From contig NZ_SLWK01000004.1 in NCBI RefSeq assembly GCF_004345615.1, positions 186,001 to 250,000 of the forward strand: DNA of 64,000 nt, read 5' to 3'. This stretch comes from Natronoflexus pectinivorans. GTDB lineage: Bacteria > Bacteroidota > Bacteroidia > Bacteroidales > Marinilabiliaceae. The translations under genes were made by a program, and so were the position numbers. Numbering within the stretch: the stretch's first letter is position 1; every line of letters starts with the position of its first letter. Of the stretch, positions 1 through 64,000 are shown in pieces. The notes beneath the pieces were generated by a model that did not search any database, had not been told where the DNA came from, and saw only the letters and a list, made by a program, of their open reading frames with translations.

Positions 1-1514
1 ATATCAGTAACAAAAGCCACCACACTCCCATCTAAAGCCTTCGCCGTAATACCAAGGTCACTTAAAAAGACAGGTTTATATATCTGACCTTTCTCATCTA
101 TGTAGTCAAGAATATCTCCTTCGATTGGTTGACTGACGTCACCGGGGTTAAAATTGATTCTGATGAGAAACAGACCATCGTCGTACTTAGAAAATAACTC
201 AGAAAGGTCAAACTCGTTCAAGACCCATTCGTTAGGTTTATCGGCTAATTCAATGGTTTGGTTTTTTACAATTACCCCAACTGAGCCGGAATAATGATCA
301 CCAAAACCCCTGTTTCGGTTTCTTTCGCTTCTCAGTTGAGAAGAATTCAAAAAGGCTCCAATCTGGCTGGTATAAACCTTTTTTACCTCAAGGTGAACCC
401 GTTTAAGATTAGTCGTATAAAACTGTACCCGTTTTTGATTAGATTGAGGCAAAATGACCCCATCGGATGCAAACTCCAACTGTGGCGGAATATCTGAGAA
501 TCTTAGTTCACGAGTAACTTTAGAATCTGTCACTGTTCCCCATCGGCTTCTGATACCTGGCTGAACGGTCACTTTATAACTGCTCCCGAACTTAAACCCG
601 CCATCAATGGAAAGCATATTTCCCATTTTTCGAACCTGGAAATCTACATCTGGTTCGATGGAAATTAAACCATCCATATGTTGATCAATATCAAGCTCAT
701 CAGAGAATCCAATTCGAACAGCGGCACTTCTGCCGGATTCATCCACTCTGAATTCACCTGTAACCATTTTTTTCAATGGAGAAACTTCAAAGGTCTCTGT
801 GTAGTTTTCGGACAAATCAAGATCTCTGCGATTGATGGAAAACGTATATCTTCTGTTTCTGTCTGTTCTAATGATTTTATCAGATACAAATTGAAATTGT
901 GTATCGCTTAAGCGGCTCCAGTTTAACTTAATTTCCTTATCCCCTTGGAGACTTGCAGATTTCTTAAGAACATCCAAATCAGTAGGTTCTGAAAACAGAA
1001 CTACACCACGATAAATCAGCTCTTTGGGTTCGTTTCTGTCAATTAACTCCAGAGTTCCTGAGAAATTTGAAAGATTACGCCCAAGCACATTCAGATAAAA
1101 CTCCAAATTCTCGAGTTTTTTTTCTTTAAAATCATCGGAAAGTTGTTGGAGATTAAGCACCCCTTTAATCACTGTTCTTGAAGGTAATCCGTTCTCAGGT
1201 TGAAACTCCAATGTATGAGCACTTGTCCATACCGCGTCACCTCTTACCCTTGGATTAAAAGTAAATACGTTGCCCGGAGTTGATCCAATCTTTTCCTCAT
1301 CAACAATGGGATTATTAAATACAACTCGGACAATGTCACTGGATCGCACATCACCGGATGTAACAAAACTTATTTCACGAACAATTTCTTCTGAATAAAT
1401 TACTTCAGGTAAAGATTCACCGGGAGCTGGTGATTGAGATCTTTTGCAAGAAAAAACAACGCAAATGAACAATAAAACAGTCCACATGCATAATGGGCGA
1501 TAAGTGGAAATCAT
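1..1514 (-). CDS. Alpha-2-macroglobulin-like lipoprotein (YfhM type), 5' part only
   Basis: The frame is open from the ATG at 1514 to the left edge, about 504 residues, so the 3' end lies outside the window. The N-terminus is a lipoprotein signal peptide with a hydrophobic core and Cys at about residue 23 (VVFSCKRS). The body is a run of beta-rich segments with phrases typical of the macroglobulin family of bacterial lipoproteins: VRVVFNNPIV, a W-x6-LEFQPENGLP segment, and QFYTTNLKRVHLEVKKVY near residue 400. Known members are very large (over 1,500 residues) periplasmic proteins thought to trap proteases, often encoded beside penicillin-binding protein 1C; that partner would lie beyond the left edge. 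The thioester and bait regions are C-terminal in this family and cannot be checked here. The family call rests on recalled motifs, not on a search. Confidence 0.75.
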   Translation of the reverse strand, partial: MISTYRPLCMWTVLLFICVVFSCKRSQSPAPGESLPEVIYSEEIVREISFVTSGDVRSSDIVRVVFNNPIVDEEKIGSTPGNVFTFNPRVRGDAVWTSAHTLEFQPENGLPSRTVIKGVLNLQQLSDDFKEKKLENLEFYLNVLGRNLSNFSGTLELIDRNEPKELIYRGVVLFSEPTDLDVLKKSASLQGDKEIKLNWSRLSDTQFQFVSDKIIRTDRNRRYTFSINRRDLDLSENYTETFEVSPLKKMVTGEFRVDESGRSAAVRIGFSDELDIDQHMDGLISIEPDVDFQVRKMGNMLSIDGGFKFGSSYKVTVQPGIRSRWGTVTDSKVTRELRFSDIPPQLEFASDGVILPQSNQKRVQFYTTNLKRVHLEVKKVYTSQIGAFLNSSQLRSERNRNRGFGDHYSGSVGVIVKNQTIELADKPNEWVLNEFDLSELFSKYDDGLFLIRINFNPGDVSQPIEGDILDYIDEKGQIYKPVFLSDLGITAKALDGSVVAFVTD

Positions 1515-1857
1515 TATTTGGGTATAAATTAAATTAAGGAATTCTATATATTTACGAAAATGCAAATAACAAATTTAACTTTTATTATCTAATTCCATCA
1601 TTGGTCGTTGATATTTCCTATAAAATAAACTTCTACTTAAGCATTATATTGAATTACGACAAAACTAACCTCTTTAATTTTCATTTCGTCCCTTAACAAT
1701 TAAAATCTATCACAAACAGACGTAATTTTTCGGAAGTCAGTAAATATTTAAACATAAAGCCATTTTACATACTAACAGGATTGCATAATCATGATTTTGA
1801 AAGACAAAATTTGTCACTTCAAAATAAAACCTCCACAACTTTTTTATGTTAAATTAA

Positions 1858-1901
1858 TTTATGACTAAATACCTACATAAAGGTAGGTATTTAGTCATAA
1901 A
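1858..1901. repeat. Perfect 19-bp inverted repeat (hairpin)
   Basis: Arms 1858-1876 and 1883-1901 are exact reverse complements around a 6-nt loop (ATAAAG), and a run of A follows the right arm. It looks like a strong stem. Lying between divergent genes, it does not follow any visible gene, so a terminator role is not obvious; it might be an operator, a bidirectional insulator or the relic of a lost gene. Confidence 0.8.
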
Positions 1902-2288
1902 AAAAAATAGTATTTCCATAAACAATGACGATCAAATAATACAAACATGATTTTGAACACCTAAAACAAAGATAGCTTTCTCTAATTATTACTTATAATC
2001 TATTATTCAATATCTTTCATAATTAAATTAAACTATTGACTATTTAAGTCGAAACAATATTTAATCTATTATCAAATTAAACAAATTTTCAAACAGGAAT
2101 ATTTTGTAATAACATGTCTGGTTATCTATTTCGTTATCTGTATACTTTAATCATTATATGAAATATTTATATACACAAATATAAAGTACAACGCTTCTCA
2201 GGTTATAACTTCAATTAAACTAAGCATTTCCTTAATTACGGAATTAAAATATGTATCAAAATGTTTAAATAAATGATCAAAATGTGCA

Positions 2289-2319
2289 TTGTTAAATGTT
2301 GTGAATACACATAGATTTG
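2289..2319 (+). promoter_or_regulatory. Candidate Bacteroidota sigma-70 promoter of susC/susD
   Basis: TAGATTTG at 2312-2319 matches the Bacteroidota -7 consensus TAnnTTTG. TTG at 2289-2291, a partial match to the -33 TTTG, lies 20 nt upstream. It would give a leader of about 110 nt before the ATG at 2435. This is a pattern match only. Confidence 0.4.
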
Positions 2320-2434
2320 TTTTAACAAAAAACCATTATTATGTATATATTGTTTTTTTTGTTCACTTTCAAAGCCGTTACAAACCATAAATCGATCAAC
2401 TTTTAATTTTTTACTAATTAAATTCAAAATCATC

Positions 2435-5400
2435 ATGAAAAAAAAGGAAAAACTGAAACTTTGGAGATTTTTGGAAATCTTCCGGGAACCGGGTTCTCTG
2501 GTTCTTCGATCAACATTTCTAAAAGGAGTGGTGGTTTGTGCTCTTATGCTTCTACCCATGGCAATATTTGCACAATCGAACACCATTACAATTAACGGAA
2601 GGGTGGTAGATCAGTTTGATGAACCGATCCCTGGAGTAACAGTGGTACTAAAAGAGAGCGCAACAGGAACAATAACTGACGCACTTGGGAACTATAACAT
2701 ACAAGCACCCGAGAATGGAGTATTGGTGTTTTCGTTTATTGGATTTAGAACCAAGGAAGTTACCATTGAAGGAAGAACGACAATAAATGTGATGATGGAG
2801 GAGGATGTATTGGGATTGGATGAAGTTGTTGTGGTTGGATATGGTACAGTGAGAGCAAGCGATGTCACAGGTTCTGTTTCAAGAGTAACTTCTGCTCAAA
2901 TTGAAAGTATGCCTGTTCAAAACCCTTTGCAAGCATTACAAGGAAGAGCTGCTGGAGTAGACATTACATCTAGCGCAAGACCAGGCGAAATTGGGTCTAT
3001 CCGAATTCGTGGGAACCGTTCTATTACAGCAAGCAACGAACCTCTTTTTGTAGTTGATGGAATCCCTTTGGCAGCTGGCGGTATTGAAGCCATAAATCCA
3101 AATGACATTAACTCAATTGAAATTCTTAAAGATGCCTCAGCAACCGCAATATACGGCTCAAGAGGAGCCAATGGCGTTGTGCTAATTAGCACAAAACGTG
3201 CTCAGACTGGTGTTGCACAAGTGAATTATCATGGAACCCTGTCTTTTGAAAGAATCAATGATTTGGCTGATAATTTCAACTCACATGAGTATGCCGAATT
3301 CCGAAGGGAAGCATACAGAACATTTGGACAGTACTCAACTCCATTTCCAAACCCGAGCGAAGATTATGCCATTTTCGGAGCTGATCCTCACGCTTGGAAT
3401 AATATTGCCGAGGGTTATTCCTGGATTGATCGCGCTAACAGAGTCCCACAGATGCGAGCAGCCACAGCTGAAGAACAAGCAAGATATGGAGTAACTGAAG
3501 TTCCGGTATATGATGGAAGCCGCATTCCAACTACAGATTGGACAGATTTTGTTGAAAGAACAGGAATTACACAAGACCACAACGTAAGCATCAGCATGGG
3601 TACTGACAGAATGAAGACATATATGTCAGCAGGCGTCTTAGATCAACAGGGAACCAATGTTGGACAGGATTATACCCGATATACAGGAATGTTAAGTCTT
3701 GAATTCAGCCCAAATGATTGGCTGACTGTTGGTGGGAATATTACCGGAAGTTATGCAATTCAAAACTATGGATACACAACCGGAGGAACAAGGAGTGCCC
3801 GCACAATTTATGATGCTGCAAAAGGAATGTTACCATTTGCCGTACCATACGATGATAACGGAAATTTCCTTTACAATCCAGGTGGGGATGCAAATATTGT
3901 AAACCCAATCCGTGAAGGAGACATGGTGACAAACGAGCGTACAACAATACGAACCCTGGGTAGCTTTTTTGCAGAAATTCAATTATTTGAAGGTTTAAAA
4001 TATCGTGCCAATTTTGGTCCTGACTTTAGAAATCACCGTTCGGGTGAATACAATGATGCACTATCTATTACCAGAGGTACCGGATCAGGCACTGATCGCG
4101 CAAGATATCAAAAGAACCAATGGATTGCCTGGACTTTCGACAATCTCTTATACTACAATACAAACATTGACAATGTACATGATATTGGGGTAACATTACT
4201 TCAAAGTTCATCCATGTCAAGAAATGAAGGGATTGACAACACAGTAACCGATTTACCATACAGTTCACAGCTATGGTACAATTTAGGTTCTACAAACCGT
4301 GGTGAAGTTGACGGTTGGGGATCATGGTACTCCAAATCAACTCTCATGTCATACATGGCAAGAATAAATTATGCTTTCCTTGACAGATACCTGGTAACTG
4401 TATCAGGAAGATGGGATGGAGCCTCTGTTCTTGCAGATGGGAACAAATGGGACTTCTTTCCTTCATTCGCTCTTGCATGGAAACTACATCAAGAAGATTT
4501 TATGATGGGAGTAGACCTATTTAATGAACTTAAACCAAGAATTGGTATGGGAACCACAGGTGCTGCAGCCATATCGCCATACTCAACACAGGGAGGTCTG
4601 GTTAGAATTCCATACGTGTTTGGTACAACTCCGGCAAGTGGATATGTAACTTCAAATCCGAAAGGACCAGCCGCAGAGCAAGGATCGCTGCCTAACAGAG
4701 ATCTGGGTTGGGAAAAAACAACACAGTGGAACTTTGGTGTTGATTTTGGTATTCTTAGAAACCGAATTTCAGGTTCTATCGACTATTATGTGGCCAACAC
4801 CTCCGATTTATTGCTCAACAGGGGACTACCTTCTGTATCCGGATATAACCAAATTATATTCAATGTTGGAAAAACCAAAAATAGCGGTGTTGAACTTGTA
4901 CTAAACTCTATCAACATAAATACCGGAAACTTTCGTTGGGATACCAATCTTTCGTTCTCAAGAAATAATGAAGAAATTGTTGAACTATATCAAGGAAAAG
5001 AAGATGATATTAGTCGACAACTTTTCATAGGACAACCCATCAACGTGTTCTATGATTATGAGAAAGTCGGAATCTGGCAATTAGAAGATGCAGCAGAAAT
5101 GCAGAGATTTAATGACAATGGACATAATTATCGTGCTGGAGACATTCGTGTAAGAGACCTTAACGGAGACTATTCAATTGATCCAAACAACGACAGAAAA
5201 ATTGTTGGTACTGCCGCTCCAAAATGGACTGGAGGCATAACCAATACCTTCAAATACGATAATTGGGAAATGTCAGTATTTGTATATTCAAGATGGGGGC
5301 ATACTGTAGCAACAGTTGCTCCGGATATGCAAGGTCGTTACCAATCAAGAAAAATTGATTACTGGACGTCAGATAATCCGACCAATGCATATCCAAGACC

Positions 5401-5677
5401 AGATTATGGAAATGGAGGTCAGCCTACATACTGGAGTTCTATGAACTATGTAGACGGATCATTTGTAAAAGTGAGGAACATCTCTCTTGGATATACAGTT
5501 CCAAGGAATATTATTAACAATTGGAATATTACAAATCTTAAATTATATGCTCAAGTAATGAACCCATTCCTTTATTCAAGAACTGATTACATTGATCCAG
5601 ACGTAAGATTTGATTCCAATTTCACGACATCAATCTCATCCAGGAGCTTTGTGCTTGGTTTAAATGTTACTTTTTAA
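2435..5677 (+). CDS. SusC-like TonB-dependent outer-membrane transporter
   Basis: A 1,080-residue outer-membrane barrel that imports oligosaccharides with energy from TonB/ExbBD. Residues 29-46 form the hydrophobic core of a signal peptide ending AIFAQS, behind an unusually long charged N-region. A carboxypeptidase-regulatory-like domain follows (about 51-122, INGRVVDQFDEPIPGV), then the TonB box and SusC signature LDEVVVVGYG (128-137), the plug (about 140-250, with VRIRG-like and GVVLISTKR motifs) and the beta barrel to a C-terminal Phe. Length and order are normal for the SusC/RagA family. SusD follows 135 bp downstream, so the two form the usual pair. The substrate cannot be read from the sequence; the neighbouring GH43, GH105 and GH2 genes suggest a branched arabinose/galactose-containing plant glycan (inference). 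Confidence 0.95.
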   Translation: MKKKEKLKLWRFLEIFREPGSLVLRSTFLKGVVVCALMLLPMAIFAQSNTITINGRVVDQFDEPIPGVTVVLKESATGTITDALGNYNIQAPENGVLVFSFIGFRTKEVTIEGRTTINVMMEEDVLGLDEVVVVGYGTVRASDVTGSVSRVTSAQIESMPVQNPLQALQGRAAGVDITSSARPGEIGSIRIRGNRSITASNEPLFVVDGIPLAAGGIEAINPNDINSIEILKDASATAIYGSRGANGVVLISTKRAQTGVAQVNYHGTLSFERINDLADNFNSHEYAEFRREAYRTFGQYSTPFPNPSEDYAIFGADPHAWNNIAEGYSWIDRANRVPQMRAATAEEQARYGVTEVPVYDGSRIPTTDWTDFVERTGITQDHNVSISMGTDRMKTYMSAGVLDQQGTNVGQDYTRYTGMLSLEFSPNDWLTVGGNITGSYAIQNYGYTTGGTRSARTIYDAAKGMLPFAVPYDDNGNFLYNPGGDANIVNPIREGDMVTNERTTIRTLGSFFAEIQLFEGLKYRANFGPDFRNHRSGEYNDALSITRGTGSGTDRARYQKNQWIAWTFDNLLYYNTNIDNVHDIGVTLLQSSSMSRNEGIDNTVTDLPYSSQLWYNLGSTNRGEVDGWGSWYSKSTLMSYMARINYAFLDRYLVTVSGRWDGASVLADGNKWDFFPSFALAWKLHQEDFMMGVDLFNELKPRIGMGTTGAAAISPYSTQGGLVRIPYVFGTTPASGYVTSNPKGPAAEQGSLPNRDLGWEKTTQWNFGVDFGILRNRISGSIDYYVANTSDLLLNRGLPSVSGYNQIIFNVGKTKNSGVELVLNSININTGNFRWDTNLSFSRNNEEIVELYQGKEDDISRQLFIGQPINVFYDYEKVGIWQLEDAAEMQRFNDNGHNYRAGDIRVRDLNGDYSIDPNNDRKIVGTAAPKWTGGITNTFKYDNWEMSVFVYSRWGHTVATVAPDMQGRYQSRKIDYWTSDNPTNAYPRPDYGNGGQPTYWSSMNYVDGSFVKVRNISLGYTVPRNIINNWNITNLKLYAQVMNPFLYSRTDYIDPDVRFDSNFTTSISSRSFVLGLNVTF

Positions 5678-5812
5678 ACATATCAGGAAAAGTTATTAAA
5701 CAAGCCAAAAGAGTATTTCCTGAATGCTTTTGTTCTTCAAAACAAAAGCGAAAAAATCGGGAACTAAATAACCTGGCAAGTTTTATATAACCAAAAAAAA
5801 AAAAAATAGATT

Positions 5813-7684
5813 ATGAAAAAAATAGTTTTCGGAATATTGTTTTTCTCACTCATGTTTGGAGCATGCTCCGATTTTCTTGAGGAGGAAATGGTAGGAACCC
5901 TAACTCAGGAACATTTCAGTACTGAACAGGGTATTGAGGATCTGATAAATGGAGCCTATGAAGGCTTTCGATTCCACTTTGCTTTTGAGTGGTCTTACTC
6001 ATTAACCAACTACGGAACAGATGAATTTACTCATGGTGGGGGTATGGATCGTGCATATTTTAACAATTATGATGGTGCACTAAATCCTGGTGAATGGCGG
6101 GATTTGCAACCTTTTTGGGATAATATGTTTGCTCATATTAACCAAGCCAATACTGGAATAGCCAGAATTCCTGAAGTATTAGCAGGAAAAAGCCAGCACA
6201 ACACACGCTTAGGAGAAGCATATTTTATTCGCGGCTTTAATTACCTAAAACTGGTTGAACAATTTGGCGGAGTTCCCATAAAACTGAACCCTACATCAAG
6301 CATTGAACTCGAGTTTAGAAGAGCTTCGGCAGGAGAGGTTATAGAGAGAGTTATTACCGACTTAAGAATGGCTGAACAGTTATTGCCTAACGAACCTGCA
6401 CAAAAAGGAAGAGCAGCAAAGTCTGCGGCACGTCATTTTCTGGCTAAAGCATATCTTTTCAGAGCCAGTGAAAGAAATGCTGAATTTACAAGATCCACTG
6501 ATCTTGATAGCGCAGCCTTTTATGCAGAACAAGTAATAAATGATCCTCGTCACCAATTGGCACCGGACTTTCATGACATCTTTAACTACACAACAGTAAA
6601 CGGGCCTAATGAGCATCTACCTGAAATCATCTTTGCTGCTCAGTTCGACGACAATCAAAGTCTTCTTGGAAGATATGGCAACCGTGTTCATCTCTATTTT
6701 CCATCGGTATATTTCACTTTACCTGGAATGATGCGTGATTTAGCAAATGGAAGAGAATTCCAGCGTCTACGTCCAACCAATTTTGCTTTGGATGTATTTG
6801 ATCGATCAGTTGATTCAAGGTTTTACAAAAGCTTTAAAACAGCCTACTTCTCAAATAATGCGAATACATTACCTAGATGGACTGAAGATAACGCTCCAAG
6901 TCCCGAATTAGTGGGCGAGCCAAGGTTCCAGGTTGGAGACACTTCAATTATCTACATTGTTAACTCATTGGACGATGATCGTTTTGTACGAGCTGATATA
7001 GATAATGCTGCGCCCCATATCTACATTAGGAATTACATTAATGATGAAGGCCAAAATGCTACCAATTACACTTTAAGCCAATATCCGGCACTTTCTAAGT
7101 ATTTTGATCACAATAGGCAAACACCAAACGATGAAAGAGGTACACGTGATGGAATTCTGGCCAGACTGGCTGAAACATATCTGATTGCGGCTGAGGCTTA
7201 TGGAAGAAAAGGCGATTATGCAAAAGCTCTCGAATTCGTTAATGCAATCAGAGAAAGAGCTGCATATAAAGAGGGGGAAGAAAGAAAGATTGAATACTAT
7301 ATCTCTGAAAACATTCCATTTGGAGAAACAGGAAGCACTGTGGAAGATATGCGTGCTACCGTTAATGCGTTTACTCCGGGAACTCCGGAGGCGGATCAAG
7401 AAATGTATCCGGCAGGTGTTACTTCACAAGAACAGATGTTTGTTCATTTTATCCTGAATGAAAGAGCCAGAGAATTAATGGGTGAATTAATCCGCTGGGT
7501 TGACCTTTCAAGGACAAACACTCTTATCACAAGGGCTACAGCATTTAATGCGCAAGCTGCTCCTAACATAAGAGAAAGACACGTATTAAGACCAATTCCT
7601 CAATCTCATCTGGATGCCATCCAATGGGATGGAAGGCCTCTAACTGCTGACGAGAAACAAGCTGAACAGAACCCTGGTTACTAG
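5813..7684 (+). CDS. SusD-like surface glycan-binding lipoprotein
   Basis: A 623-residue partner of the upstream SusC that would lid the barrel and bind oligosaccharide at the cell surface. The N-terminus is a lipoprotein signal with lipobox FGAC and Cys18, followed by SDFLEEE, the acidic stretch typical of surface-exported Bacteroidota lipoproteins. RagB/SusD features are visible: an N-terminal helical TPR region (GEAYFIRGFNYLKLVEQFGGVP, about residues 132-153), repeated helices such as AETYLIAAEAYGRKGDYAKAL, and the C-terminal motif HFILNERARELMGELIRWVDLSR followed by HVLRPIPQ. It is somewhat longer than the common 500-560 residues. A strong terminator follows at 7707. Confidence 0.95.
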   Translation: MKKIVFGILFFSLMFGACSDFLEEEMVGTLTQEHFSTEQGIEDLINGAYEGFRFHFAFEWSYSLTNYGTDEFTHGGGMDRAYFNNYDGALNPGEWRDLQPFWDNMFAHINQANTGIARIPEVLAGKSQHNTRLGEAYFIRGFNYLKLVEQFGGVPIKLNPTSSIELEFRRASAGEVIERVITDLRMAEQLLPNEPAQKGRAAKSAARHFLAKAYLFRASERNAEFTRSTDLDSAAFYAEQVINDPRHQLAPDFHDIFNYTTVNGPNEHLPEIIFAAQFDDNQSLLGRYGNRVHLYFPSVYFTLPGMMRDLANGREFQRLRPTNFALDVFDRSVDSRFYKSFKTAYFSNNANTLPRWTEDNAPSPELVGEPRFQVGDTSIIYIVNSLDDDRFVRADIDNAAPHIYIRNYINDEGQNATNYTLSQYPALSKYFDHNRQTPNDERGTRDGILARLAETYLIAAEAYGRKGDYAKALEFVNAIRERAAYKEGEERKIEYYISENIPFGETGSTVEDMRATVNAFTPGTPEADQEMYPAGVTSQEQMFVHFILNERARELMGELIRWVDLSRTNTLITRATAFNAQAAPNIRERHVLRPIPQSHLDAIQWDGRPLTADEKQAEQNPGY

Positions 7685-7706
7685 ACTCAGCTTAAACACA
7701 AGGACT

Positions 7707-7735
7707 AAAGTCGCCCCCCCAAAGGGCGACTTTTT
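7707..7735 (+). terminator. Rho-independent terminator after susC/susD
   Basis: AAAGTCGCCC (7707-7716) pairs with GGGCGACTTT (7724-7733) and is followed by a T-rich tract. It closes the susC-susD transcript ahead of the GH43 gene at 7896, which then needs its own promoter or read-through. Confidence 0.85.
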
Positions 7736-7833
7736 CTTTAATTCCAAGATTCTCCTTTTGTCAATAATTTGGTAGAATACATGCGTCCACCATTTTTAAA
7801 CTAAAATCCTCCTACTTTTACAATAATCACTGG

Positions 7834-7841
7834 TATTTTTG
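7834..7841 (+). promoter_or_regulatory. Candidate -7 element upstream of GH43 gene
   Basis: TATTTTTG matches TAnnTTTG 55 nt before the ATG at 7896, just after the terminator at 7707. No good -33 element is seen, so support is weak. Confidence 0.25.
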
Positions 7842-7895
7842 TGTCATAAGCTTAAACTACATATATAATTCAAATTATACATTAAACTAATTCAC

Positions 7896-8873
7896 ATGAA
7901 AAAAAGTCTGTTATTTGTGGCAGGATTAATTCTAGCCATCTCATTTATTCGCTGTAATCAAACTCAAGAGATAAAATACAGCGGCAATCCCTTATTTGAC
8001 GAACCATTCACTGCCGATCCTACTGCTATTGTTTATAATGACACCTTATGGTTATTTACCGGAAGTGATGAACAAGAAGAAGGAGTAGATGGGTTTCTTA
8101 TGAGAAGATGGTATGTATTTTCAACCGCTGATATGGTAAATTGGACCAACCATGGAGCAGTTTTATCTGTAGATGATTTCGAATGGGGATCTCACAATGC
8201 ATTCGCAGCTGATGTTGTAGAAAATCATGGAAAATTCTGGTGGTATGTACCAATTGTGCATGCAGATCCTGCTGCACGAGTGCATGAAGGTTTTGCCATG
8301 GGTGTTGCTGTAGCTGACCATCCTGCAGGACCATATCACGATCCAATCGGAAAGCCATTAATCGCTGACACAACCGCAAACTCAATTGTTCTAAACATAG
8401 ACCCGGATGTATTTGTAGATGACGATGGCCGTGTTTATATGTATTGGGGATCTTGGGACGAAGTAAGAGTTGTAGAATTAAAAAGCAATATGGTTGAACT
8501 GGCTGGCCCAGTAATGAATGTAGAAGGACTGGACAACTTTTTTGAGGCACCCTTTATGCACAAGAGAGGAGACATTTACTATATGAGTTATGCTGCTGGA
8601 TATCCATCACGAACCGAATATGCAATCAGCGACAATCCTCTGGGTCCCTGGGTAGAGAAGGGCGTCATTAACGATGTAATTCCAAACTCACCAACCAATC
8701 ACCAGGCAATAGTGCACTTTAAAGGAAACGATTACTTTATTTATCATACAGCCGGACTGCCTAATGGAGGTCCATATCGTAGAAGTGTGTGTATTGATAA
8801 ACTTGAATATGACGAAAATGGCCTGATAAAAAAGGTAGTAAGAACGACTACAGGAGTTCCTCAAATTAAATAG
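7896..8873 (+). CDS. Glycoside hydrolase family 43 protein (arabinofuranosidase/xylosidase-like)
   Basis: A 325-residue single-domain five-bladed propeller enzyme, expected to remove alpha-L-arabinofuranose or beta-D-xylose residues. All three GH43 acidic positions are recognisable: the base Asp in ADPTAIV (about residue 42), the pKa-tuning Asp in NIDPDVFVDDDG (about 169) and the acid Glu in FFEAPFMHKRGD (about 215). The N-terminus is a signal peptide ending SFIRCNQT; a Cys is present at residue 20, but Arg just before it makes a poor lipobox, so it may be a lipoprotein or simply periplasmic. It follows the SusC/SusD pair on the same strand behind a terminator. The subfamily and exact linkage cannot be given without comparison. 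Confidence 0.88.
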   Translation: MKKSLLFVAGLILAISFIRCNQTQEIKYSGNPLFDEPFTADPTAIVYNDTLWLFTGSDEQEEGVDGFLMRRWYVFSTADMVNWTNHGAVLSVDDFEWGSHNAFAADVVENHGKFWWYVPIVHADPAARVHEGFAMGVAVADHPAGPYHDPIGKPLIADTTANSIVLNIDPDVFVDDDGRVYMYWGSWDEVRVVELKSNMVELAGPVMNVEGLDNFFEAPFMHKRGDIYYMSYAAGYPSRTEYAISDNPLGPWVEKGVINDVIPNSPTNHQAIVHFKGNDYFIYHTAGLPNGGPYRRSVCIDKLEYDENGLIKKVVRTTTGVPQIK

Positions 8874-9199
8874 TTATCATAAAATGTGATTTTCACTGAT
8901 GTTAAAGAGAGTATTCTAAAATCAAGATTTTAGAATACTCTCTTTTTGTTTAAGTTTTTTATAAACAGGTACGATAATTAAACCCTGATAAAATCAATGT
9001 ATCTCAATTTATTACCACTTGGGATATATTATTCCAATCCGAAGAAAGCGAGATCCACAGATGAGACTAATTTGGTTACCTTCAAATCATAATATCAACC
9101 AGTTTGTTGACACTTTGCAAGGCCTTCGCCAATTCAATATAATGTTTCAGGCAAACACCCCTGTAATGATCATAAACAGAAGTAGATGATTATATTCTT
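8874..9199. other. Intergenic region between convergent GH43 genes
   Basis: It holds the terminator at 8904-8947. A 42-codon plus-strand frame at 9061-9189 (starts MRLIWLPSNHN) exists but has no recognised family, no signal peptide and no convincing initiation context, so it is not called as a gene; it could be a decayed fragment. Confidence 0.6.
8904..8947 (+). terminator. Rho-independent terminator after GH43
   Basis: A perfect 20-bp stem (8904-8923 with 8926-8945) followed by T-rich sequence on the plus strand; the A-rich left side could also work for the minus-strand gene ending at 9200. Confidence 0.85.
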
Positions 9200-10360
9200 T
9201 TATTTATCAAAAATTGACAAATCCCATTCATCGTACCACTCTATAATGGGGCGATCGTTTTTAAAAACAATAGGTAACCAAACGTATCGACCATCAATAG
9301 GGTTACGTGGCCTCCAGCGATCACCCATATATATAAACGCTCCCTCTTTGCCCTGAACAGGCAATACAAATGTACTTTGAGATTCAAAAGTAATTTCTGC
9401 TCCCGCCCCCACACAGGGGTTACCTAAAGCGGTCCATGGACCAAAGACATCCTCTGCGACAAAAGATCGTGCTGCGTTGGGTTCCCAACCAGTACATCCT
9501 GAAGCTATCATATAATACAAACCATTGTGTTTAAAAACCGCTGGTGCTTCATTATGTCCAACAGGGAAAATTCGTGTATACCTTCCGGTATGCGACAGGA
9601 AATCTTCTGATAACTCAGCGATATGCAACGTAAGATTTTCTTCGGATGAGAAGATATGATATGCAGTTCCATCGTCATCCAGAAAGAGTGTCATATCTCT
9701 GGCCATTTGTCCGCCTTCAAAATCTCTGCGAATAAATAGCCCTTTATGCACAGCCTCTTCCCAATCCGGTGTCCACCATTCATAATCGTCAATGGTTTCA
9801 GTCAATTCTTTAAATTCTTGTTCAAAATTCATGGGCCAATGACCAGCGTTTGGCCTTAATGATTCAATAAATACATAAGGTCCGGTAACATGATCAGCTA
9901 CAGCCACAGCAGTGCGAGCAGCACTATAGCCCTGCCCCTTTAACTCCAAGTGAAACCACATTACAAATTTCCCGGTTTTCTTATTATACAAAACCTTGGG
10001 ACGTTCAATAACTGAACCACGCTCAATGTCGTGACCTACAACATCTACCACTTCCAATGCTGTACCTTCATTTTTCCAGTTATATAAGTCAGTTGAAGAG
10101 TATACCTGCACGCCAACCAACGCAGTGTTCCCACCTCGACCAGCAGTTTTAAACTCACCAAACCAATAGTATACCCCCTCATGAAATAAAATTCCGCCCC
10201 CATGAGCATTAATATGAACACTATCGGTATCAAACCATAGTTCTCCGGGGATAAAGCTGCTATAATACCCTTTTTCTGAACTGTGACTACATGCCACCAA
10301 CAGACTGATTAATAATAAAAAGCTGAGTTTCTTTAAACTTAAGTAAATTGAATTATTCAT
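9200..10360 (-). CDS. GH43 lipoprotein of the exo-beta-1,3-galactanase-like clade (GH43_24/34 type)
   Basis: A 386-residue lipoprotein (lipobox LLVAC) with a five-bladed propeller. It has the phrase HINAHGGGILFHEGVYYWFGE (about residues 50-70) in place of the usual blade-1 Asp, a conserved Asp in ARDMTLFLDDDG, the probable acid Glu in HNEAPAVFKHNG, and the distal phrases SQSTFVLP and MGDRWRP...RYVWLPI. These fit the GH43_24/GH43_34 group, which includes exo-beta-1,3-galactanases acting on type II arabinogalactan. In that group the canonical base is missing and a Gln has been proposed to help; the Gln in SQSTFV is a candidate. It lies at the end of a minus-strand series of GH43 and GH105 genes. 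Galactanase activity is an inference from clade motifs. Confidence 0.85.
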   Translation of the reverse strand: MNNSIYLSLKKLSFLLLISLLVACSHSSEKGYYSSFIPGELWFDTDSVHINAHGGGILFHEGVYYWFGEFKTAGRGGNTALVGVQVYSSTDLYNWKNEGTALEVVDVVGHDIERGSVIERPKVLYNKKTGKFVMWFHLELKGQGYSAARTAVAVADHVTGPYVFIESLRPNAGHWPMNFEQEFKELTETIDDYEWWTPDWEEAVHKGLFIRRDFEGGQMARDMTLFLDDDGTAYHIFSSEENLTLHIAELSEDFLSHTGRYTRIFPVGHNEAPAVFKHNGLYYMIASGCTGWEPNAARSFVAEDVFGPWTALGNPCVGAGAEITFESQSTFVLPVQGKEGAFIYMGDRWRPRNPIDGRYVWLPIVFKNDRPIIEWYDEWDLSIFDK

Positions 10361-10510
10361 ATTTTAATATTTTAAAAAGCATACAACCCTATTTAAGATA
10401 ATCCTGACCCCCGATGTTCACTTGGAATATCATCAAAGAAATACAAGAAACCAAAATTCTATTGGCACAAATTCTGCTTTTAATACAACAAATCAATTAG
10501 ATGGTAAAAA

Positions 10511-10547
10511 TAAAACTGCCGGAACACCGGAGGTGCCGACAGTTTTA
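10511..10547 (-). terminator. Terminator after the double-GH43 gene
   Basis: An imperfect stem around 10511-10547 (TAAAACTG...CAGTTTTA plus inner GTGCCG/CGG pairing), with a run of A on its left side giving a U-tract on the minus-strand transcript. It sits downstream of the gene ending at 10605. Confidence 0.65.
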
Positions 10548-10604
10548 AACACAAACCACACCTTACAACTTCATGTCAGGTTACAAGAAATTTGAACACA
10601 ATTA

Positions 10605-12776
10605 CTAAAGACTTACAGGATCTATACCTTCCAAAGTAGGCTGAACCCGGATGATATAGCCGTTTTCGTCAAAAGTCATCCGATCTATACAAGTTTCTCT
10701 ATGAAATCCAGCATTTCCTCCCATGGTTATACCTTCCGGGCGGGTAAAACGGTGGTATATAATATACCACTCATCTCTTCCAGGAATCTGTATCACACAA
10801 TTATGGCCTGTACCATAAATGCCTTTTGAGGGATCTTTAGCAATTACCAGGTTATTTTCAGGAATGTAAAACTCTCCCATAGGTGAATCAGACATGGCAT
10901 AACGAACCCTGTAATCTTCACTTCTAGTATCATTTTCAGACCATAAGAAATAATATTTTCCATTGCGATAGAAAACTTCGATACCTTCTCTGAATGTTCC
11001 ACAGACAGGAGTCATCACTTTAACAGTAGATTTATCTATGGAGATCATATCTTCGTTCAATTTGGCACCGGCCAGATATCCATTTCCCCAATAGAGATAG
11101 TCATTCCCAGAAACCGGATCGGTAAATACATCCGGATCAATTTCTTGGCCACCTCTTACCCTATCTGGTTTCCAATCAATTAATGGCTCACCAATATCTT
11201 CAAATCTACCTGCAGGATGATCAGAAACTGCTACGCCAATTTTTTGAGCTGCGGTAAAATAGTAGAAATATTTATAAGTATCTCCCATCTTTTTCTCAAT
11301 CATCGCAGGAGCCCATGCGTTACGAGGCCCCCAAGGTACATCCTCAACAAGATCAAGAATCACACCTTCATCGATCCAGTTTACAAGATCGGTTGATGAA
11401 AATGCTTTAAAATAATTCCCTGACCATCCATGGTATCCATCGCTTGTGGGATATAGATAAAACTTTTGATGTTTTTCAGACCAAATGATTTCAGGATCGG
11501 CATAATATCCGGTTAAAACCGGATTGTTATCTACTTTAACAGTAACATTGAACTTTTTATCGGTTAACCCTTTAACCGAAACAGTGTACTCAACAGGTCC
11601 CTGGCTGAAGTCCTGTGGACCTGTAGGACGAATTCTTGCATCGAAAAATGATTCAAAAACGGGTTCAAAGGACGACAAATCTGTACCATATTTAACTGGA
11701 ACATAAATTGTTCCATTATCTCTATGAATGACAACATTATTGGTTTTAACGTTTTCACCAGTTACAGAAGCGATACCTAAGTCGCCAGCAGTTCCCCATT
11801 TATTAATAAGAGATTCTAACTCTCTTTGGGTAATTGGAATCACTGTTCCATGGCGCGGACGAAAATTCATTGAAATCTCATCATCAATAACTGTGAAATT
11901 CTTTAAATCCGTACTTTGAGTAAACTGATACTCTCCACGGATATAAACGTCATACATCAAGATGTATGTATCACTGTCAATGAGTTTAAAAACACAAGAG
12001 CCTTCTACTGCTTCATTAGTTTGCTGCAAATACTCATCGTGCATCACATACCCTTCTGTTAATCTATCTGAAACAGCTTTCTTTATCCCATTTCCATGAC
12101 CTTCGGTTTTAAAAAACAGATGATATTGACCATCTTTTTTCACGATATCGCCATCAATACAGGATCTGTTTTCGGGATGAAAGAACAATTGTTTTGGCTC
12201 TGTTTCAAGACTTGTAAAATCCTCGTTTGCGTACGCGTAATAGATTATATCATAACCTCCAGGTTGCAACATGGAGAAATAAACCATGATTTTACCTTCC
12301 TCCTCGTCAAAATAGGACTGCGGAGCCCAGACTCTTCGTACATCATGGAAATTTGGGAATAATTCAGAAACATTAACAACTGAATGCGTCCAGTTTATTA
12401 AGTCATCTGATTTGAGAAAAACCATGGCCTGATTATTTGACCATCCGTCATTTGAAACAAATAAATCGGTAACTACCATATAGAATTTACCATCGGGAGC
12501 ACGTAAAATGTGCGGATCACGAACACCACCTCGAGAACTTATTGTATCGGCAGCAATTACGGGACGGTTATTATTTAATGCTACATAGTTAAATCCATCC
12601 GGACTTACAGCATAAAAAATTGCTTCTTCACCAGGTCCGTTACCTATAAAATAAGCAAACAAATATGCCGTATATTTATCTTTATCTGAACAGGAAGCAT
12701 TCAGCAATGTAAGAATAACCAAGCAACCATAAAGAATTGGTTTAAAAACAGAATAGACAGAATTCATTTGTTTCAT
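10605..12776 (-). CDS. Two-domain GH43-GH43 lipoprotein
   Basis: A 723-residue protein with two complete propeller domains in tandem, roughly 32-335 and 420-715. The lipobox is LLNASC with Cys29. Domain 1 has base Asp in GGVRDPHIL, modulator Asp in SCIDGDIVKKDG and acid Glu in AVEGSCVF. Domain 2 has base Asp in YYADPEIIW, modulator Asp in EIDPDVFTD and acid Glu in FREGIEVFY. Both triads therefore look intact. Between them a beta-rich linker (about 340-415, ending VKVDNNPVLTGYY) resembles an Ig-like spacer. Domain 1 opens with LFAYFIGNG, the same family signature as the single-domain enzyme at 22707. The tandem arrangement suggests two linkages cleaved in one branched side chain (inference). 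Both domains might have the same specificity instead. Confidence 0.88.
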   Translation of the reverse strand: MKQMNSVYSVFKPILYGCLVILTLLNASCSDKDKYTAYLFAYFIGNGPGEEAIFYAVSPDGFNYVALNNNRPVIAADTISSRGGVRDPHILRAPDGKFYMVVTDLFVSNDGWSNNQAMVFLKSDDLINWTHSVVNVSELFPNFHDVRRVWAPQSYFDEEEGKIMVYFSMLQPGGYDIIYYAYANEDFTSLETEPKQLFFHPENRSCIDGDIVKKDGQYHLFFKTEGHGNGIKKAVSDRLTEGYVMHDEYLQQTNEAVEGSCVFKLIDSDTYILMYDVYIRGEYQFTQSTDLKNFTVIDDEISMNFRPRHGTVIPITQRELESLINKWGTAGDLGIASVTGENVKTNNVVIHRDNGTIYVPVKYGTDLSSFEPVFESFFDARIRPTGPQDFSQGPVEYTVSVKGLTDKKFNVTVKVDNNPVLTGYYADPEIIWSEKHQKFYLYPTSDGYHGWSGNYFKAFSSTDLVNWIDEGVILDLVEDVPWGPRNAWAPAMIEKKMGDTYKYFYYFTAAQKIGVAVSDHPAGRFEDIGEPLIDWKPDRVRGGQEIDPDVFTDPVSGNDYLYWGNGYLAGAKLNEDMISIDKSTVKVMTPVCGTFREGIEVFYRNGKYYFLWSENDTRSEDYRVRYAMSDSPMGEFYIPENNLVIAKDPSKGIYGTGHNCVIQIPGRDEWYIIYHRFTRPEGITMGGNAGFHRETCIDRMTFDENGYIIRVQPTLEGIDPVSL

Positions 12777-13015
12777 ATTATAATTAGTTTTTAATTTAAT
12801 TTCTCATGAAAATCAATATCCCAAAAATAGACCTACAATTCGAAAGTATTTTTCACAAAAATTAAAAAGACTATAACAAACTCGTACATTGTTGTATTTG
12901 ACAAATGAAACCTTCAAAAGTGATGGCTTTTAGCCTTTACCAAATATAGGATTTCGCTCAAATGCAAACAGCTATGATGTCAGATTATATTGACAACTCT
13001 GCTATATATGATTCA

Positions 13016-13048
13016 AAAAAAAATGCTGCTTTTATTAGCAGCATTTTC
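13016..13048 (-). terminator. Terminator after GH105
   Basis: AAAATGCTGCT (13020-13030) pairs with AGCAGCATTTT (13037-13047) around a 6-nt loop. The A-run on the left gives a U-tract in the minus-strand transcript of the GH105 gene ending at 13076. Confidence 0.85.
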
Positions 13049-13075
13049 CAATTCTATTAAAGTAGAGTTTTAGAT

Positions 13076-14212
13076 CTATTTTGAAACCATCCGATACATT
13101 TCAGAAGCAGCTAATAAATATGCACCAACCCCGAAATTTGCAGTAGAATTTGCATCAACCACCTGACCAGGAATGGCTCTTTCTCCAATGGGTTGAATAT
13201 AGCCTACCTTACCGTTATCATGTAAAGCAACACCAGATAAATACTCCCATGCTGTTAATGCTACAGGCAAATATGTATCTCTGTCTAAATATCCATTATT
13301 AATGCCCCACAGATACCCATAGGTAAAAAACGCTGTTCCACTGGTTTCATAACCTGGAGCATGTTCCGGATCCAAAAGACTTCGGGTCCAATATCCACCT
13401 TCTTGCTGAGCCATGGCTAATGCAGAAGCCATCTGCCGAAATACTGACTCGAAATGAGCACGATGCTCATAATCTGAAGGAAGATCAGCCAAAATTTTTG
13501 CTAATCCGGCGAAAACCCATCCATTTCCTCTCGACCAAAAATCTTTTAATTCATTCACACTTTTGTGTTCTGGATAAACATATTTTGCATCCCTATAGAA
13601 CAAACCGTCTGCATAATCAAACATCAACTCTTCAGCGTACTTATAATAATCCCACAAACGCTCCAAATATAATTCATTACCGGTAATATGATAAAGCTTC
13701 GTCATAACAGGCATTACCATGTAAAGTCCATCTGCCCACCACCAATAGTCTACAGAATCGGTTTGCATTTGATACTCCATAACCTCAATGGCCCGTTCAA
13801 TTTTATATCTATTCCCGGTGATGTTATACAAATCGATATACGTTTGAAAGCATATTTGCCAATCGCCGAATAAAACATAGTCATCAGTTTCACCATATCC
13901 ATATCGCCATGTGGCACGATCGTCGGATTTTGCTCCTTTCCATTCGTTCATTTCTCCCCACAACATTGAGTAATCAAAATACTCTTGTTTGCCGGTTACA
14001 AAATACGCTTCCATGTTCCCGGTATGGTAAGCAGCATGTTCCCAGAAAGACCAACCCGGAACAGGGTGTTTTTCCTGCCAATAGTTGTTTACCCTGGTAA
14101 TAATTTCAAAAACGCCATCAGAGTCGGGTAAATTATACTTTTCAGAATTACATGAAACAAGAAATGAAATTACCATTAGAACAACGGAAAAAGATTTTAG
14201 ATTTCTTATCAT
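13076..14212 (-). CDS. GH105 unsaturated rhamnogalacturonyl/glucuronyl hydrolase (YteR-like)
   Basis: A 378-residue (alpha/alpha)6-barrel protein with a lipoprotein signal (lipobox FLVSC, Cys21). Diagnostic phrases are the catalytic-Asp segment WWWADGLYMVMPVMTKLY (about residues 157-174), SRGNGWVFAGLAKIL (about 227-241) and ETSGTAFFTYGYLWGI near 288. Enzymes of this family hydrate the delta-4,5-unsaturated uronic acid that lyases leave at the non-reducing end of pectic or arabinogalactan fragments. No polysaccharide lyase is seen in the window, so the lyase product would come from elsewhere. The gene lies between the regulator at 14372 and the double GH43, all on the minus strand, so it probably belongs to the same induced set. 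GH88 is a more distant alternative. Confidence 0.88.
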   Translation of the reverse strand: MIRNLKSFSVVLMVISFLVSCNSEKYNLPDSDGVFEIITRVNNYWQEKHPVPGWSFWEHAAYHTGNMEAYFVTGKQEYFDYSMLWGEMNEWKGAKSDDRATWRYGYGETDDYVLFGDWQICFQTYIDLYNITGNRYKIERAIEVMEYQMQTDSVDYWWWADGLYMVMPVMTKLYHITGNELYLERLWDYYKYAEELMFDYADGLFYRDAKYVYPEHKSVNELKDFWSRGNGWVFAGLAKILADLPSDYEHRAHFESVFRQMASALAMAQQEGGYWTRSLLDPEHAPGYETSGTAFFTYGYLWGINNGYLDRDTYLPVALTAWEYLSGVALHDNGKVGYIQPIGERAIPGQVVDANSTANFGVGAYLLAASEMYRMVSK

Positions 14213-14371
14213 AACAATTTGAATTAATAATTAATATATACTGCTTAATAGTTCAACAATTTTTCTCAAACATATGGTACATGAGCACCAATAATCATCC
14301 TCAACAAATCTTAATAATTCTGATGTTACCTCCCATCAAAAAGTTAATTCCAATATCACGGAACTAAAAAA

Positions 14372-17300
14372 CTATTCATCTATTGATTGATCTTCCAACT
14401 CATCATTTTCTTTTTCAATATATTCTGAAGGGGTACATCCAAAAAAATCTCTAAAACAACGTGAAAAATACGAGGGGCTCGAGAACCCCACCATATAGAT
14501 GATCTCTGAAATATTTCTTTTACGTTGAATAAGCAATTGAGCTGCTGTTTTTAAACGGTGAATACGAATAAACTCTTTGGCTGTGTAACCTGTAAGCGCT
14601 TTTATCTTTCGATAAGTTTGGTTTGGAGTTAATCGTAGCTTTTCACTCAATTTCTCAACATCAAAACTGGGATTATCTAACTGTTCATCAACGGCAGCAA
14701 CAGCATTTTTGAGGAATTCCTCATCCAGAGAGGACAAGCTTTCAACATCTGGTTCCAAAATAGCATCAGTTCTAAACCTGTTTTGCAGAGTACTGATGTT
14801 TTCAAGGATATTTAATAATTTCAGACGCAAGGACTCCATATTGAAAGGCTTGAAAATATAATCCACAGCTCCGAGTCTCAGACCCTGTATTTCGTCCTCT
14901 TGCATTGTTTTAGCAGTTAAAAAAACTACCGGAATATGAGATGTATTTATATCATCCCGCAATTCCCGGCACATCTCAAATCCATCCATTTCAGGCATCA
15001 TGATATCTGAAACGATGATGTCAGGATTGTTCTTTTTGGCTAGTTCCAGGCCTTGCTTACCATCAATGGTACTAATCACATTGAAGAACTCTTGTAGTCC
15101 ATCACAAATAAAAGTATTAAGATCTTCATCATCCTCCACGACCAACGCTACAGGTTTATTCTTAGATATAGATTTGGACTTCTTTACTGACAGATCCTCA
15201 CCTCTGTTTTTTCCTTCGGTTTGGATATTGATACCAGACTCAACAAAAGCATCATCCGAAACATTCATTTCTGTGCTTTTTTGAATAACATCCCGGAGAA
15301 ACTCAGGAGTAGTGCCTAAATCGGTAGGAATTGTCACACGGAAACAACTACCTTTTCCCGGTTCGCTTATTACATCAATTTTTCCTTGATGTAAATCCAC
15401 AAATGCTTTAGCAAGATACAAACCAATTCCTCCAGTGCTTTTTGATCTTTTTTCATCAACCTGAAAAAAGCGTTCAAAAATCTGATTTTTATTTACATCA
15501 GCAATTCCAATCCCATCATCAATCACCTCTATAAACAAACGTTCTATTTGACCTCTATCATCCTTCTCAATTCCGGCGTTGAGGCTTATACGCCCATTAT
15601 TCTCGGTAAATTTAACCGCATTGGACAATAAATTAAATAGCACTTTTTCAAATTTGTCTCTATCAACCCAAGCAATAATCTCCGCAGGCGAGTAATTTAC
15701 CTCCAAATAAATCTTTTTTGCCTCTGCCAAAGGCAAAAAAGAGTCGTAAAGATCGTCAAGGATTGGAGTAATATTCTCTTTTTGAAGAAATAGCTCCATC
15801 TTCCCCCGATCAACCTTTCTGAATTCCATTAGCTGATTTACAAGACGCAATAATCTCTGGGTATTTCGATGAACCAATTTAAGTGATTTTTCAATATCTG
15901 CGGACACTTTACTTTTTGACAAAATCTCCTCAATAGGCCCAAGAATTAGGGTTAATGGAGTTCTGAACTCATGTGTTATATTTGTGAAAAACCTAACTTT
16001 AAGATCGTATAGTTCCTGCTCTTTCTCTCTTTGAATTTTTTCAAGAAACAGATTACTTTTTTCCTTTACTTGAATAATTGAGTATTTCTGGAAAAAATAG
16101 AGAAGAATCAAAATGATAAAAATATAGACACTAAAGGCCCAGGTGGTTTTCCACCAGGGGGGAGTAATTGTGATGTTTAATATTGCGGGTTCATCAGCCC
16201 ATACACCATCACTATTGGCAGCGAGTACTTTTAAAACATATTCTCCATCGGGAATATTAGTATAAGTGGCTGTATTTCTTTCTCCCACCAAGTTCCAATC
16301 ATCGTCAAACCCTTCAAGTATGTAGGCATATGTATTTCGTTGAGGATCCATATAATCCATTGCAGAAAACACAAAAGTTAGAACACGATCAGAATACGAA
16401 AGGCGTAAATCATTCATGTAGGGAACGCTTTTAATAAATCTACGTTCTCCATTCGTAACCATATTCGATATACTTGTATTAAAAATCTGAATATCAGTAA
16501 ATGTCACCTCTGGTGGCATAGACAAAAAGTGCAAACTTTCAGGATAAAAAGTAATAAAACCGTATCCTCCTCCTATTATGATCTCTCCATCATAAGTTCT
16601 GAACGCACTGTTACGCTCTACTCCCACACGTTGATATTCTCTCATTTGAAAATAATCAATTACGGCTTCATCAATCACGGAAAACTTAACCATTCCTTCA
16701 TAAAGTCCAAGCCATAAATTCCCTTCATTATCCAAAAACAAATTAGTTATCAGGTCACTGCTCACAAACCTCTGAGCAGGGAAGCGTTTAAAATTTATTA
16801 CTTCTGTTCCATCAGACAGAACATTTACTACTTTTTTATTAAGTCCTGAATTAGTTGCAATCCACAAATTACCTAACGAATCCTCTAATAAAACATTAAT
16901 TATATTATCGTTAATTGTTGATGCATCGCCACGCACAGAGTAGAAATTAATAAAATCTTCAGTTTCCGGATCAAACCGATTTAATCCGCGTTGTGTGGCA
17001 ATCCAAACGAATCCGTTTTTATCTTCAATAATATCTCTAATGTTATTATCAGATAACCCGGAATTGTATGTTTGGTAGTTTCTAATTTCGGAAATTGTAT
17101 TATTCTCGATGGTTAACCGAGCGAAACCTGTTTGCAATGTTCCAATCCAAAATTCGCCAGGATATTTTTTTGATGCTGTAATTATGTCAACTTTGTTACC
17201 AGGAAGTGCTATATTAGTTTGATTGTTGACAAACTGAAACCTCGAATTAGGGAATCGATCTAATTCATTTTTTGAGAAAAACAACAATCCGGCATCGTCA

Positions 17301-18586
17301 GTACCAACTAACAAACCTTGATCAAAACATTCTAATGCCAAGACTGAATTTGACTCAAAAAAATTACCATTATAATGATAGCTAAGGTTTTCGAAAGAAG
17401 ATATAAGCTGGAAGGACTCTGCAGGTTTTCTAAATTTTTTTAAACTTCGAGATGTTCCAACCCATAGATTTCCTATGCTATCTCCTGCGATGGAGCGAAC
17501 TGCATTTTCTATGGCTCTTCCATCTTGAATTTCGGTGGTACTATAACGCGTTATTCCCGAAGTTTTAAGAACGTTAGCTCTATCAATAAGGGCACCACTC
17601 ACCCATAATATGCCGGATCGGTCAACAAAAAGAGCAGAAATATTATTACCTGAAAGGCTGTAACGATTGTTCAAATCATGTTCAAAATTATGGAAAAATG
17701 CTTCTTGAGGTGATCTTGTCTGTTGCTCCTCCTCTAATAAAATCAAGCCGGCATCCCACGTTCCAATCCATAGATTACCATAATCATCATAATGAAGTCG
17801 ATAAACTTCATTGGAACTCATACTCCCATCTCCTTCTCTAACCTGATAGTGCTGAAATGAAAATGCTCTGGTTAAACTCTCTCTTGACATTTTTGACACG
17901 CCACCTCCCCAGAAGCCTATCCAGAGCGCACCATCATTGGAGATGGCTAAGCTGGTTAACACGGAATGTATTATTGAAGTAGAAGGAGCATCAGTATTAG
18001 TGGTGTACCTAAGATATGTTTCTGAATCTCTGTCAAATAACACCAGACCTTGATACGTGGCAATCCAGAAATCATTATGCTCATCTTCAATGATATCACT
18101 AATAACATTATGTTCAAGAAAAGTGTCACGCTGACCTGTTTCAGGGTTTAATCTAACCAAACCTTCATCCCAGGTTCCAACCCATATATCGCCTCTGGAA
18201 TCCTGATATATTGAAAGAATTCTGCTTTCAAAATCATAAATATCAATATTACCTGTCTCAGGGTTTAATCGATTCAGACCACTCGAAGTACCAATCCAAA
18301 TATTTCCCTGATCATCTTCACAGAGTGATACAATTTCCCGGTTACTAATTACACCGTGTTCCTCAATTCCTGAAGTATAAACAACCGTATTATAACCATC
18401 GAAACGGGTAAGTCCATTCCAGGTTCCAATCCAAATAAAACCTTTTCGATCCTGAATAATGGTATTGGCTTTACTACTGGAGAAACCATCTTCAATAGAA
18501 TAAGAGTCAAAATCTAGTATCTTATTTGGGAAAAGGTGTTGGAGAAATAGAAAAATCAAAAATAATGAAATACAACCACGTTTCAT
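14372..18586 (-). CDS. Hybrid two-component system regulator (HTCS)
   Basis: A 1,404-residue one-protein signalling chain. Order: signal peptide (about 1-20); two-component-regulator propeller repeats with many W-I-G/A-T motifs (about 25-720), forming two seven-bladed periplasmic propellers; Y_Y_Y domain (about 735-800); transmembrane helix (about 812-832, SVYIFIILILLYFF); HisKA with phospho-acceptor His872 in THEFRTPL; HATPase (NLLSNAVKF, GGIGLYLAKAF); receiver with Asp1194 in SDIMMPEMDG; and an AraC-type HTH at the C-terminus (about 1290-1395). HTCS proteins bind an oligosaccharide between the propellers and activate the neighbouring polysaccharide utilisation genes. Its likely targets are the genes from 2435 to 25472, by position only. 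Confidence 0.95.
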   Translation of the reverse strand: MKRGCISLFLIFLFLQHLFPNKILDFDSYSIEDGFSSSKANTIIQDRKGFIWIGTWNGLTRFDGYNTVVYTSGIEEHGVISNREIVSLCEDDQGNIWIGTSSGLNRLNPETGNIDIYDFESRILSIYQDSRGDIWVGTWDEGLVRLNPETGQRDTFLEHNVISDIIEDEHNDFWIATYQGLVLFDRDSETYLRYTTNTDAPSTSIIHSVLTSLAISNDGALWIGFWGGGVSKMSRESLTRAFSFQHYQVREGDGSMSSNEVYRLHYDDYGNLWIGTWDAGLILLEEEQQTRSPQEAFFHNFEHDLNNRYSLSGNNISALFVDRSGILWVSGALIDRANVLKTSGITRYSTTEIQDGRAIENAVRSIAGDSIGNLWVGTSRSLKKFRKPAESFQLISSFENLSYHYNGNFFESNSVLALECFDQGLLVGTDDAGLLFFSKNELDRFPNSRFQFVNNQTNIALPGNKVDIITASKKYPGEFWIGTLQTGFARLTIENNTISEIRNYQTYNSGLSDNNIRDIIEDKNGFVWIATQRGLNRFDPETEDFINFYSVRGDASTINDNIINVLLEDSLGNLWIATNSGLNKKVVNVLSDGTEVINFKRFPAQRFVSSDLITNLFLDNEGNLWLGLYEGMVKFSVIDEAVIDYFQMREYQRVGVERNSAFRTYDGEIIIGGGYGFITFYPESLHFLSMPPEVTFTDIQIFNTSISNMVTNGERRFIKSVPYMNDLRLSYSDRVLTFVFSAMDYMDPQRNTYAYILEGFDDDWNLVGERNTATYTNIPDGEYVLKVLAANSDGVWADEPAILNITITPPWWKTTWAFSVYIFIILILLYFFQKYSIIQVKEKSNLFLEKIQREKEQELYDLKVRFFTNITHEFRTPLTLILGPIEEILSKSKVSADIEKSLKLVHRNTQRLLRLVNQLMEFRKVDRGKMELFLQKENITPILDDLYDSFLPLAEAKKIYLEVNYSPAEIIAWVDRDKFEKVLFNLLSNAVKFTENNGRISLNAGIEKDDRGQIERLFIEVIDDGIGIADVNKNQIFERFFQVDEKRSKSTGGIGLYLAKAFVDLHQGKIDVISEPGKGSCFRVTIPTDLGTTPEFLRDVIQKSTEMNVSDDAFVESGINIQTEGKNRGEDLSVKKSKSISKNKPVALVVEDDEDLNTFICDGLQEFFNVISTIDGKQGLELAKKNNPDIIVSDIMMPEMDGFEMCRELRDDINTSHIPVVFLTAKTMQEDEIQGLRLGAVDYIFKPFNMESLRLKLLNILENISTLQNRFRTDAILEPDVESLSSLDEEFLKNAVAAVDEQLDNPSFDVEKLSEKLRLTPNQTYRKIKALTGYTAKEFIRIHRLKTAAQLLIQRKRNISEIIYMVGFSSPSYFSRCFRDFFGCTPSEYIEKENDELEDQSIDE

Positions 18587-18894
18587 AGCAAGAATAATTA
18601 GTACTAACCTATACGATTTTGTGTTTAAACATCCAAAACACCATCCATCAATTTACCATTGTCTTTTAAAATAAATTAAACAATAAAGATATAAAAACTA
18701 ATATCACGTGATTATTCTGTTTATACAAGTTCATTTAGATTTTAAATGATAGTTTTATAGATAATACAAAATCAACTAATTAAATTAATCGCAATCAAAA
18801 AAGAAAGTACTGTACCACAATTTCAAACAAAGACTTTTGCTTAAAAAAGCAAAAGTCTTTGTCTTTCTATTTTAAAAAACCAAAATCCATTATA
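18587..18894. other. Intergenic: GH2 terminator and HTCS promoter region
   Basis: Both flanking genes are on the minus strand. The terminator at 18828-18861 closes the GH2 gene; the rest is AT-rich leader of the HTCS gene with no clear promoter seen. Confidence 0.6.
18828..18861 (-). terminator. Terminator after GH2
   Basis: A perfect 15-bp stem (18828-18842 with 18847-18861) with a 4-nt A loop and A-rich left flank, downstream of the minus-strand GH2 gene ending at 18895. Confidence 0.85.
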
Positions 18895-22706
<3,812 letters not shown>

Positions 22707-23666
22707 ATGAAAAAAGTGAATTTATTGATTTATTCTATTATTGCAGGCTTCTTTCTATTATTTAATTCGTGTAGCCAGCAGCCTTCAGATGAAGTGAACA
22801 AATACCTATTTAGCTATTTTAAGGGGAATGGAGAAAGTGGTTTGCATCTGGCATGGAGTGAAGATGGCCTGATTTGGCACGAATTAAACAACGGCCAACC
22901 TATTTTAGAACCAACAGCAGGTGAAGATAAACTGATGCGCGATCCTTGTATAATACAAGGACCAGATGGAAGATATCATATGGTATGGACTGTCAGCTGG
23001 AATGAAAGAGGTATTGGATATGCTTGGTCAGAGGATTTAATTAACTGGTCGGAACAGCAATACATTCCAGTAATGGAACATGAGCCAAATGCAAGAAACA
23101 CATGGGCTCCTGAAGTAACATACGACGAAAAGAATGATGAGTTTATGATATATTGGGCTACAACCATTACCGGTTTATACCCGGAAACTTTTTCAGAACT
23201 AGAAGATGGTCTCAATCACAGGATGTATTATGTTACGACAAAGGACTTCAAAGAGTTCAGTGAAACAAAGCTTCTTTACGAACCCGGATTCAGCGTTATT
23301 GATTCGCATATTGTGCCCCATAACGGCGAGTTTATCATGTTCTTTAAAGATGAAACAATTGAACCTCCAGCAAAATCATTGCACATCGCAACATCAAAAA
23401 ACTTAACCGGACCATATTCTCAACCGTTGGTTCAAATTACAGGAGACTATTGGGCAGAAGGACCTACTTCTCTATACATAGATGGAACTTGGATTGTTTA
23501 TTTCGATAAGTATATTGAATGGACAATAGGAGCTGTTAAATCAACAGATCTTGTAAACTGGGAAGAGATATCCCATAAAATCTCCTTCCCTTCTGAAGTA
23601 AGGCATGGAACAGCATTGAAAATTGAAAAAGATGTATTAAATAATTTAAAACAGCAACTGAATTAA
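22707..23666 (+). CDS. GH43-type lipoprotein glycosidase
   Basis: A 319-residue single-propeller protein with a lipoprotein signal (lipobox LFNSC, Cys22). It begins KYLFSYFKGNGESGLHLAWS and has Asp in LMRDPCIIQGPDG (base), Asp in SVIDSHIVPHNG (modulator) and Glu in YWAEGPTSLYIDG (acid), all in GH43 order. The opening and the spacing match domain 1 of the double-GH43 protein at 10605, so the two are probably paralogues. Proteins of this sort are annotated as arabinosidases or left unspecified; the substrate is not predictable here. It stands alone on the plus strand between two minus-strand enzyme genes and converges on the next, sharing the terminator at 23709. Confidence 0.85.
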   Translation: MKKVNLLIYSIIAGFFLLFNSCSQQPSDEVNKYLFSYFKGNGESGLHLAWSEDGLIWHELNNGQPILEPTAGEDKLMRDPCIIQGPDGRYHMVWTVSWNERGIGYAWSEDLINWSEQQYIPVMEHEPNARNTWAPEVTYDEKNDEFMIYWATTITGLYPETFSELEDGLNHRMYYVTTKDFKEFSETKLLYEPGFSVIDSHIVPHNGEFIMFFKDETIEPPAKSLHIATSKNLTGPYSQPLVQITGDYWAEGPTSLYIDGTWIVYFDKYIEWTIGAVKSTDLVNWEEISHKISFPSEVRHGTALKIEKDVLNNLKQQLN

Positions 23667-23708
23667 ATTATTGGGTAGAAAGTTGGATTTAGTGTAATGT
23701 GTGTGTGG

Positions 23709-23746
23709 ATCCATCCGGTAAACCAATAGGTTTCCGGATGGATTTT
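23709..23746. terminator. Bidirectional terminator between convergent GH43 genes
   Basis: ATCCATCCGGTAAACC (23709-23724) pairs with GGTTTCCGGATGGAT (23729-23743) with one bulged base, followed by a T-run on the plus strand. Confidence 0.8.
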
Positions 23747-23750
23747 TTAT

Positions 23751-25472
23751 TTATCTAGGCCCAACCAATAACGAGCTCTCTGTAATTCCATTTTCGTTAA
23801 AAGATTCAATGGTAAACCAATAGTCAGAATCAATGGCCAGGCTCTTAATGTCCAGCGAAGTTAAGTCGTAAACCTGATAATGGTGATACATCTTATTCGG
23901 GTCAATGCCAAAATTGATGTTGTATCCAATGGCACCATCTGATGCCGGCCACGAAAGATGAACCCTTCGCCTATCCTCTACATTCCTTTTAACTTCCAGG
24001 CGGTTTACCTCTGAAGGTGTGTCACCAAAACCTTTCCCAAACACTCTAAACCCACTTAATGCAAATTGACCATCGGGTACTCGAATGTTATTGATCCTCA
24101 AAAAACGACAATTAACTTTTCTCGGCAATTGAGTATAATCGTGGGTGTTATCAGATTTGTTTTCGGATTTATCAATTAACATGTCCCATGTTTCTCCATC
24201 TAAGGAATATTCCACTGTATATTGGTGAAATAATTCGGGTTGCCTTCCAAAAATATTTGTATTGTGTTCTGCAAAATTGATTTGAATTGCATAAACATCA
24301 TATAATTCTAGTAGGTCGATGATGGCATATTCATTGTTTCCTCCCGTTTCAGCTGCCCAATATGTTCTGATATCCTCATCAGTCATCTTTGATGACGGAT
24401 GACCTTCGTAAGAAGAAGAAACCTCCACCGGTTTATTATACGATAGCAGCATCCATCCGGGGAAAAGTTCATCATGACTATAAACCTTATGATTTGGAAT
24501 AATTAAAGGATAATCTCCAAAACGGGTTATTGAATACATCATCCCGTCTTCATCGAAGAAAACCGGATGAAGCCCTAATCTGCGCTCAAAAACCTGTTTC
24601 ATGGAAATGGTTATGGTACCAACGTGCCAAAAGTTTCCATACTGATCTTCGATGGTACTTCCGTGCCCGGCTCCTGCCGCAAAACCTTCCGGTTTATATA
24701 CAAATGGATTATGCGATTGATAGGTAAACGGACCTAGTGGATTTTCTGAAACGTAAACGCCATCGGCATAACTTTTATATTCGGTACCGGGTGCAGAATA
24801 CTGAAAATAATAAACTCCATTGATTTTATTGACCCATGCTCCTTCTATCCACGGAGCCTGGTTGATTAGTTCATTATAATCACCCGGCACTTCCCATCCG
24901 TATCGCTCCGGCTGAGCATAAACAAGCGCGACAGGATCTCCCATAAATGCGAACTGATTATGATAATCCAACTCTACTCCATAAAGCGGGTTTACATCAG
25001 AACACCCCCAATATAGATATAGTCTTTTGTCATCATCGAGAAAAAAAGCAGGATCCCAAACCGGCATATCCAATTCTGCAACAGCCACCTGCCAGGTTCC
25101 AGCCAAAGGATCAACAGATTTATACAGCGTGCTTAGATCGTTGGAAGAGCCAAGAAAGTACAATGTATCGTCAATGGCAATTGCAGTTGGAGCATATTCT
25201 TCAACCGGAATTTCTGTGGTTTCAATAAAAGTCCAGTCAGCAAGATTCTTAGAATGCCAATACCCCCCTGATTTAGAAACAAACATGTAGTATCTGTCTT
25301 TAAACCATACAATACTGGCGTCAGCAGCTTCTCGTCTGGATGGTTCTTCCATGCCAAAACGATAGCTCAAATCCATTGGATTACAAATGGTGGTAAAGTC
25401 TGTTGTATTTACATGTTCTGTAGTTTTACAACTAATTAATAGACAACACAAAACTATTAGCAGATTTTTCAT
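23751..25472 (-). CDS. GH43 lipoprotein with discoidin (F5/8C) and FN3 modules
   Basis: A 573-residue lipoprotein (lipobox LLISC, Cys15). The N-terminal propeller (about 30-330) has base Asp in EAADASIVWFKD, modulator Asp in VWDPAFFLDDD and acid Glu in WIEGAWVNKING. A discoidin-like F5/8 type C domain follows (about 345-480, ending LRINNIRVPDGQFALSGFRVFG), then an FN3-like module (about 485-573, VHLSWPASDGAIGYNINFG). Such accessory modules commonly bind galactose-type or other glycans and hold the enzyme on substrate. Arabinofuranosidase, xylosidase or galactosidase activity are all possible for this GH43 group. It lies next to the mobile-looking element at 25593 and upstream of the second HTCS. 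Confidence 0.87.
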   Translation of the reverse strand: MKNLLIVLCCLLISCKTTEHVNTTDFTTICNPMDLSYRFGMEEPSRREAADASIVWFKDRYYMFVSKSGGYWHSKNLADWTFIETTEIPVEEYAPTAIAIDDTLYFLGSSNDLSTLYKSVDPLAGTWQVAVAELDMPVWDPAFFLDDDKRLYLYWGCSDVNPLYGVELDYHNQFAFMGDPVALVYAQPERYGWEVPGDYNELINQAPWIEGAWVNKINGVYYFQYSAPGTEYKSYADGVYVSENPLGPFTYQSHNPFVYKPEGFAAGAGHGSTIEDQYGNFWHVGTITISMKQVFERRLGLHPVFFDEDGMMYSITRFGDYPLIIPNHKVYSHDELFPGWMLLSYNKPVEVSSSYEGHPSSKMTDEDIRTYWAAETGGNNEYAIIDLLELYDVYAIQINFAEHNTNIFGRQPELFHQYTVEYSLDGETWDMLIDKSENKSDNTHDYTQLPRKVNCRFLRINNIRVPDGQFALSGFRVFGKGFGDTPSEVNRLEVKRNVEDRRRVHLSWPASDGAIGYNINFGIDPNKMYHHYQVYDLTSLDIKSLAIDSDYWFTIESFNENGITESSLLVGPR

Positions 25473-25592
25473 TTTCCTAGGGGTTAATTTAGTGACTGAT
25501 TCAATTTATATTGAATAGAATAAATAGATTTTTAGATATTAGATTTTTAGACCGATAGACAAGACAAAATATTTACTCGGTTGTATCTAATT

Positions 25593-25805
25593 CATTAGTG
25601 TCCGGTAAAAAGTTGTTTTGCCCCTAACGAGGCAATAATTCTTTTCCAACTAATTGTATTACCGATCTTTAGTCCCTAACGGGACTGTGCCGTAGGTACA
25701 GAATATCGGTAGATAAAATTTAACCCCAATTCCATGTGTCCCTTAGGGACACAACAATTAGCAGGCATTATAGCATCTTGTCTGAAAATTTACCGGACAT
25801 TAATG
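25593..25805. repeat. REP/MITE-like composite palindromic element
   Basis: Outer imperfect inverted repeats CATTAGTGTCCGGTAA (25593-25608) and TTACCGGACATTAATG (25790-25805) enclose a set of small hairpins: TTGCC/GGCAA (25618-25635), AGTCCC/GGGACT (25671-25686), TGTGCC/GGTACA (about 25686-25700), TGTGTCCC/GGGACACA (25735-25753), and TACCGAT/ATCGGTA (25660-25711). Chains of such GTCCC-TA-GGGAC hairpins are a recurring intergenic repeat type in Bacteroidota genomes. No coding sequence is inside, so any mobility would depend on enzymes elsewhere. Confidence 0.75.
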
Positions 25806-26125
25806 CATTTAATTATCTTTCTAAACTATTCTATTCTATCTGTCTAAATTCTATAGATCTACAATCTATAGAATTCTTTTAGAACTAAATTTAAACAGTT
25901 ACTTTGTAACAGATCAAATACCGATTCTAAATTAGAATTATTTTGATAAACAGAGTGTAATTGAATGCCCCCAATCAGACGTTTCTGAATGGAGGACATC
26001 CACCCTTACCACTATTAAAAAAATTTTACTGATGTCAAATATATTTTAACATTTTAAAATATATCAGGTAAAATGAATATAAAAATGGGTGAAATTGTTT
26101 ACCATCATGTATAAAATGTACAAAA

Positions 26126-26152
26126 AAAGGGTGTGTTTTGAACACACCCTTT
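26126..26152 (-). terminator. Terminator after second HTCS gene
   Basis: AAAGGGTGTGTT (26126-26137) pairs with AACACACCCTTT (26141-26152), with an A-run on the left giving a U-tract on the minus strand. Confidence 0.85.
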
Positions 26153-26175
26153 CATGTATCATACTGACTATAAAG

Positions 26176-29100
26176 CTATTGATTACTCTTTGCATATTCT
26201 GAAGGAACCACACCAAATTCTTCCTTGAAGTACTTGGAGAAATATTTCGGATCATTAAATCCTACCTGAAAAGCAATTTCAGAAACAGTGAGCTGACTCT
26301 TGCCAAGCAATTGGGCAGCTCTTTTCAGGCGCATAATTCTGATGAACTCAACCGGCGTCTTATCTGTTAAAGCCACAAGCTTGTTATATAAATGTCCACG
26401 ACTCACGCCCAGTTCTCTACCCATTTTTTCAACAGAAAATTCACTGTTACCAATATTTTTCTCAACAACTTTTAGCGCTTTATTTAAGAATTTCTCATCA
26501 AGAGAAGTAATACCTATTTCTCCGGGTTTGATTTCAAATTTTTTGGAGAACATTTTTTGAAATAAAAGTCTCAACTCAATCAAACGTTTGATTTTTAACT
26601 CCAAAACATCAAAAATAAAAGGCTTGGTAATGTAATCCTCTGCTCCGGCTTCCAATCCTTCTATTTTCTGTTGGCTTGAGACTTTTGCCGTTAACAATAT
26701 AACAGGAATATGAGAGGTTCGGGGATCTCCTTTAATTCTTTTACAAAGCTGAATACCATCTTCAACAGGCATCATAATATCACTTACTATAAGATGCGGT
26801 GGTGAATCAAGAATTTTCTCCCAGGCAATCTGCCCGTTAGCAGCCTCTGACACCTCATACTGCTCTTTCAAATTATTCCGCAGATAGGATCTTAAATCTT
26901 CATTATCCTCAACTAACAAAACTTCGGGCTTTGTAGCAGAAAGAGACTGCACCGATCCTACCCCATTCTGTTCTTCCTCAAAGGTTTCATCTGCCAATAC
27001 ATCATCCTGATGAGAATCATCGGGCACAGAGGTATCCAATGGTAAGCGCACAATAAATGTGCTCCCATTTCCCTTTTCGCTTTTTACTTCAATGGTTCCC
27101 CCATGAATTTTAACAAATTCAAGCGTAAGTGCCAGCCCAATGCCACTCCCCTGGTTCGCAATTTCAACGTCCTCCGTACTTTGATAAAACCGTTCAAAAA
27201 TCTTTTCATGTTTATCGACAGAAATTCCGACACCTGTATCGGCAACTAAAAACTCAATGTACTCTCTATTATTAAACCTATCTGAATAACCTGAATCGCC
27301 CGGTTTATAAGTGACTACATTCATGGAAACAATTCCGTTTTCATGGGTAAATTTCAATGCATTTGAGAGAAGATTGAATACAATCTTCTCCATTTTATCA
27401 AAATCAAAATTGGCATAATAGTTCTTCACTTCACATTTAAAATCATACTTTACCTTTTTGTTTTCAAACAAATCCCGGAACGAATTAAATGCATCTTCCA
27501 AAAATCTGGACAAATCGCCATAAGTAAGATTTAAGGAAGCTTTATCTGCCTCGATTTTTCTAAAATCGAGAATTTGGTTCACAAGATTAAGCAATCGCCG
27601 GGCATTTCTTTGAACCATTGACAGTTGTGCATACAAATTCTCATCTTTAATCTCTTTCAACAAATTATCCAGCGGAGAAAGAATCAATGTTAAAGGCGTG
27701 CGAAACTCATGACTCACATTGGTAAAAAAACGAAGTTTCATGGCATCCATTTCACGGCTGCGCTGATAATCACTTCGTTCCTGCTCACGCAGGAATTTCA
27801 TTTTCTCTCGCCGCTTAATGATCCAGATCAGAGATCCGATTAAAAGAATGAAAAAGATTAAGTATATGGTATAAGCAAGTGAGGTTGCATAAAAAGGAGG
27901 GATCACTACGATGCTGAGATGCGTTTCGTCGGTTGACCATGAACCGTCGCTCCCCATTGCTTTAACTTTGAAGGTATATGTTCCGGGATTGAGGTTAGTG
28001 TATGTTGCTATGCGATTGCGTGAATCGGTCTCAATCCAATCCTGGTTAAACCCTTCCAACTTGTAGCGAAACCTCGTTCGCTCAGGATGAAAATAGTTTA
28101 ATCCAGAAAATTCAATGGAAAAAACATTCTGATTGTGCCTGAGTGAAATCTCCCCTGACTGATTAAGTGCTTTATGGAGAATTGTTCTACCTCCCACATT
28201 CTCTCCTATGGCAATTGGACGGTTAAAAAGTCGGAATTCAGTGAGTATTACACTGAATTGCTGATGATGATCAATAACTTTCTCAGGTTTGAAAAGATTA
28301 AAACCGTTTGCGCCGCCAAAAATCAACTCACCTTTTGAAGTGCGAAGCGTTGAGTGCTCATTAAACTCCAGTCCCTGCAAACCATCAAGTAAATCATAGT
28401 TTCTAAAAACATAAACATCCTTTTCATTATTGAGAGTTAAACTCGAAAGCCCGTTAAGAGTTGCAATCCACAAATTTCCTTGTTTATCAATTTGCATGGA
28501 AATGATGTTGTGGTCCGGCAGTCCGTCTTCTTCTCTAAACACCTTGAATGTTCTGGTTTCACGGTTGTAAAGATTCAATCCGTTGCGGGTACCAAGCCAT
28601 ATTCTGCCTTGCAAATCTTCTGCAAAAGATAAAACACTGTTATTGCTTAATCCTGATTCATATTCCCCATTGTACATGTACTGACGGAATCGTTGTGTTG
28701 TACCATCTAAAACGGTTACACCGGTGGAAGTCCCTATCCATAAACTACCACGGGAATCTTCAAAAAGAGTTAAAACATAATCGCCACTGACTGAATTATA
28801 ATCATCCTCACGGTGATGAATAAAGCCACCGGATCGCTCATCGTAAAGAGACAAGCCCCCTCCCAATGTGGCTACCCAAAGACGGTTCTGGCTATCGCGT
28901 AAAATATTCCAAACCCTGTCATCAGGTAGAGATGATGCGTTAGAAACATCATGCCTGAAATGGTGAAATCTCTGTCCGTCGAACCGGTTTAACCCTCCCT
29001 GGTATGTTCCTATCCATAAATCATCATTATGATCGTTGAACAGGGACACAATAATATCGCTGCTTAAGCTGTTGGGATTGGCCGGATTGTGCCGATATGT

Positions 29101-30318
29101 GGTAAAGGTACCAAGGTTGCGATCATAGTACACAAGTCCGTATCCGTTGGTTCCTATCCATAAATTCCCTTTACTATCTTCGGCAAAACAGTTTACGTCG
29201 TTCGAAAAAAAACGATCGGTCTCAAAATGCTGGCTACGATATAGATCAAATTGAAAGAGATGATCGTGGGAATAGTTTATCCCGTTTTTAAAAGTACCTA
29301 CCCAAATAATCCCTTCACGACTCTTCTCCAGTGAAGTAATACTGTTGCCACTGAGACTGGTAACATCACCGGGAACATGGTCTATCACCGTTATGGAAAA
29401 ATCATTTTTATCGATGATGTTAATACCTCCATGATCTGTTCCTAACCAAATTCGTCCCTGGCTGTCTTCCAAAACTCCGGAAACAGATCTGCTTGAAATA
29501 GAATTTGAGTGATGAGAAGGCAAAAAGTGGCGCGATTCGCCACTTTTTTGATTTATATAAAAAAGCCCATCAGGTGTATTATTCGAGTATATCCAAATAT
29601 CATCATCACTATCCAAAAATAGTTTTAAAACACGACCTGCCTCAGAAACAATAAAATCCCCGCCTGCCTCGATGGTTTCTTCAACCTGAAGAGTTTCGGT
29701 ATCCAAAACATCCACCAAACCATTTGCGTGCAACACATAAGCTTTTCCATTGTTACTAAACCTGACGTCCTTTACCCTGTCGCTTGAGATGGAGGTACGC
29801 TCCTCAGGATGATGATACAATCTTTGCAGATAGTCGCTTCTGCGATGGTAATAATAAAGTCCCATTTGATCGTTGCATATCCACACATTTGAATCAACAT
29901 CTACCCTTATGGTATTGATAAAAGTTCGTGGTAAGGAAATGTTTTTGGAAAAAAGTTCGTGATCGGTTCCAAAAGATTCTGTTTTAGGGTTATAAATTGA
30001 AAAAGTTGATATTCCTGTGAAAAGCCACAGATACCCCAAATGATCTTCGTAGATTTCGTGAATGCTGTTTTCCGGTATTGAAGTCTGATCGCCCGGGATG
30101 TTTTTAAAAACACGAAACGAATGGCCATCATATCGATTTAATCCGGATACTGTAGCAAACCATAAAAAACCGCGGCTATCGGCATGAATTGTATTAATTT
30201 GGTTGTTTGAGAGTCCCGATTCACTGTCGATCCTCCGAAACTGATTAGCTGCCTGCTGACCTTCAATTTTCAAGATTGAGAGCAGAAATACGATAATGCA
30301 TAATATATTTTTTTCCAT
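26176..30318 (-). CDS. Hybrid two-component system regulator (HTCS), second copy
   Basis: A 1,380-residue HTCS with the same plan as the one at 14372: signal peptide (1-20, ending KIEGQQA), two propellers of Reg_prop repeats (about 25-715; repeated WIGT-GLNRYD units), Y_Y_Y domain (about 735-800), transmembrane helix (about 812-834, LIFFILLIGSLIWII), HisKA with His870 in SHEFRTPL, HATPase (NLLSNALKF, GSGIGLALTLEFV), receiver with Asp1180 in SDIMMPVEDG, and AraC-type HTH (about 1275-1375, ending FGVVPSEYAKSNQ). It is directly downstream of GH5, SGBP, SusD and SusC genes on the same strand, so it is the likely activator of that second locus. The sensed ligand is presumably an oligosaccharide of the locus substrate. 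Confidence 0.95.
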   Translation of the reverse strand: MEKNILCIIVFLLSILKIEGQQAANQFRRIDSESGLSNNQINTIHADSRGFLWFATVSGLNRYDGHSFRVFKNIPGDQTSIPENSIHEIYEDHLGYLWLFTGISTFSIYNPKTESFGTDHELFSKNISLPRTFINTIRVDVDSNVWICNDQMGLYYYHRRSDYLQRLYHHPEERTSISSDRVKDVRFSNNGKAYVLHANGLVDVLDTETLQVEETIEAGGDFIVSEAGRVLKLFLDSDDDIWIYSNNTPDGLFYINQKSGESRHFLPSHHSNSISSRSVSGVLEDSQGRIWLGTDHGGINIIDKNDFSITVIDHVPGDVTSLSGNSITSLEKSREGIIWVGTFKNGINYSHDHLFQFDLYRSQHFETDRFFSNDVNCFAEDSKGNLWIGTNGYGLVYYDRNLGTFTTYRHNPANPNSLSSDIIVSLFNDHNDDLWIGTYQGGLNRFDGQRFHHFRHDVSNASSLPDDRVWNILRDSQNRLWVATLGGGLSLYDERSGGFIHHREDDYNSVSGDYVLTLFEDSRGSLWIGTSTGVTVLDGTTQRFRQYMYNGEYESGLSNNSVLSFAEDLQGRIWLGTRNGLNLYNRETRTFKVFREEDGLPDHNIISMQIDKQGNLWIATLNGLSSLTLNNEKDVYVFRNYDLLDGLQGLEFNEHSTLRTSKGELIFGGANGFNLFKPEKVIDHHQQFSVILTEFRLFNRPIAIGENVGGRTILHKALNQSGEISLRHNQNVFSIEFSGLNYFHPERTRFRYKLEGFNQDWIETDSRNRIATYTNLNPGTYTFKVKAMGSDGSWSTDETHLSIVVIPPFYATSLAYTIYLIFFILLIGSLIWIIKRREKMKFLREQERSDYQRSREMDAMKLRFFTNVSHEFRTPLTLILSPLDNLLKEIKDENLYAQLSMVQRNARRLLNLVNQILDFRKIEADKASLNLTYGDLSRFLEDAFNSFRDLFENKKVKYDFKCEVKNYYANFDFDKMEKIVFNLLSNALKFTHENGIVSMNVVTYKPGDSGYSDRFNNREYIEFLVADTGVGISVDKHEKIFERFYQSTEDVEIANQGSGIGLALTLEFVKIHGGTIEVKSEKGNGSTFIVRLPLDTSVPDDSHQDDVLADETFEEEQNGVGSVQSLSATKPEVLLVEDNEDLRSYLRNNLKEQYEVSEAANGQIAWEKILDSPPHLIVSDIMMPVEDGIQLCKRIKGDPRTSHIPVILLTAKVSSQQKIEGLEAGAEDYITKPFIFDVLELKIKRLIELRLLFQKMFSKKFEIKPGEIGITSLDEKFLNKALKVVEKNIGNSEFSVEKMGRELGVSRGHLYNKLVALTDKTPVEFIRIMRLKRAAQLLGKSQLTVSEIAFQVGFNDPKYFSKYFKEEFGVVPSEYAKSNQ

Positions 30319-30390
30319 AGATTTTATGAATTTCTTTCACCCAATTATAAGCCCCGCTAACATATAAAAATAGGAATTTTGTTCATAATA

Positions 30391-30427
30391 AAAAACTCCA
30401 TTTAGACATGGTCTAAATGGAGTTTTT
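30391..30427 (-). terminator. Terminator after GH5
   Basis: A perfect 17-bp stem (30391-30407 with 30411-30427) around ATG, with A-run/T-run flanks. It separates the GH5 gene from the HTCS gene. Confidence 0.88.
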
Positions 30428-30445
30428 TAACAACTAGAGAAAAAA

Positions 30446-32173
30446 TTATTCGTTTGCTCCTCTCATCAAGGCTTCCAGAGCTCCCTGATCGAAGATATTT
30501 CCATTGCTTCTAAAGAACAATGCAAATCCATTGTTGCCTCGATGGCCATTGTCCCAGTAAAATGGAATGAGTCCATGCTGAATGGCCGAACGGGTAACAT
30601 ACTCGAGGTAGTACTCGCGAGAAGCTTTGTGCGCCTCATACTCTTCACCGGTAAGAGCAGTTCGATGAATCGCTCCATATTCCCCAAGAATTACAGGAAT
30701 ATCGTTATCAACAAATTTTGATTTTACGCTGGCAAATTGTCTGTCAACGTGATCTTCCTGCCCCCACCAACCGGAACCGGCCGGAATAAAACTTTCACCC
30801 CATACAGTATAAATACCACTCCCGGATTCCTGCAAAGCAAATTGGTAGGGATCATAATAATGGACTTCTGCAAAGATCCTTTTTTCGACATTATCCTCAG
30901 GCATTACATGGAAATTGATGCCGTGGTCGATGTTTGTATTATATGTTTGAACAATCAGGTTACGATATGCATTTCGACCTCCTGTTGAACGCACAGTGGT
31001 AACAAAATTCTGATTAAATGACTGCTGCACGGTGATGTGTTCGGTGGTGGGAGTTCCATAGTCGGCACGCACTTCGTTGGTACCGGCAAATAGCAATCGC
31101 TCATCGTAATCTCTAAAATAAGTGGCAATTTGTTCCCAAAAAGCAGTAAATTTTAAGTTAATCTCTTCTTGTTTACTGTAGAATGGATTTTCTTCAAGCC
31201 AACCGCCATCCCAATGGGTATTAATAATCACAAACATATCATTATTAATGCAGTAATCGACAACCTCTTTAACGCGTGCCAACCAATTGGGGTCAATTTC
31301 GGCAGTATTTTGATCAGCATAACTGTTCCAGGCACAAGGAATACGTATGGCATTAAAGCCGGCAGCCTGAACGGCATCGATCAAAGTTTGCGTAGTTCTT
31401 GCATTCCCCCAACCGGTTTCTCCTGAAGGAACTTCAAGTGAGTTTCCAATGTTCCATCCTATTATAATATCCTGAGCCAACTCGGAGGCTGTTCTTTCTA
31501 CTCCAGTCATATCAGGTTCCGGTGGAGAAATATTGTAAGAAGGATATAAAGCTAACTGGGACACATCAACAACCCTTTGAGGTGCATATTCTGCCCTGAT
31601 GATAATTTTCCCTTTACGTTCTGCCCCTGATTCATTTCCATCAGCTGAAACGGTTATGGTTACCGAGCTTTCGGTTCCGGTAGTTTTATCCACGTTAATC
31701 CAGTCTCCTTCAATTTCGAGGCTCCACTCCGGTGCAGAAGTAGTGATATCAAAAGTTTGGCTGCCTCCAAGCCTTTGAATGGTTAATGAAGTTCTGTTGG
31801 AGGTAAGCTCATAGACAAACTCAGAATCCAGTTGAGTTACTGTTACGGTTACCGGCGGTGCGTTACCTGCATTAATAACGAGTTCTGCTGATCTCACTTC
31901 CGGAGTCTTACCATCAACCGTAACCATAATCATGGCTATGGATGAAGTACCTGAAGTTCTGGACAGTGATAACCACTCCGTTGCGGGATTGGCAATTTCC
32001 CAGGAATCGGCATCCGTAGTGATTGTAAACACACCAGTTGTTTGATCAGCTTCAATCTCAATTTCAGCAACATCAACTTCCAGCAAATTCACTACCTCAT
32101 CATCATCCTTACAAGCTGAAATGATTAAAACCGATAATAACAATAAAAAAAACATGCAAATAAACTTCCTCAT
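30446..32173 (-). CDS. BACON-BACON-GH5 endo-beta-1,4-glucanase/xyloglucanase lipoprotein
   Basis: A 575-residue lipoprotein, starting at the ATG at 32173 (MRKFIC); an in-frame ATG lies 9 codons upstream. Lipobox IISAC is followed by KDDDE, a surface-export type acidic stretch. Two BACON domains follow (about 30-120, with WLSLSRTSGTSS, and 122-208, with WINVDKTTGTESS). The GH5 TIM barrel spans about 215-570: GWNIGNSLE, FNAIRIPCAWNSY, INTHWDGGW, acid/base Glu in FAGTNEVRADYG, EVHYYDPYQF, and nucleophile Glu in VILGEYGAI. The layout and motifs resemble GH5_4 enzymes such as the BACON-bearing xyloglucanase of Bacteroides ovatus. It would cut the backbone at the cell surface. GH5_4 members also cleave mixed-linkage glucan and glucomannan, so the substrate stays open. 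Confidence 0.92.
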   Translation of the reverse strand: MRKFICMFFLLLLSVLIISACKDDDEVVNLLEVDVAEIEIEADQTTGVFTITTDADSWEIANPATEWLSLSRTSGTSSIAMIMVTVDGKTPEVRSAELVINAGNAPPVTVTVTQLDSEFVYELTSNRTSLTIQRLGGSQTFDITTSAPEWSLEIEGDWINVDKTTGTESSVTITVSADGNESGAERKGKIIIRAEYAPQRVVDVSQLALYPSYNISPPEPDMTGVERTASELAQDIIIGWNIGNSLEVPSGETGWGNARTTQTLIDAVQAAGFNAIRIPCAWNSYADQNTAEIDPNWLARVKEVVDYCINNDMFVIINTHWDGGWLEENPFYSKQEEINLKFTAFWEQIATYFRDYDERLLFAGTNEVRADYGTPTTEHITVQQSFNQNFVTTVRSTGGRNAYRNLIVQTYNTNIDHGINFHVMPEDNVEKRIFAEVHYYDPYQFALQESGSGIYTVWGESFIPAGSGWWGQEDHVDRQFASVKSKFVDNDIPVILGEYGAIHRTALTGEEYEAHKASREYYLEYVTRSAIQHGLIPFYWDNGHRGNNGFALFFRSNGNIFDQGALEALMRGANE

Positions 32174-32349
32174 ACCTCTAAAAATAAAATTTACAATCAC
32201 TTGACATTAGGTCGTTAGATTTTTCCCGAGACATTCGGGATTAGACATTAGATGCAAGCACCCTCATTATATGCTGATTAAACAACATTACCGGAAATTC
32301 ACATACTAATGATAATCAAGCAAATAAAAACATAATCAAAAATTAATAA

Positions 32350-32490
32350 CTTAAGATTCAATATCGTTTAGTTAAGACCTTACAGGTTTCGATATTCTTA
32401 CTAGGACAGGATGATAAAAGAAATAATATCAATAGTTACCGGAAAAAACCTGTCAGGTTTTTTCGCTTAACTAAACGACATTGACTTAAG
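32350..32490. repeat. Palindromic MITE/REP-like element, copy 2
   Basis: Imperfect inverted repeats make up the ends: CTTAAGATTCAATATCGTTTAGTTAAG on the left (from 32350) and its near reverse complement CTTAACTAAACGACATTGACTTAAG on the right (to 32490). Internal ACCTTACAGGTTT and AACCTGTCAGGTTT also face each other. The left half (32361-32409) recurs in opposite orientation at 22284-22333. Confidence 0.75.
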
Positions 32491-32535
32491 ATTAATCAAA
32501 ATAATTAAAGATTAAGGCAATCTTTTGTTTAGTAA

Positions 32536-32561
32536 GTAAGGGAGAATTTATTCTCCCTTAC
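32536..32561 (-). terminator. Hairpin after SGBP gene
   Basis: GTAAGGGAGAAT (32536-32547) pairs with ATTCTCCCTTAC (32550-32561). The U-tract on the minus strand is weak, so termination may be partial. Confidence 0.6.
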
Positions 32562-32586
32562 CTGGTTTGTTTCAACTGCAAAATGT

Positions 32587-34014
32587 TTAATCTTCAACTT
32601 TTACAAGCTTAACAGCCTTAGATTCTTTATTTTGATCATTCTGCTGTCCAATCCAAATTCCATCATATGAATAAGGGTTACCGTCATCATCATTCACTAC
32701 ATCCAGTACTTTCACCTCTGTACCTGATAACCCGATCCATACCAAAGAAAATTCTTCATCAAGAGGCTCGCTAAATGTTATGACTCCATCAGAGACCGAA
32801 TAAGTGTTATCATTTCCTGCTAACACACAAGTACCATCTGCATTAAAGACAAATTCACGAGTATCTCCATCATTAAAAATGTCTTCAGCATCTTCAGCAC
32901 CCCATGAAGCCAGTGTAGCAACCATTTCGGCTCTTGTTGACCAACCATTCAGTCTTCTCGGTTCAATTATTGTTCCCCAGTCCCCTTCTGCGCGCCATCC
33001 TATCCAATCTTGTGCAACGTCAGCAAACTTCCATGTACCAACCAAATCTTCCTGTGTAAATGAAGTATTTACAGGTTCTGAGTATGTAAATTCTTCTCTT
33101 GCGTACTCATGACCTACTACAACAAAATTGTACACATGTGTCCAAGGAGAATCCTCTCCGTCTTCATAAGTGCGCTTTACACCAATTTGCATAGAATGCT
33201 CTGTAAGTGTAAATATTCTTAAATTTTGCAAATCCGAAAACTGTCCCTCATTAACACGTCCGGTATCAATAGGAATAATACAACTTGGTATAGTAAGTTT
33301 CATGGTTTCCGGGTCAAATGCAAATGTGCTGTTGCATATTTCACCAAATCTATCGGTTGAAATTGTTCCTGCTGTTGCATTAAATGTGATTGTTCCATAA
33401 TTTTTTGGAGCCATAATCCATGTATTACTTGCATAGTCAGGACTCCAGTTGAAGAATGAACTCATTTCAGTTCCGTTAATTACAACCGGTAATTCTTCTT
33501 CCAATATATCCCATGCCCAGTATGGATTTCCGTCCAGACCACTATAGTATAGAGGACCATCAAAATAGACCGTTTTCCCATCTTCATTGATATCCATACG
33601 CCAGGTTTTGGTTTCATTGGCACCACCAGAAAGATAATACCACATACCTTCATTAAGGAAATCCAGGTCATCCTGTTCAATGACCACATCAAACACGTCT
33701 GAAGTGAGAGTCACTCCATCTGCTAGCCTGCTACATGTGAACTCATATACACCTGCCAATGGAAGATTAATGGCAACTGATCCATCGGTTACTGTATGAT
33801 CGGCCTCCGTTGCAAGATTCGTAAACCAAACATTACCACTTAAAGTGGTTGTAAAGGTTACTCTATTCCCATCCACCACAAAATCAAAATTTTGACCCAA
33901 TAGTGGCGCCTCGGTTTGAACATCATTGGGTTTGTCATCATCACTGCATGATAAAACTGTCATCAATATGACTCCCAAAAGAGTAATCAGTAATTTGAAA
34001 CTTAATCTTTTCAT
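32587..34014 (-). CDS. Surface glycan-binding lipoprotein (SGBP), SusE/F position
   Basis: A 475-residue lipoprotein (lipobox VLSC, Cys23, then SDDDKP) encoded 41 bp after SusD, the position of surface glycan-binding proteins in such loci. The N-terminal part (about 35-112) is a PKD/Ig-like domain with GVYEFTCSRLADG. Two beta-rich modules follow, one opening with EGMWYYLSGGANETKTWRMD (about 121-140) and a C-terminal one opening with DLVGTWKFADVAQDWIGWR (about 328-346); both open with aromatic-rich strands and end in lipocalin-like strand patterns. No catalytic motif is seen. It probably binds the target polysaccharide on the cell surface and passes it to the GH5 and SusC/SusD. The family name is not certain; function is inferred mainly from position and lipoprotein status. 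Confidence 0.75.
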   Translation of the reverse strand: MKRLSFKLLITLLGVILMTVLSCSDDDKPNDVQTEAPLLGQNFDFVVDGNRVTFTTTLSGNVWFTNLATEADHTVTDGSVAINLPLAGVYEFTCSRLADGVTLTSDVFDVVIEQDDLDFLNEGMWYYLSGGANETKTWRMDINEDGKTVYFDGPLYYSGLDGNPYWAWDILEEELPVVINGTEMSSFFNWSPDYASNTWIMAPKNYGTITFNATAGTISTDRFGEICNSTFAFDPETMKLTIPSCIIPIDTGRVNEGQFSDLQNLRIFTLTEHSMQIGVKRTYEDGEDSPWTHVYNFVVVGHEYAREEFTYSEPVNTSFTQEDLVGTWKFADVAQDWIGWRAEGDWGTIIEPRRLNGWSTRAEMVATLASWGAEDAEDIFNDGDTREFVFNADGTCVLAGNDNTYSVSDGVITFSEPLDEEFSLVWIGLSGTEVKVLDVVNDDDGNPYSYDGIWIGQQNDQNKESKAVKLVKVED

Positions 34015-34055
34015 AACAAATTTGATTTAGGTAATTATTAAAATTCCGAGAAATA

Positions 34056-35690
34056 TTATTCCCAACCGGGATTTTGTCTTAACACATTATTTGATCGCGT
34101 AATCTGAGTTTGTGGAATCTGGAACAAACCTCTTGTCGTGAGAATATTGTTCCCATTAATGGTTTTTGTGTAAGGGACACCACCATCAAGTACTTCACCA
34201 GAATAATTTAGTTTAGATGCTGCAAATTGCAGAGTATGATCATACCTTAACAAATCCCAGTAACGGAGTCCCTCAAAAGCAAACTCATACTTTCGCTCTT
34301 CGAAAATCTGTTCGCGAGTAACAGCAGATATCTCATCAACACCTGCTCTTCTTCTAACCATGTTTACATATTCCAAGGCATTTGAGCTGCCCAGCTCAGC
34401 TGCCATAAGCAGTACATCTGAAAAACGAATGCTGAAATAGTCCTGAAACTGACCAATCATATGGTTTGCAGCCTCATAGACCTCAGTCATAGGAACACCA
34501 TTTTCATCGGTAAATGGCACATACTTCTTTGTGAAATAACCGGTATACTCTCTGACATCATCAATGTAATTATAGGCTATTCCCTCTTCCTGAATGGCCA
34601 TCACCGAGGCCTCACGACGGTCGTCATTGGGATCCCAGTTTTGATAAAACTCAGGCACCACCGTGGATGCTCCCCAGCCACTTGCATATCCCAATCGGGA
34701 ATAGGTTTGCAAACGCAAACCGTTCATTACCATCCAGTGGTTTCCATCCACATCTCCATCATAATTACTGGTATAAGTATATTTTATGGCAAATACAACT
34801 TCTTGATTTGTTTCTCCTGCATAGTTGGCATCTACCAAAGTTCCACCATCCCTTACAGCTTTATAGTTGGCAGCAGCCGGCCACAAACTGAAAAAGTCCT
34901 CCACCAGTCCATGCCCACTGTTTTCTATTACATCTTCCAGGTATGCCAACACTTGGTCTCCGTTTACAAGGTCTACCAAATCGGGTTGATTATAATACCC
35001 GGTATAATAGAGATACACTCTGGCAAGCAGCGACTTTGCAGCCCACGAAGTTACTCTGCCATGGTCGGTAGAAGGCATGGCTCCATGAGTAGTGCTGCGT
35101 GCGTGTTCAACGGCATATAGCAAATCCTCTGTAATTGCTCTGTACACATCATCCGGATCTGCCTGAGGAAGATTCTCTCTGCTTTCTCTTAACAAAAGAG
35201 GAATATTTTCGAACATTCTGACCATATCAAAATAGAAGAATGCCCTAAGAAATTTGGCTTCAGCCAAAATTCTGTTGCGAGTGGCAAGGTTATCCCCCCA
35301 ATCGGGTTGATCAATTCTTTCTATCAATTTATTGCATCGAAAAATACCTCTGTAGTAGTTGACCCAGTTGGGGTTGAACATATCGACAAAACTAGGTGCA
35401 ATATTCACATCGTGCTCATCAATTTTTTTATAGTCCCTGTCATCAGCACTTCCAGTTCCACCAAAAGCCAAATCTCCTTTAACTGTGGCAGCATTTGGAA
35501 GAGCAATTCCATCTGACCAGATCAACTGCAATGCAGCATAACAGCCCACGAGTGCTGTTTCGCACTCTTCAGGAGTTGAATAATAATTTTCATCCACCTG
35601 CCTTGTTAATTCTTTTGTATCCAGAAAACTGTCGGCACAAGAGTTTGCAACAGCTATCAATACAATGATTATATAATGTAATTGCTTCAT
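34056..35690 (-). CDS. SusD-like surface glycan-binding lipoprotein
   Basis: A 544-residue RagB/SusD-family lipoprotein (lipobox VANSC, Cys18, then ADSFLDTKE). Visible hallmarks: YYSTPEECETALVGCYAAL near residue 40, the TPR helix AEAKFLRAFFYFDMVRMFENIPLLL (about 142-166, of which AKFLRAFFYFDMVR is diagnostic), WAAKSLLARVYLYYTGYY, and the C-terminal EERKYEFAFEGLRYWDLLRYDH followed by QIPQTQI. It lies 110 bp after SusC and 41 bp before the SGBP gene, so the three are likely one transcript. It binds the oligosaccharide and closes over the SusC barrel. Confidence 0.95.
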   Translation of the reverse strand: MKQLHYIIIVLIAVANSCADSFLDTKELTRQVDENYYSTPEECETALVGCYAALQLIWSDGIALPNAATVKGDLAFGGTGSADDRDYKKIDEHDVNIAPSFVDMFNPNWVNYYRGIFRCNKLIERIDQPDWGDNLATRNRILAEAKFLRAFFYFDMVRMFENIPLLLRESRENLPQADPDDVYRAITEDLLYAVEHARSTTHGAMPSTDHGRVTSWAAKSLLARVYLYYTGYYNQPDLVDLVNGDQVLAYLEDVIENSGHGLVEDFFSLWPAAANYKAVRDGGTLVDANYAGETNQEVVFAIKYTYTSNYDGDVDGNHWMVMNGLRLQTYSRLGYASGWGASTVVPEFYQNWDPNDDRREASVMAIQEEGIAYNYIDDVREYTGYFTKKYVPFTDENGVPMTEVYEAANHMIGQFQDYFSIRFSDVLLMAAELGSSNALEYVNMVRRRAGVDEISAVTREQIFEERKYEFAFEGLRYWDLLRYDHTLQFAASKLNYSGEVLDGGVPYTKTINGNNILTTRGLFQIPQTQITRSNNVLRQNPGWE

Positions 35691-35757
35691 CTGATATAAA
35701 TTTTAATTCATTCATCCCCAAAAACAGAGGGTTCCGAAATTTGTTAATGTAATTCTG

Positions 35758-35785
35758 ATTTCGGTTTGAGTTCTCAAACCGAAAA
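35758..35785 (-). terminator. Hairpin between SusC and SusD genes
   Basis: TTTCGGTTTGAG pairs with CTCAAACCGAAA (35759-35784). It lies inside the presumed susC-susD transcript, so it may cause partial termination and set unequal SusC and SusD levels, or stabilise the susC message. Confidence 0.6.
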
Positions 35786-35800
35786 ACTCATTCTTCATAT

Positions 35801-38800
35801 TTAGAAGGTCATATTCACCCCAAACAACACCGTTCGCGGACGAGGATAAAACCCAAGATCTATGCCTGATGAATACCTGTCACCAACTCCACCATCGTGT
35901 CCATATCCAATGTCCGGATCCATTCCGGTATAATTGGTGAATGTGTAGAGATTCTGGACTGAGGCATATACTCTGAACCTGTTGAAGAAATCTGAAAACA
36001 TCAGGTTTGAGATATCATACCCAAGTGTTACATTACTGATCCTGAAATAGTCTCCATCCTGAATAAATATATCGGAGAATCTGGATGCAGAGTAATTGAT
36101 ATTATCTTCTGTAACCCTAGGAACTGTGTTAGATGTTCCCGGACCATTCCAACGATCAAGAATATCTCTCGTATAATTGGCATTTTGATTGGTGTGATTT
36201 CGGTAAGATTGCACAATTTGATTGCCCGCAACACCATTAGTTACTACAGAAAAATCAAAGGCTCTGAAATCAAGGCTGAATGATAATCCATAGATAAAAC
36301 TGGGGTTCGGGTCACCTATTTTCACTTTGTCTGCATGGGAAATTGTGCCATCATCGTTTACATCCACATAACGGATATCCCCAGGTCGAGCATTTGGCTG
36401 AATCACTCTTCCTTCGGAATTTACATGGTTTCTGACCTCATCCATTGATTGGAAAATTCCGTCTGTTTTTAGACCCCAGAAATATCCAATTGGATACCCT
36501 GATTGTGCTCTGTAGAAAGATTGAGCATTATCAAACAATACATTGTTGGCTCCGTGTATGATACCGTCCTCTGTTGGCACCTCAGTCACCTCATTGCGGT
36601 TGAAGGCACCATTTACGTTTACGGAGTAACTTAAATCCCTGATTCTTTGATTATATCCGAGAACTACTTCGACACCTTCATTGATCACATTCCCACCGTT
36701 AATATATGGAGCACCAGTGCCGTAAGTAGCTAACACAGGAGCCAAAACAAGCCAGTCCTTCGTTGATTTACGATACAGGTCGAAGTTCATAAACAATCGA
36801 TTATTCAGCAAAAATGCATCAAAACCTAGGTTGATCTGTTCAGAAGTTTCCCATTGTAAGTCTTCATTGGCGAGTCTGCTTGGAAATGATCCGCTTGTAC
36901 TAACTCCCTCTGTATCTCCAAACGCATAATTTGCCTGGGTAAACTGAATGGGAGCCATGTATTGAAACGCCGAAACATTCTGACTGCCGTTTTGTCCCCA
37001 ACTGCCTCTCAGTTTTAAAAAACTAACCACATCTAAAATCGGTTCCATAAAAGCCTCATTGGACATCACCCATCCTGCTGAAAATGAAGGAAAATAGCCC
37101 CATCGATTATTTTTTGCAAACTTTGATGATCCATCTGCTCTGAAAGTAGCATTGAACATGTAGGTTTCATCAAAATGATATTGAATACGTCCAAAATATG
37201 AAAGTAGTTTATCCTCGGCATGAGGATGCCCGCCAATATTAATGTTACTGCCTTCAAGGTTAGTGGTATTACTAATGTAGGCATAATCCAAACTGCTAAA
37301 TACAAAATCGGTATTCCTGGCAAAGAGCCATGAACCCTTGTATTGTCTGGAAGATGTACCTGCCATCACATCGAAACTATGCCCATTTGTATACAGATTA
37401 TAAGTAAGGTAGTTTTCAGCAGACCAAGACATTCCTTTGGACATACTCTGCTCAACACTGCTATTAGGTCTGTAATTTAGAGGACTTAACCTATACTGGG
37501 GATTGAATTGTCTCCTGTCGGAGCTATAATAATCAACTCCAATCATGGAACGGAAAGTAAGATTTGGCGTAATGTCCAGTTCTGCATATACACTTCCCAG
37601 TAAACGTTGCTCCTCTGTTACATTGTTGTTATTATACACCATTGAGGCATATGGGTTCGATTCGTTCTGATTCCAGTATCGGTTTCCGTTCTGGTCAGTT
37701 ATATCGGGATTATCCGTTCTGAAGAAGTCGCCATTATCATCATAAACCGGCATTAAAGGACTGGTATTAAAAGCTCCTCTAAGAGAGTTGTTATATTGGC
37801 CACCTACGCCAATTCCATTTCTTTCTATATGCGAAATATTAAGAGTATGCCCCATCCTCAGCTGACCATCGTAAAACCTGTTTTCAGAATTAAACCGTGC
37901 ACTGATTCGTTCATAATTTGAATAATCACGACCTCCCACAATACCTTCCTGTCCCGTGTAAGAAATTGAGGTGGAATAAGTAGATTGATCGTTGCCCCCG
38001 GATGCACCAAACACATAATTTTGGGTAATTGCATTTCTTACAAACATTTCATCTAGCCAATCGGTATTGGCTGGCCCAGCTTCGGTATAAGCCGGTAAAT
38101 TATTAACATCAAACGGCAAATTTCTTGGATTGCCACCTCCATTTAAATATTGCTCATTCATGATCATTGCATACTCCTGTGCATTAAGCAAATCAATGGT
38201 CCGCGGCCGGTTTTGAAAGCCAACGTATGCATCAAAAGTAAGTTGAGTAACTCCGGCACGACCACTTTTGGTGGTAACCAAAACAACCCCATTGGCCGCT
38301 CGAGAACCATAAATTGCAGCAGATGCAGCATCCTTTAAAACATCAATAGATTCAATATCACTCGGATTTAAATGGTCAATGTTTCCGGTGGCAATGCCAT
38401 CTACGATATACAATGGTGATGCATCACCGGTAGTACCAACACCGCGAATTGTAACTCTTGCGCTTTCTCCCGGCTGACCAGAACTGGGCATAACGCTGAT
38501 TCCGGCAGCCTGGCCTTGAAGAGCCATGATTGGACTTGTCGTATTTCTTCCACTAATCACGTCACTTGAAACCTGACTGGTTGCACCGGTGATAAGTCGT
38601 TTTTTCTGAACACCATAGCCAACTACAACCACCTCATCCAGATCCATAAAGGCAGATTCCATAACAACCTTAATAACACTTCTACCGTTTATCGAAACTT
38701 CTTGATTTTCAAAACCAATAAATGAAAATACCAGAATAGCATCAATGCTTGTATTAATGGAAAAACTTCCATCCACCTGTGTAATAGTACCGCTGGTTGT

Positions 38801-38935
38801 TCCCTGTACCAAAATAGAGACACCGGGAATGGGATCGTTTGACGAGTCTGTAACAACTCCGGATACAGTATGTTGACCGTATATCCCAAAGCTCGTCACC
38901 ACCACTAATAAAAACAGAACGAATTTCTTCAACAT
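35801..38935 (-). CDS. SusC-like TonB-dependent outer-membrane transporter, second copy
   Basis: A 1,044-residue protein from the preferred ATG at 38935, which gives a standard signal peptide (MLKKFVLFLLVVVTSFGIYG, cleaved before QHT); an in-frame ATG at 38971 would add 12 polar residues and spoil it. A carboxypeptidase-regulatory-like domain (about 23-95) is followed by the signature LDEVVVVGYG (99-108), the plug (about 110-220, VTIRGVGTTG and GVVLVTTKSG) and the barrel to a terminal Phe. It pairs with the SusD at 34056. With GH5, SGBP, GH9 and GH94 nearby, it probably imports beta-glucan or xyloglucan oligosaccharides (inference). Confidence 0.95.
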   Translation of the reverse strand: MLKKFVLFLLVVVTSFGIYGQHTVSGVVTDSSNDPIPGVSILVQGTTSGTITQVDGSFSINTSIDAILVFSFIGFENQEVSINGRSVIKVVMESAFMDLDEVVVVGYGVQKKRLITGATSQVSSDVISGRNTTSPIMALQGQAAGISVMPSSGQPGESARVTIRGVGTTGDASPLYIVDGIATGNIDHLNPSDIESIDVLKDAASAAIYGSRAANGVVLVTTKSGRAGVTQLTFDAYVGFQNRPRTIDLLNAQEYAMIMNEQYLNGGGNPRNLPFDVNNLPAYTEAGPANTDWLDEMFVRNAITQNYVFGASGGNDQSTYSTSISYTGQEGIVGGRDYSNYERISARFNSENRFYDGQLRMGHTLNISHIERNGIGVGGQYNNSLRGAFNTSPLMPVYDDNGDFFRTDNPDITDQNGNRYWNQNESNPYASMVYNNNNVTEEQRLLGSVYAELDITPNLTFRSMIGVDYYSSDRRQFNPQYRLSPLNYRPNSSVEQSMSKGMSWSAENYLTYNLYTNGHSFDVMAGTSSRQYKGSWLFARNTDFVFSSLDYAYISNTTNLEGSNINIGGHPHAEDKLLSYFGRIQYHFDETYMFNATFRADGSSKFAKNNRWGYFPSFSAGWVMSNEAFMEPILDVVSFLKLRGSWGQNGSQNVSAFQYMAPIQFTQANYAFGDTEGVSTSGSFPSRLANEDLQWETSEQINLGFDAFLLNNRLFMNFDLYRKSTKDWLVLAPVLATYGTGAPYINGGNVINEGVEVVLGYNQRIRDLSYSVNVNGAFNRNEVTEVPTEDGIIHGANNVLFDNAQSFYRAQSGYPIGYFWGLKTDGIFQSMDEVRNHVNSEGRVIQPNARPGDIRYVDVNDDGTISHADKVKIGDPNPSFIYGLSFSLDFRAFDFSVVTNGVAGNQIVQSYRNHTNQNANYTRDILDRWNGPGTSNTVPRVTEDNINYSASRFSDIFIQDGDYFRISNVTLGYDISNLMFSDFFNRFRVYASVQNLYTFTNYTGMDPDIGYGHDGGVGDRYSSGIDLGFYPRPRTVLFGVNMTF

Positions 38936-39443
38936 AACAATGATTTTAGATTTAATTTGTTTTAAATACACCTATGTAACCAATCCGACCAGATCAACAT
39001 TCTTCAAATATATTTTAACATTAATTAATGTTTTGGTGATATTTGTATGCAGCTTGGGTGCAAAATGTCAACCTCTCTGATCAAATGTAATTCAACATGG
39101 GTACTTTTGAATTCAGACAAGCACATATCACAATGTATTTCTGAAACTTACACATACGTTACATCAGAATAGAAAAGGGAGAATGATAACCGAGAATATC
39201 AAAGAGTATTAAACAAGATGAACATAAGTCTCTATCAAAACTTCAACAGCACTAGACCAAACTTTTTCATAAGAAGAATCTGAACTTTTCAAAAAGCTCA
39301 GAACTTAACATTATAATTGATAAATTTACTTAAATTTAAACATTAAATAAGATAGGCATATAAATGTAACCAGATGGTAAAATATTTCGTTAATGTCCTT
39401 ATTAAATATTCGACAAACAGAGTCCGAAAGCAAAACAATTAAA
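38936..39443. other. Divergent control region between susC and sensor kinase genes
   Basis: About 500 AT-rich bases. On the minus strand TATATTTG (39012-39005) matches the -7 consensus TAnnTTTG, 70 nt before the susC ATG, but no well-spaced -33 box is seen. No clear promoter is visible for the plus-strand kinase. The region is a plausible place for HTCS binding to both genes. Confidence 0.45.
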
Positions 39444-42400
39444 ATGTGTAAATCGAGCAATTCACATTTATTTCTAACTGACTATGTGCAAAAAACATTG
39501 TACGTTATAGTGTTCTTTTACACATTCCAATTCATACAGCCCATAACCTTTAGTAACAGTTTAAAGATTAAGCTTGCGCATTTTTCAGCAACAAATAAAC
39601 TACCCGGACAATCTATTCAATGCATACATCAAGATAGCCTTGGTATTATCTGGCTAGGAATTGAATCTGTTGGCTTAACAAAATACGACGGAAAAAGAAC
39701 AACCATTTATAACAACGTTCCCGGTGATACATCCACCCTCTCATCAAATTATCCTGAGCGAATTATCAGCGATGAATTTGATCAAATTTGGGTCGCGACT
39801 TCTAATGGATTAAACAGGCTAAACAGAAAGACAGGAAAAGTTAAACGTTTCTTTTCAATACCGGAAAACAAAAAAACAATTTCTCATAATACATTATACG
39901 ATCTAAAACGGGATTCATTTGGAAGTATTTGGATTGCTACGCAAAATGGGGTGAGCATATTAAATCCTGACAAACATGAATTTCTGCGCTTTCTACATAA
40001 TCCTGATTATGAAAACCCTGCCAGTCACAATGAAATTAGTTCCATTCATATTGACAGGGACAACAACATCTGGATTGCCTCAATACTTCGCGGTCTTACA
40101 AAGATTTCAGCAAAAAGGGTGGCTCATTTAAATGAAATATGGAATTCTCAGTCAACAACAGATGTATCTGCCAATATTAACCAAATATTAAACCCCTCAC
40201 AATATTTAAGACATACTACACTTCCCCCGGTACGTGCCATAAACTCTCATCATCCTGATACAATTTGGCTGGCAACACAAAGTGGACTTTACCGTTATTT
40301 TCAAAAAACCAACACCATTAAAAAATTCTCTTTTGAAGACGAGAAGCTCTCATATCTAAATAATGCAACCTACCTGTCCCTAAATTTTGACAGCAACAAC
40401 TTGTTATGGATTGGTTCAGCTAACGACGGCCTGATCATTCTCAACTTAAATAATAATAGATATCAGCATCTTGATGCATCCAACTATGTAAAAAATGAAT
40501 TGAAAAGCAATTCAATCAGGGAAATAATGGAAAGTAACTGCGGACTAGTCTGGATATGTACAAAGTTTGGCGGTCTTCATTATTACGATATCCGTCAGCA
40601 AACATTCCCTGTTTTGCGTAAAAGTACTGATTACGCAAACGGATTAAATGATGAGTTTATATTATCGATTTTTTCAGACAAAGAAGACCTATGGATTGGC
40701 ACTAAAAGTGGCGGCTTAAACAGATACCATAAAAAATCGAACAGTTTCACATATTACACGGCTGATGGAGTTGAAGGAAGCCTTGGAAGCAACAGAATTG
40801 AGGATATTGTTAAGGACAACACAGGAACTTTATGGATAGGAACCGAAGCCGGACTTTATAGTAAACACAGCACAAACAATCAATTCATATTTAGATACCC
40901 TACTCATATTCGCAGTCTGGCATTTATCAAAGACTTTCTTTGGCTTGGTACATCAAATGGCATTTTCAGATATTCAACCACTGAAAAAAAACCTTCCCCT
41001 TTGCCGACAAAGCATCACTCATTTTTTGATACACAAAGTAATATTTACATTATTGAGATTTACGAAGACAGCTCTGACAACATCTGGATCGCAACCCAGG
41101 CAACAGGCTTATTTCAGTACATTCCTGAAAGTGACCAATTAATTCATCATACGCACCAGCCCAACAATCCTAATTCAATCAGCGGTGATCAGGTAAGAGC
41201 TGTATATGAGGACATTACGAATCGTCTCTGGGTGGGAACAAAATCAGATGGACTAAACCTTTTTGACAGGGAGTTAAATTCATTTACGACCATATCTACT
41301 CCTGAAACTCTCCCCTCTAATACAATCTATCATATTCTGGAAGATGACTCCGGAGTGCTTTGGATGGGAACTCACAGCGGAATTAGTAGTTTTGACCCGG
41401 CATCGGAAAAATTCATGAATTACCCGCCTGTTTATGGAGCCCAAAGCTACGTTTTTGAAACAAACGCATTCTCAAAAACAGAAGATGGAATCATACTTAT
41501 GGGAGGTAATAATGGGTTGAATGCTTTTAACCCTAAACAGATACATATAGAATTGCATGAATCTCCGATAATAATTTCAAATCTCAGAATATTTAACGAA
41601 TCTATTGCTACAGACATCTCTGCGTCAAAGGAATTTGTACTATCCCACAAAAGTACTTATATATCATTTGAATTTGCAATGTTAGATTATACTGATCCTG
41701 ATGAAAATCGGTATATGTATATTCTTGAGCCATTTGATGAAAACTGGATTTATTCAGATACAAGGAATTTTGCCAACTACACAAATCTGGAACCGGGTAA
41801 ATACACTTTCAAAGTAAAAGGGATACGAAGCGATGGAATGACAAATTCCAAAACTCTTGAATTATCAATGGTAATTCCCTCACCATTTTGGAAAACCAAA
41901 TGGTTTACGCCTCTTCTCGGATTGATGTTGGTTTCCATCATAGTATTGGCCTATTATTTGAAAATTCTATCAGGGAAAAAAAGAGAAGCAACACTAAAAG
42001 CGGAAGTCAGACAACGCACCAATGATTTATCGGAGGCCTACAACAAATTGGAACAATCCAACTTACAGATAGAAAAGCACAACCGGGCATTGCGACAACA
42101 AAGAGACAGGATCTCGCGTCAAAATCTGGAATTAAAAATTCATAGACAAAACCTGGAATTGATGGTAGCAGATCGAACAAAAGACCTTGAAGAAGAAAAA
42201 CTTAAAGCCCAAGAAAGTGATCAGTTGAAATCTGCTTTTTTAGCAAACATGAGTCATGAAATCCGTACTCCTCTCAACGCGATTATGGGCTTTATAGATC
42301 TGCTTCAAGCCGGGGAAATAAAAGAAGAGGAGCAAGCCTACATCAACAATATTATTCAATCAAACAGCAATACTCTATTGCAGTTAATAAATGATATAAT

Positions 42401-42908
42401 AGATTTGAGTATCATTGAAGCAAATCAGATGGTAATCTATAAATCATCAGTAAATTTTAATCAGTTGCTTCAGGAGATAAAAGCCCACTACTCGGTAAAC
42501 GCTGACCTTCAATTAAAAAACATTCAACTATTACTTGAATCACCAAATACTGAGGATTCAATTATTATCAACACCGATCAAGGCAGGGTAAAACAAATAT
42601 ACTTTAATCTGATAAACAATGCTATTAAATTTACAGAGAAGGGATTTATCAGCTTTGGTTATTCTGTTTCACAAAATAAAATGGTTTGTTTTGTTAAGGA
42701 TACCGGAATTGGAATTGAAGAAGAAAACATGGATAAACTTTTCAAAAGATTTCATAAAATAGAACCCAATGACACCAAAGTTCACCGTGGAACAGGCCTC
42801 GGACTTTCTATCTGCAAAAATCTGTGTAAGTTATTGGGAGGAGATATCTGGCTTGATTCTGTTCCCGGTGAAGGAACAACGTTCTATTTTTCCATTGAAA
42901 CAACATGA
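39444..42908 (+). CDS. Propeller-domain sensor histidine kinase without receiver or HTH
   Basis: An 1,154-residue protein from the ATG at 39444 (an ATG at 39393 would add 17 residues). A hydrophobic signal/anchor (about 19-38) leads into Reg_prop propeller repeats (about 45-690; IWIAT, LWIGT motifs), a Y_Y_Y domain (about 740-805), a transmembrane helix (about 815-835, LLGLMLVSIIVLAYYL), a long coiled coil (about 838-920, rich in E, K, Q and R) and a HisKA/HATPase pair with His938 in MSHEIRTPL and GLGLSICKNL. It ends IETT straight after the kinase, where HTCS proteins continue with a receiver and AraC domain. It must therefore signal to a separate response regulator or act differently. It is divergent from susC and close to the GH2/GH9 genes, so it probably senses the same glycan. 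Confidence 0.9.
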   Translation: MCKSSNSHLFLTDYVQKTLYVIVFFYTFQFIQPITFSNSLKIKLAHFSATNKLPGQSIQCIHQDSLGIIWLGIESVGLTKYDGKRTTIYNNVPGDTSTLSSNYPERIISDEFDQIWVATSNGLNRLNRKTGKVKRFFSIPENKKTISHNTLYDLKRDSFGSIWIATQNGVSILNPDKHEFLRFLHNPDYENPASHNEISSIHIDRDNNIWIASILRGLTKISAKRVAHLNEIWNSQSTTDVSANINQILNPSQYLRHTTLPPVRAINSHHPDTIWLATQSGLYRYFQKTNTIKKFSFEDEKLSYLNNATYLSLNFDSNNLLWIGSANDGLIILNLNNNRYQHLDASNYVKNELKSNSIREIMESNCGLVWICTKFGGLHYYDIRQQTFPVLRKSTDYANGLNDEFILSIFSDKEDLWIGTKSGGLNRYHKKSNSFTYYTADGVEGSLGSNRIEDIVKDNTGTLWIGTEAGLYSKHSTNNQFIFRYPTHIRSLAFIKDFLWLGTSNGIFRYSTTEKKPSPLPTKHHSFFDTQSNIYIIEIYEDSSDNIWIATQATGLFQYIPESDQLIHHTHQPNNPNSISGDQVRAVYEDITNRLWVGTKSDGLNLFDRELNSFTTISTPETLPSNTIYHILEDDSGVLWMGTHSGISSFDPASEKFMNYPPVYGAQSYVFETNAFSKTEDGIILMGGNNGLNAFNPKQIHIELHESPIIISNLRIFNESIATDISASKEFVLSHKSTYISFEFAMLDYTDPDENRYMYILEPFDENWIYSDTRNFANYTNLEPGKYTFKVKGIRSDGMTNSKTLELSMVIPSPFWKTKWFTPLLGLMLVSIIVLAYYLKILSGKKREATLKAEVRQRTNDLSEAYNKLEQSNLQIEKHNRALRQQRDRISRQNLELKIHRQNLELMVADRTKDLEEEKLKAQESDQLKSAFLANMSHEIRTPLNAIMGFIDLLQAGEIKEEEQAYINNIIQSNSNTLLQLINDIIDLSIIEANQMVIYKSSVNFNQLLQEIKAHYSVNADLQLKNIQLLLESPNTEDSIIINTDQGRVKQIYFNLINNAIKFTEKGFISFGYSVSQNKMVCFVKDTGIGIEEENMDKLFKRFHKIEPNDTKVHRGTGLGLSICKNLCKLLGGDIWLDSVPGEGTTFYFSIETT

Positions 42909-42951
42909 CAACCAATCATATGATGATTATCAACTTATCATTTTGGATAAA

Positions 42952-42999
42952 AAAATCGCTCAACATCTTTATTTTTCGATAAAGATGTTGAGCGATTTT
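42952..42999. terminator. Bidirectional terminator between kinase and GH2
   Basis: A perfect 21-bp stem (42952-42972 with 42979-42999) between convergent genes, with A-run on the left and T's on the right. Confidence 0.9.
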
Positions 43000-43037
43000 C
43001 TCATTATTCGTTCTAAATAAAAAACGATACTAAAGCA

Positions 43038-45497
43038 TTATTTCACCTGAATTTCAATCCTTGCATTTCTTACACCCGGTGCTTTAGCTTCAAATACAAT
43101 GGTACCTGGTTGATCCCCTGATTGCACTATGGCAGTCAATTGACCATTAAACAATGACATCTGTGGTTTATGGAAAAGCTCAAGACTTGATGGATCTCCA
43201 TTGGCTGAAGCTCTGTATTTGCCAGCACCTGAGGCATCAAATCTTATTAGCCGGGAATCAGTCGGCACAAGATTCCCATCACGATCAACAACCCTTACAT
43301 TTATATACGATAAGTCCTTACCATCGGCGTCAATGATGATCCTATCAGGTATTAACTCAATTCTATGAGCTCTGCCGGCTGTTACCATTCTTTCTTCTGC
43401 CACAGCACGTCCAGCCTCATCATAAGCAACAACCTTTAGCTCTCCGGGCTCATATTTAACATCCATCCACATCAACCGATAGCGATGTTGAAGTGTAGAA
43501 TCATTTTTGGTGCGGAATCCCTGACTCTTTCCGTTTAAAAAAAGTTCTGCTGATGGATAGTTTGTGTAAACAAAGACCGGTGTAATCTCACCTTCTCGTC
43601 CCTCCCAGTTCCAGTGTGGTAGAATATGAAGCGTTGCATCTTCCCTATTCCATACACTGCGATACAGAAAAAACCTGTCTTTGGGAATAAAAGCCAAATC
43701 GATAATTCCGAATAACGAACTTCTGCTTGGCCAGGCATCGGTATCGTATGGAGTAGGTTCACCTAAATAATCAAAGCCGGTCCAAACGAATTGTCCCATA
43801 GTCCATTCATAATCATCGGCAAGAGCAAAATCTTCATCGGGCAAGTTTGACCATGAACAATATTCTAAGTCGTATGAGGACGACTGATGGTCATCATAAA
43901 TAGCATTTATCTTAATTTCTGGTGGAAATTTGTAGACTCCCCTGGAACTTACTGTAGAACCGGTCTCTGAACCAAGCACGAATCTCTGAGGCAGCCTCTC
44001 ATAAGTTTCTACATAACGATGAGTTCGGTAGTTCAATCCGGGGATGTCAATCAAAGCAGCAAAACCATTATCTAAAACACAAGAGACACGGTCCATTCCA
44101 CAATTTACAGGCCGAGTTGGGTCTTCTCTATGACAAATATCCTGAAGGAATTTTGCGACCCTAAATCCATCAGGGCTGCATTGAGTTGGAACTTCATTGC
44201 CAATACTCCACATGATCACACTCGGATTGTTTCTAAAGTTCCTGATCATGTTTACAAGATCTTTCTCTGCCCACTCATCAAAAAACCGATGATAGCCGTT
44301 TTTTACTTTTGCTCTATCCCACTCATCAAAAGACTCAACGATAACCATGAAGCCCATTTCGTCGCATAATTCAACCAATTCGGGAGTAGGCATGTTATGT
44401 GCAGTGCGTATAGCATCTACTCCCATGTCCTTTAAAAGTACAAGTTGCCTTCTTAGTGCAGCTGTATTTACGGCAGCACCAAGTGGGCCTAAATCATGGT
44501 GATTATTTACCCCCTGAAATTTTCTTCGCTGACCATTCAGAAAAAAACCTTTCTCTGGAACAAATTTTATATCTCGTACCCCGAATCGTGTAGTATAAAC
44601 ATCAACCAATTCGTCTCTATAATAAATCCTGCTAACGGCTTCGTACAATCCGGGAGATTCAGGTGTCCACAATTCTGGTTCATTAATGAGAAAATGCTGC
44701 TCATAGGGTCTGTCCTCAAAAAACTTCTGATTTGTTTCCTGGCTGGCAACCATTTTACCCCAACGGTCATAAATTTTCGTGTTTACACGAACATTTTGAC
44801 CATTCTCTGCATTATTCAACTCCGTGACAAGTTTTACGGATGCAAACTCCTTGGTAACATGTGGAGTTGTGATAAATGTACCCCAAACAGGTACATGCAC
44901 TTCATTTGTCACGATTAGATGAACATTTCTGTACAAACCTGCACCAGGATACCAGCGACTGGAGAACTCCTGATTCTCCAATCGAACAGCCATCACATTG
45001 TTTTTTCCATCATCATTCAGATATTCTGTTATATCAAAGTGAAAAGAGTTATATCCATATGGCCAAAAACCAACCTCCGCTCCATTTATAAACACCTGAG
45101 CTTCGCTCATGGCTCCATCAAATAAAATATTTACCCGTTGTTCACCTTTTACAAAGCCATCAACATCAAAAGTGGTCCTATACCATCCAACACCCATATA
45201 AGGAAGTCCTCCTGTTCTCCCCGTTTTCCTTGTTGGAATAGTCTCATAATTCTGTTCAACAGCTACAATTTGTAAATCATGCTCTTCATTAAAAGGGCCA
45301 TATATTGCCCAATCATGTGGAATAGATACTGTTTCCCATTTGGTATCAGAAAACTCAGGATTTATGGCCTCCGGGAAATCTCCACGAGTAAATTTCCAAT
45401 TTCTTTCAAGTGTAATTTGCTGGCGTACCGATTCTCCCGAAAGCATACTTGAAACCAACAAAAATGTAAAACATGACAACACAATTCTTTTGATCAT
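43038..45497 (-). CDS. GH2 family glycosidase (beta-galactosidase-like, GalB type)
   Basis: An 819-residue exported enzyme with a cleavable signal peptide (MIKRIVLSCFTFLLVSSMLSG) and probably periplasmic. Domains: sugar-binding jelly roll (about 25-200, VGWYRTTFDV, FINGAEVGFWPYGY), Ig-like (about 205-305), TIM barrel (about 310-610) with RTAHNMPTPELVELCDEMG, acid/base Glu in WSIGNEVPTQ and nucleophile Glu in LGSETGSTVSSRG, then DUF4982-like and invasin/Ig-like C-terminal domains (YPSAELFLNGKSQG; RVVDRDGNLVPT). This architecture is shared by many Bacteroidota beta-galactosidases, but also by some beta-glucuronidases and others. In a xyloglucan-type locus it would strip beta-1,2-galactose from side chains (inference). 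Confidence 0.9.
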   Translation of the reverse strand: MIKRIVLSCFTFLLVSSMLSGESVRQQITLERNWKFTRGDFPEAINPEFSDTKWETVSIPHDWAIYGPFNEEHDLQIVAVEQNYETIPTRKTGRTGGLPYMGVGWYRTTFDVDGFVKGEQRVNILFDGAMSEAQVFINGAEVGFWPYGYNSFHFDITEYLNDDGKNNVMAVRLENQEFSSRWYPGAGLYRNVHLIVTNEVHVPVWGTFITTPHVTKEFASVKLVTELNNAENGQNVRVNTKIYDRWGKMVASQETNQKFFEDRPYEQHFLINEPELWTPESPGLYEAVSRIYYRDELVDVYTTRFGVRDIKFVPEKGFFLNGQRRKFQGVNNHHDLGPLGAAVNTAALRRQLVLLKDMGVDAIRTAHNMPTPELVELCDEMGFMVIVESFDEWDRAKVKNGYHRFFDEWAEKDLVNMIRNFRNNPSVIMWSIGNEVPTQCSPDGFRVAKFLQDICHREDPTRPVNCGMDRVSCVLDNGFAALIDIPGLNYRTHRYVETYERLPQRFVLGSETGSTVSSRGVYKFPPEIKINAIYDDHQSSSYDLEYCSWSNLPDEDFALADDYEWTMGQFVWTGFDYLGEPTPYDTDAWPSRSSLFGIIDLAFIPKDRFFLYRSVWNREDATLHILPHWNWEGREGEITPVFVYTNYPSAELFLNGKSQGFRTKNDSTLQHRYRLMWMDVKYEPGELKVVAYDEAGRAVAEERMVTAGRAHRIELIPDRIIIDADGKDLSYINVRVVDRDGNLVPTDSRLIRFDASGAGKYRASANGDPSSLELFHKPQMSLFNGQLTAIVQSGDQPGTIVFEAKAPGVRNARIEIQVK

Positions 45498-45819
45498 AAT
45501 ATAGGATTTTAAGTGTTATTAATTGGATTTTCTCATAAATCTGCAAAACTATAAGGATTTAAAAGCAGAAACATAAATGATAATATTCAGCTAAGATATA
45601 AAAATCAGAGAATATTTAAGTATTTGTATAGACAAGTTATACATCTAAAACAAACCGAATAGTGATAGACAAAACAATAAGCAAATATTAAAAGTAAAAA
45701 ATCCACAAAGGCTTGTAAATTAAGATACAAACCTTTGTGGACTAACAGAATTAAATAAAAATTTTCTAAACTATTTCAATTACTGTTACAAAGCATATTT
45801 TCATGCGCGCGAACATGAA
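45498..45819. other. Intergenic region between GH9 and GH2 genes
   Basis: AT-rich sequence with the terminator at 45702-45741 after GH9. The remainder upstream of the GH2 ATG at 45497 presumably carries its promoter; none is clear by eye. Confidence 0.6.
45702..45741 (-). terminator. Terminator after GH9
   Basis: TCCACAAAGGCTTGTA (45702-45717) pairs with TACAAACCTTTGTGGA (45726-45741) with one mismatch, and A-rich left flank, 79 bp beyond the GH9 stop on the minus strand. Confidence 0.8.
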
Positions 45820-47541
45820 TCATTTTTGTGTTAACAATGCGTCAATGGCACCTGAAAGATAAACAAGGGGGGCATTCCAATTTATCGCTACTTCATTGGT
45901 AGAATAGCTACATTCCAAATCCACATATGATTTTGCGGGATAAGGACTACGTTCCACTTCCGGGCCACAATCGGTAAGAACAGAAACATTCGGACCACCG
46001 GCCAAGAAACCAGGAACAGGTGCTTCATTATCATCGGCCTCAGAGGGTCGGTGATGAATGTTCATGACTTTCTTATAACCAAATCCAGTAACAAAGCAAT
46101 ATCCGGTAGCGTTGCGTCCAAGAATATAGTCAAGATCAGACAAAGCTGAATACAGATAATCCCTGTTACCGGTTAATTGATATCCTTTGATCTTTAACAT
46201 CCCTTCATTGGCAACCTGGGAATTGCTACCCCATACAAAATTCTGAATACTTACGCCATAAGGAGCCGTTTTTGATGCTTCAACAAGTTCATCAATTAGA
46301 GCGATAAAATCATTCCTTAATCCAAGGTTCCTGACAATCTCAGGCAATTCATCGTAGTTGTTTAATAAAGAAATAAAACCTAAAGCATAAACCTGGCTCC
46401 ATGATGGCACGACGGGCTTGCTGTATTTTTCTATAATCACATCAAGATACTCATCCTTTCCTGTTGATAAGAACAGTTCTGATGCTGTCCAGAAAAACTC
46501 ATCACTAAAATTACGGTCGCCATACCCACCAGTGAAGATATCTTCTGGCTGTACATAAGGCAAATTGGGATTACTCATGGCCCACCCCCATGCTTTTTCA
46601 GCCTTTTGCAAACATTTCTCGGCCAAACCGGGAAAATGTGACTCATAATCCTTCAAGACCCTATAAGCTTTTGCAGCAACAGCTGCATAGTTTAATGTCG
46701 CTGCCGTACCTTTTGATACAACAAACCGATCGTTTGTGGCTTCATGCGGCATCACCATCCCTTCGAAATTTTTAGTCGTTAACTTATGGTAAACGCCACC
46801 ATCATGGGGATCCTGCATGGTTAACATCCATTTGAGATTATAAAGAGTTTCCGACAATAAGTCAGGAACACCACTACCACTTTCAGGAATATTTACATCT
46901 AGTTTTTTATAGTAATCCGTGAAGTGAGTCAGTGCTGAAAGCAAAGTGTATGTTGTGATTCCGCTATTAACAATGTATTTGTTATAATCTCCGGCATCAT
47001 ACCACCCAAGTGGTGAGGATATTATTGTTCCTTCCGGCCTGTTTTCATCAGCTGCCGAAGAATGAACATAAATAACGGTATCGGGATGACCGGCAGGACG
47101 AGCCCATCTACCACCATATTGAGCTTCAATTGCCATACCTGAGCGATTATAGTAGAAAGCCTCTAAAGCCGCTTTGGTGATTTCTCTGAATGGCTGATCT
47201 TTCACCTGTATTTCAAAGTTCTCATCGGTCTCAGGCAATACCACTAAATAGGTACCGGGAACATTTAATTGAGAAAAGTCAACTTTACGCACCGCGTCAC
47301 CAGATTGCTCCCAGAACAATGGTTCTTCCGGAATTGCAGAAAAAACCTCATTTCCCTGAGCATCAATTATTATAACATTGTTCACATCCTCTGCTACCAA
47401 CAATAACTTTGGAGCATTGGTAATATACCCAACCTGATTGTATAGAACAGGCATCTCCTTTTCATTATTTTCCTGTTGTGAACAGGAAAGTATTTTTAAT
47501 GCGGCAATAAAAAGGATTAAGAGTTTGGATAAATCTTTCAT
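45820..47541 (-). CDS. GH9 endoglucanase-like lipoprotein
   Basis: A 573-residue lipoprotein; the ATG at 47541 (MKDLSKLLILF) gives a clean signal with lipobox KILSC (Cys20), whereas the ATG at 47586 adds 15 polar residues. An N-terminal Ig-like CelD_N domain (about 30-115, VLYNQVGYITNAPKLLLVA) precedes the (alpha/alpha)6 catalytic barrel (about 125-570). Catalytic features: DAGDYNKYIV (base Asp pair), the HHRPSEAD segment, and acid Glu in CSYSTNEVAINWNAPLVY. This is the usual build of bacterial GH9 endo-beta-1,4-glucanases. Downstream of GH94 with a 97-bp gap, it probably shares a transcript with it and the GPH symporter. It would cut beta-glucan chains outside the inner membrane, supplying cello-oligosaccharides to the cytoplasmic phosphorylase. 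Confidence 0.93.
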   Translation of the reverse strand: MKDLSKLLILFIAALKILSCSQQENNEKEMPVLYNQVGYITNAPKLLLVAEDVNNVIIIDAQGNEVFSAIPEEPLFWEQSGDAVRKVDFSQLNVPGTYLVVLPETDENFEIQVKDQPFREITKAALEAFYYNRSGMAIEAQYGGRWARPAGHPDTVIYVHSSAADENRPEGTIISSPLGWYDAGDYNKYIVNSGITTYTLLSALTHFTDYYKKLDVNIPESGSGVPDLLSETLYNLKWMLTMQDPHDGGVYHKLTTKNFEGMVMPHEATNDRFVVSKGTAATLNYAAVAAKAYRVLKDYESHFPGLAEKCLQKAEKAWGWAMSNPNLPYVQPEDIFTGGYGDRNFSDEFFWTASELFLSTGKDEYLDVIIEKYSKPVVPSWSQVYALGFISLLNNYDELPEIVRNLGLRNDFIALIDELVEASKTAPYGVSIQNFVWGSNSQVANEGMLKIKGYQLTGNRDYLYSALSDLDYILGRNATGYCFVTGFGYKKVMNIHHRPSEADDNEAPVPGFLAGGPNVSVLTDCGPEVERSPYPAKSYVDLECSYSTNEVAINWNAPLVYLSGAIDALLTQK

Positions 47542-47638
47542 AAGATTGCTATTTAAGGGTTTAGTTTTCTCAAAGAATCGCAACACCTCTTGTGATTTCT
47601 TCCATGTTACACGAGGTTCTAACAGACATCCATATCAA

Positions 47639-50071
47639 TTACCCCATTATTACTTCCACATCTAAAACCTCACCAGGAGAATACGGAACAATTGCATCAT
47701 TGCAATTTTTCCCATTAACCCTGATCTCCTTTACTCCTTTACATACGCCATCGGGGTTTTCAACTTTTATATTATAAATTGTGCCACGCAATTTTCGACT
47801 AACTTCATATCCCTTCCAGCTTGCAGGTATGCAGGGATCAATAATAATTCCGTCGTAATCGGGTCGAACACCTAAAATATAACGGGTTATGGCATAATAG
47901 TTCCAGGCTGCGGTACCGGTAAGCCATGAGTTTTTTGCCTCTCCCGGCTTGTGTGCATCTTTACCCGCAATCATTTGTGAGTAAACGTAAGGCTCGGTTT
48001 TGTGCAAATCACTGATGTCCTCAAGGTATGCCGGACAAATCTTCCTGTAATAATCCCAGGCCTGATCGCCACGTCCAATTACTGTTTCGCCTATCATGAT
48101 CCAGGGATTGTTATGACAAAAAATGCCTGCATTTTCCTTATAACCTGCAGGATAAGTAGAAATTTCTCCATATTCGAGCACATAACTGGTAAAGGCCGGA
48201 TTGTTTAAGACAATACCATATTCGCAATCCAGGCGTTCTTTTACAGCATCTAGCGCTTTATGAACCATCCCTTCCTCTTTACCAATTTCAGCCATTGAAC
48301 ACCATCCCTGGGATTCAATAAAAATTTGTCCCTCCTGATTTTCTTTGCTCCCTACCTTTTTGCCATAAAAATCGTATGCTCTTAAATACCAATCACCATC
48401 CCATCCATGTTGTTTAATGGTTTCCACCATTCTATGCACATGAGGCTCGGCTGCATCAGCCTCGTCATTTTTACCAATTTGACGACATAGTTTTACAAAC
48501 TCACGACCATAAACCACAAAAAGTCCGGCTATCATAATCGATTCGGCAGTTCCACCGCTTTTATTCTCTGTGGTTTGAAAAGATTCATTCGGATTGGTTG
48601 AAAAACAATTGAGGTTAAGACAATCGTTCCAATCAGCCCGACCGATTAACGGCAAACCATGTGGCCCTAAATTATTCACTACATGATAAAATGATACCTT
48701 AAGATGATCAAAATGCGGTTTAGCTCTTGATTCATCATTGTCAAATGGCACCATCTCATCCAGGATTCCATAATCACCGGTTTCTTTAATATATTCTGTG
48801 GTTGATAAAATCAACCACAACGGGTCATCATTAAAATTCCCACCAATAGCGTCATTCCCTCTTTTGGTAAGAGGTTGATATTGGTGATATGCGCCACCAT
48901 CTTCAAATTGGGTAGAGGCTATATCTATGATTCGCTCCTTTGCTCGTTCCGGAATCTGATGAACAAATCCGATTAGATCCTGGTTTGAATCACGAAACCC
49001 CATTCCTCTTCCAATTCCAACTTCAAAAAACGAAGCTGAACGGGACATGTTAAAAGTCACCATACATTGATACTGGTTCCAGATATTCACCATTCTGTCC
49101 AGTTTTTCATCACCACTGTTAAGTACATAAACACTTAGTAAATCGTCCCAGTATTTTTGCAAATCATTCCAGGCGGCATCTACTTTTTCCGGAGTATTGA
49201 ACCGTTTAATTGCATCATTTGCTTTGGCTTTATTGATTACATTTTTAGATTCCCACTTTTCATCATCGGAATTCTCAACATAGCCAAGAATAAACACCAA
49301 CTCTTTTGATTCTCCCGGTTTCAGATCAATTTCAAGATAATGAGAAGCCACGGGTGACCACCCGTGTGCATGGGAATTTCGTGGTTTTCCTTCAAGCACC
49401 GCCAGAGGACCACTGTACTCATTATACAGCCCCACAAAACTCTCCCTGTCGGTATCAAACCCCTGAATTTCTGAATTAACATGATAGAAAGCATAGTGAT
49501 TTCGTCTCTCTTTGTATTCTGTTTTATGGTAAATTGTTGATCCAACAATTTCAACTTCACCGGTACTTAAATTCCTCTGAAGGTTATTCTGATCATCTTC
49601 CGCATTCCACAAGCACCATTCCATAAATGAGAAAAGCTTAAAGCTCTTAACATCTGGACTATTATTAGTGAGCTTTACTTTTTGAACTTCGCACCATGAT
49701 TTTAATGGAACAAAAAACAGAACTTCAGCTTCCAGACCATTCTTCTCTCCTTTTATCCTTGTATAACTCAATCCATGCCGGCATTCGTATTTATCCAATG
49801 GCGTTTTCACAGGCTTCCATCCGGGAGACCAAACTGTGTCATTATCCTTAATATAGAAATATCTGCCACCGTTATCCATCGGTACATTATTGTACCTATA
49901 TCTGGTTAATCTCCTAAATTTTGCATCTTTATAAAAAGCATACCCCCCTGCACTGTTGGAAATTAAAGAAAAGAAATCCTCATTGCCAAGATAGTTTATC
50001 CATGGCCATGGAGTTACCGGGTCTGTAATTACATACTCCCTGTTTTCGTCATCAAAATATCCGTACTTCAT
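47639..50071 (-). CDS. GH94 cellobiose phosphorylase
   Basis: An 810-residue cytoplasmic enzyme (no signal peptide) that splits cellobiose with phosphate into glucose 1-phosphate and glucose. It starts [16 protein letters not shown], typical of cellobiose phosphorylases, and has the full domain set: N-terminal beta-sandwich (about 1-275), helical linker, (alpha/alpha)6 barrel (about 320-730) and C-terminal jelly roll. Motifs: [25 protein letters not shown], catalytic Asp in [11 protein letters not shown], and [10 protein letters not shown]. The length equals known cellobiose phosphorylases. It lies 42 bp after the GPH symporter gene and before GH9, a transport-phosphorolysis unit. Specificity for cellobiose over laminaribiose or N,N'-diacetylchitobiose is favoured by the N-terminus and by the GH9/GH5 context. 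Confidence 0.92.
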
Positions 50072-50113
50072 CTTTATTATTAACTTTCTAATTATCTTTA
50101 AATATCCTCAATC

Positions 50114-51730
50114 TCATTGCTCTTTAGTCTCCAGAACTCTTCTTTGTGCCAACTCAAGAGTAATTTCATTCATCTTAGCTTGATTTAATGGATATAAATA
50201 CATTAAAACAGCTCCTATTAGTGCGATCAATGAAGGAATCCAGCTCATCAACATAATAATTCCGGGTACTGCACCTTGTATGGCTGCAGTACTTTGCCCA
50301 TCATAATTAAAGGCTGCAAGTACAAATCCAATGATGGCTCCGGCTACACCACCCCCAAATTTCGTTGAAAATGACCCGGCAGAATAAATCAATCCTGTTG
50401 CCCTCCGGCGATTAATATACTCTGAATAGTCAGCAGCATCTCCCAACATAGCAAAAAAGAGGGTTGGGAAAATGGCCGCAGCAAATTCTGATATTACTCC
50501 TATTGTAAATATTGCCATCATATCACCAGGTCCGCAAAAAACAAACAATGCATTTACAGCGCCTGAAAATATCAAGGCAACAATAAACAAGTTTCGTTTC
50601 CCCCATTTCCTGGCCAAAGCAGCGGTAGCCATGGCACCTCCTATGGACGCAATCATGAGAGCCACCATGTATGTTCCAGCCATTAACTGATTGTGCAGAT
50701 AATGGGTAAAATATATAACAATGATGCCCTGCTTTATAGAATTATATATTTGAAACAATAAACCAATCAGTAGCAAAATAATCCAGGGCCTGTTTCTGAA
50801 CAGATCTTTTAAATCTCTCTTTAAGTCAGTTTTTTGTGCTTTAGGAGGGGAAACCCGCTCCCTTGTAGTATAAAATGTAATTAAAAGCGACAACGAAAGA
50901 AAAACGGACATCAAATATATGGCCTTACTGTACCCACTGCTTTGATCAATGATTACAAATTCTCCTTCATCCAGATTTTCCTCGCCGGTTACAATAAAAC
51001 GGTAAGTCTCATGAGCTTTCATTGAGAAACTTTTGCCTTGCGTTGGAACATCAATGGAATCATGAATGAAAGGTTCAGCCCAGACAAACAGGCCAAAACC
51101 ATTTCTTGTTTTAATGTTTACATTTTCCACGTCCATGTTCGTGGATACAGCGACCTCGTATTTGTCAGAGTTTATTTGCGTTACTTGTACTTCCGGATTT
51201 ATATTTCCAAAATGAGCTACCAAAAACAATAAAGCTCCCTGTACCAGCATCCCACCGGTAAAAGCTCCAACCATTCGATAAGAACCTAAACTGGTACGCT
51301 CTTTATCGTCGCCTGACATAACAGCCATCAGCGCACCGTATGGTATATTGTTGGCTGTATAAACCAGGGTGAATATGATATAAGTGGTGTAGGCGTAAAT
51401 TAATTTCCCGACAGGACTCAAATTGGGTGCTGTAAATAACATAGAAAGTATGACACCAAGTGGAATTGCAGTCCAGAGTATCCATGGCCGGAATTTGCCG
51501 TACTTTGATTTGGTTCGATCACCTACAACGCCCATCATAATATCACTGATGCCATCACTTGAGCGGGCTATCAGTAACAATAATCCAACAGCGGCGGGAT
51601 TGAGGCCAAACACGTCGGTATAAAATATAAATAGAAATGTGGAAACTCCCCTCCAGGCAATATTTGCCGCTCCATCTCCAAATGCGTATCCGATTTTTTC
51701 CCTTATTGAAATCTTTTCGAAACTACTCAT
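50114..51730 (-). CDS. GPH-family sugar:cation symporter with periplasmic insert
   Basis: A 538-residue inner-membrane transporter of the glycoside-pentoside-hexuronide family (MelB-like), predicted with 12 helices. It begins IREKIGYAFGDGAANIAWR and has the family loop VGDRTKSKYGKFRPWILWTA (about 69-88). Members are usually about 450-480 residues. Here residues 176-268, between helices 5 and 6 and so on the periplasmic side, form an extra hydrophilic, beta-rich stretch (VTQINSDKYEVAVSTNMD..., KAHETYRFIVTGE). The gene is first in a minus-strand set with GH94 and GH9, which suggests cellobiose or cello-oligosaccharide uptake. Palindromes at 51801-51956 lie just upstream and may bind the neighbouring Nudix-type regulator. 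Confidence 0.92.
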   Translation of the reverse strand: MSSFEKISIREKIGYAFGDGAANIAWRGVSTFLFIFYTDVFGLNPAAVGLLLLIARSSDGISDIMMGVVGDRTKSKYGKFRPWILWTAIPLGVILSMLFTAPNLSPVGKLIYAYTTYIIFTLVYTANNIPYGALMAVMSGDDKERTSLGSYRMVGAFTGGMLVQGALLFLVAHFGNINPEVQVTQINSDKYEVAVSTNMDVENVNIKTRNGFGLFVWAEPFIHDSIDVPTQGKSFSMKAHETYRFIVTGEENLDEGEFVIIDQSSGYSKAIYLMSVFLSLSLLITFYTTRERVSPPKAQKTDLKRDLKDLFRNRPWIILLLIGLLFQIYNSIKQGIIVIYFTHYLHNQLMAGTYMVALMIASIGGAMATAALARKWGKRNLFIVALIFSGAVNALFVFCGPGDMMAIFTIGVISEFAAAIFPTLFFAMLGDAADYSEYINRRRATGLIYSAGSFSTKFGGGVAGAIIGFVLAAFNYDGQSTAAIQGAVPGIIMLMSWIPSLIALIGAVLMYLYPLNQAKMNEITLELAQRRVLETKEQ

Positions 51731-51800
51731 CAGAAATTATTTAGTTAATTCAAATGGCCTGATTGCCATATTTTCTTTTTAAGAATCTCCGGATTATCAA

Positions 51801-51956
51801 ATCCATAATTCGTTATGTATACATTATGGATGATGAGTCAAATTTTCTCAAGCTAAAACTTGGATGAAATCTGTTCCCAAATTATTGTTATAGCGAGGAA
51901 ATAATATTGTATTATTAAAATGCTTAACTCAACACTTAGTAATAAATTTGACTCAT
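51801..51956. promoter_or_regulatory. Cluster of dyad-symmetric sites upstream of GPH operon
   Basis: ATCCATAAT (51801-51809) and ATTATGGAT (51823-51831) form a perfect dyad around TCGTTATGTATAC, which itself holds GTATAC. ATGAGTCAAATTT (51833-51845) and AAATTTGACTCAT (51944-51956) form a second exact 13-bp inverted pair about 98 nt apart. The set sits between the Nudix-regulator gene and the symporter ATG, where operators would be expected. Confidence 0.5.
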
Positions 51957-51957
51957 A

Positions 51958-52722
51958 CTAAATTGCAAAATCAAAAAGCTCTTTACGAGTATTTTCGTAT
52001 ATCTCCCGATCGAAAACATACAAACGAGCAGGCTTATGTGCTACACCTTTTTGTTTTTCGTCAAGTGCCACAAGGTACTTCATTCTGGAGACCTTCTTTC
52101 TGAAATTTCTTTTATCCAGAGATACTCCGAGAACAACTTCGTACAATCGCTGTAGTTGAGAAAGCGTGAATTTAGGAGGAAGCAATTCAAATCCGATGGG
52201 TTCCTGAAGCAGTTTCTTTCTTAGTGCTGTTAAAGCTTCATTCAGAATTTCCATATGGTCAAACGCAAGTTCTTTGACCTCCGATACCGGGAACCAACTT
52301 ACATTCCTACCCTTCCATTCGAGTGTTACTTTATCGGTGGCCAATAATGAATAATATCCTACAGTGATAATTCGCTGATCTGGATCACGTCCATTGGCGG
52401 CAAGCCAGGCTTTATCATTCTCTCGAGTGATCCTTTGGGGAGAACCAAAAGTTTGAAACTGTTCAAGGTAGATATCCTTTAATCCGGTAAGATCAAATAA
52501 AATACGGGCAGCTGCAGCCTCAAGATCTTCATCTTCATAAATGTGGTTTCCTGTTAATGTCAAATCATTAAACTTCTCCTTGTCCGTTATTTCATCCTTT
52601 AGAACCCTATCTACCAATAAAACGTTCAGTTGTGTGAAATCAAATCCGAATATTACACAGTCTACTGATACATAATCATTAATTCGGGCTTTTGGTTTTG
52701 TAGTAATTACCTGATTACTCAT
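51958..52722 (-). CDS. Nudix-fold transcriptional regulator (NrtR/AraR type)
   Basis: A 254-residue protein from the ATG at 52722 (MSNQVITT); the ATG at 52743 would add 7 residues. The N-terminal Nudix fold (about 15-150) has VDCVIFGFDFTQLNVLLVDR and a degenerate Nudix box (DLEAAAARILFDLTGL) that has lost the REx2EE catalytic acids, so it should bind rather than hydrolyse a ligand. The C-terminal winged helix (about 170-250) has LPPKFTLSQLQRLYEVVLG and RNFRKKVSRM, typical of NrtR-like repressors and Bacteroides AraR. It sits immediately upstream of the GPH-GH94-GH9 genes, which it probably controls in response to a sugar or sugar phosphate. The ligand is unknown. Confidence 0.88.
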   Translation of the reverse strand: MSNQVITTKPKARINDYVSVDCVIFGFDFTQLNVLLVDRVLKDEITDKEKFNDLTLTGNHIYEDEDLEAAAARILFDLTGLKDIYLEQFQTFGSPQRITRENDKAWLAANGRDPDQRIITVGYYSLLATDKVTLEWKGRNVSWFPVSEVKELAFDHMEILNEALTALRKKLLQEPIGFELLPPKFTLSQLQRLYEVVLGVSLDKRNFRKKVSRMKYLVALDEKQKGVAHKPARLYVFDREIYENTRKELFDFAI

Positions 52723-52893
52723 TTCTAGTGTTTTTTGGCGCAATTCTAAGTGTTTCGATTACACTTTCGAAAATTTTTTGCTAATTTATGACTATATTTT
52801 AAAAAAACAAATTGCAAATTGAAATATTTTTCCAACAAGAGTTTATCATAACATTTGATTCCTTTTATTTGTAATTTAGAATAAAAAACAAAA

Positions 52894-52912
52894 AGTCCGC
52901 CAATAGCGGACT
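52894..52912 (-). terminator. Terminator after phosphatase gene
   Basis: AGTCCGC (52894-52900) pairs with GCGGACT (52906-52912); the A-rich left flank gives a U-tract on the minus strand. It follows the phosphatase gene ending at 52968. Confidence 0.8.
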
Positions 52913-52967
52913 CTTCATATTAATATTAACTCCTGACAATGAGAGGGAGGAAAAATATCAATAATCC

Positions 52968-53447
52968 TCATCGCATGGCTGAAATATGCTGGAGCAGTCC
53001 ACTACAGGCATCTTCCAAAATATCAAGAACCAATTCAAAACCTTCTGATCCACCATAATAAGGATCGGGAACCTCCGTATGTTTACCCCCTGAGCAAAAA
53101 TCTGTCATTTTCACAATTTTCTGTGTCAAATCCTTATCTGGCGCCAGATTTTTTAAATCTCGAATATTTTGGTTGTCCATTCCTACAATCAAATCAAAAT
53201 AACTAAAATCCTTTGAAGGATTTATAGGTCTGCTGATACTGGTGAGACTGTACCCTCTTCGCTCGGCATGCTTTCTCATTCGTGCATCAGCAGGTTTTCC
53301 ATGATGAAAACTAATAATTCCGGCTGAATCAATTTCATACTTTTCGGCAACACCTTGCTTTTCCACCAAATTTTTCATCACAGCTTCAGCACTTGGCGAT
53401 CGACAAATGTTTCCCAGACACACAAATAGAATTTTGGTTTTATCCAT
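52968..53447 (-). CDS. Low-molecular-weight protein tyrosine phosphatase
   Basis: A 159-residue cytoplasmic enzyme from the ATG at 53447 (MDKTKILFVCLGN); earlier in-frame ATGs would add up to 11 residues before the fold. The P-loop CLGNICRSPSAE carries the nucleophilic Cys and the C-x5-R-S signature; the general acid is the Asp of PDPYYGG near residue 120. Full length for the family. It lies between two Nudix regulators and has its own terminator. A link to the sugar genes is not evident; it may be a general housekeeping phosphatase. Confidence 0.93.
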   Translation of the reverse strand: MDKTKILFVCLGNICRSPSAEAVMKNLVEKQGVAEKYEIDSAGIISFHHGKPADARMRKHAERRGYSLTSISRPINPSKDFSYFDLIVGMDNQNIRDLKNLAPDKDLTQKIVKMTDFCSGGKHTEVPDPYYGGSEGFELVLDILEDACSGLLQHISAMR

Positions 53448-53721
53448 CATATGAATATCAATTAATTTTAAATCATTCACATTTAAGCAACAAAACTAAT
53501 AATTTACGAAGATTTTCTATCTGTTTGTTTAATGTTTTTTGAGAACGCTATTCTTTTTGTTTTACAAATAACTTTTATGGTCTGATACAGCATAATATGA
53601 ATGACAATCTGCGAAAATATCGAGCATCTTAAGAACATTTAGGTAACGTTTTCAATGCATATAACTTTGGAATCAACTTTGATTGATTGATGCGACACAC
53701 ACCTCTTGATTTAACAAAAAA

Positions 53722-53744
53722 ACCAGACTAGATATTAGTCTGGT
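53722..53744 (-). terminator. Terminator after second Nudix regulator
   Basis: ACCAGACTA (53722-53730) pairs with TAGTCTGGT (53736-53744), with runs of A on both sides, downstream of the minus-strand gene ending at 53772. Confidence 0.85.
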
Positions 53745-53771
53745 AAAAAAGTTCAGATACAAAATAAAATT

Positions 53772-54464
53772 CTAGTGAATTTTAAATATTCTATCACCAA
53801 TGGTAATCTCTTCATTCTTCTTAAACTGATAGTAAAAAGCTCCTTTCTTTGAGCTTTGTCGATCTTTTTCATTTAACCTCTCAAGGAGATTCAATGACAA
53901 TATTTTTTTTCTAAAATTACCAGGATCAAAAGGACGCTGAAAAATCGCTTCATAAAGAAGTCTTAATTCAGTCAATGTAAACTTATCCGGCAATAACTCC
54001 TTACCTGTAAGATCATATGAAGACTTTTTCTGAAGAAACTCCAGTGCGTTATCAACCATTTGGTTATGATCAAAAATTAATTGAGGAACCTCTTTTACAG
54101 GAACCCAATATGCTCCCATTTTCTTTACCAGTTCATGATTGTATTCATCTACTCTGATGAGCGCCGCAAAAGCGATGCTTATTACTCTTTCGGCCAGATC
54201 TCTGGACACCTCTGAAAAAGCTGAAACCTGCTCAAGAAATATGTTTTCTAAACCTGTTATCTCCAACAAGACCCTTCTTGCGGCATCTTCTATCGATTCA
54301 TCTTCCTGAACAAAACCTCCCACAAGTGATGTACTGCCTTTGGCAGGCTCGAGATCTCTGTTATATAGTAATAGTTTTAACTCATCGTCTTCGTAACCAA
54401 ATACTACACAATCTACAGCTACAAGATGTTTGGGCTGCGAATAAAAACCGGTGCTTTTTGACAT
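53772..54464 (-). CDS. Nudix-fold transcriptional regulator (NrtR/AraR type), second copy
   Basis: A 230-residue paralogue of the regulator at 51958. The Nudix part (about 12-135) has VDCVVFGYEDDELKLLLYNR and a box (SIEDAARRVLLEITGL) again lacking the REx2EE acids, so it is not expected to be an active hydrolase. The winged-helix part (about 150-225) has LLPDKFTLTELRLLYEAIFQ and PGNFRKKILSLNLLERL. Bacteroides AraR, an arabinose-responsive repressor, has this build. With arabinose-type GH43 genes in the window and a XylF-like binding protein next door, a pentose ligand is plausible (inference). Confidence 0.88.
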   Translation of the reverse strand: MSKSTGFYSQPKHLVAVDCVVFGYEDDELKLLLYNRDLEPAKGSTSLVGGFVQEDESIEDAARRVLLEITGLENIFLEQVSAFSEVSRDLAERVISIAFAALIRVDEYNHELVKKMGAYWVPVKEVPQLIFDHNQMVDNALEFLQKKSSYDLTGKELLPDKFTLTELRLLYEAIFQRPFDPGNFRKKILSLNLLERLNEKDRQSSKKGAFYYQFKKNEEITIGDRIFKIH

Positions 54465-54814
54465 TTTATTTTTTTGATTATTTTACACAAGTTTGTCTTT
54501 TAGTTTAAAAGCAAACAACAATATGATTAACTAACATTTTGCAAGAATAACAATGATAAATTTTTTACAAAATTATATTTACATAAAAAGAATCCCAAGG
54601 CTTCGGGACAAGTTCTCCCGAAACTTCTGGAACAACAAAACAAAGGAATAAACCATTTAAGAATTTAACTCAATCGACACCCGGGTAACTAAGCAAAGCG
54701 ACGAATCTTAAATTAAACCTACAACTCACGATTAAAAACCATCCTAACACCTTTAACTTTTTTGTTGAATACTTAGGATACCGAGTTTATATACTTATAA
54801 TTAAATTAGAAAGA
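54465..54814. other. Intergenic region with mini-hairpin
   Basis: No gene is seen. TTCGGGA (54602-54608) and TCCCGAA (54616-54622) form a small hairpin of a type also found at 32224-32240 and 60856-60873. The rest is AT-rich leader of the Nudix regulator and tail of the binding-protein gene. Confidence 0.55.
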
Positions 54815-55816
54815 CTAATTTCGTATTTGATTCCAGGTGTATTGCCCAACGTTTATCAATTCCTCTTCAATACTCTGCCTTGTAATGGCAACAGAATTCA
54901 TCCTGTAGGTTGGGATTTCAACAAAGCCATTAAATGTTTCCCAATTAGCCAACCTTGATGATCTTTCTCCATTGAGCATTTCAAAAGCCAAATCTGCAAC
55001 ACGATATCCCAAAGCCCTATGTGGATGATAAACAGTAACAGTCATATTGCCATTATACACCTGACGCACAGCCTCAAGTATAGCATCCTGACCAGTCACA
55101 ACAACATCACCTTCAAGACCATATTCTGACAAAAGCTCGATAGCGCCCACACCCATCGGATCACTACAAGCAATGACTGCATCTATATCCGTTCCATGTG
55201 ACTCCAGTATTTGTTGTAACTCAAATTTGGCTCGTGTTCCACTCCAATTCTCCACAAAGGTACTATATATTAAATTAATTCTACCAGATTCGATATGAGG
55301 AGCCAAAATTGAATCGATGTGCTGCTTCAGTTCAAGTCCATTTCTATCAAACCGATCGCCTCCAAGCACAATATAATTACCAGTAGGTTTTAACCTTAAT
55401 GCTTCATCACAAAAGATTTGCGCTATTTGCTGATTATTTCCAGTTATGAATAAATCATAATCTGAATTATTAATAAGTCTGTTATAGGCAATTACTCGCA
55501 CACCTCTGCGCTGAGCGTCTCTTACCAAAGGTGCAATTGTATTACCGTTTACACATGCAATAATTAACATATCCACACCTTCATCAAGCAATTCATAACC
55601 CTGTCTTAATTGCAATGCATCATTGTCTTCAGCAGAACGAACGATAAAATTAACGCCTAATTCAGCAAAACGCTCTCCCATAAACCGTCCTTCATTAACA
55701 AATCGGACCCTGTCCTCAGACGGATTAAGATATGCTACGGTAAAATCGCTTCTCTTACTGCATGAAGACAGCAATATTAAAGAAATTAAAACCAAAATAC
55801 TTAGAAAATGTCGCAT
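54815..55816 (-). CDS. XylF/RbsB-like periplasmic sugar-binding lipoprotein
   Basis: A 333-residue lipoprotein (lipobox LLSSC, Cys19) with a type I periplasmic-binding fold (Peripla_BP_4, about 25-310). Typical phrases are FTVAYLNPSEDRVRFVNEG, LLDEGVDMLIIACVNGNTIAPLV, GVRVIAYNRLI, VIACSDPMGVGAIELL, VVTGQDAILEAV and MTVTVYHPHRALG; they fit the xylose-binding XylF group. No ABC permease or ATPase is near, so it is unlikely to feed an ABC importer encoded here. It is divergent from a chemoreceptor gene with 227 bp between the starts. It could present a pentose to a membrane sensor (inference). Confidence 0.88.
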   Translation of the reverse strand: MRHFLSILVLISLILLSSCSKRSDFTVAYLNPSEDRVRFVNEGRFMGERFAELGVNFIVRSAEDNDALQLRQGYELLDEGVDMLIIACVNGNTIAPLVRDAQRRGVRVIAYNRLINNSDYDLFITGNNQQIAQIFCDEALRLKPTGNYIVLGGDRFDRNGLELKQHIDSILAPHIESGRINLIYSTFVENWSGTRAKFELQQILESHGTDIDAVIACSDPMGVGAIELLSEYGLEGDVVVTGQDAILEAVRQVYNGNMTVTVYHPHRALGYRVADLAFEMLNGERSSRLANWETFNGFVEIPTYRMNSVAITRQSIEEELINVGQYTWNQIRN

Positions 55817-56043
55817 AATTAGTAATTAGAAAATTGGTAATTTTAAAACCTTATCACGAAATCACACGTAAAGATTGTTAAATTTTTACAATATTTGCAA
55901 CAATGGCTTTCAACAAAAAAATTGCACATGTGAAGATAGCAAATATAAAAGAAAACTTTAATTTTACCTGAATCAAAGGATTAGTTTATTAATCAATTTT
56001 AAGAAACCAAATCATAGCATCCTTATACAAAAAAGTAAACATC

Positions 56044-57840
56044 ATGTCAATTGCAAAACTTTGGAACGACCTCAGCATCAGAAAAAAAATAGGAACCGGA
56101 TTTTCGTTAATCATAGGAATTACATTATTAACCGGCTTATTTTTAATCATTAACCTCTACTCCATTTCAAGGCAAACCAACGAAATGGCAGAGGTACATA
56201 TACCTACGGTCAATGCATCAACCCAATTGATGCGCTTTTGGCATGAAGCAAGTGAGAGTGCCAGGTCATATGATTTTACTGCAAACAAGCATTTTTTGTT
56301 TGAGAACCAGATCGCTATGACAAGAATGTTGAACGCTCTTAATGATTTAACCATTCTTGTTGAAGACCGAAAGGCAGAACTAGAACAACAGGGAGTCTTT
56401 ATTGATTTATTAAATCAATTTGCCAGAGAATACAGTCAAACGCGAAATGATTATGAAAATGCAGCGAATGATTATGAAACCATCGCTTTACAATTCAGGG
56501 AAAGATTGATGGCAATAAACAACAATTCGCTATCTCTAAGGAGTTTTAATCAGGCACAAATACTTGCCCGTTTAAATCATTTAGTCAGCCAAATGCAACT
56601 AAACATCATTGACCGAGATGGTCTAAACTTGAGAGATCTGAGAGATTCGTTTGTTGAGCAGCGTGAAACTATAAATCAAAACCAGGTTTCAGGGGAGTTC
56701 AGAAATGACATAATTGAAATATGCAATCTGGCTATCAGAACCATAGATGGTTATTCTACGCTCAGACTGGCAGAATTGAAAGCCTTTGAAGCTGCTAAAA
56801 ATGTACTATGGGAAGTGCGTGCAACCACTGATATCGGAGTAGATCAAATTATGGTTGTTAGTGATATAAGTAACCAAATCACCAGTAGACAAACAACCAT
56901 CCAGTTAACAACCATAATTCTTTCTTTATTATTAGGATTGATTCTTATAATTCTGCTATCCAATTCAATAAGCAAGCCAATTACGGAAGGCATAGAGATG
57001 GCAGAAAAAGTGGCAGATGGTGACTTAACTGTGAAGCTTGAACAGAACCGAAACGATGAAGTAGGAAGATTGGCTAAGGCCTTAAACCATATGACATCTA
57101 ACTTAAACAATCTGGTTTCGGATATCATTGAAACTTCTGAATTCATTGTAAGTTCTAGCGAATCGTTACAACAAAAAGCACTTGATTTGGCCGAGGGAGC
57201 TAACGAGCAGGCTTCTTCCACAGAAGAAGTATCTTCTGCTATGCAGGAAATGCATGCCAATATAGAACAAAACACAGAAAATGCCAGAGAAACTGAAGGG
57301 TTATCATCAAAGGCAGCATCGGAAATGAGTGAAAGCAATAAGAAATCCAAAGAATCTGCCGCAAATCTTGAAGATATTACAACCAAAATAGCAGTCATAA
57401 AGGACATCGCTTTCCAAACCAATATTCTGGCCTTAAATGCGGCAGTAGAAGCGGCACGTGCAGGCCAGGAAGGTCGCGGATTCGCAGTTGTGGCAGCTGA
57501 AGTAAGAAAACTGGCAGAAAGAAGTCAGGCTGCAGCACAGGAAATTACTAAGGCATCAACCACCACAATAGAATCTTCAAACATTTCTACGGCATTACTC
57601 GATTCCATTACCCCTCAAATTGAAAAAACAGCCGAATTGATTCGAGAAATATCCGCTGCATCATCGGAGCAGGTGAGTGGAGTTCAGCAAATAAATCTGG
57701 CGATACAGGAACTGAATCAGGTTACGCAAAGAAATGCGGCCAATGCAGATGATATCAACAATGCTTCCACAATGCTTCAAAGCTATTCACAAAGACTGCA
57801 CAAAGCAGCCAGTGCCTTTAAAGCAACCAAAACGGAATAA
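56044..57840 (+). CDS. Methyl-accepting chemotaxis protein
   Basis: A 598-residue chemoreceptor-type protein. TM1 at about 17-38 and TM2 at about 288-308 enclose a periplasmic all-helical region of about 245 residues, long enough for a helical-bimodular (HBM) rather than a single four-helix sensor. A HAMP domain follows (about 308-362, [23 protein letters not shown]), then the signalling coiled coil with the hairpin tip [20 protein letters not shown]...[18 protein letters not shown] (about 454-500). There is no C-terminal NWETF-like pentapeptide. No che genes are in the window. Receptors like this report to CheA/CheW to bias motility; its divergent neighbour is a sugar-binding protein, a possible ligand carrier. 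Confidence 0.93.
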
Positions 57841-57975
57841 TTATAAGAGTTTGATAAAAACTACCTTAAAAAACTGAATATCTAATATCCATGCGTAATC
57901 AGTTAAAAATTTAATCAGGCTCAATGTTTAATAAGCTATTTTATGTTGCGATAACGTAAACAATCAGATCTAAAC

Positions 57976-57983
57976 TACATTTG
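57976..57983 (+). promoter_or_regulatory. Candidate -7 element upstream of GT39-like gene
   Basis: TACATTTG matches TAnnTTTG 24 nt before the ATG at 58008. No well-spaced -33 TTTG is seen, so confidence is low. Confidence 0.3.
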
Positions 57984-58007
57984 TATTTTTGAAGAATTAA
58001 AAATGGA

Positions 58008-59462
58008 ATGATTGAAATAACTTCTATCTTAAAAAAAAATATAGTTCAAAAAAGCATACCTTTAATAATTGGAATGCTAATATTCATAATTAGTAGAAAC
58101 TATTTTTTCTTTTGGGATACCATTTCTCAAATATCCATACCGGCTAATTGGTATTTTGATAATAACTTCAAAAGTTTTTGGGTACCTGATGAAAGTACAA
58201 CTGGCCACCTTCCAGTATTACCTCTTTATGTGGCTTTTGGATGGAGTTTACTCGGGAAATCCATCGTAATAACAAATCTACTTTTTGTACCATTTGTTAT
58301 TGGAATAATCTATCAGCTAAAAAGTCTTTCCGAAAAGGTTTTTCATGACAATATTGTTCTTCAGAATCTATTAATGCTACTTGTATTGCTTGATGCAACT
58401 TTGCTGTCGCAATTGAGCATGATAACCCCCGATACCCCACATATTTTTTTTTACTTACTTTCAATTAATGCGATATTGTCAAACAAAAGAGCATTATTAG
58501 TTTTTGCAGTAACTCTTATGGGACTAGTCAGCATGCGTGGAACGATGACCATTGGAGGCATAACTATATTTTATCTATTGTATCAATACTCCTTTAAAAA
58601 ATTATCAATACGTGAAATATCTACAATTATTTTTCCAGTTTTTATAGTGGGAATTGCATATGGACTTCATTACTTCACTAAAGGCTGGGTTGTTCATAAT
58701 ATAAACTCAAGCAATTGGAGTTCATCATCTGAATTGGTAGATTTTTCACATCTGATAAAAAACATCATTGTATTTAATTGGCAATTAGCTGACTATGGAA
58801 GAATAGTTCTTTGGTTCATTAGCTTCTATGGATTGTATAAAATAATAAGAAACAAGCAAGCATTTGACAATACGACCTTAATATTGCTTGTCCTTATTGC
58901 GACTCAAATCATTATTTGGTTTCCAATTACTATAGCACATAAAAACCCTTTTGGGCACAGGTATTTTTTGCCAATAATAGTATTACTCCCCTTTTTAACA
59001 TTACATCTTATCCATAAATATTTTAATAAAACACACTTATTAACAGCAATTTCTTTTATTGCTCTCACAGGTGGCTATTTCGTTGTTTACCCCAAGAAAA
59101 TAGCTCAAGGATGGGATGCTACCCCTGCACATTGGTCTTATTACTCTTTAAGAAAAGAAATGATTAGTTATTTAGATAATCAGTCCATTGACAAAAACAA
59201 CGTCAGTAGTTTTTTTCCAAATCTTGCATCAAGTTATCATATCGACCTGGACACCATTAACACATTTAATTTCAACAGGTTCAACAACTTAAAAAGCCAA
59301 TATGTTTTTTACTCAAACGTATATAATATGTCTGATGAAGCAATAGATTTACTTTTTCACTCTGACTCATTTAAGAAGAAACATATCCTAAAAAAAGGTC
59401 AGGTTTATATAATTCTCTTTGAGAGAAAACAAGACGATCCTCCTACTCCACCTGTGCCGTAA
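58008..59462 (+). CDS. GT-C membrane glycosyltransferase (GT39/ArnT-like)
   Basis: A 484-residue polytopic protein with about 10-12 hydrophobic helices and a soluble C-terminal tail of about 110 residues. After the first helix it has the acidic loop FFWDTISQIS, and later TTGHLPVLPLYVAFGWSLLG, matching the D-x-n-GHPP arrangement of polyprenyl-phosphate-sugar transferases (PMT/ArnT, GT39/GT83 clan), although Leu replaces the first Pro of the loop. It would move a sugar from a polyprenyl carrier to a protein, lipid or glycan on the periplasmic side. The gene is more AT-rich than its neighbours. Its 3' end overlaps the convergent yraN gene by 20 bp. Confidence 0.75.
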   Translation: MIEITSILKKNIVQKSIPLIIGMLIFIISRNYFFFWDTISQISIPANWYFDNNFKSFWVPDESTTGHLPVLPLYVAFGWSLLGKSIVITNLLFVPFVIGIIYQLKSLSEKVFHDNIVLQNLLMLLVLLDATLLSQLSMITPDTPHIFFYLLSINAILSNKRALLVFAVTLMGLVSMRGTMTIGGITIFYLLYQYSFKKLSIREISTIIFPVFIVGIAYGLHYFTKGWVVHNINSSNWSSSSELVDFSHLIKNIIVFNWQLADYGRIVLWFISFYGLYKIIRNKQAFDNTTLILLVLIATQIIIWFPITIAHKNPFGHRYFLPIIVLLPFLTLHLIHKYFNKTHLLTAISFIALTGGYFVVYPKKIAQGWDATPAHWSYYSLRKEMISYLDNQSIDKNNVSSFFPNLASSYHIDLDTINTFNFNRFNNLKSQYVFYSNVYNMSDEAIDLLFHSDSFKKKHILKKGQVYIILFERKQDDPPTPPVP

Positions 59463-59811
59463 AAGCATTTTCAATATGTTCAATTTCCCAATTATCATCA
59501 TCAACAGGCATGCAGGTTACCACATCAAATCGCATACGGTTATCTATTTTGTTGCGGTTTAAAAACTCATCAGCCGCAAGAACCAAAAATCTGATTTTCG
59601 ATTGGGTAAGACTCTCTCTGGGGTGTTCCCACTTAGAACTTGTTCTGGTTCGCACCTCAATTACGACTAGAATTTCTCCATCGTAAGCGATCAAATCCAC
59701 CTCCTTATGTTTAAAACGCCAATTTCGGGCAACTATCCGGTAGCCTTTATCCACCAAATATTCAAAGGCTTTCTGTTCGCCAAGTTTTCCTAATTCATTG
59801 TGATCAGCCAT
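59443..59811 (-). CDS. yraN: YraN family endonuclease-fold protein (UPF0102)
   Basis: A 122-residue protein from the ATG at 59811 (MADHNELGKLGEQKAFEYL), the normal start for this family; the frame continues 28 codons upstream but into the LD-carboxypeptidase gene. Family motifs: GEQKAFEYLVDKGYRIVARNW (about 9-29) and the nuclease-like core KEVDLIAYDGEILVVIEVRTR (about 34-54) with the D-x-n-E-x-R active-site pattern (usually EVK). A widespread resolvase-like protein of poorly defined role in DNA processing. It lies 41 bp after the LD-carboxypeptidase gene and so may be co-transcribed with it. Confidence 0.93.
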   Translation of the reverse strand: MADHNELGKLGEQKAFEYLVDKGYRIVARNWRFKHKEVDLIAYDGEILVVIEVRTRTSSKWEHPRESLTQSKIRFLVLAADEFLNRNKIDNRMRFDVVTCMPVDDDNWEIEHIENAFTAQVE

Positions 59812-59852
59812 TATTTTTAGGTTGTTAGGTTTGAAGATTAGTGTTTTGAGTT

Positions 59853-60767
59853 TTACAATGAATTTAGAAATTTTAATCTGGATTGATTGTCGCAAACTGA
59901 AAGTTGCACCTTTGCTCCCAAGAGCAAAGGTTCGTTTCGCACATCATGCCCGGCAGGAAATCCGAACATAACCGGAAAATCATAATCTTTCACTGCATCC
60001 ATTACAATCTCATTTGCCGTGGAACCAAAGGGTGTCGTATTATCGGTCATATCGGTCATTTGTCCCACAACCAATCCTGATAAGGCAGACAATTTTCCTG
60101 AAATTTTAAGTCCCTGCATCATCCTGTCCAGATGGTAAAAATGCTCTCCGACCTCTTCGACAAACAGAATTTTTCCCTTTGGATGAAAATCATAAACACT
60201 TCCCTTTAAGGCAGAGAGCAGTGTGAGATTTCCACCGATTAAAACACCTGAGGCCTCTCCAGTTCTGTTTAATTTATGAAAATCGATAACATAATTCGGA
60301 ATTTCACCTTGCACCATATTCCACAAAGTCTTTACACCAGAGAATTCGAAATTACCTTTCTCCAGGTTTTTCAACATGGGACCATGAATAGAAACCATTC
60401 CATGAATGTTTTGCAAAGCAGAATGAAATGCAGTGATATCACTAAAGCCAACCAACCACTTTGGATTCTTCTTTAAATGAGCCCAGTCAATTCGATTCAA
60501 TAAACGCATGGCACCATATCCTCCACGGGAGCACCAAATCATCTTAACTTCGGGGTTATGAATCATCTCGTTGATATCCGCCACTCTTTGCTCATCTGTA
60601 CCGCTAAACTGATTCCATGCACCTGACAAACAAGCACCTTGTAAATAACGAAAACCGGCATGTTCAAGAAAGTTCTCGGCAAGAGTGACAACTTTATGAG
60701 CAATTTTTCCGGCAGGGCTTATCAGCCCAATGGTATCGCCTTTTTGTATATAGGGAGGAATAATCAT
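59853..60767 (-). CDS. LD-carboxypeptidase (peptidase S66, MccF/LdcA family)
   Basis: A 304-residue cytoplasmic enzyme that trims the terminal D-Ala from the tetrapeptide of recycled murein. Motifs: PPYIQKGDTIGLISPAG at the start, CSRGGYGAMRLLNRIDW (about 79-95), the nucleophile Ser in VGFSDITAFH (about 109), the catalytic Glu in FVEEVGEHFYHLDRM (about 209) and the His in GFPAGHD (about 278). Length and order are normal. Some relatives (MccF) cleave microcin adducts instead; the housekeeping context favours a cell-wall recycling role. Confidence 0.92.
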   Translation of the reverse strand: MIIPPYIQKGDTIGLISPAGKIAHKVVTLAENFLEHAGFRYLQGACLSGAWNQFSGTDEQRVADINEMIHNPEVKMIWCSRGGYGAMRLLNRIDWAHLKKNPKWLVGFSDITAFHSALQNIHGMVSIHGPMLKNLEKGNFEFSGVKTLWNMVQGEIPNYVIDFHKLNRTGEASGVLIGGNLTLLSALKGSVYDFHPKGKILFVEEVGEHFYHLDRMMQGLKISGKLSALSGLVVGQMTDMTDNTTPFGSTANEIVMDAVKDYDFPVMFGFPAGHDVRNEPLLLGAKVQLSVCDNQSRLKFLNSL

Positions 60768-60855
60768 TATTGAAAATGTTTAATTATCTTTGTGAAGTTA
60801 TTAAAAATAAATTTTCATCCGTAATTAATTATAAAAATTTGGCCGGATGGAACTC

Positions 60856-60873
60856 GTCCCGAAACCTCGGGAC
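60856..60873. repeat. GTCCCGA/TCGGGAC mini-hairpin
   Basis: GTCCCGA (60856-60862) and TCGGGAC (60867-60873) form a small hairpin in the gap between the LD-carboxypeptidase and metG starts. Similar units are at 32224-32240 and 54602-54622. Confidence 0.6.
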
Positions 60874-60921
60874 TCGTTTCATTAAAGAAACCCCGGTTTT
60901 ATTTTGGATTCAAAATATTCT

Positions 60922-62955
60922 ATGACACAATTTAAACGCACTCTAGTAACAACAGCACTTCCATATGCAAACGGACCAATTCACATTGGTCATTTGGCTG
61001 GCGTATATGTGCCTGCCGACATCTATGTTCGCTACCTCAGGCTTAAAGGAGAAGATGTTCTTTTAATTGGTGGTTCGGACGAACATGGGGTTCCAATTAC
61101 TTTAAAAGCAAGAAATGAGGGTATAACACCGCAAGATGTGGTTGATAAATACCATGGAATTATAAAAAAATCCTTCTCTGAATTCGGGATTTCGTTTGAT
61201 GTTTACTCAAGAACAAGCAGTGAGGTGCATTATGAAACCGCCTCTCAGTTTTTTAAAACGCTGAACGAAAAAGGCGAATTCCTTGAAAAAGAGAGCGAAC
61301 AATATTACGATGAAGAAGCCGGCCAGTTTCTTGCCGATCGATACATTATGGGAACTTGCCCCCATTGCCATAAAGAAGGTGCGTACGGCGATCAGTGCGA
61401 AAGCTGTGGAACATCTCTTAACGCCACAGATTTAATCAATCCAAAATCTACCATATCAGGAAAACCACCTGTAAGAAAAAATACCAAACACTGGTATTTG
61501 CCTCTTGATAAACATGAACCTTTTCTTAAGCAATGGATTCTTGAGGATCATAAAGAGTGGAAAAGCAACGTGTATGGCCAGTGTAAATCATGGATAGACC
61601 TCGGACTTCAGCCACGTGCAGTAAGTCGGGATCTCGACTGGGGAGTGCCAGTTCCCGTTGAAGGGGCAGATGGAAAAGTTCTTTATGTGTGGTTTGATGC
61701 CCCAATCGGTTACATCTCGGCAACACGCGAACTGACACCTGAATGGGAGAAATACTGGAAAGATCCCGAAACACGTCTCTTGCACTTCATTGGTAAAGAT
61801 AACATTGTATTCCACTGCATTGTATTTCCCTCCATGCTGAAAGCTGAAGGTAGTTTTATTTTGCCCGACAATGTGCCGGCCAATGAATTCTTGAATCTTG
61901 AAGGTGATAAAATATCAACCTCACGCAATTGGGCGGTGTGGTTGCACGAATACCTTGAAGATTTCAAAGACAAACAGGATGTATTGCGATATGTACTGAC
62001 AGCCAATGCACCTGAGACCAAAGACAACGACTTCACCTGGAAAGATTTCCAGGCCCGAAACAACAACGAGCTGGTTGCCATTTTAGGGAACTTTGTTAAC
62101 CGAAGTATGGTTCTCACGCACAAATACTACAATGGTGCCGTTCCAACACCCGGCGCATTCACTGATTTTGACAACGAAACTCTCGACGCCATTTCAACAT
62201 ACGTTGAAAAAACTGAAAACGCTTTAAGGAACTTCAAATTCAGAGAAGCCATAAAAGAAGCCATGAACCTGGCCAGATTGGGCAACAAATACCTGGCCGA
62301 CACAGAACCCTGGAAATTAATTAAATCTGACGAAGGCAGAGTACCTACCATTATGTATGTCTCGCTACAAATCACTGCAAATCTTGCCATTCTTCTGGAA
62401 CCATTCCTTCCCTTCTCTGCTCAGAAACTTCGCAACATGTTAAACATGAGTGAAGTTGATTGGAGTCTTTGTGGTAAAAAAGAAGTTCTGGCTTCTGATC
62501 ACCAAATTGGAAAAGCAGCTTTGCTTTTTGAAAAAATTGAAGACACCGAGATAGAACAGCAACTAAACAAACTAAAAGAATCAAAAACTGCCAACGAAGC
62601 AGCAGGAAAGCAATCGTCACCTGCCAAACCAGACATCAGCTATGATGAATTCGTAAAAATGGACATCCGCACCGGAACCATTCTGGAAGCAGAGAAAGTT
62701 CCAAAAACAAAAAAACTGATGAAGCTTTTAGTTGATACCGGATTAGACCAAAGAACTGTGGTATCGGGTATTGCTGAGTTTTTTGAAGCAACTCAAATCA
62801 TTGGTCGACAAGTATCAATTTTGGTAAATCTTGCTCCCCGTAAAATAAAAGGAATTGAATCTCAGGGTATGATTCTAATGGCCGAGGATGCTGATGGAAA
62901 GCTGGTTTTTGTAAGTCCTTCAGAAAAAGTAAAAAATGGGTCGGAAGTGAAGTAA
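60922..62955 (+). CDS. metG: Methionyl-tRNA synthetase
   Basis: A 677-residue enzyme that charges tRNA-Met. The ATG at 60922 ([15 protein letters not shown]) is chosen; a TTG at 60904 would add 6 residues. Class I signatures: HIGH in [12 protein letters not shown] (about 14-25), a zinc knuckle with [18 protein letters not shown] (about 144-161) and the KMSKS loop as [10 protein letters not shown] (about 331-340). The anticodon-binding helical domain runs about 380-550, and a C-terminal EMAP/Trbp111-like tRNA-binding domain about 570-677 ([26 protein letters not shown]-like [12 protein letters not shown]). This full-length form with the C-terminal domain is usual in Bacteroidota. The gene stands alone and ends at a terminator. 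Confidence 0.98.
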
Positions 62956-62993
62956 ATTCAATTTGTTTCCTGAAAATATCAGAATTTTAATTT

Positions 62994-63026
62994 AAGAGAA
63001 AAGCCTGAAAGCTTTTCTCTTTTTTA
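62994..63026 (+). terminator. Terminator after metG
   Basis: AAGAGAAAAGC (62994-63004) pairs with GCTTTTCTCTT (63011-63021), followed by TTTTT on the plus strand. Confidence 0.9.
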
Positions 63027-63653
63027 TTTAATCAGATATTAAGGACGAAGACATCTGCCAGTCTTCTCATTTCTTGCAAGTGAATCATCTTATTCTTAAA
63101 TTTAAGTCTCTTATAACGTATATTTTATCATCAATTCCTTTGTCTATAAAAGAGGAAATATCTCCAGATCTTCCAAACCCTAATACTATTTTTTCTTTAC
63201 ATACTGCTGCTGTCCATGAAAATATTCCATTAATCAAAAGTTTCATGCATTTAATAACAATTTCTGCCATTAGGCAGTTTATTGTCATATATTTGTTAAT
63301 AACAAATAATTAAAGAAATGTTTTGTAACCTTAATAACACATATACGAAACATTAATGCAGCTTTTCTTATTATTTAACGTTACTAATTAATCATAATAA
63401 TCTATTATGCTGAAATCCTCTACCATTTCGGCACAAACAACATAATCAATTATATATCAGCACACAGCATGCCAGAACTGAGAATAATACCTATTATTGT
63501 GATTGGTGATAAAACAGACAAAACCCTTTTGAATGCTTTTTTAACATTTTGTTTGGTTGCTTTTTTCTTTTAAATGAGTTTCGTTTTGTTTTTTTCTTCC
63601 CATTCATATCATCTTTTTTTTACATTCGATCCGAAAATTAAAGCATTTATCAT
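63027..63653. other. AT-rich intergenic region, possible small ORF
   Basis: About 630 bases between metG and the DUF4954 gene. A minus-strand frame at 63085-63288 (67 codons, ending DKIYVIRDLNLRIR) could be a small protein but has no recognised family and no flanking signals; an overlapping plus-strand frame exists too. Nothing else structured is seen apart from A/T tracts. Confidence 0.5.
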
Positions 63654-64000
63654 ATGACCTATCGAAAACTAACAGAAGAAGAGATTAAAAGCCTCATATT
63701 AAATGGATCTTTCTGCGAAGATTGGAGTACCATTGAAGTGCACTCTGCCTTTTCTCCTCATAACATTCGAAATGTTTCGTTTTCCGGGCATGTAAAAATC
63801 GGACTTCTATTAAAGAAATTCACCTCACCCGGTGGAGTGCCAAAACAGTCCGGGATATATAATGCCACAATTCATAATTGCATTATTGATGATGATGTGT
63901 ACATAAATCAGGTGAAAAATCATCTTGCCAATTATCACATTAAAAAAAATGTGATAATTGAAAATGTGGATTCATTGTTTGTTTCGGAAGAGACATCCTT
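63654..64000 (+). CDS. DUF4954 protein (left-handed beta-helix, sugar-nucleotidyl/acyltransferase-like), 5' part
   Basis: The frame is open from the ATG at 63654 to the right edge, 115 residues. It begins MTYRKLTEEEIKSLILNGSF, followed by CEDWSTIEVH and NIRNVSFSGHVKIGLLLKKF, then GIYNATIHNCIIDDDVYINQV, NYHIKKNVIIENV. This imperfect hexapeptide pattern and the opening motif are characteristic of the DUF4954 family, large (about 650 residues) proteins common in Bacteroidota with a left-handed beta-helix like UDP-sugar acyltransferases. Their function is unknown. The rest of the gene is beyond the window. Confidence 0.8.
   Translation, partial: MTYRKLTEEEIKSLILNGSFCEDWSTIEVHSAFSPHNIRNVSFSGHVKIGLLLKKFTSPGGVPKQSGIYNATIHNCIIDDDVYINQVKNHLANYHIKKNVIIENVDSLFVSEETS

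Follow-up and report, generated by a model that had tools for sequence, protein, structure and literature searches.

In the Marinilabiliaceae, a family of marine and soda-lake bacteria, the gene for a solute-binding protein (SBP) that lacks a transporter nearly always stands back-to-back with that for one type of chemotaxis receptor, and the two products probably form a two-piece sensor, which could direct cell movement to sugars. The pair was analysed in a 64,000-nucleotide stretch of contig 4 (the window) of the Natronoflexus pectinivorans genome, which is 4.47 Mb in 46 contigs and 99.98% complete. The original prediction, made from the letters of this DNA, described an XylF-like SBP gene divergent from a chemoreceptor gene. 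This arrangement was confirmed, the two genes lying on opposite strands 227 bp apart. The features of the locus, in window coordinates, are as follows.

53772–54464, minus strand: Nudix/NrtR-AraR-like regulator adjoining the SBP gene (Pfam, neighbour comparison)
54815–55816, minus strand: XylF-like (CUT2/Peripla_BP_4) SBP, putative lipoprotein, 333 aa (ORF list, Pfam, NCBIfam)
55817–56043, no strand: divergent intergenic region, 227 bp, between the SBP and receptor ORFs
56044–57840, plus strand: methyl-accepting chemotaxis receptor, 598 aa (ORF list, Pfam HAMP and MCPsignal)
56158–56895, plus strand: periplasmic sensor, residues 39–284, predicted helical two-module HBM/TorS-like fold (structure model, structure alignment)
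56953–57108, plus strand: HAMP domain, residues 304–355 (Pfam)
57277–57780, plus strand: MCP signalling domain, residues 412–579 (Pfam)

The solute-binding protein

The SBP has a signal peptide with the lipobox LSSC and Cys19, as judged by reading the sequence. It matched Pfam Peripla_BP_4 with 139.1 bits (E 2.6e-40; gathering cut-off 35.1). With the NCBIfam model xylF (TIGR02634, D-xylose ABC transporter SBP) it scored 195.9 bits, which is under the equivalog cut-off of 389.55. Its nearest solved relatives by sequence were an Actinobacillus SBP, E. coli XylF and ChvE, and the nearest named organism by SBP identity was Alkalitalea saponilacus, also of the Marinilabiliaceae (95%). The predicted structure (model m097bb375dc7e, pLDDT 95.3) gave its best TM-score among solved structures with open E. 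coli XylF (3m9w; TM 0.93/0.96, rmsd 1.4).

Across the family, the strict lipobox pattern was present in 45 of 56 receptor-linked SBPs, one of these 45 being a likely false match within the hydrophobic core. In the remaining 11, a Cys stands behind a hydrophobic stretch in 10, and one has an over-long start. Promoter-like matches in the 3.7 kb around the intergenic region were at chance level (13 observed, 13.7 expected). Homologues of the Nudix/NrtR-AraR-like regulator were found on the SBP side in 5 of 52 compared loci; the product of 53772–54464 is possibly a local regulator of the pair.

The receptor and the che genes

HAMP (48.6 bits, E 1e-12; cut-off 25) and MCPsignal (119.4 bits, E 2e-34; cut-off 34.6) were both identified in the receptor. 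No kinase domain was matched in Pfam, and the output is the MCPsignal domain. The gene downstream (58008–59462) encodes a 484-aa protein with no Pfam or NCBIfam match, which among the compared loci was seen elsewhere only in a locus of the same genus.

The original prediction had proposed a look for che genes and for motility genes, either flagellar or gliding. The genome was found to carry two che clusters: CheA, CheR and CheB occur in both, CheD in one, and five CheW matches fall in the two clusters. There are 10 MCPsignal matches in all. As for motility, SprA (type IX secretion and gliding) is present, and a search for flagellin, the sole flagellar family searched, gave 0 matches in this genome. 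A genome paper on A. saponilacus does not mention motility (PMC6357142).

The two che clusters and the lack of a flagellin match would also fit a receptor that acts in a chemosensory pathway not steering movement, for instance one for gene regulation. Such a role is compatible with a docking step between SBP and receptor. We regard it as somewhat unlikely, given the presence of the adaptation genes CheR, CheB and CheD and of SprA, which suggests gliding or type IX secretion.

The sensor domain

The sensor is flanked by two transmembrane stretches, from reading of the sequence, and this N-terminal region had no Pfam match. Residues 39–284 were modelled with AlphaFold2 from 15 sequences. The predicted structure (pLDDT 91.6) consists of six long helices and a short one, in keeping with the earlier claim of an all-helical sensor. 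In VIA-align 2, McpS was at the top of the list (Z 16.3, rmsd 3.1, 214 aligned residues, 6% sequence identity across the alignment). It was followed by McpZ (Z 13.2), Vc1313 (13.0), TorS (13.0), TorT-complexed TorS (12.5–12.7), PilJ (12.2) and then a designed bundle (11.8), values to be read with the caution that helical bundles commonly score Z under about 13. McpS is thus a safe match and TorS is near the border; McpS and TorS have one and the same architecture. Foldseek also placed McpS first (E 0.0027, probability 1.00), with nothing at E below 0.001. These models predict an McpS-like fold, with the helices in two stacked bundles (HBM-type). Pfam HBM (PF16591) matched 3 of 16 aligned sensors weakly (best E 0.00071), the sensor of the window not being among the matches listed, and a PDB sequence search with the sensor profile gave weak matches alone (best E 0.032).

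The best conserved residues of the sensor, W28, E206, E211, W218 and D225, lie roughly halfway along the long helices by estimated position, and the malate site of McpS presumably falls near the polar ones. As McpS-type domains may bind acids at this level, a direct ligand is possible. Like McpS, the receptor might then bind a small ligand of its own, such as an organic acid, in its membrane-proximal module, leaving the SBP with a separate job or a modulating role. The closest predicted fold, McpS, and the conserved polar residues midway on the first and last helices are consistent with this. So is the account of HBM receptors in PMC5126104, where those described mostly bind organic acids and not sugars. 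On the other side, the SBP neighbour is kept by all 53 strong sensors of the family, and the SBP has no CUT2 permease to serve (both below). We therefore consider direct binding as the whole explanation improbable; direct and indirect sensing may co-exist.

Pairing of the two genes across the family

Profiles of the SBP and of the sensor were searched in 71 Marinilabiliaceae genomes. The SBP was present in 53 of them at E 1e-20 and the sensor in 45 at E 1e-5, with 60 matches. The sensor profile was built from 16 paired sensors and is hence biased to them, unpaired close relatives being still detectable. The 120 SBP rows were compared with the 60 sensor rows, and genes within 3 kb of each other were counted as paired.

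Conservation of the neighbourhood in relatives had been set beforehand as a test of the prediction. All 53 sensor matches above 80 bits, in 45 of the 71 genomes, have an SBP within 3 kb, which is divergent in 52 cases and on the same strand in one. The seven matches below 40 bits have no SBP within this distance. From the side of the SBP, 56 of 63 proteins scoring above 250 bits are paired with such a receptor. Two of the seven unpaired ones are at contig ends (G397, G401) and five have other neighbours (G398, G434, G440, G441, G443), which include MgtE, a sulfatase, and GH32 together with a sugar MFS transporter. At 250 bits or less, 4 of 57 rows are paired with a sensor, all of them fragments of broken genes.

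In the 52 fully read loci (the broken G421 locus was excluded), 51 of them divergent, the gap between SBP and receptor ranges from -2 to 672 bp. Two tandem SBPs stand opposite a single receptor at four loci (L093, L094, L105 and L116, in G395, G446, G424 and G445), where one receptor could read two ligands. At another, in G444, the receptor is flanked by one intact and one broken SBP.

N. pectinivorans itself has a second divergent pair at 132.7–135.8 kb of contig 4, about 105 kb from the first, with the SBP at 134.8–135.8 kb and the receptor facing it on the other strand. The two SBPs are 43% identical. The receptors are 39% identical overall, and their sensors 26% over 277 columns (E 7e-26). 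Among seven Peripla_BP_4 matches in this genome, only the two paired SBPs are without a LacI-like N-terminus (judged by eye in the first 75 residues).

N. pectinivorans aside, the sensor was absent at E 1e-6 from a phylum sample of 395 genomes. In a class sample the SBP was detected at E 1e-30 in 4 of 395 genomes: N. pectinivorans, one further genome of the Marinilabiliaceae and two genomes outside it, from other families. Within that sampling, the pair thus looks confined to the Marinilabiliaceae.

When the 52 loci were grouped by common neighbours, 12 groups were obtained, with sizes of 31, 5, 4 and 4 and eight singles; the largest group is loose because single linkage was used, and short contigs account for some of the singles. 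As 31 loci fall in one linked flank set, the conservation is partly shared descent, and the two genes might be mere linked neighbours in one inherited locus, with no joint function. This is very unlikely: the pair persists in other settings too, with 12 flank groups of which four hold several genomes, and genomes with two pairs keep both as pairs.

Trees of the SBP and of the sensor from 50 full pairs have 31 of 47 splits in common, against at most 2 in 300 label shuffles. The SBP and signalling-domain trees likewise share 31 of 47. The Spearman rank correlation was 0.55 for SBP and sensor and 0.60 for SBP and signalling domain; the partial correlation of SBP and sensor given the signalling domain was 0.30, reached by 0 of 500 permutations. 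We do not conclude from these values that a cognate interface co-evolved, since the SBP tracks the signalling domain as well as it does the sensor. Equal agreement with both trees indicates joint inheritance and duplication of the genes and not a co-evolving interface, and about 50 pairs are too small a set for inferring contacts.

Absence of a CUT2 permease

The earlier observation that no ABC permease lies near the SBP gene extends to the entire genome for the CUT2 family: a BPD_transp_2 search gave 0 matches, the same search being positive in 12 of 14 control genomes. In the family, BPD_transp_2 was matched in 3 of 71 genomes at E 0.001 and in 2 of 71 above the cut-off. The three (G432, G433, G437) all have the sensor, so 42 of 45 sensor genomes are without a match. 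An ABC transporter elsewhere in the genome, co-occurring with the SBP, had been set as the other test of the prediction; no CUT2-type permease was found in N. pectinivorans or in 68 of the 71 family genomes, and an ordinary transport SBP was rejected on this ground. Absence of this permease family suggests that the SBP works as a component of sensing alone, with no role in transport. Neither loss of the neighbourhood nor a CUT2-type permease for the SBP was thus encountered, and the idea of a sensing pair withstood both tests.

Sensing is not the only role in the SBP superfamily. In G166, a genome of another family, a distant SBP relative is encoded with an ABC ATPase and a BPD_transp_2 permease by an alpha-amylase gene (L195:1854–5493), a transport-type locus.

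Distant SBPs of the family

Many family genomes (loci L145–L193) encode an extra, distant XylF-like SBP in which the XylF pocket residues are kept. No receptor of the paired kind occurs at these loci, and the CUT2 permease is absent from nearly all the genomes. The extra gene is often an orphan by a UvrD-type helicase, homoserine dehydrogenase or similar housekeeping genes. A histidine kinase was considered as its partner and rejected, the large conserved neighbour being the UvrD-type helicase; the other flank holds homoserine dehydrogenase and phosphoglycerate mutase genes. With such flanks, many distant SBPs look like orphans. At two loci (L151:4468–7660 and L156:2231–5514) a distant-class SBP adjoins a different MCP on the same strand, with a sensor unmatched by the profile. 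These are possibly separate SBP–receptor pairings.

Ligand pocket and neighbouring genes

Pocket positions were counted in XylF numbering on an alignment with XylF. We take R16, D90, R91, N137, W169, N196, D222 and K242 to be the xylose-contact residues of XylF. Among the 56 receptor-linked SBPs, R91, N137 and W169 are present in all and D222 in 54. D90 is changed to N in 54 of 56 and K242 to H in 55, and position 196 (N in XylF) holds F, Y, S, N or C. The full set of contacts was thus not found in this group. In 48 distant SBPs passing a length filter of more than 280 aa, D is at position 90 in 44, K242 is present in 45 and N196 in 42, and a Trp follows the first Arg in 44. With N90 and H242, the receptor-linked group probably reads a related but different ligand. 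E42, T93, D154, Y184, E199 and Y326 are further positions that mark the group. In the SBP tree, a split with support 0.75 separates all 63 receptor-linked and orphan close SBPs, together with 4 of the 48 distant SBPs, from the rest.

In the window, a GH9 cellulase-like enzyme, a GH94 phosphorylase and a GPH symporter are encoded in a row at 45820–51730 on the minus strand, probably a cluster for cellodextrin use, and Nudix/NrtR-AraR-like regulators lie beside them at 51958–52743 and 53772–54464. At other pairs the neighbours are PfkB kinase and phosphoglucomutase genes, efflux genes or a DeoR regulator, and no GPH symporter homologue was found within four genes (about 4.5 kb). Reading the ligand from neighbouring genes was accordingly rejected, as the flanks differ and the symporter homologue is missing from them.

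It is also very unlikely that the SBP feeds a permease of another, unrecognised family and is paired with the receptor for shared control of taxis and uptake of one nutrient. Ordinary XylF-type SBPs do feed ABC permeases, and the GPH symporter and glycoside enzymes are nearby. But the sole permease family searched, BPD_transp_2, is the one that goes with SBPs of this type, and 68 of 71 genomes gave no match to it; the fetched flanks of other pairs hold no GPH symporter homologue, and GPH-type symporters are not known to work with SBPs.

Discussion

It is likely that the SBP and the receptor make up one split chemoreceptor of two parts, without a role in transport: a sugar-like ligand would be bound by the SBP, which would dock on its receptor. 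We infer lipid anchoring, SBP–receptor docking, a sugar as ligand and gliding as output in the following way. The SBP would be periplasmic, tethered by lipid at the lipobox Cys, and would take a small ligand, most likely a sugar, into its XylF-type cleft. It would then dock on the helical two-module sensor of the neighbouring receptor, by analogy with TorT–TorS and PstS–CtpL. Docking may change the receptor and, by way of HAMP and MCPsignal, the CheA/CheW pathway, the output of which, with no flagellin, could be gliding.

A fuller history is put forward tentatively and with some doubt. An SBP of sugar uptake may have lost its ABC permease and been recruited by an HBM chemoreceptor as the half that reads the ligand. 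The pair would have been duplicated as a unit, with the pocket changed (Asp to Asn, Lys to His) and the SBP sometimes doubled, and would guide gliding to sugars released from plant or algal polysaccharides.

Most known SBP-driven chemoreceptors borrow the SBP of a transporter, and the majority belong to bacteria with flagella. Dedicated SBP–receptor pairs are typically linked, and linkage is not defining for all known cases; here, SBP and receptor co-occur and are linked for 53 of 53 strong sensors. Trg with RbsB/MglB and ChvE–VirA are cases in which a membrane receptor takes its input from sugar SBPs of this superfamily. RbsB/MglB and ChvE, the latter among the nearest solved relatives of the SBP studied here, double as transport parts, unlike the window SBP. 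Trg has a simple four-helix sensor, whereas a two-module sensor is predicted here. LytS, a sensor kinase, has a sensor domain of another kind.

In PMC6321045, cases of chemoreceptors that borrow transport SBPs are listed, E. coli sugar SBPs are described as informing chemoreceptors, with a 4HB sensor in Trg, and TorT is stated to bind TorS. The present pair resembles TorT–TorS (3o1h, 3o1i, 3o1j) in combining a binding protein with a two-module helical sensor, the model matching complexed TorS at Z 12.5–12.7, a range in which helical bundles commonly score. The differences are that TorT–TorS responds to TMAO through a histidine kinase, TorS, and that here the partners are an MCP and an XylF-like SBP with a lipobox. 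In P. aeruginosa phosphate taxis, ligand-loaded PstS stimulates CtpL, an HBM chemoreceptor, as described in PMC5126104 and PMC6321045. The pair shares with CtpL–PstS an HBM-type chemoreceptor with an SBP, here known from genes and a predicted fold. PstS, however, binds phosphate and serves PstABC too, whereas the SBP studied here comes from a sugar-binding family, lacks a CUT2 permease and has its gene beside that of the receptor. XylFII–LytS, in which an XylF-like SBP works with a membrane sensor kinase in xylose sensing (PMC6321045), is similar in having an XylF-like SBP with a membrane sensor and different in its partner, which here is an MCP with an HBM-like sensor. McpS of P. putida has the closest fold to the modelled sensor, yet it binds Krebs-cycle acids directly (PMC5126104).

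Sensing driven by SBPs through helical two-module sensors is thus known. What is described here is a probable, well-conserved variant of it in Bacteroidota, with a dedicated lipobox SBP, no CUT2 permease and an HBM-like receptor. No paper describing an SBP–receptor pair of the Marinilabiliaceae was found in searches of open-licence PMC papers.

To our knowledge, how Che proteins steer movement in flagella-less Bacteroidota is little understood. Since the gene of this SBP is found across the family beside that of its receptor, with no CUT2 permease, the likely partner of the receptor is named and ligand screening becomes simple, by purification of the SBP. If the proposal is true, the pair would be a transport-free, modular sugar-taxis receptor of non-flagellated Bacteroidota and would give these flagella-less bacteria a defined chemotaxis input.
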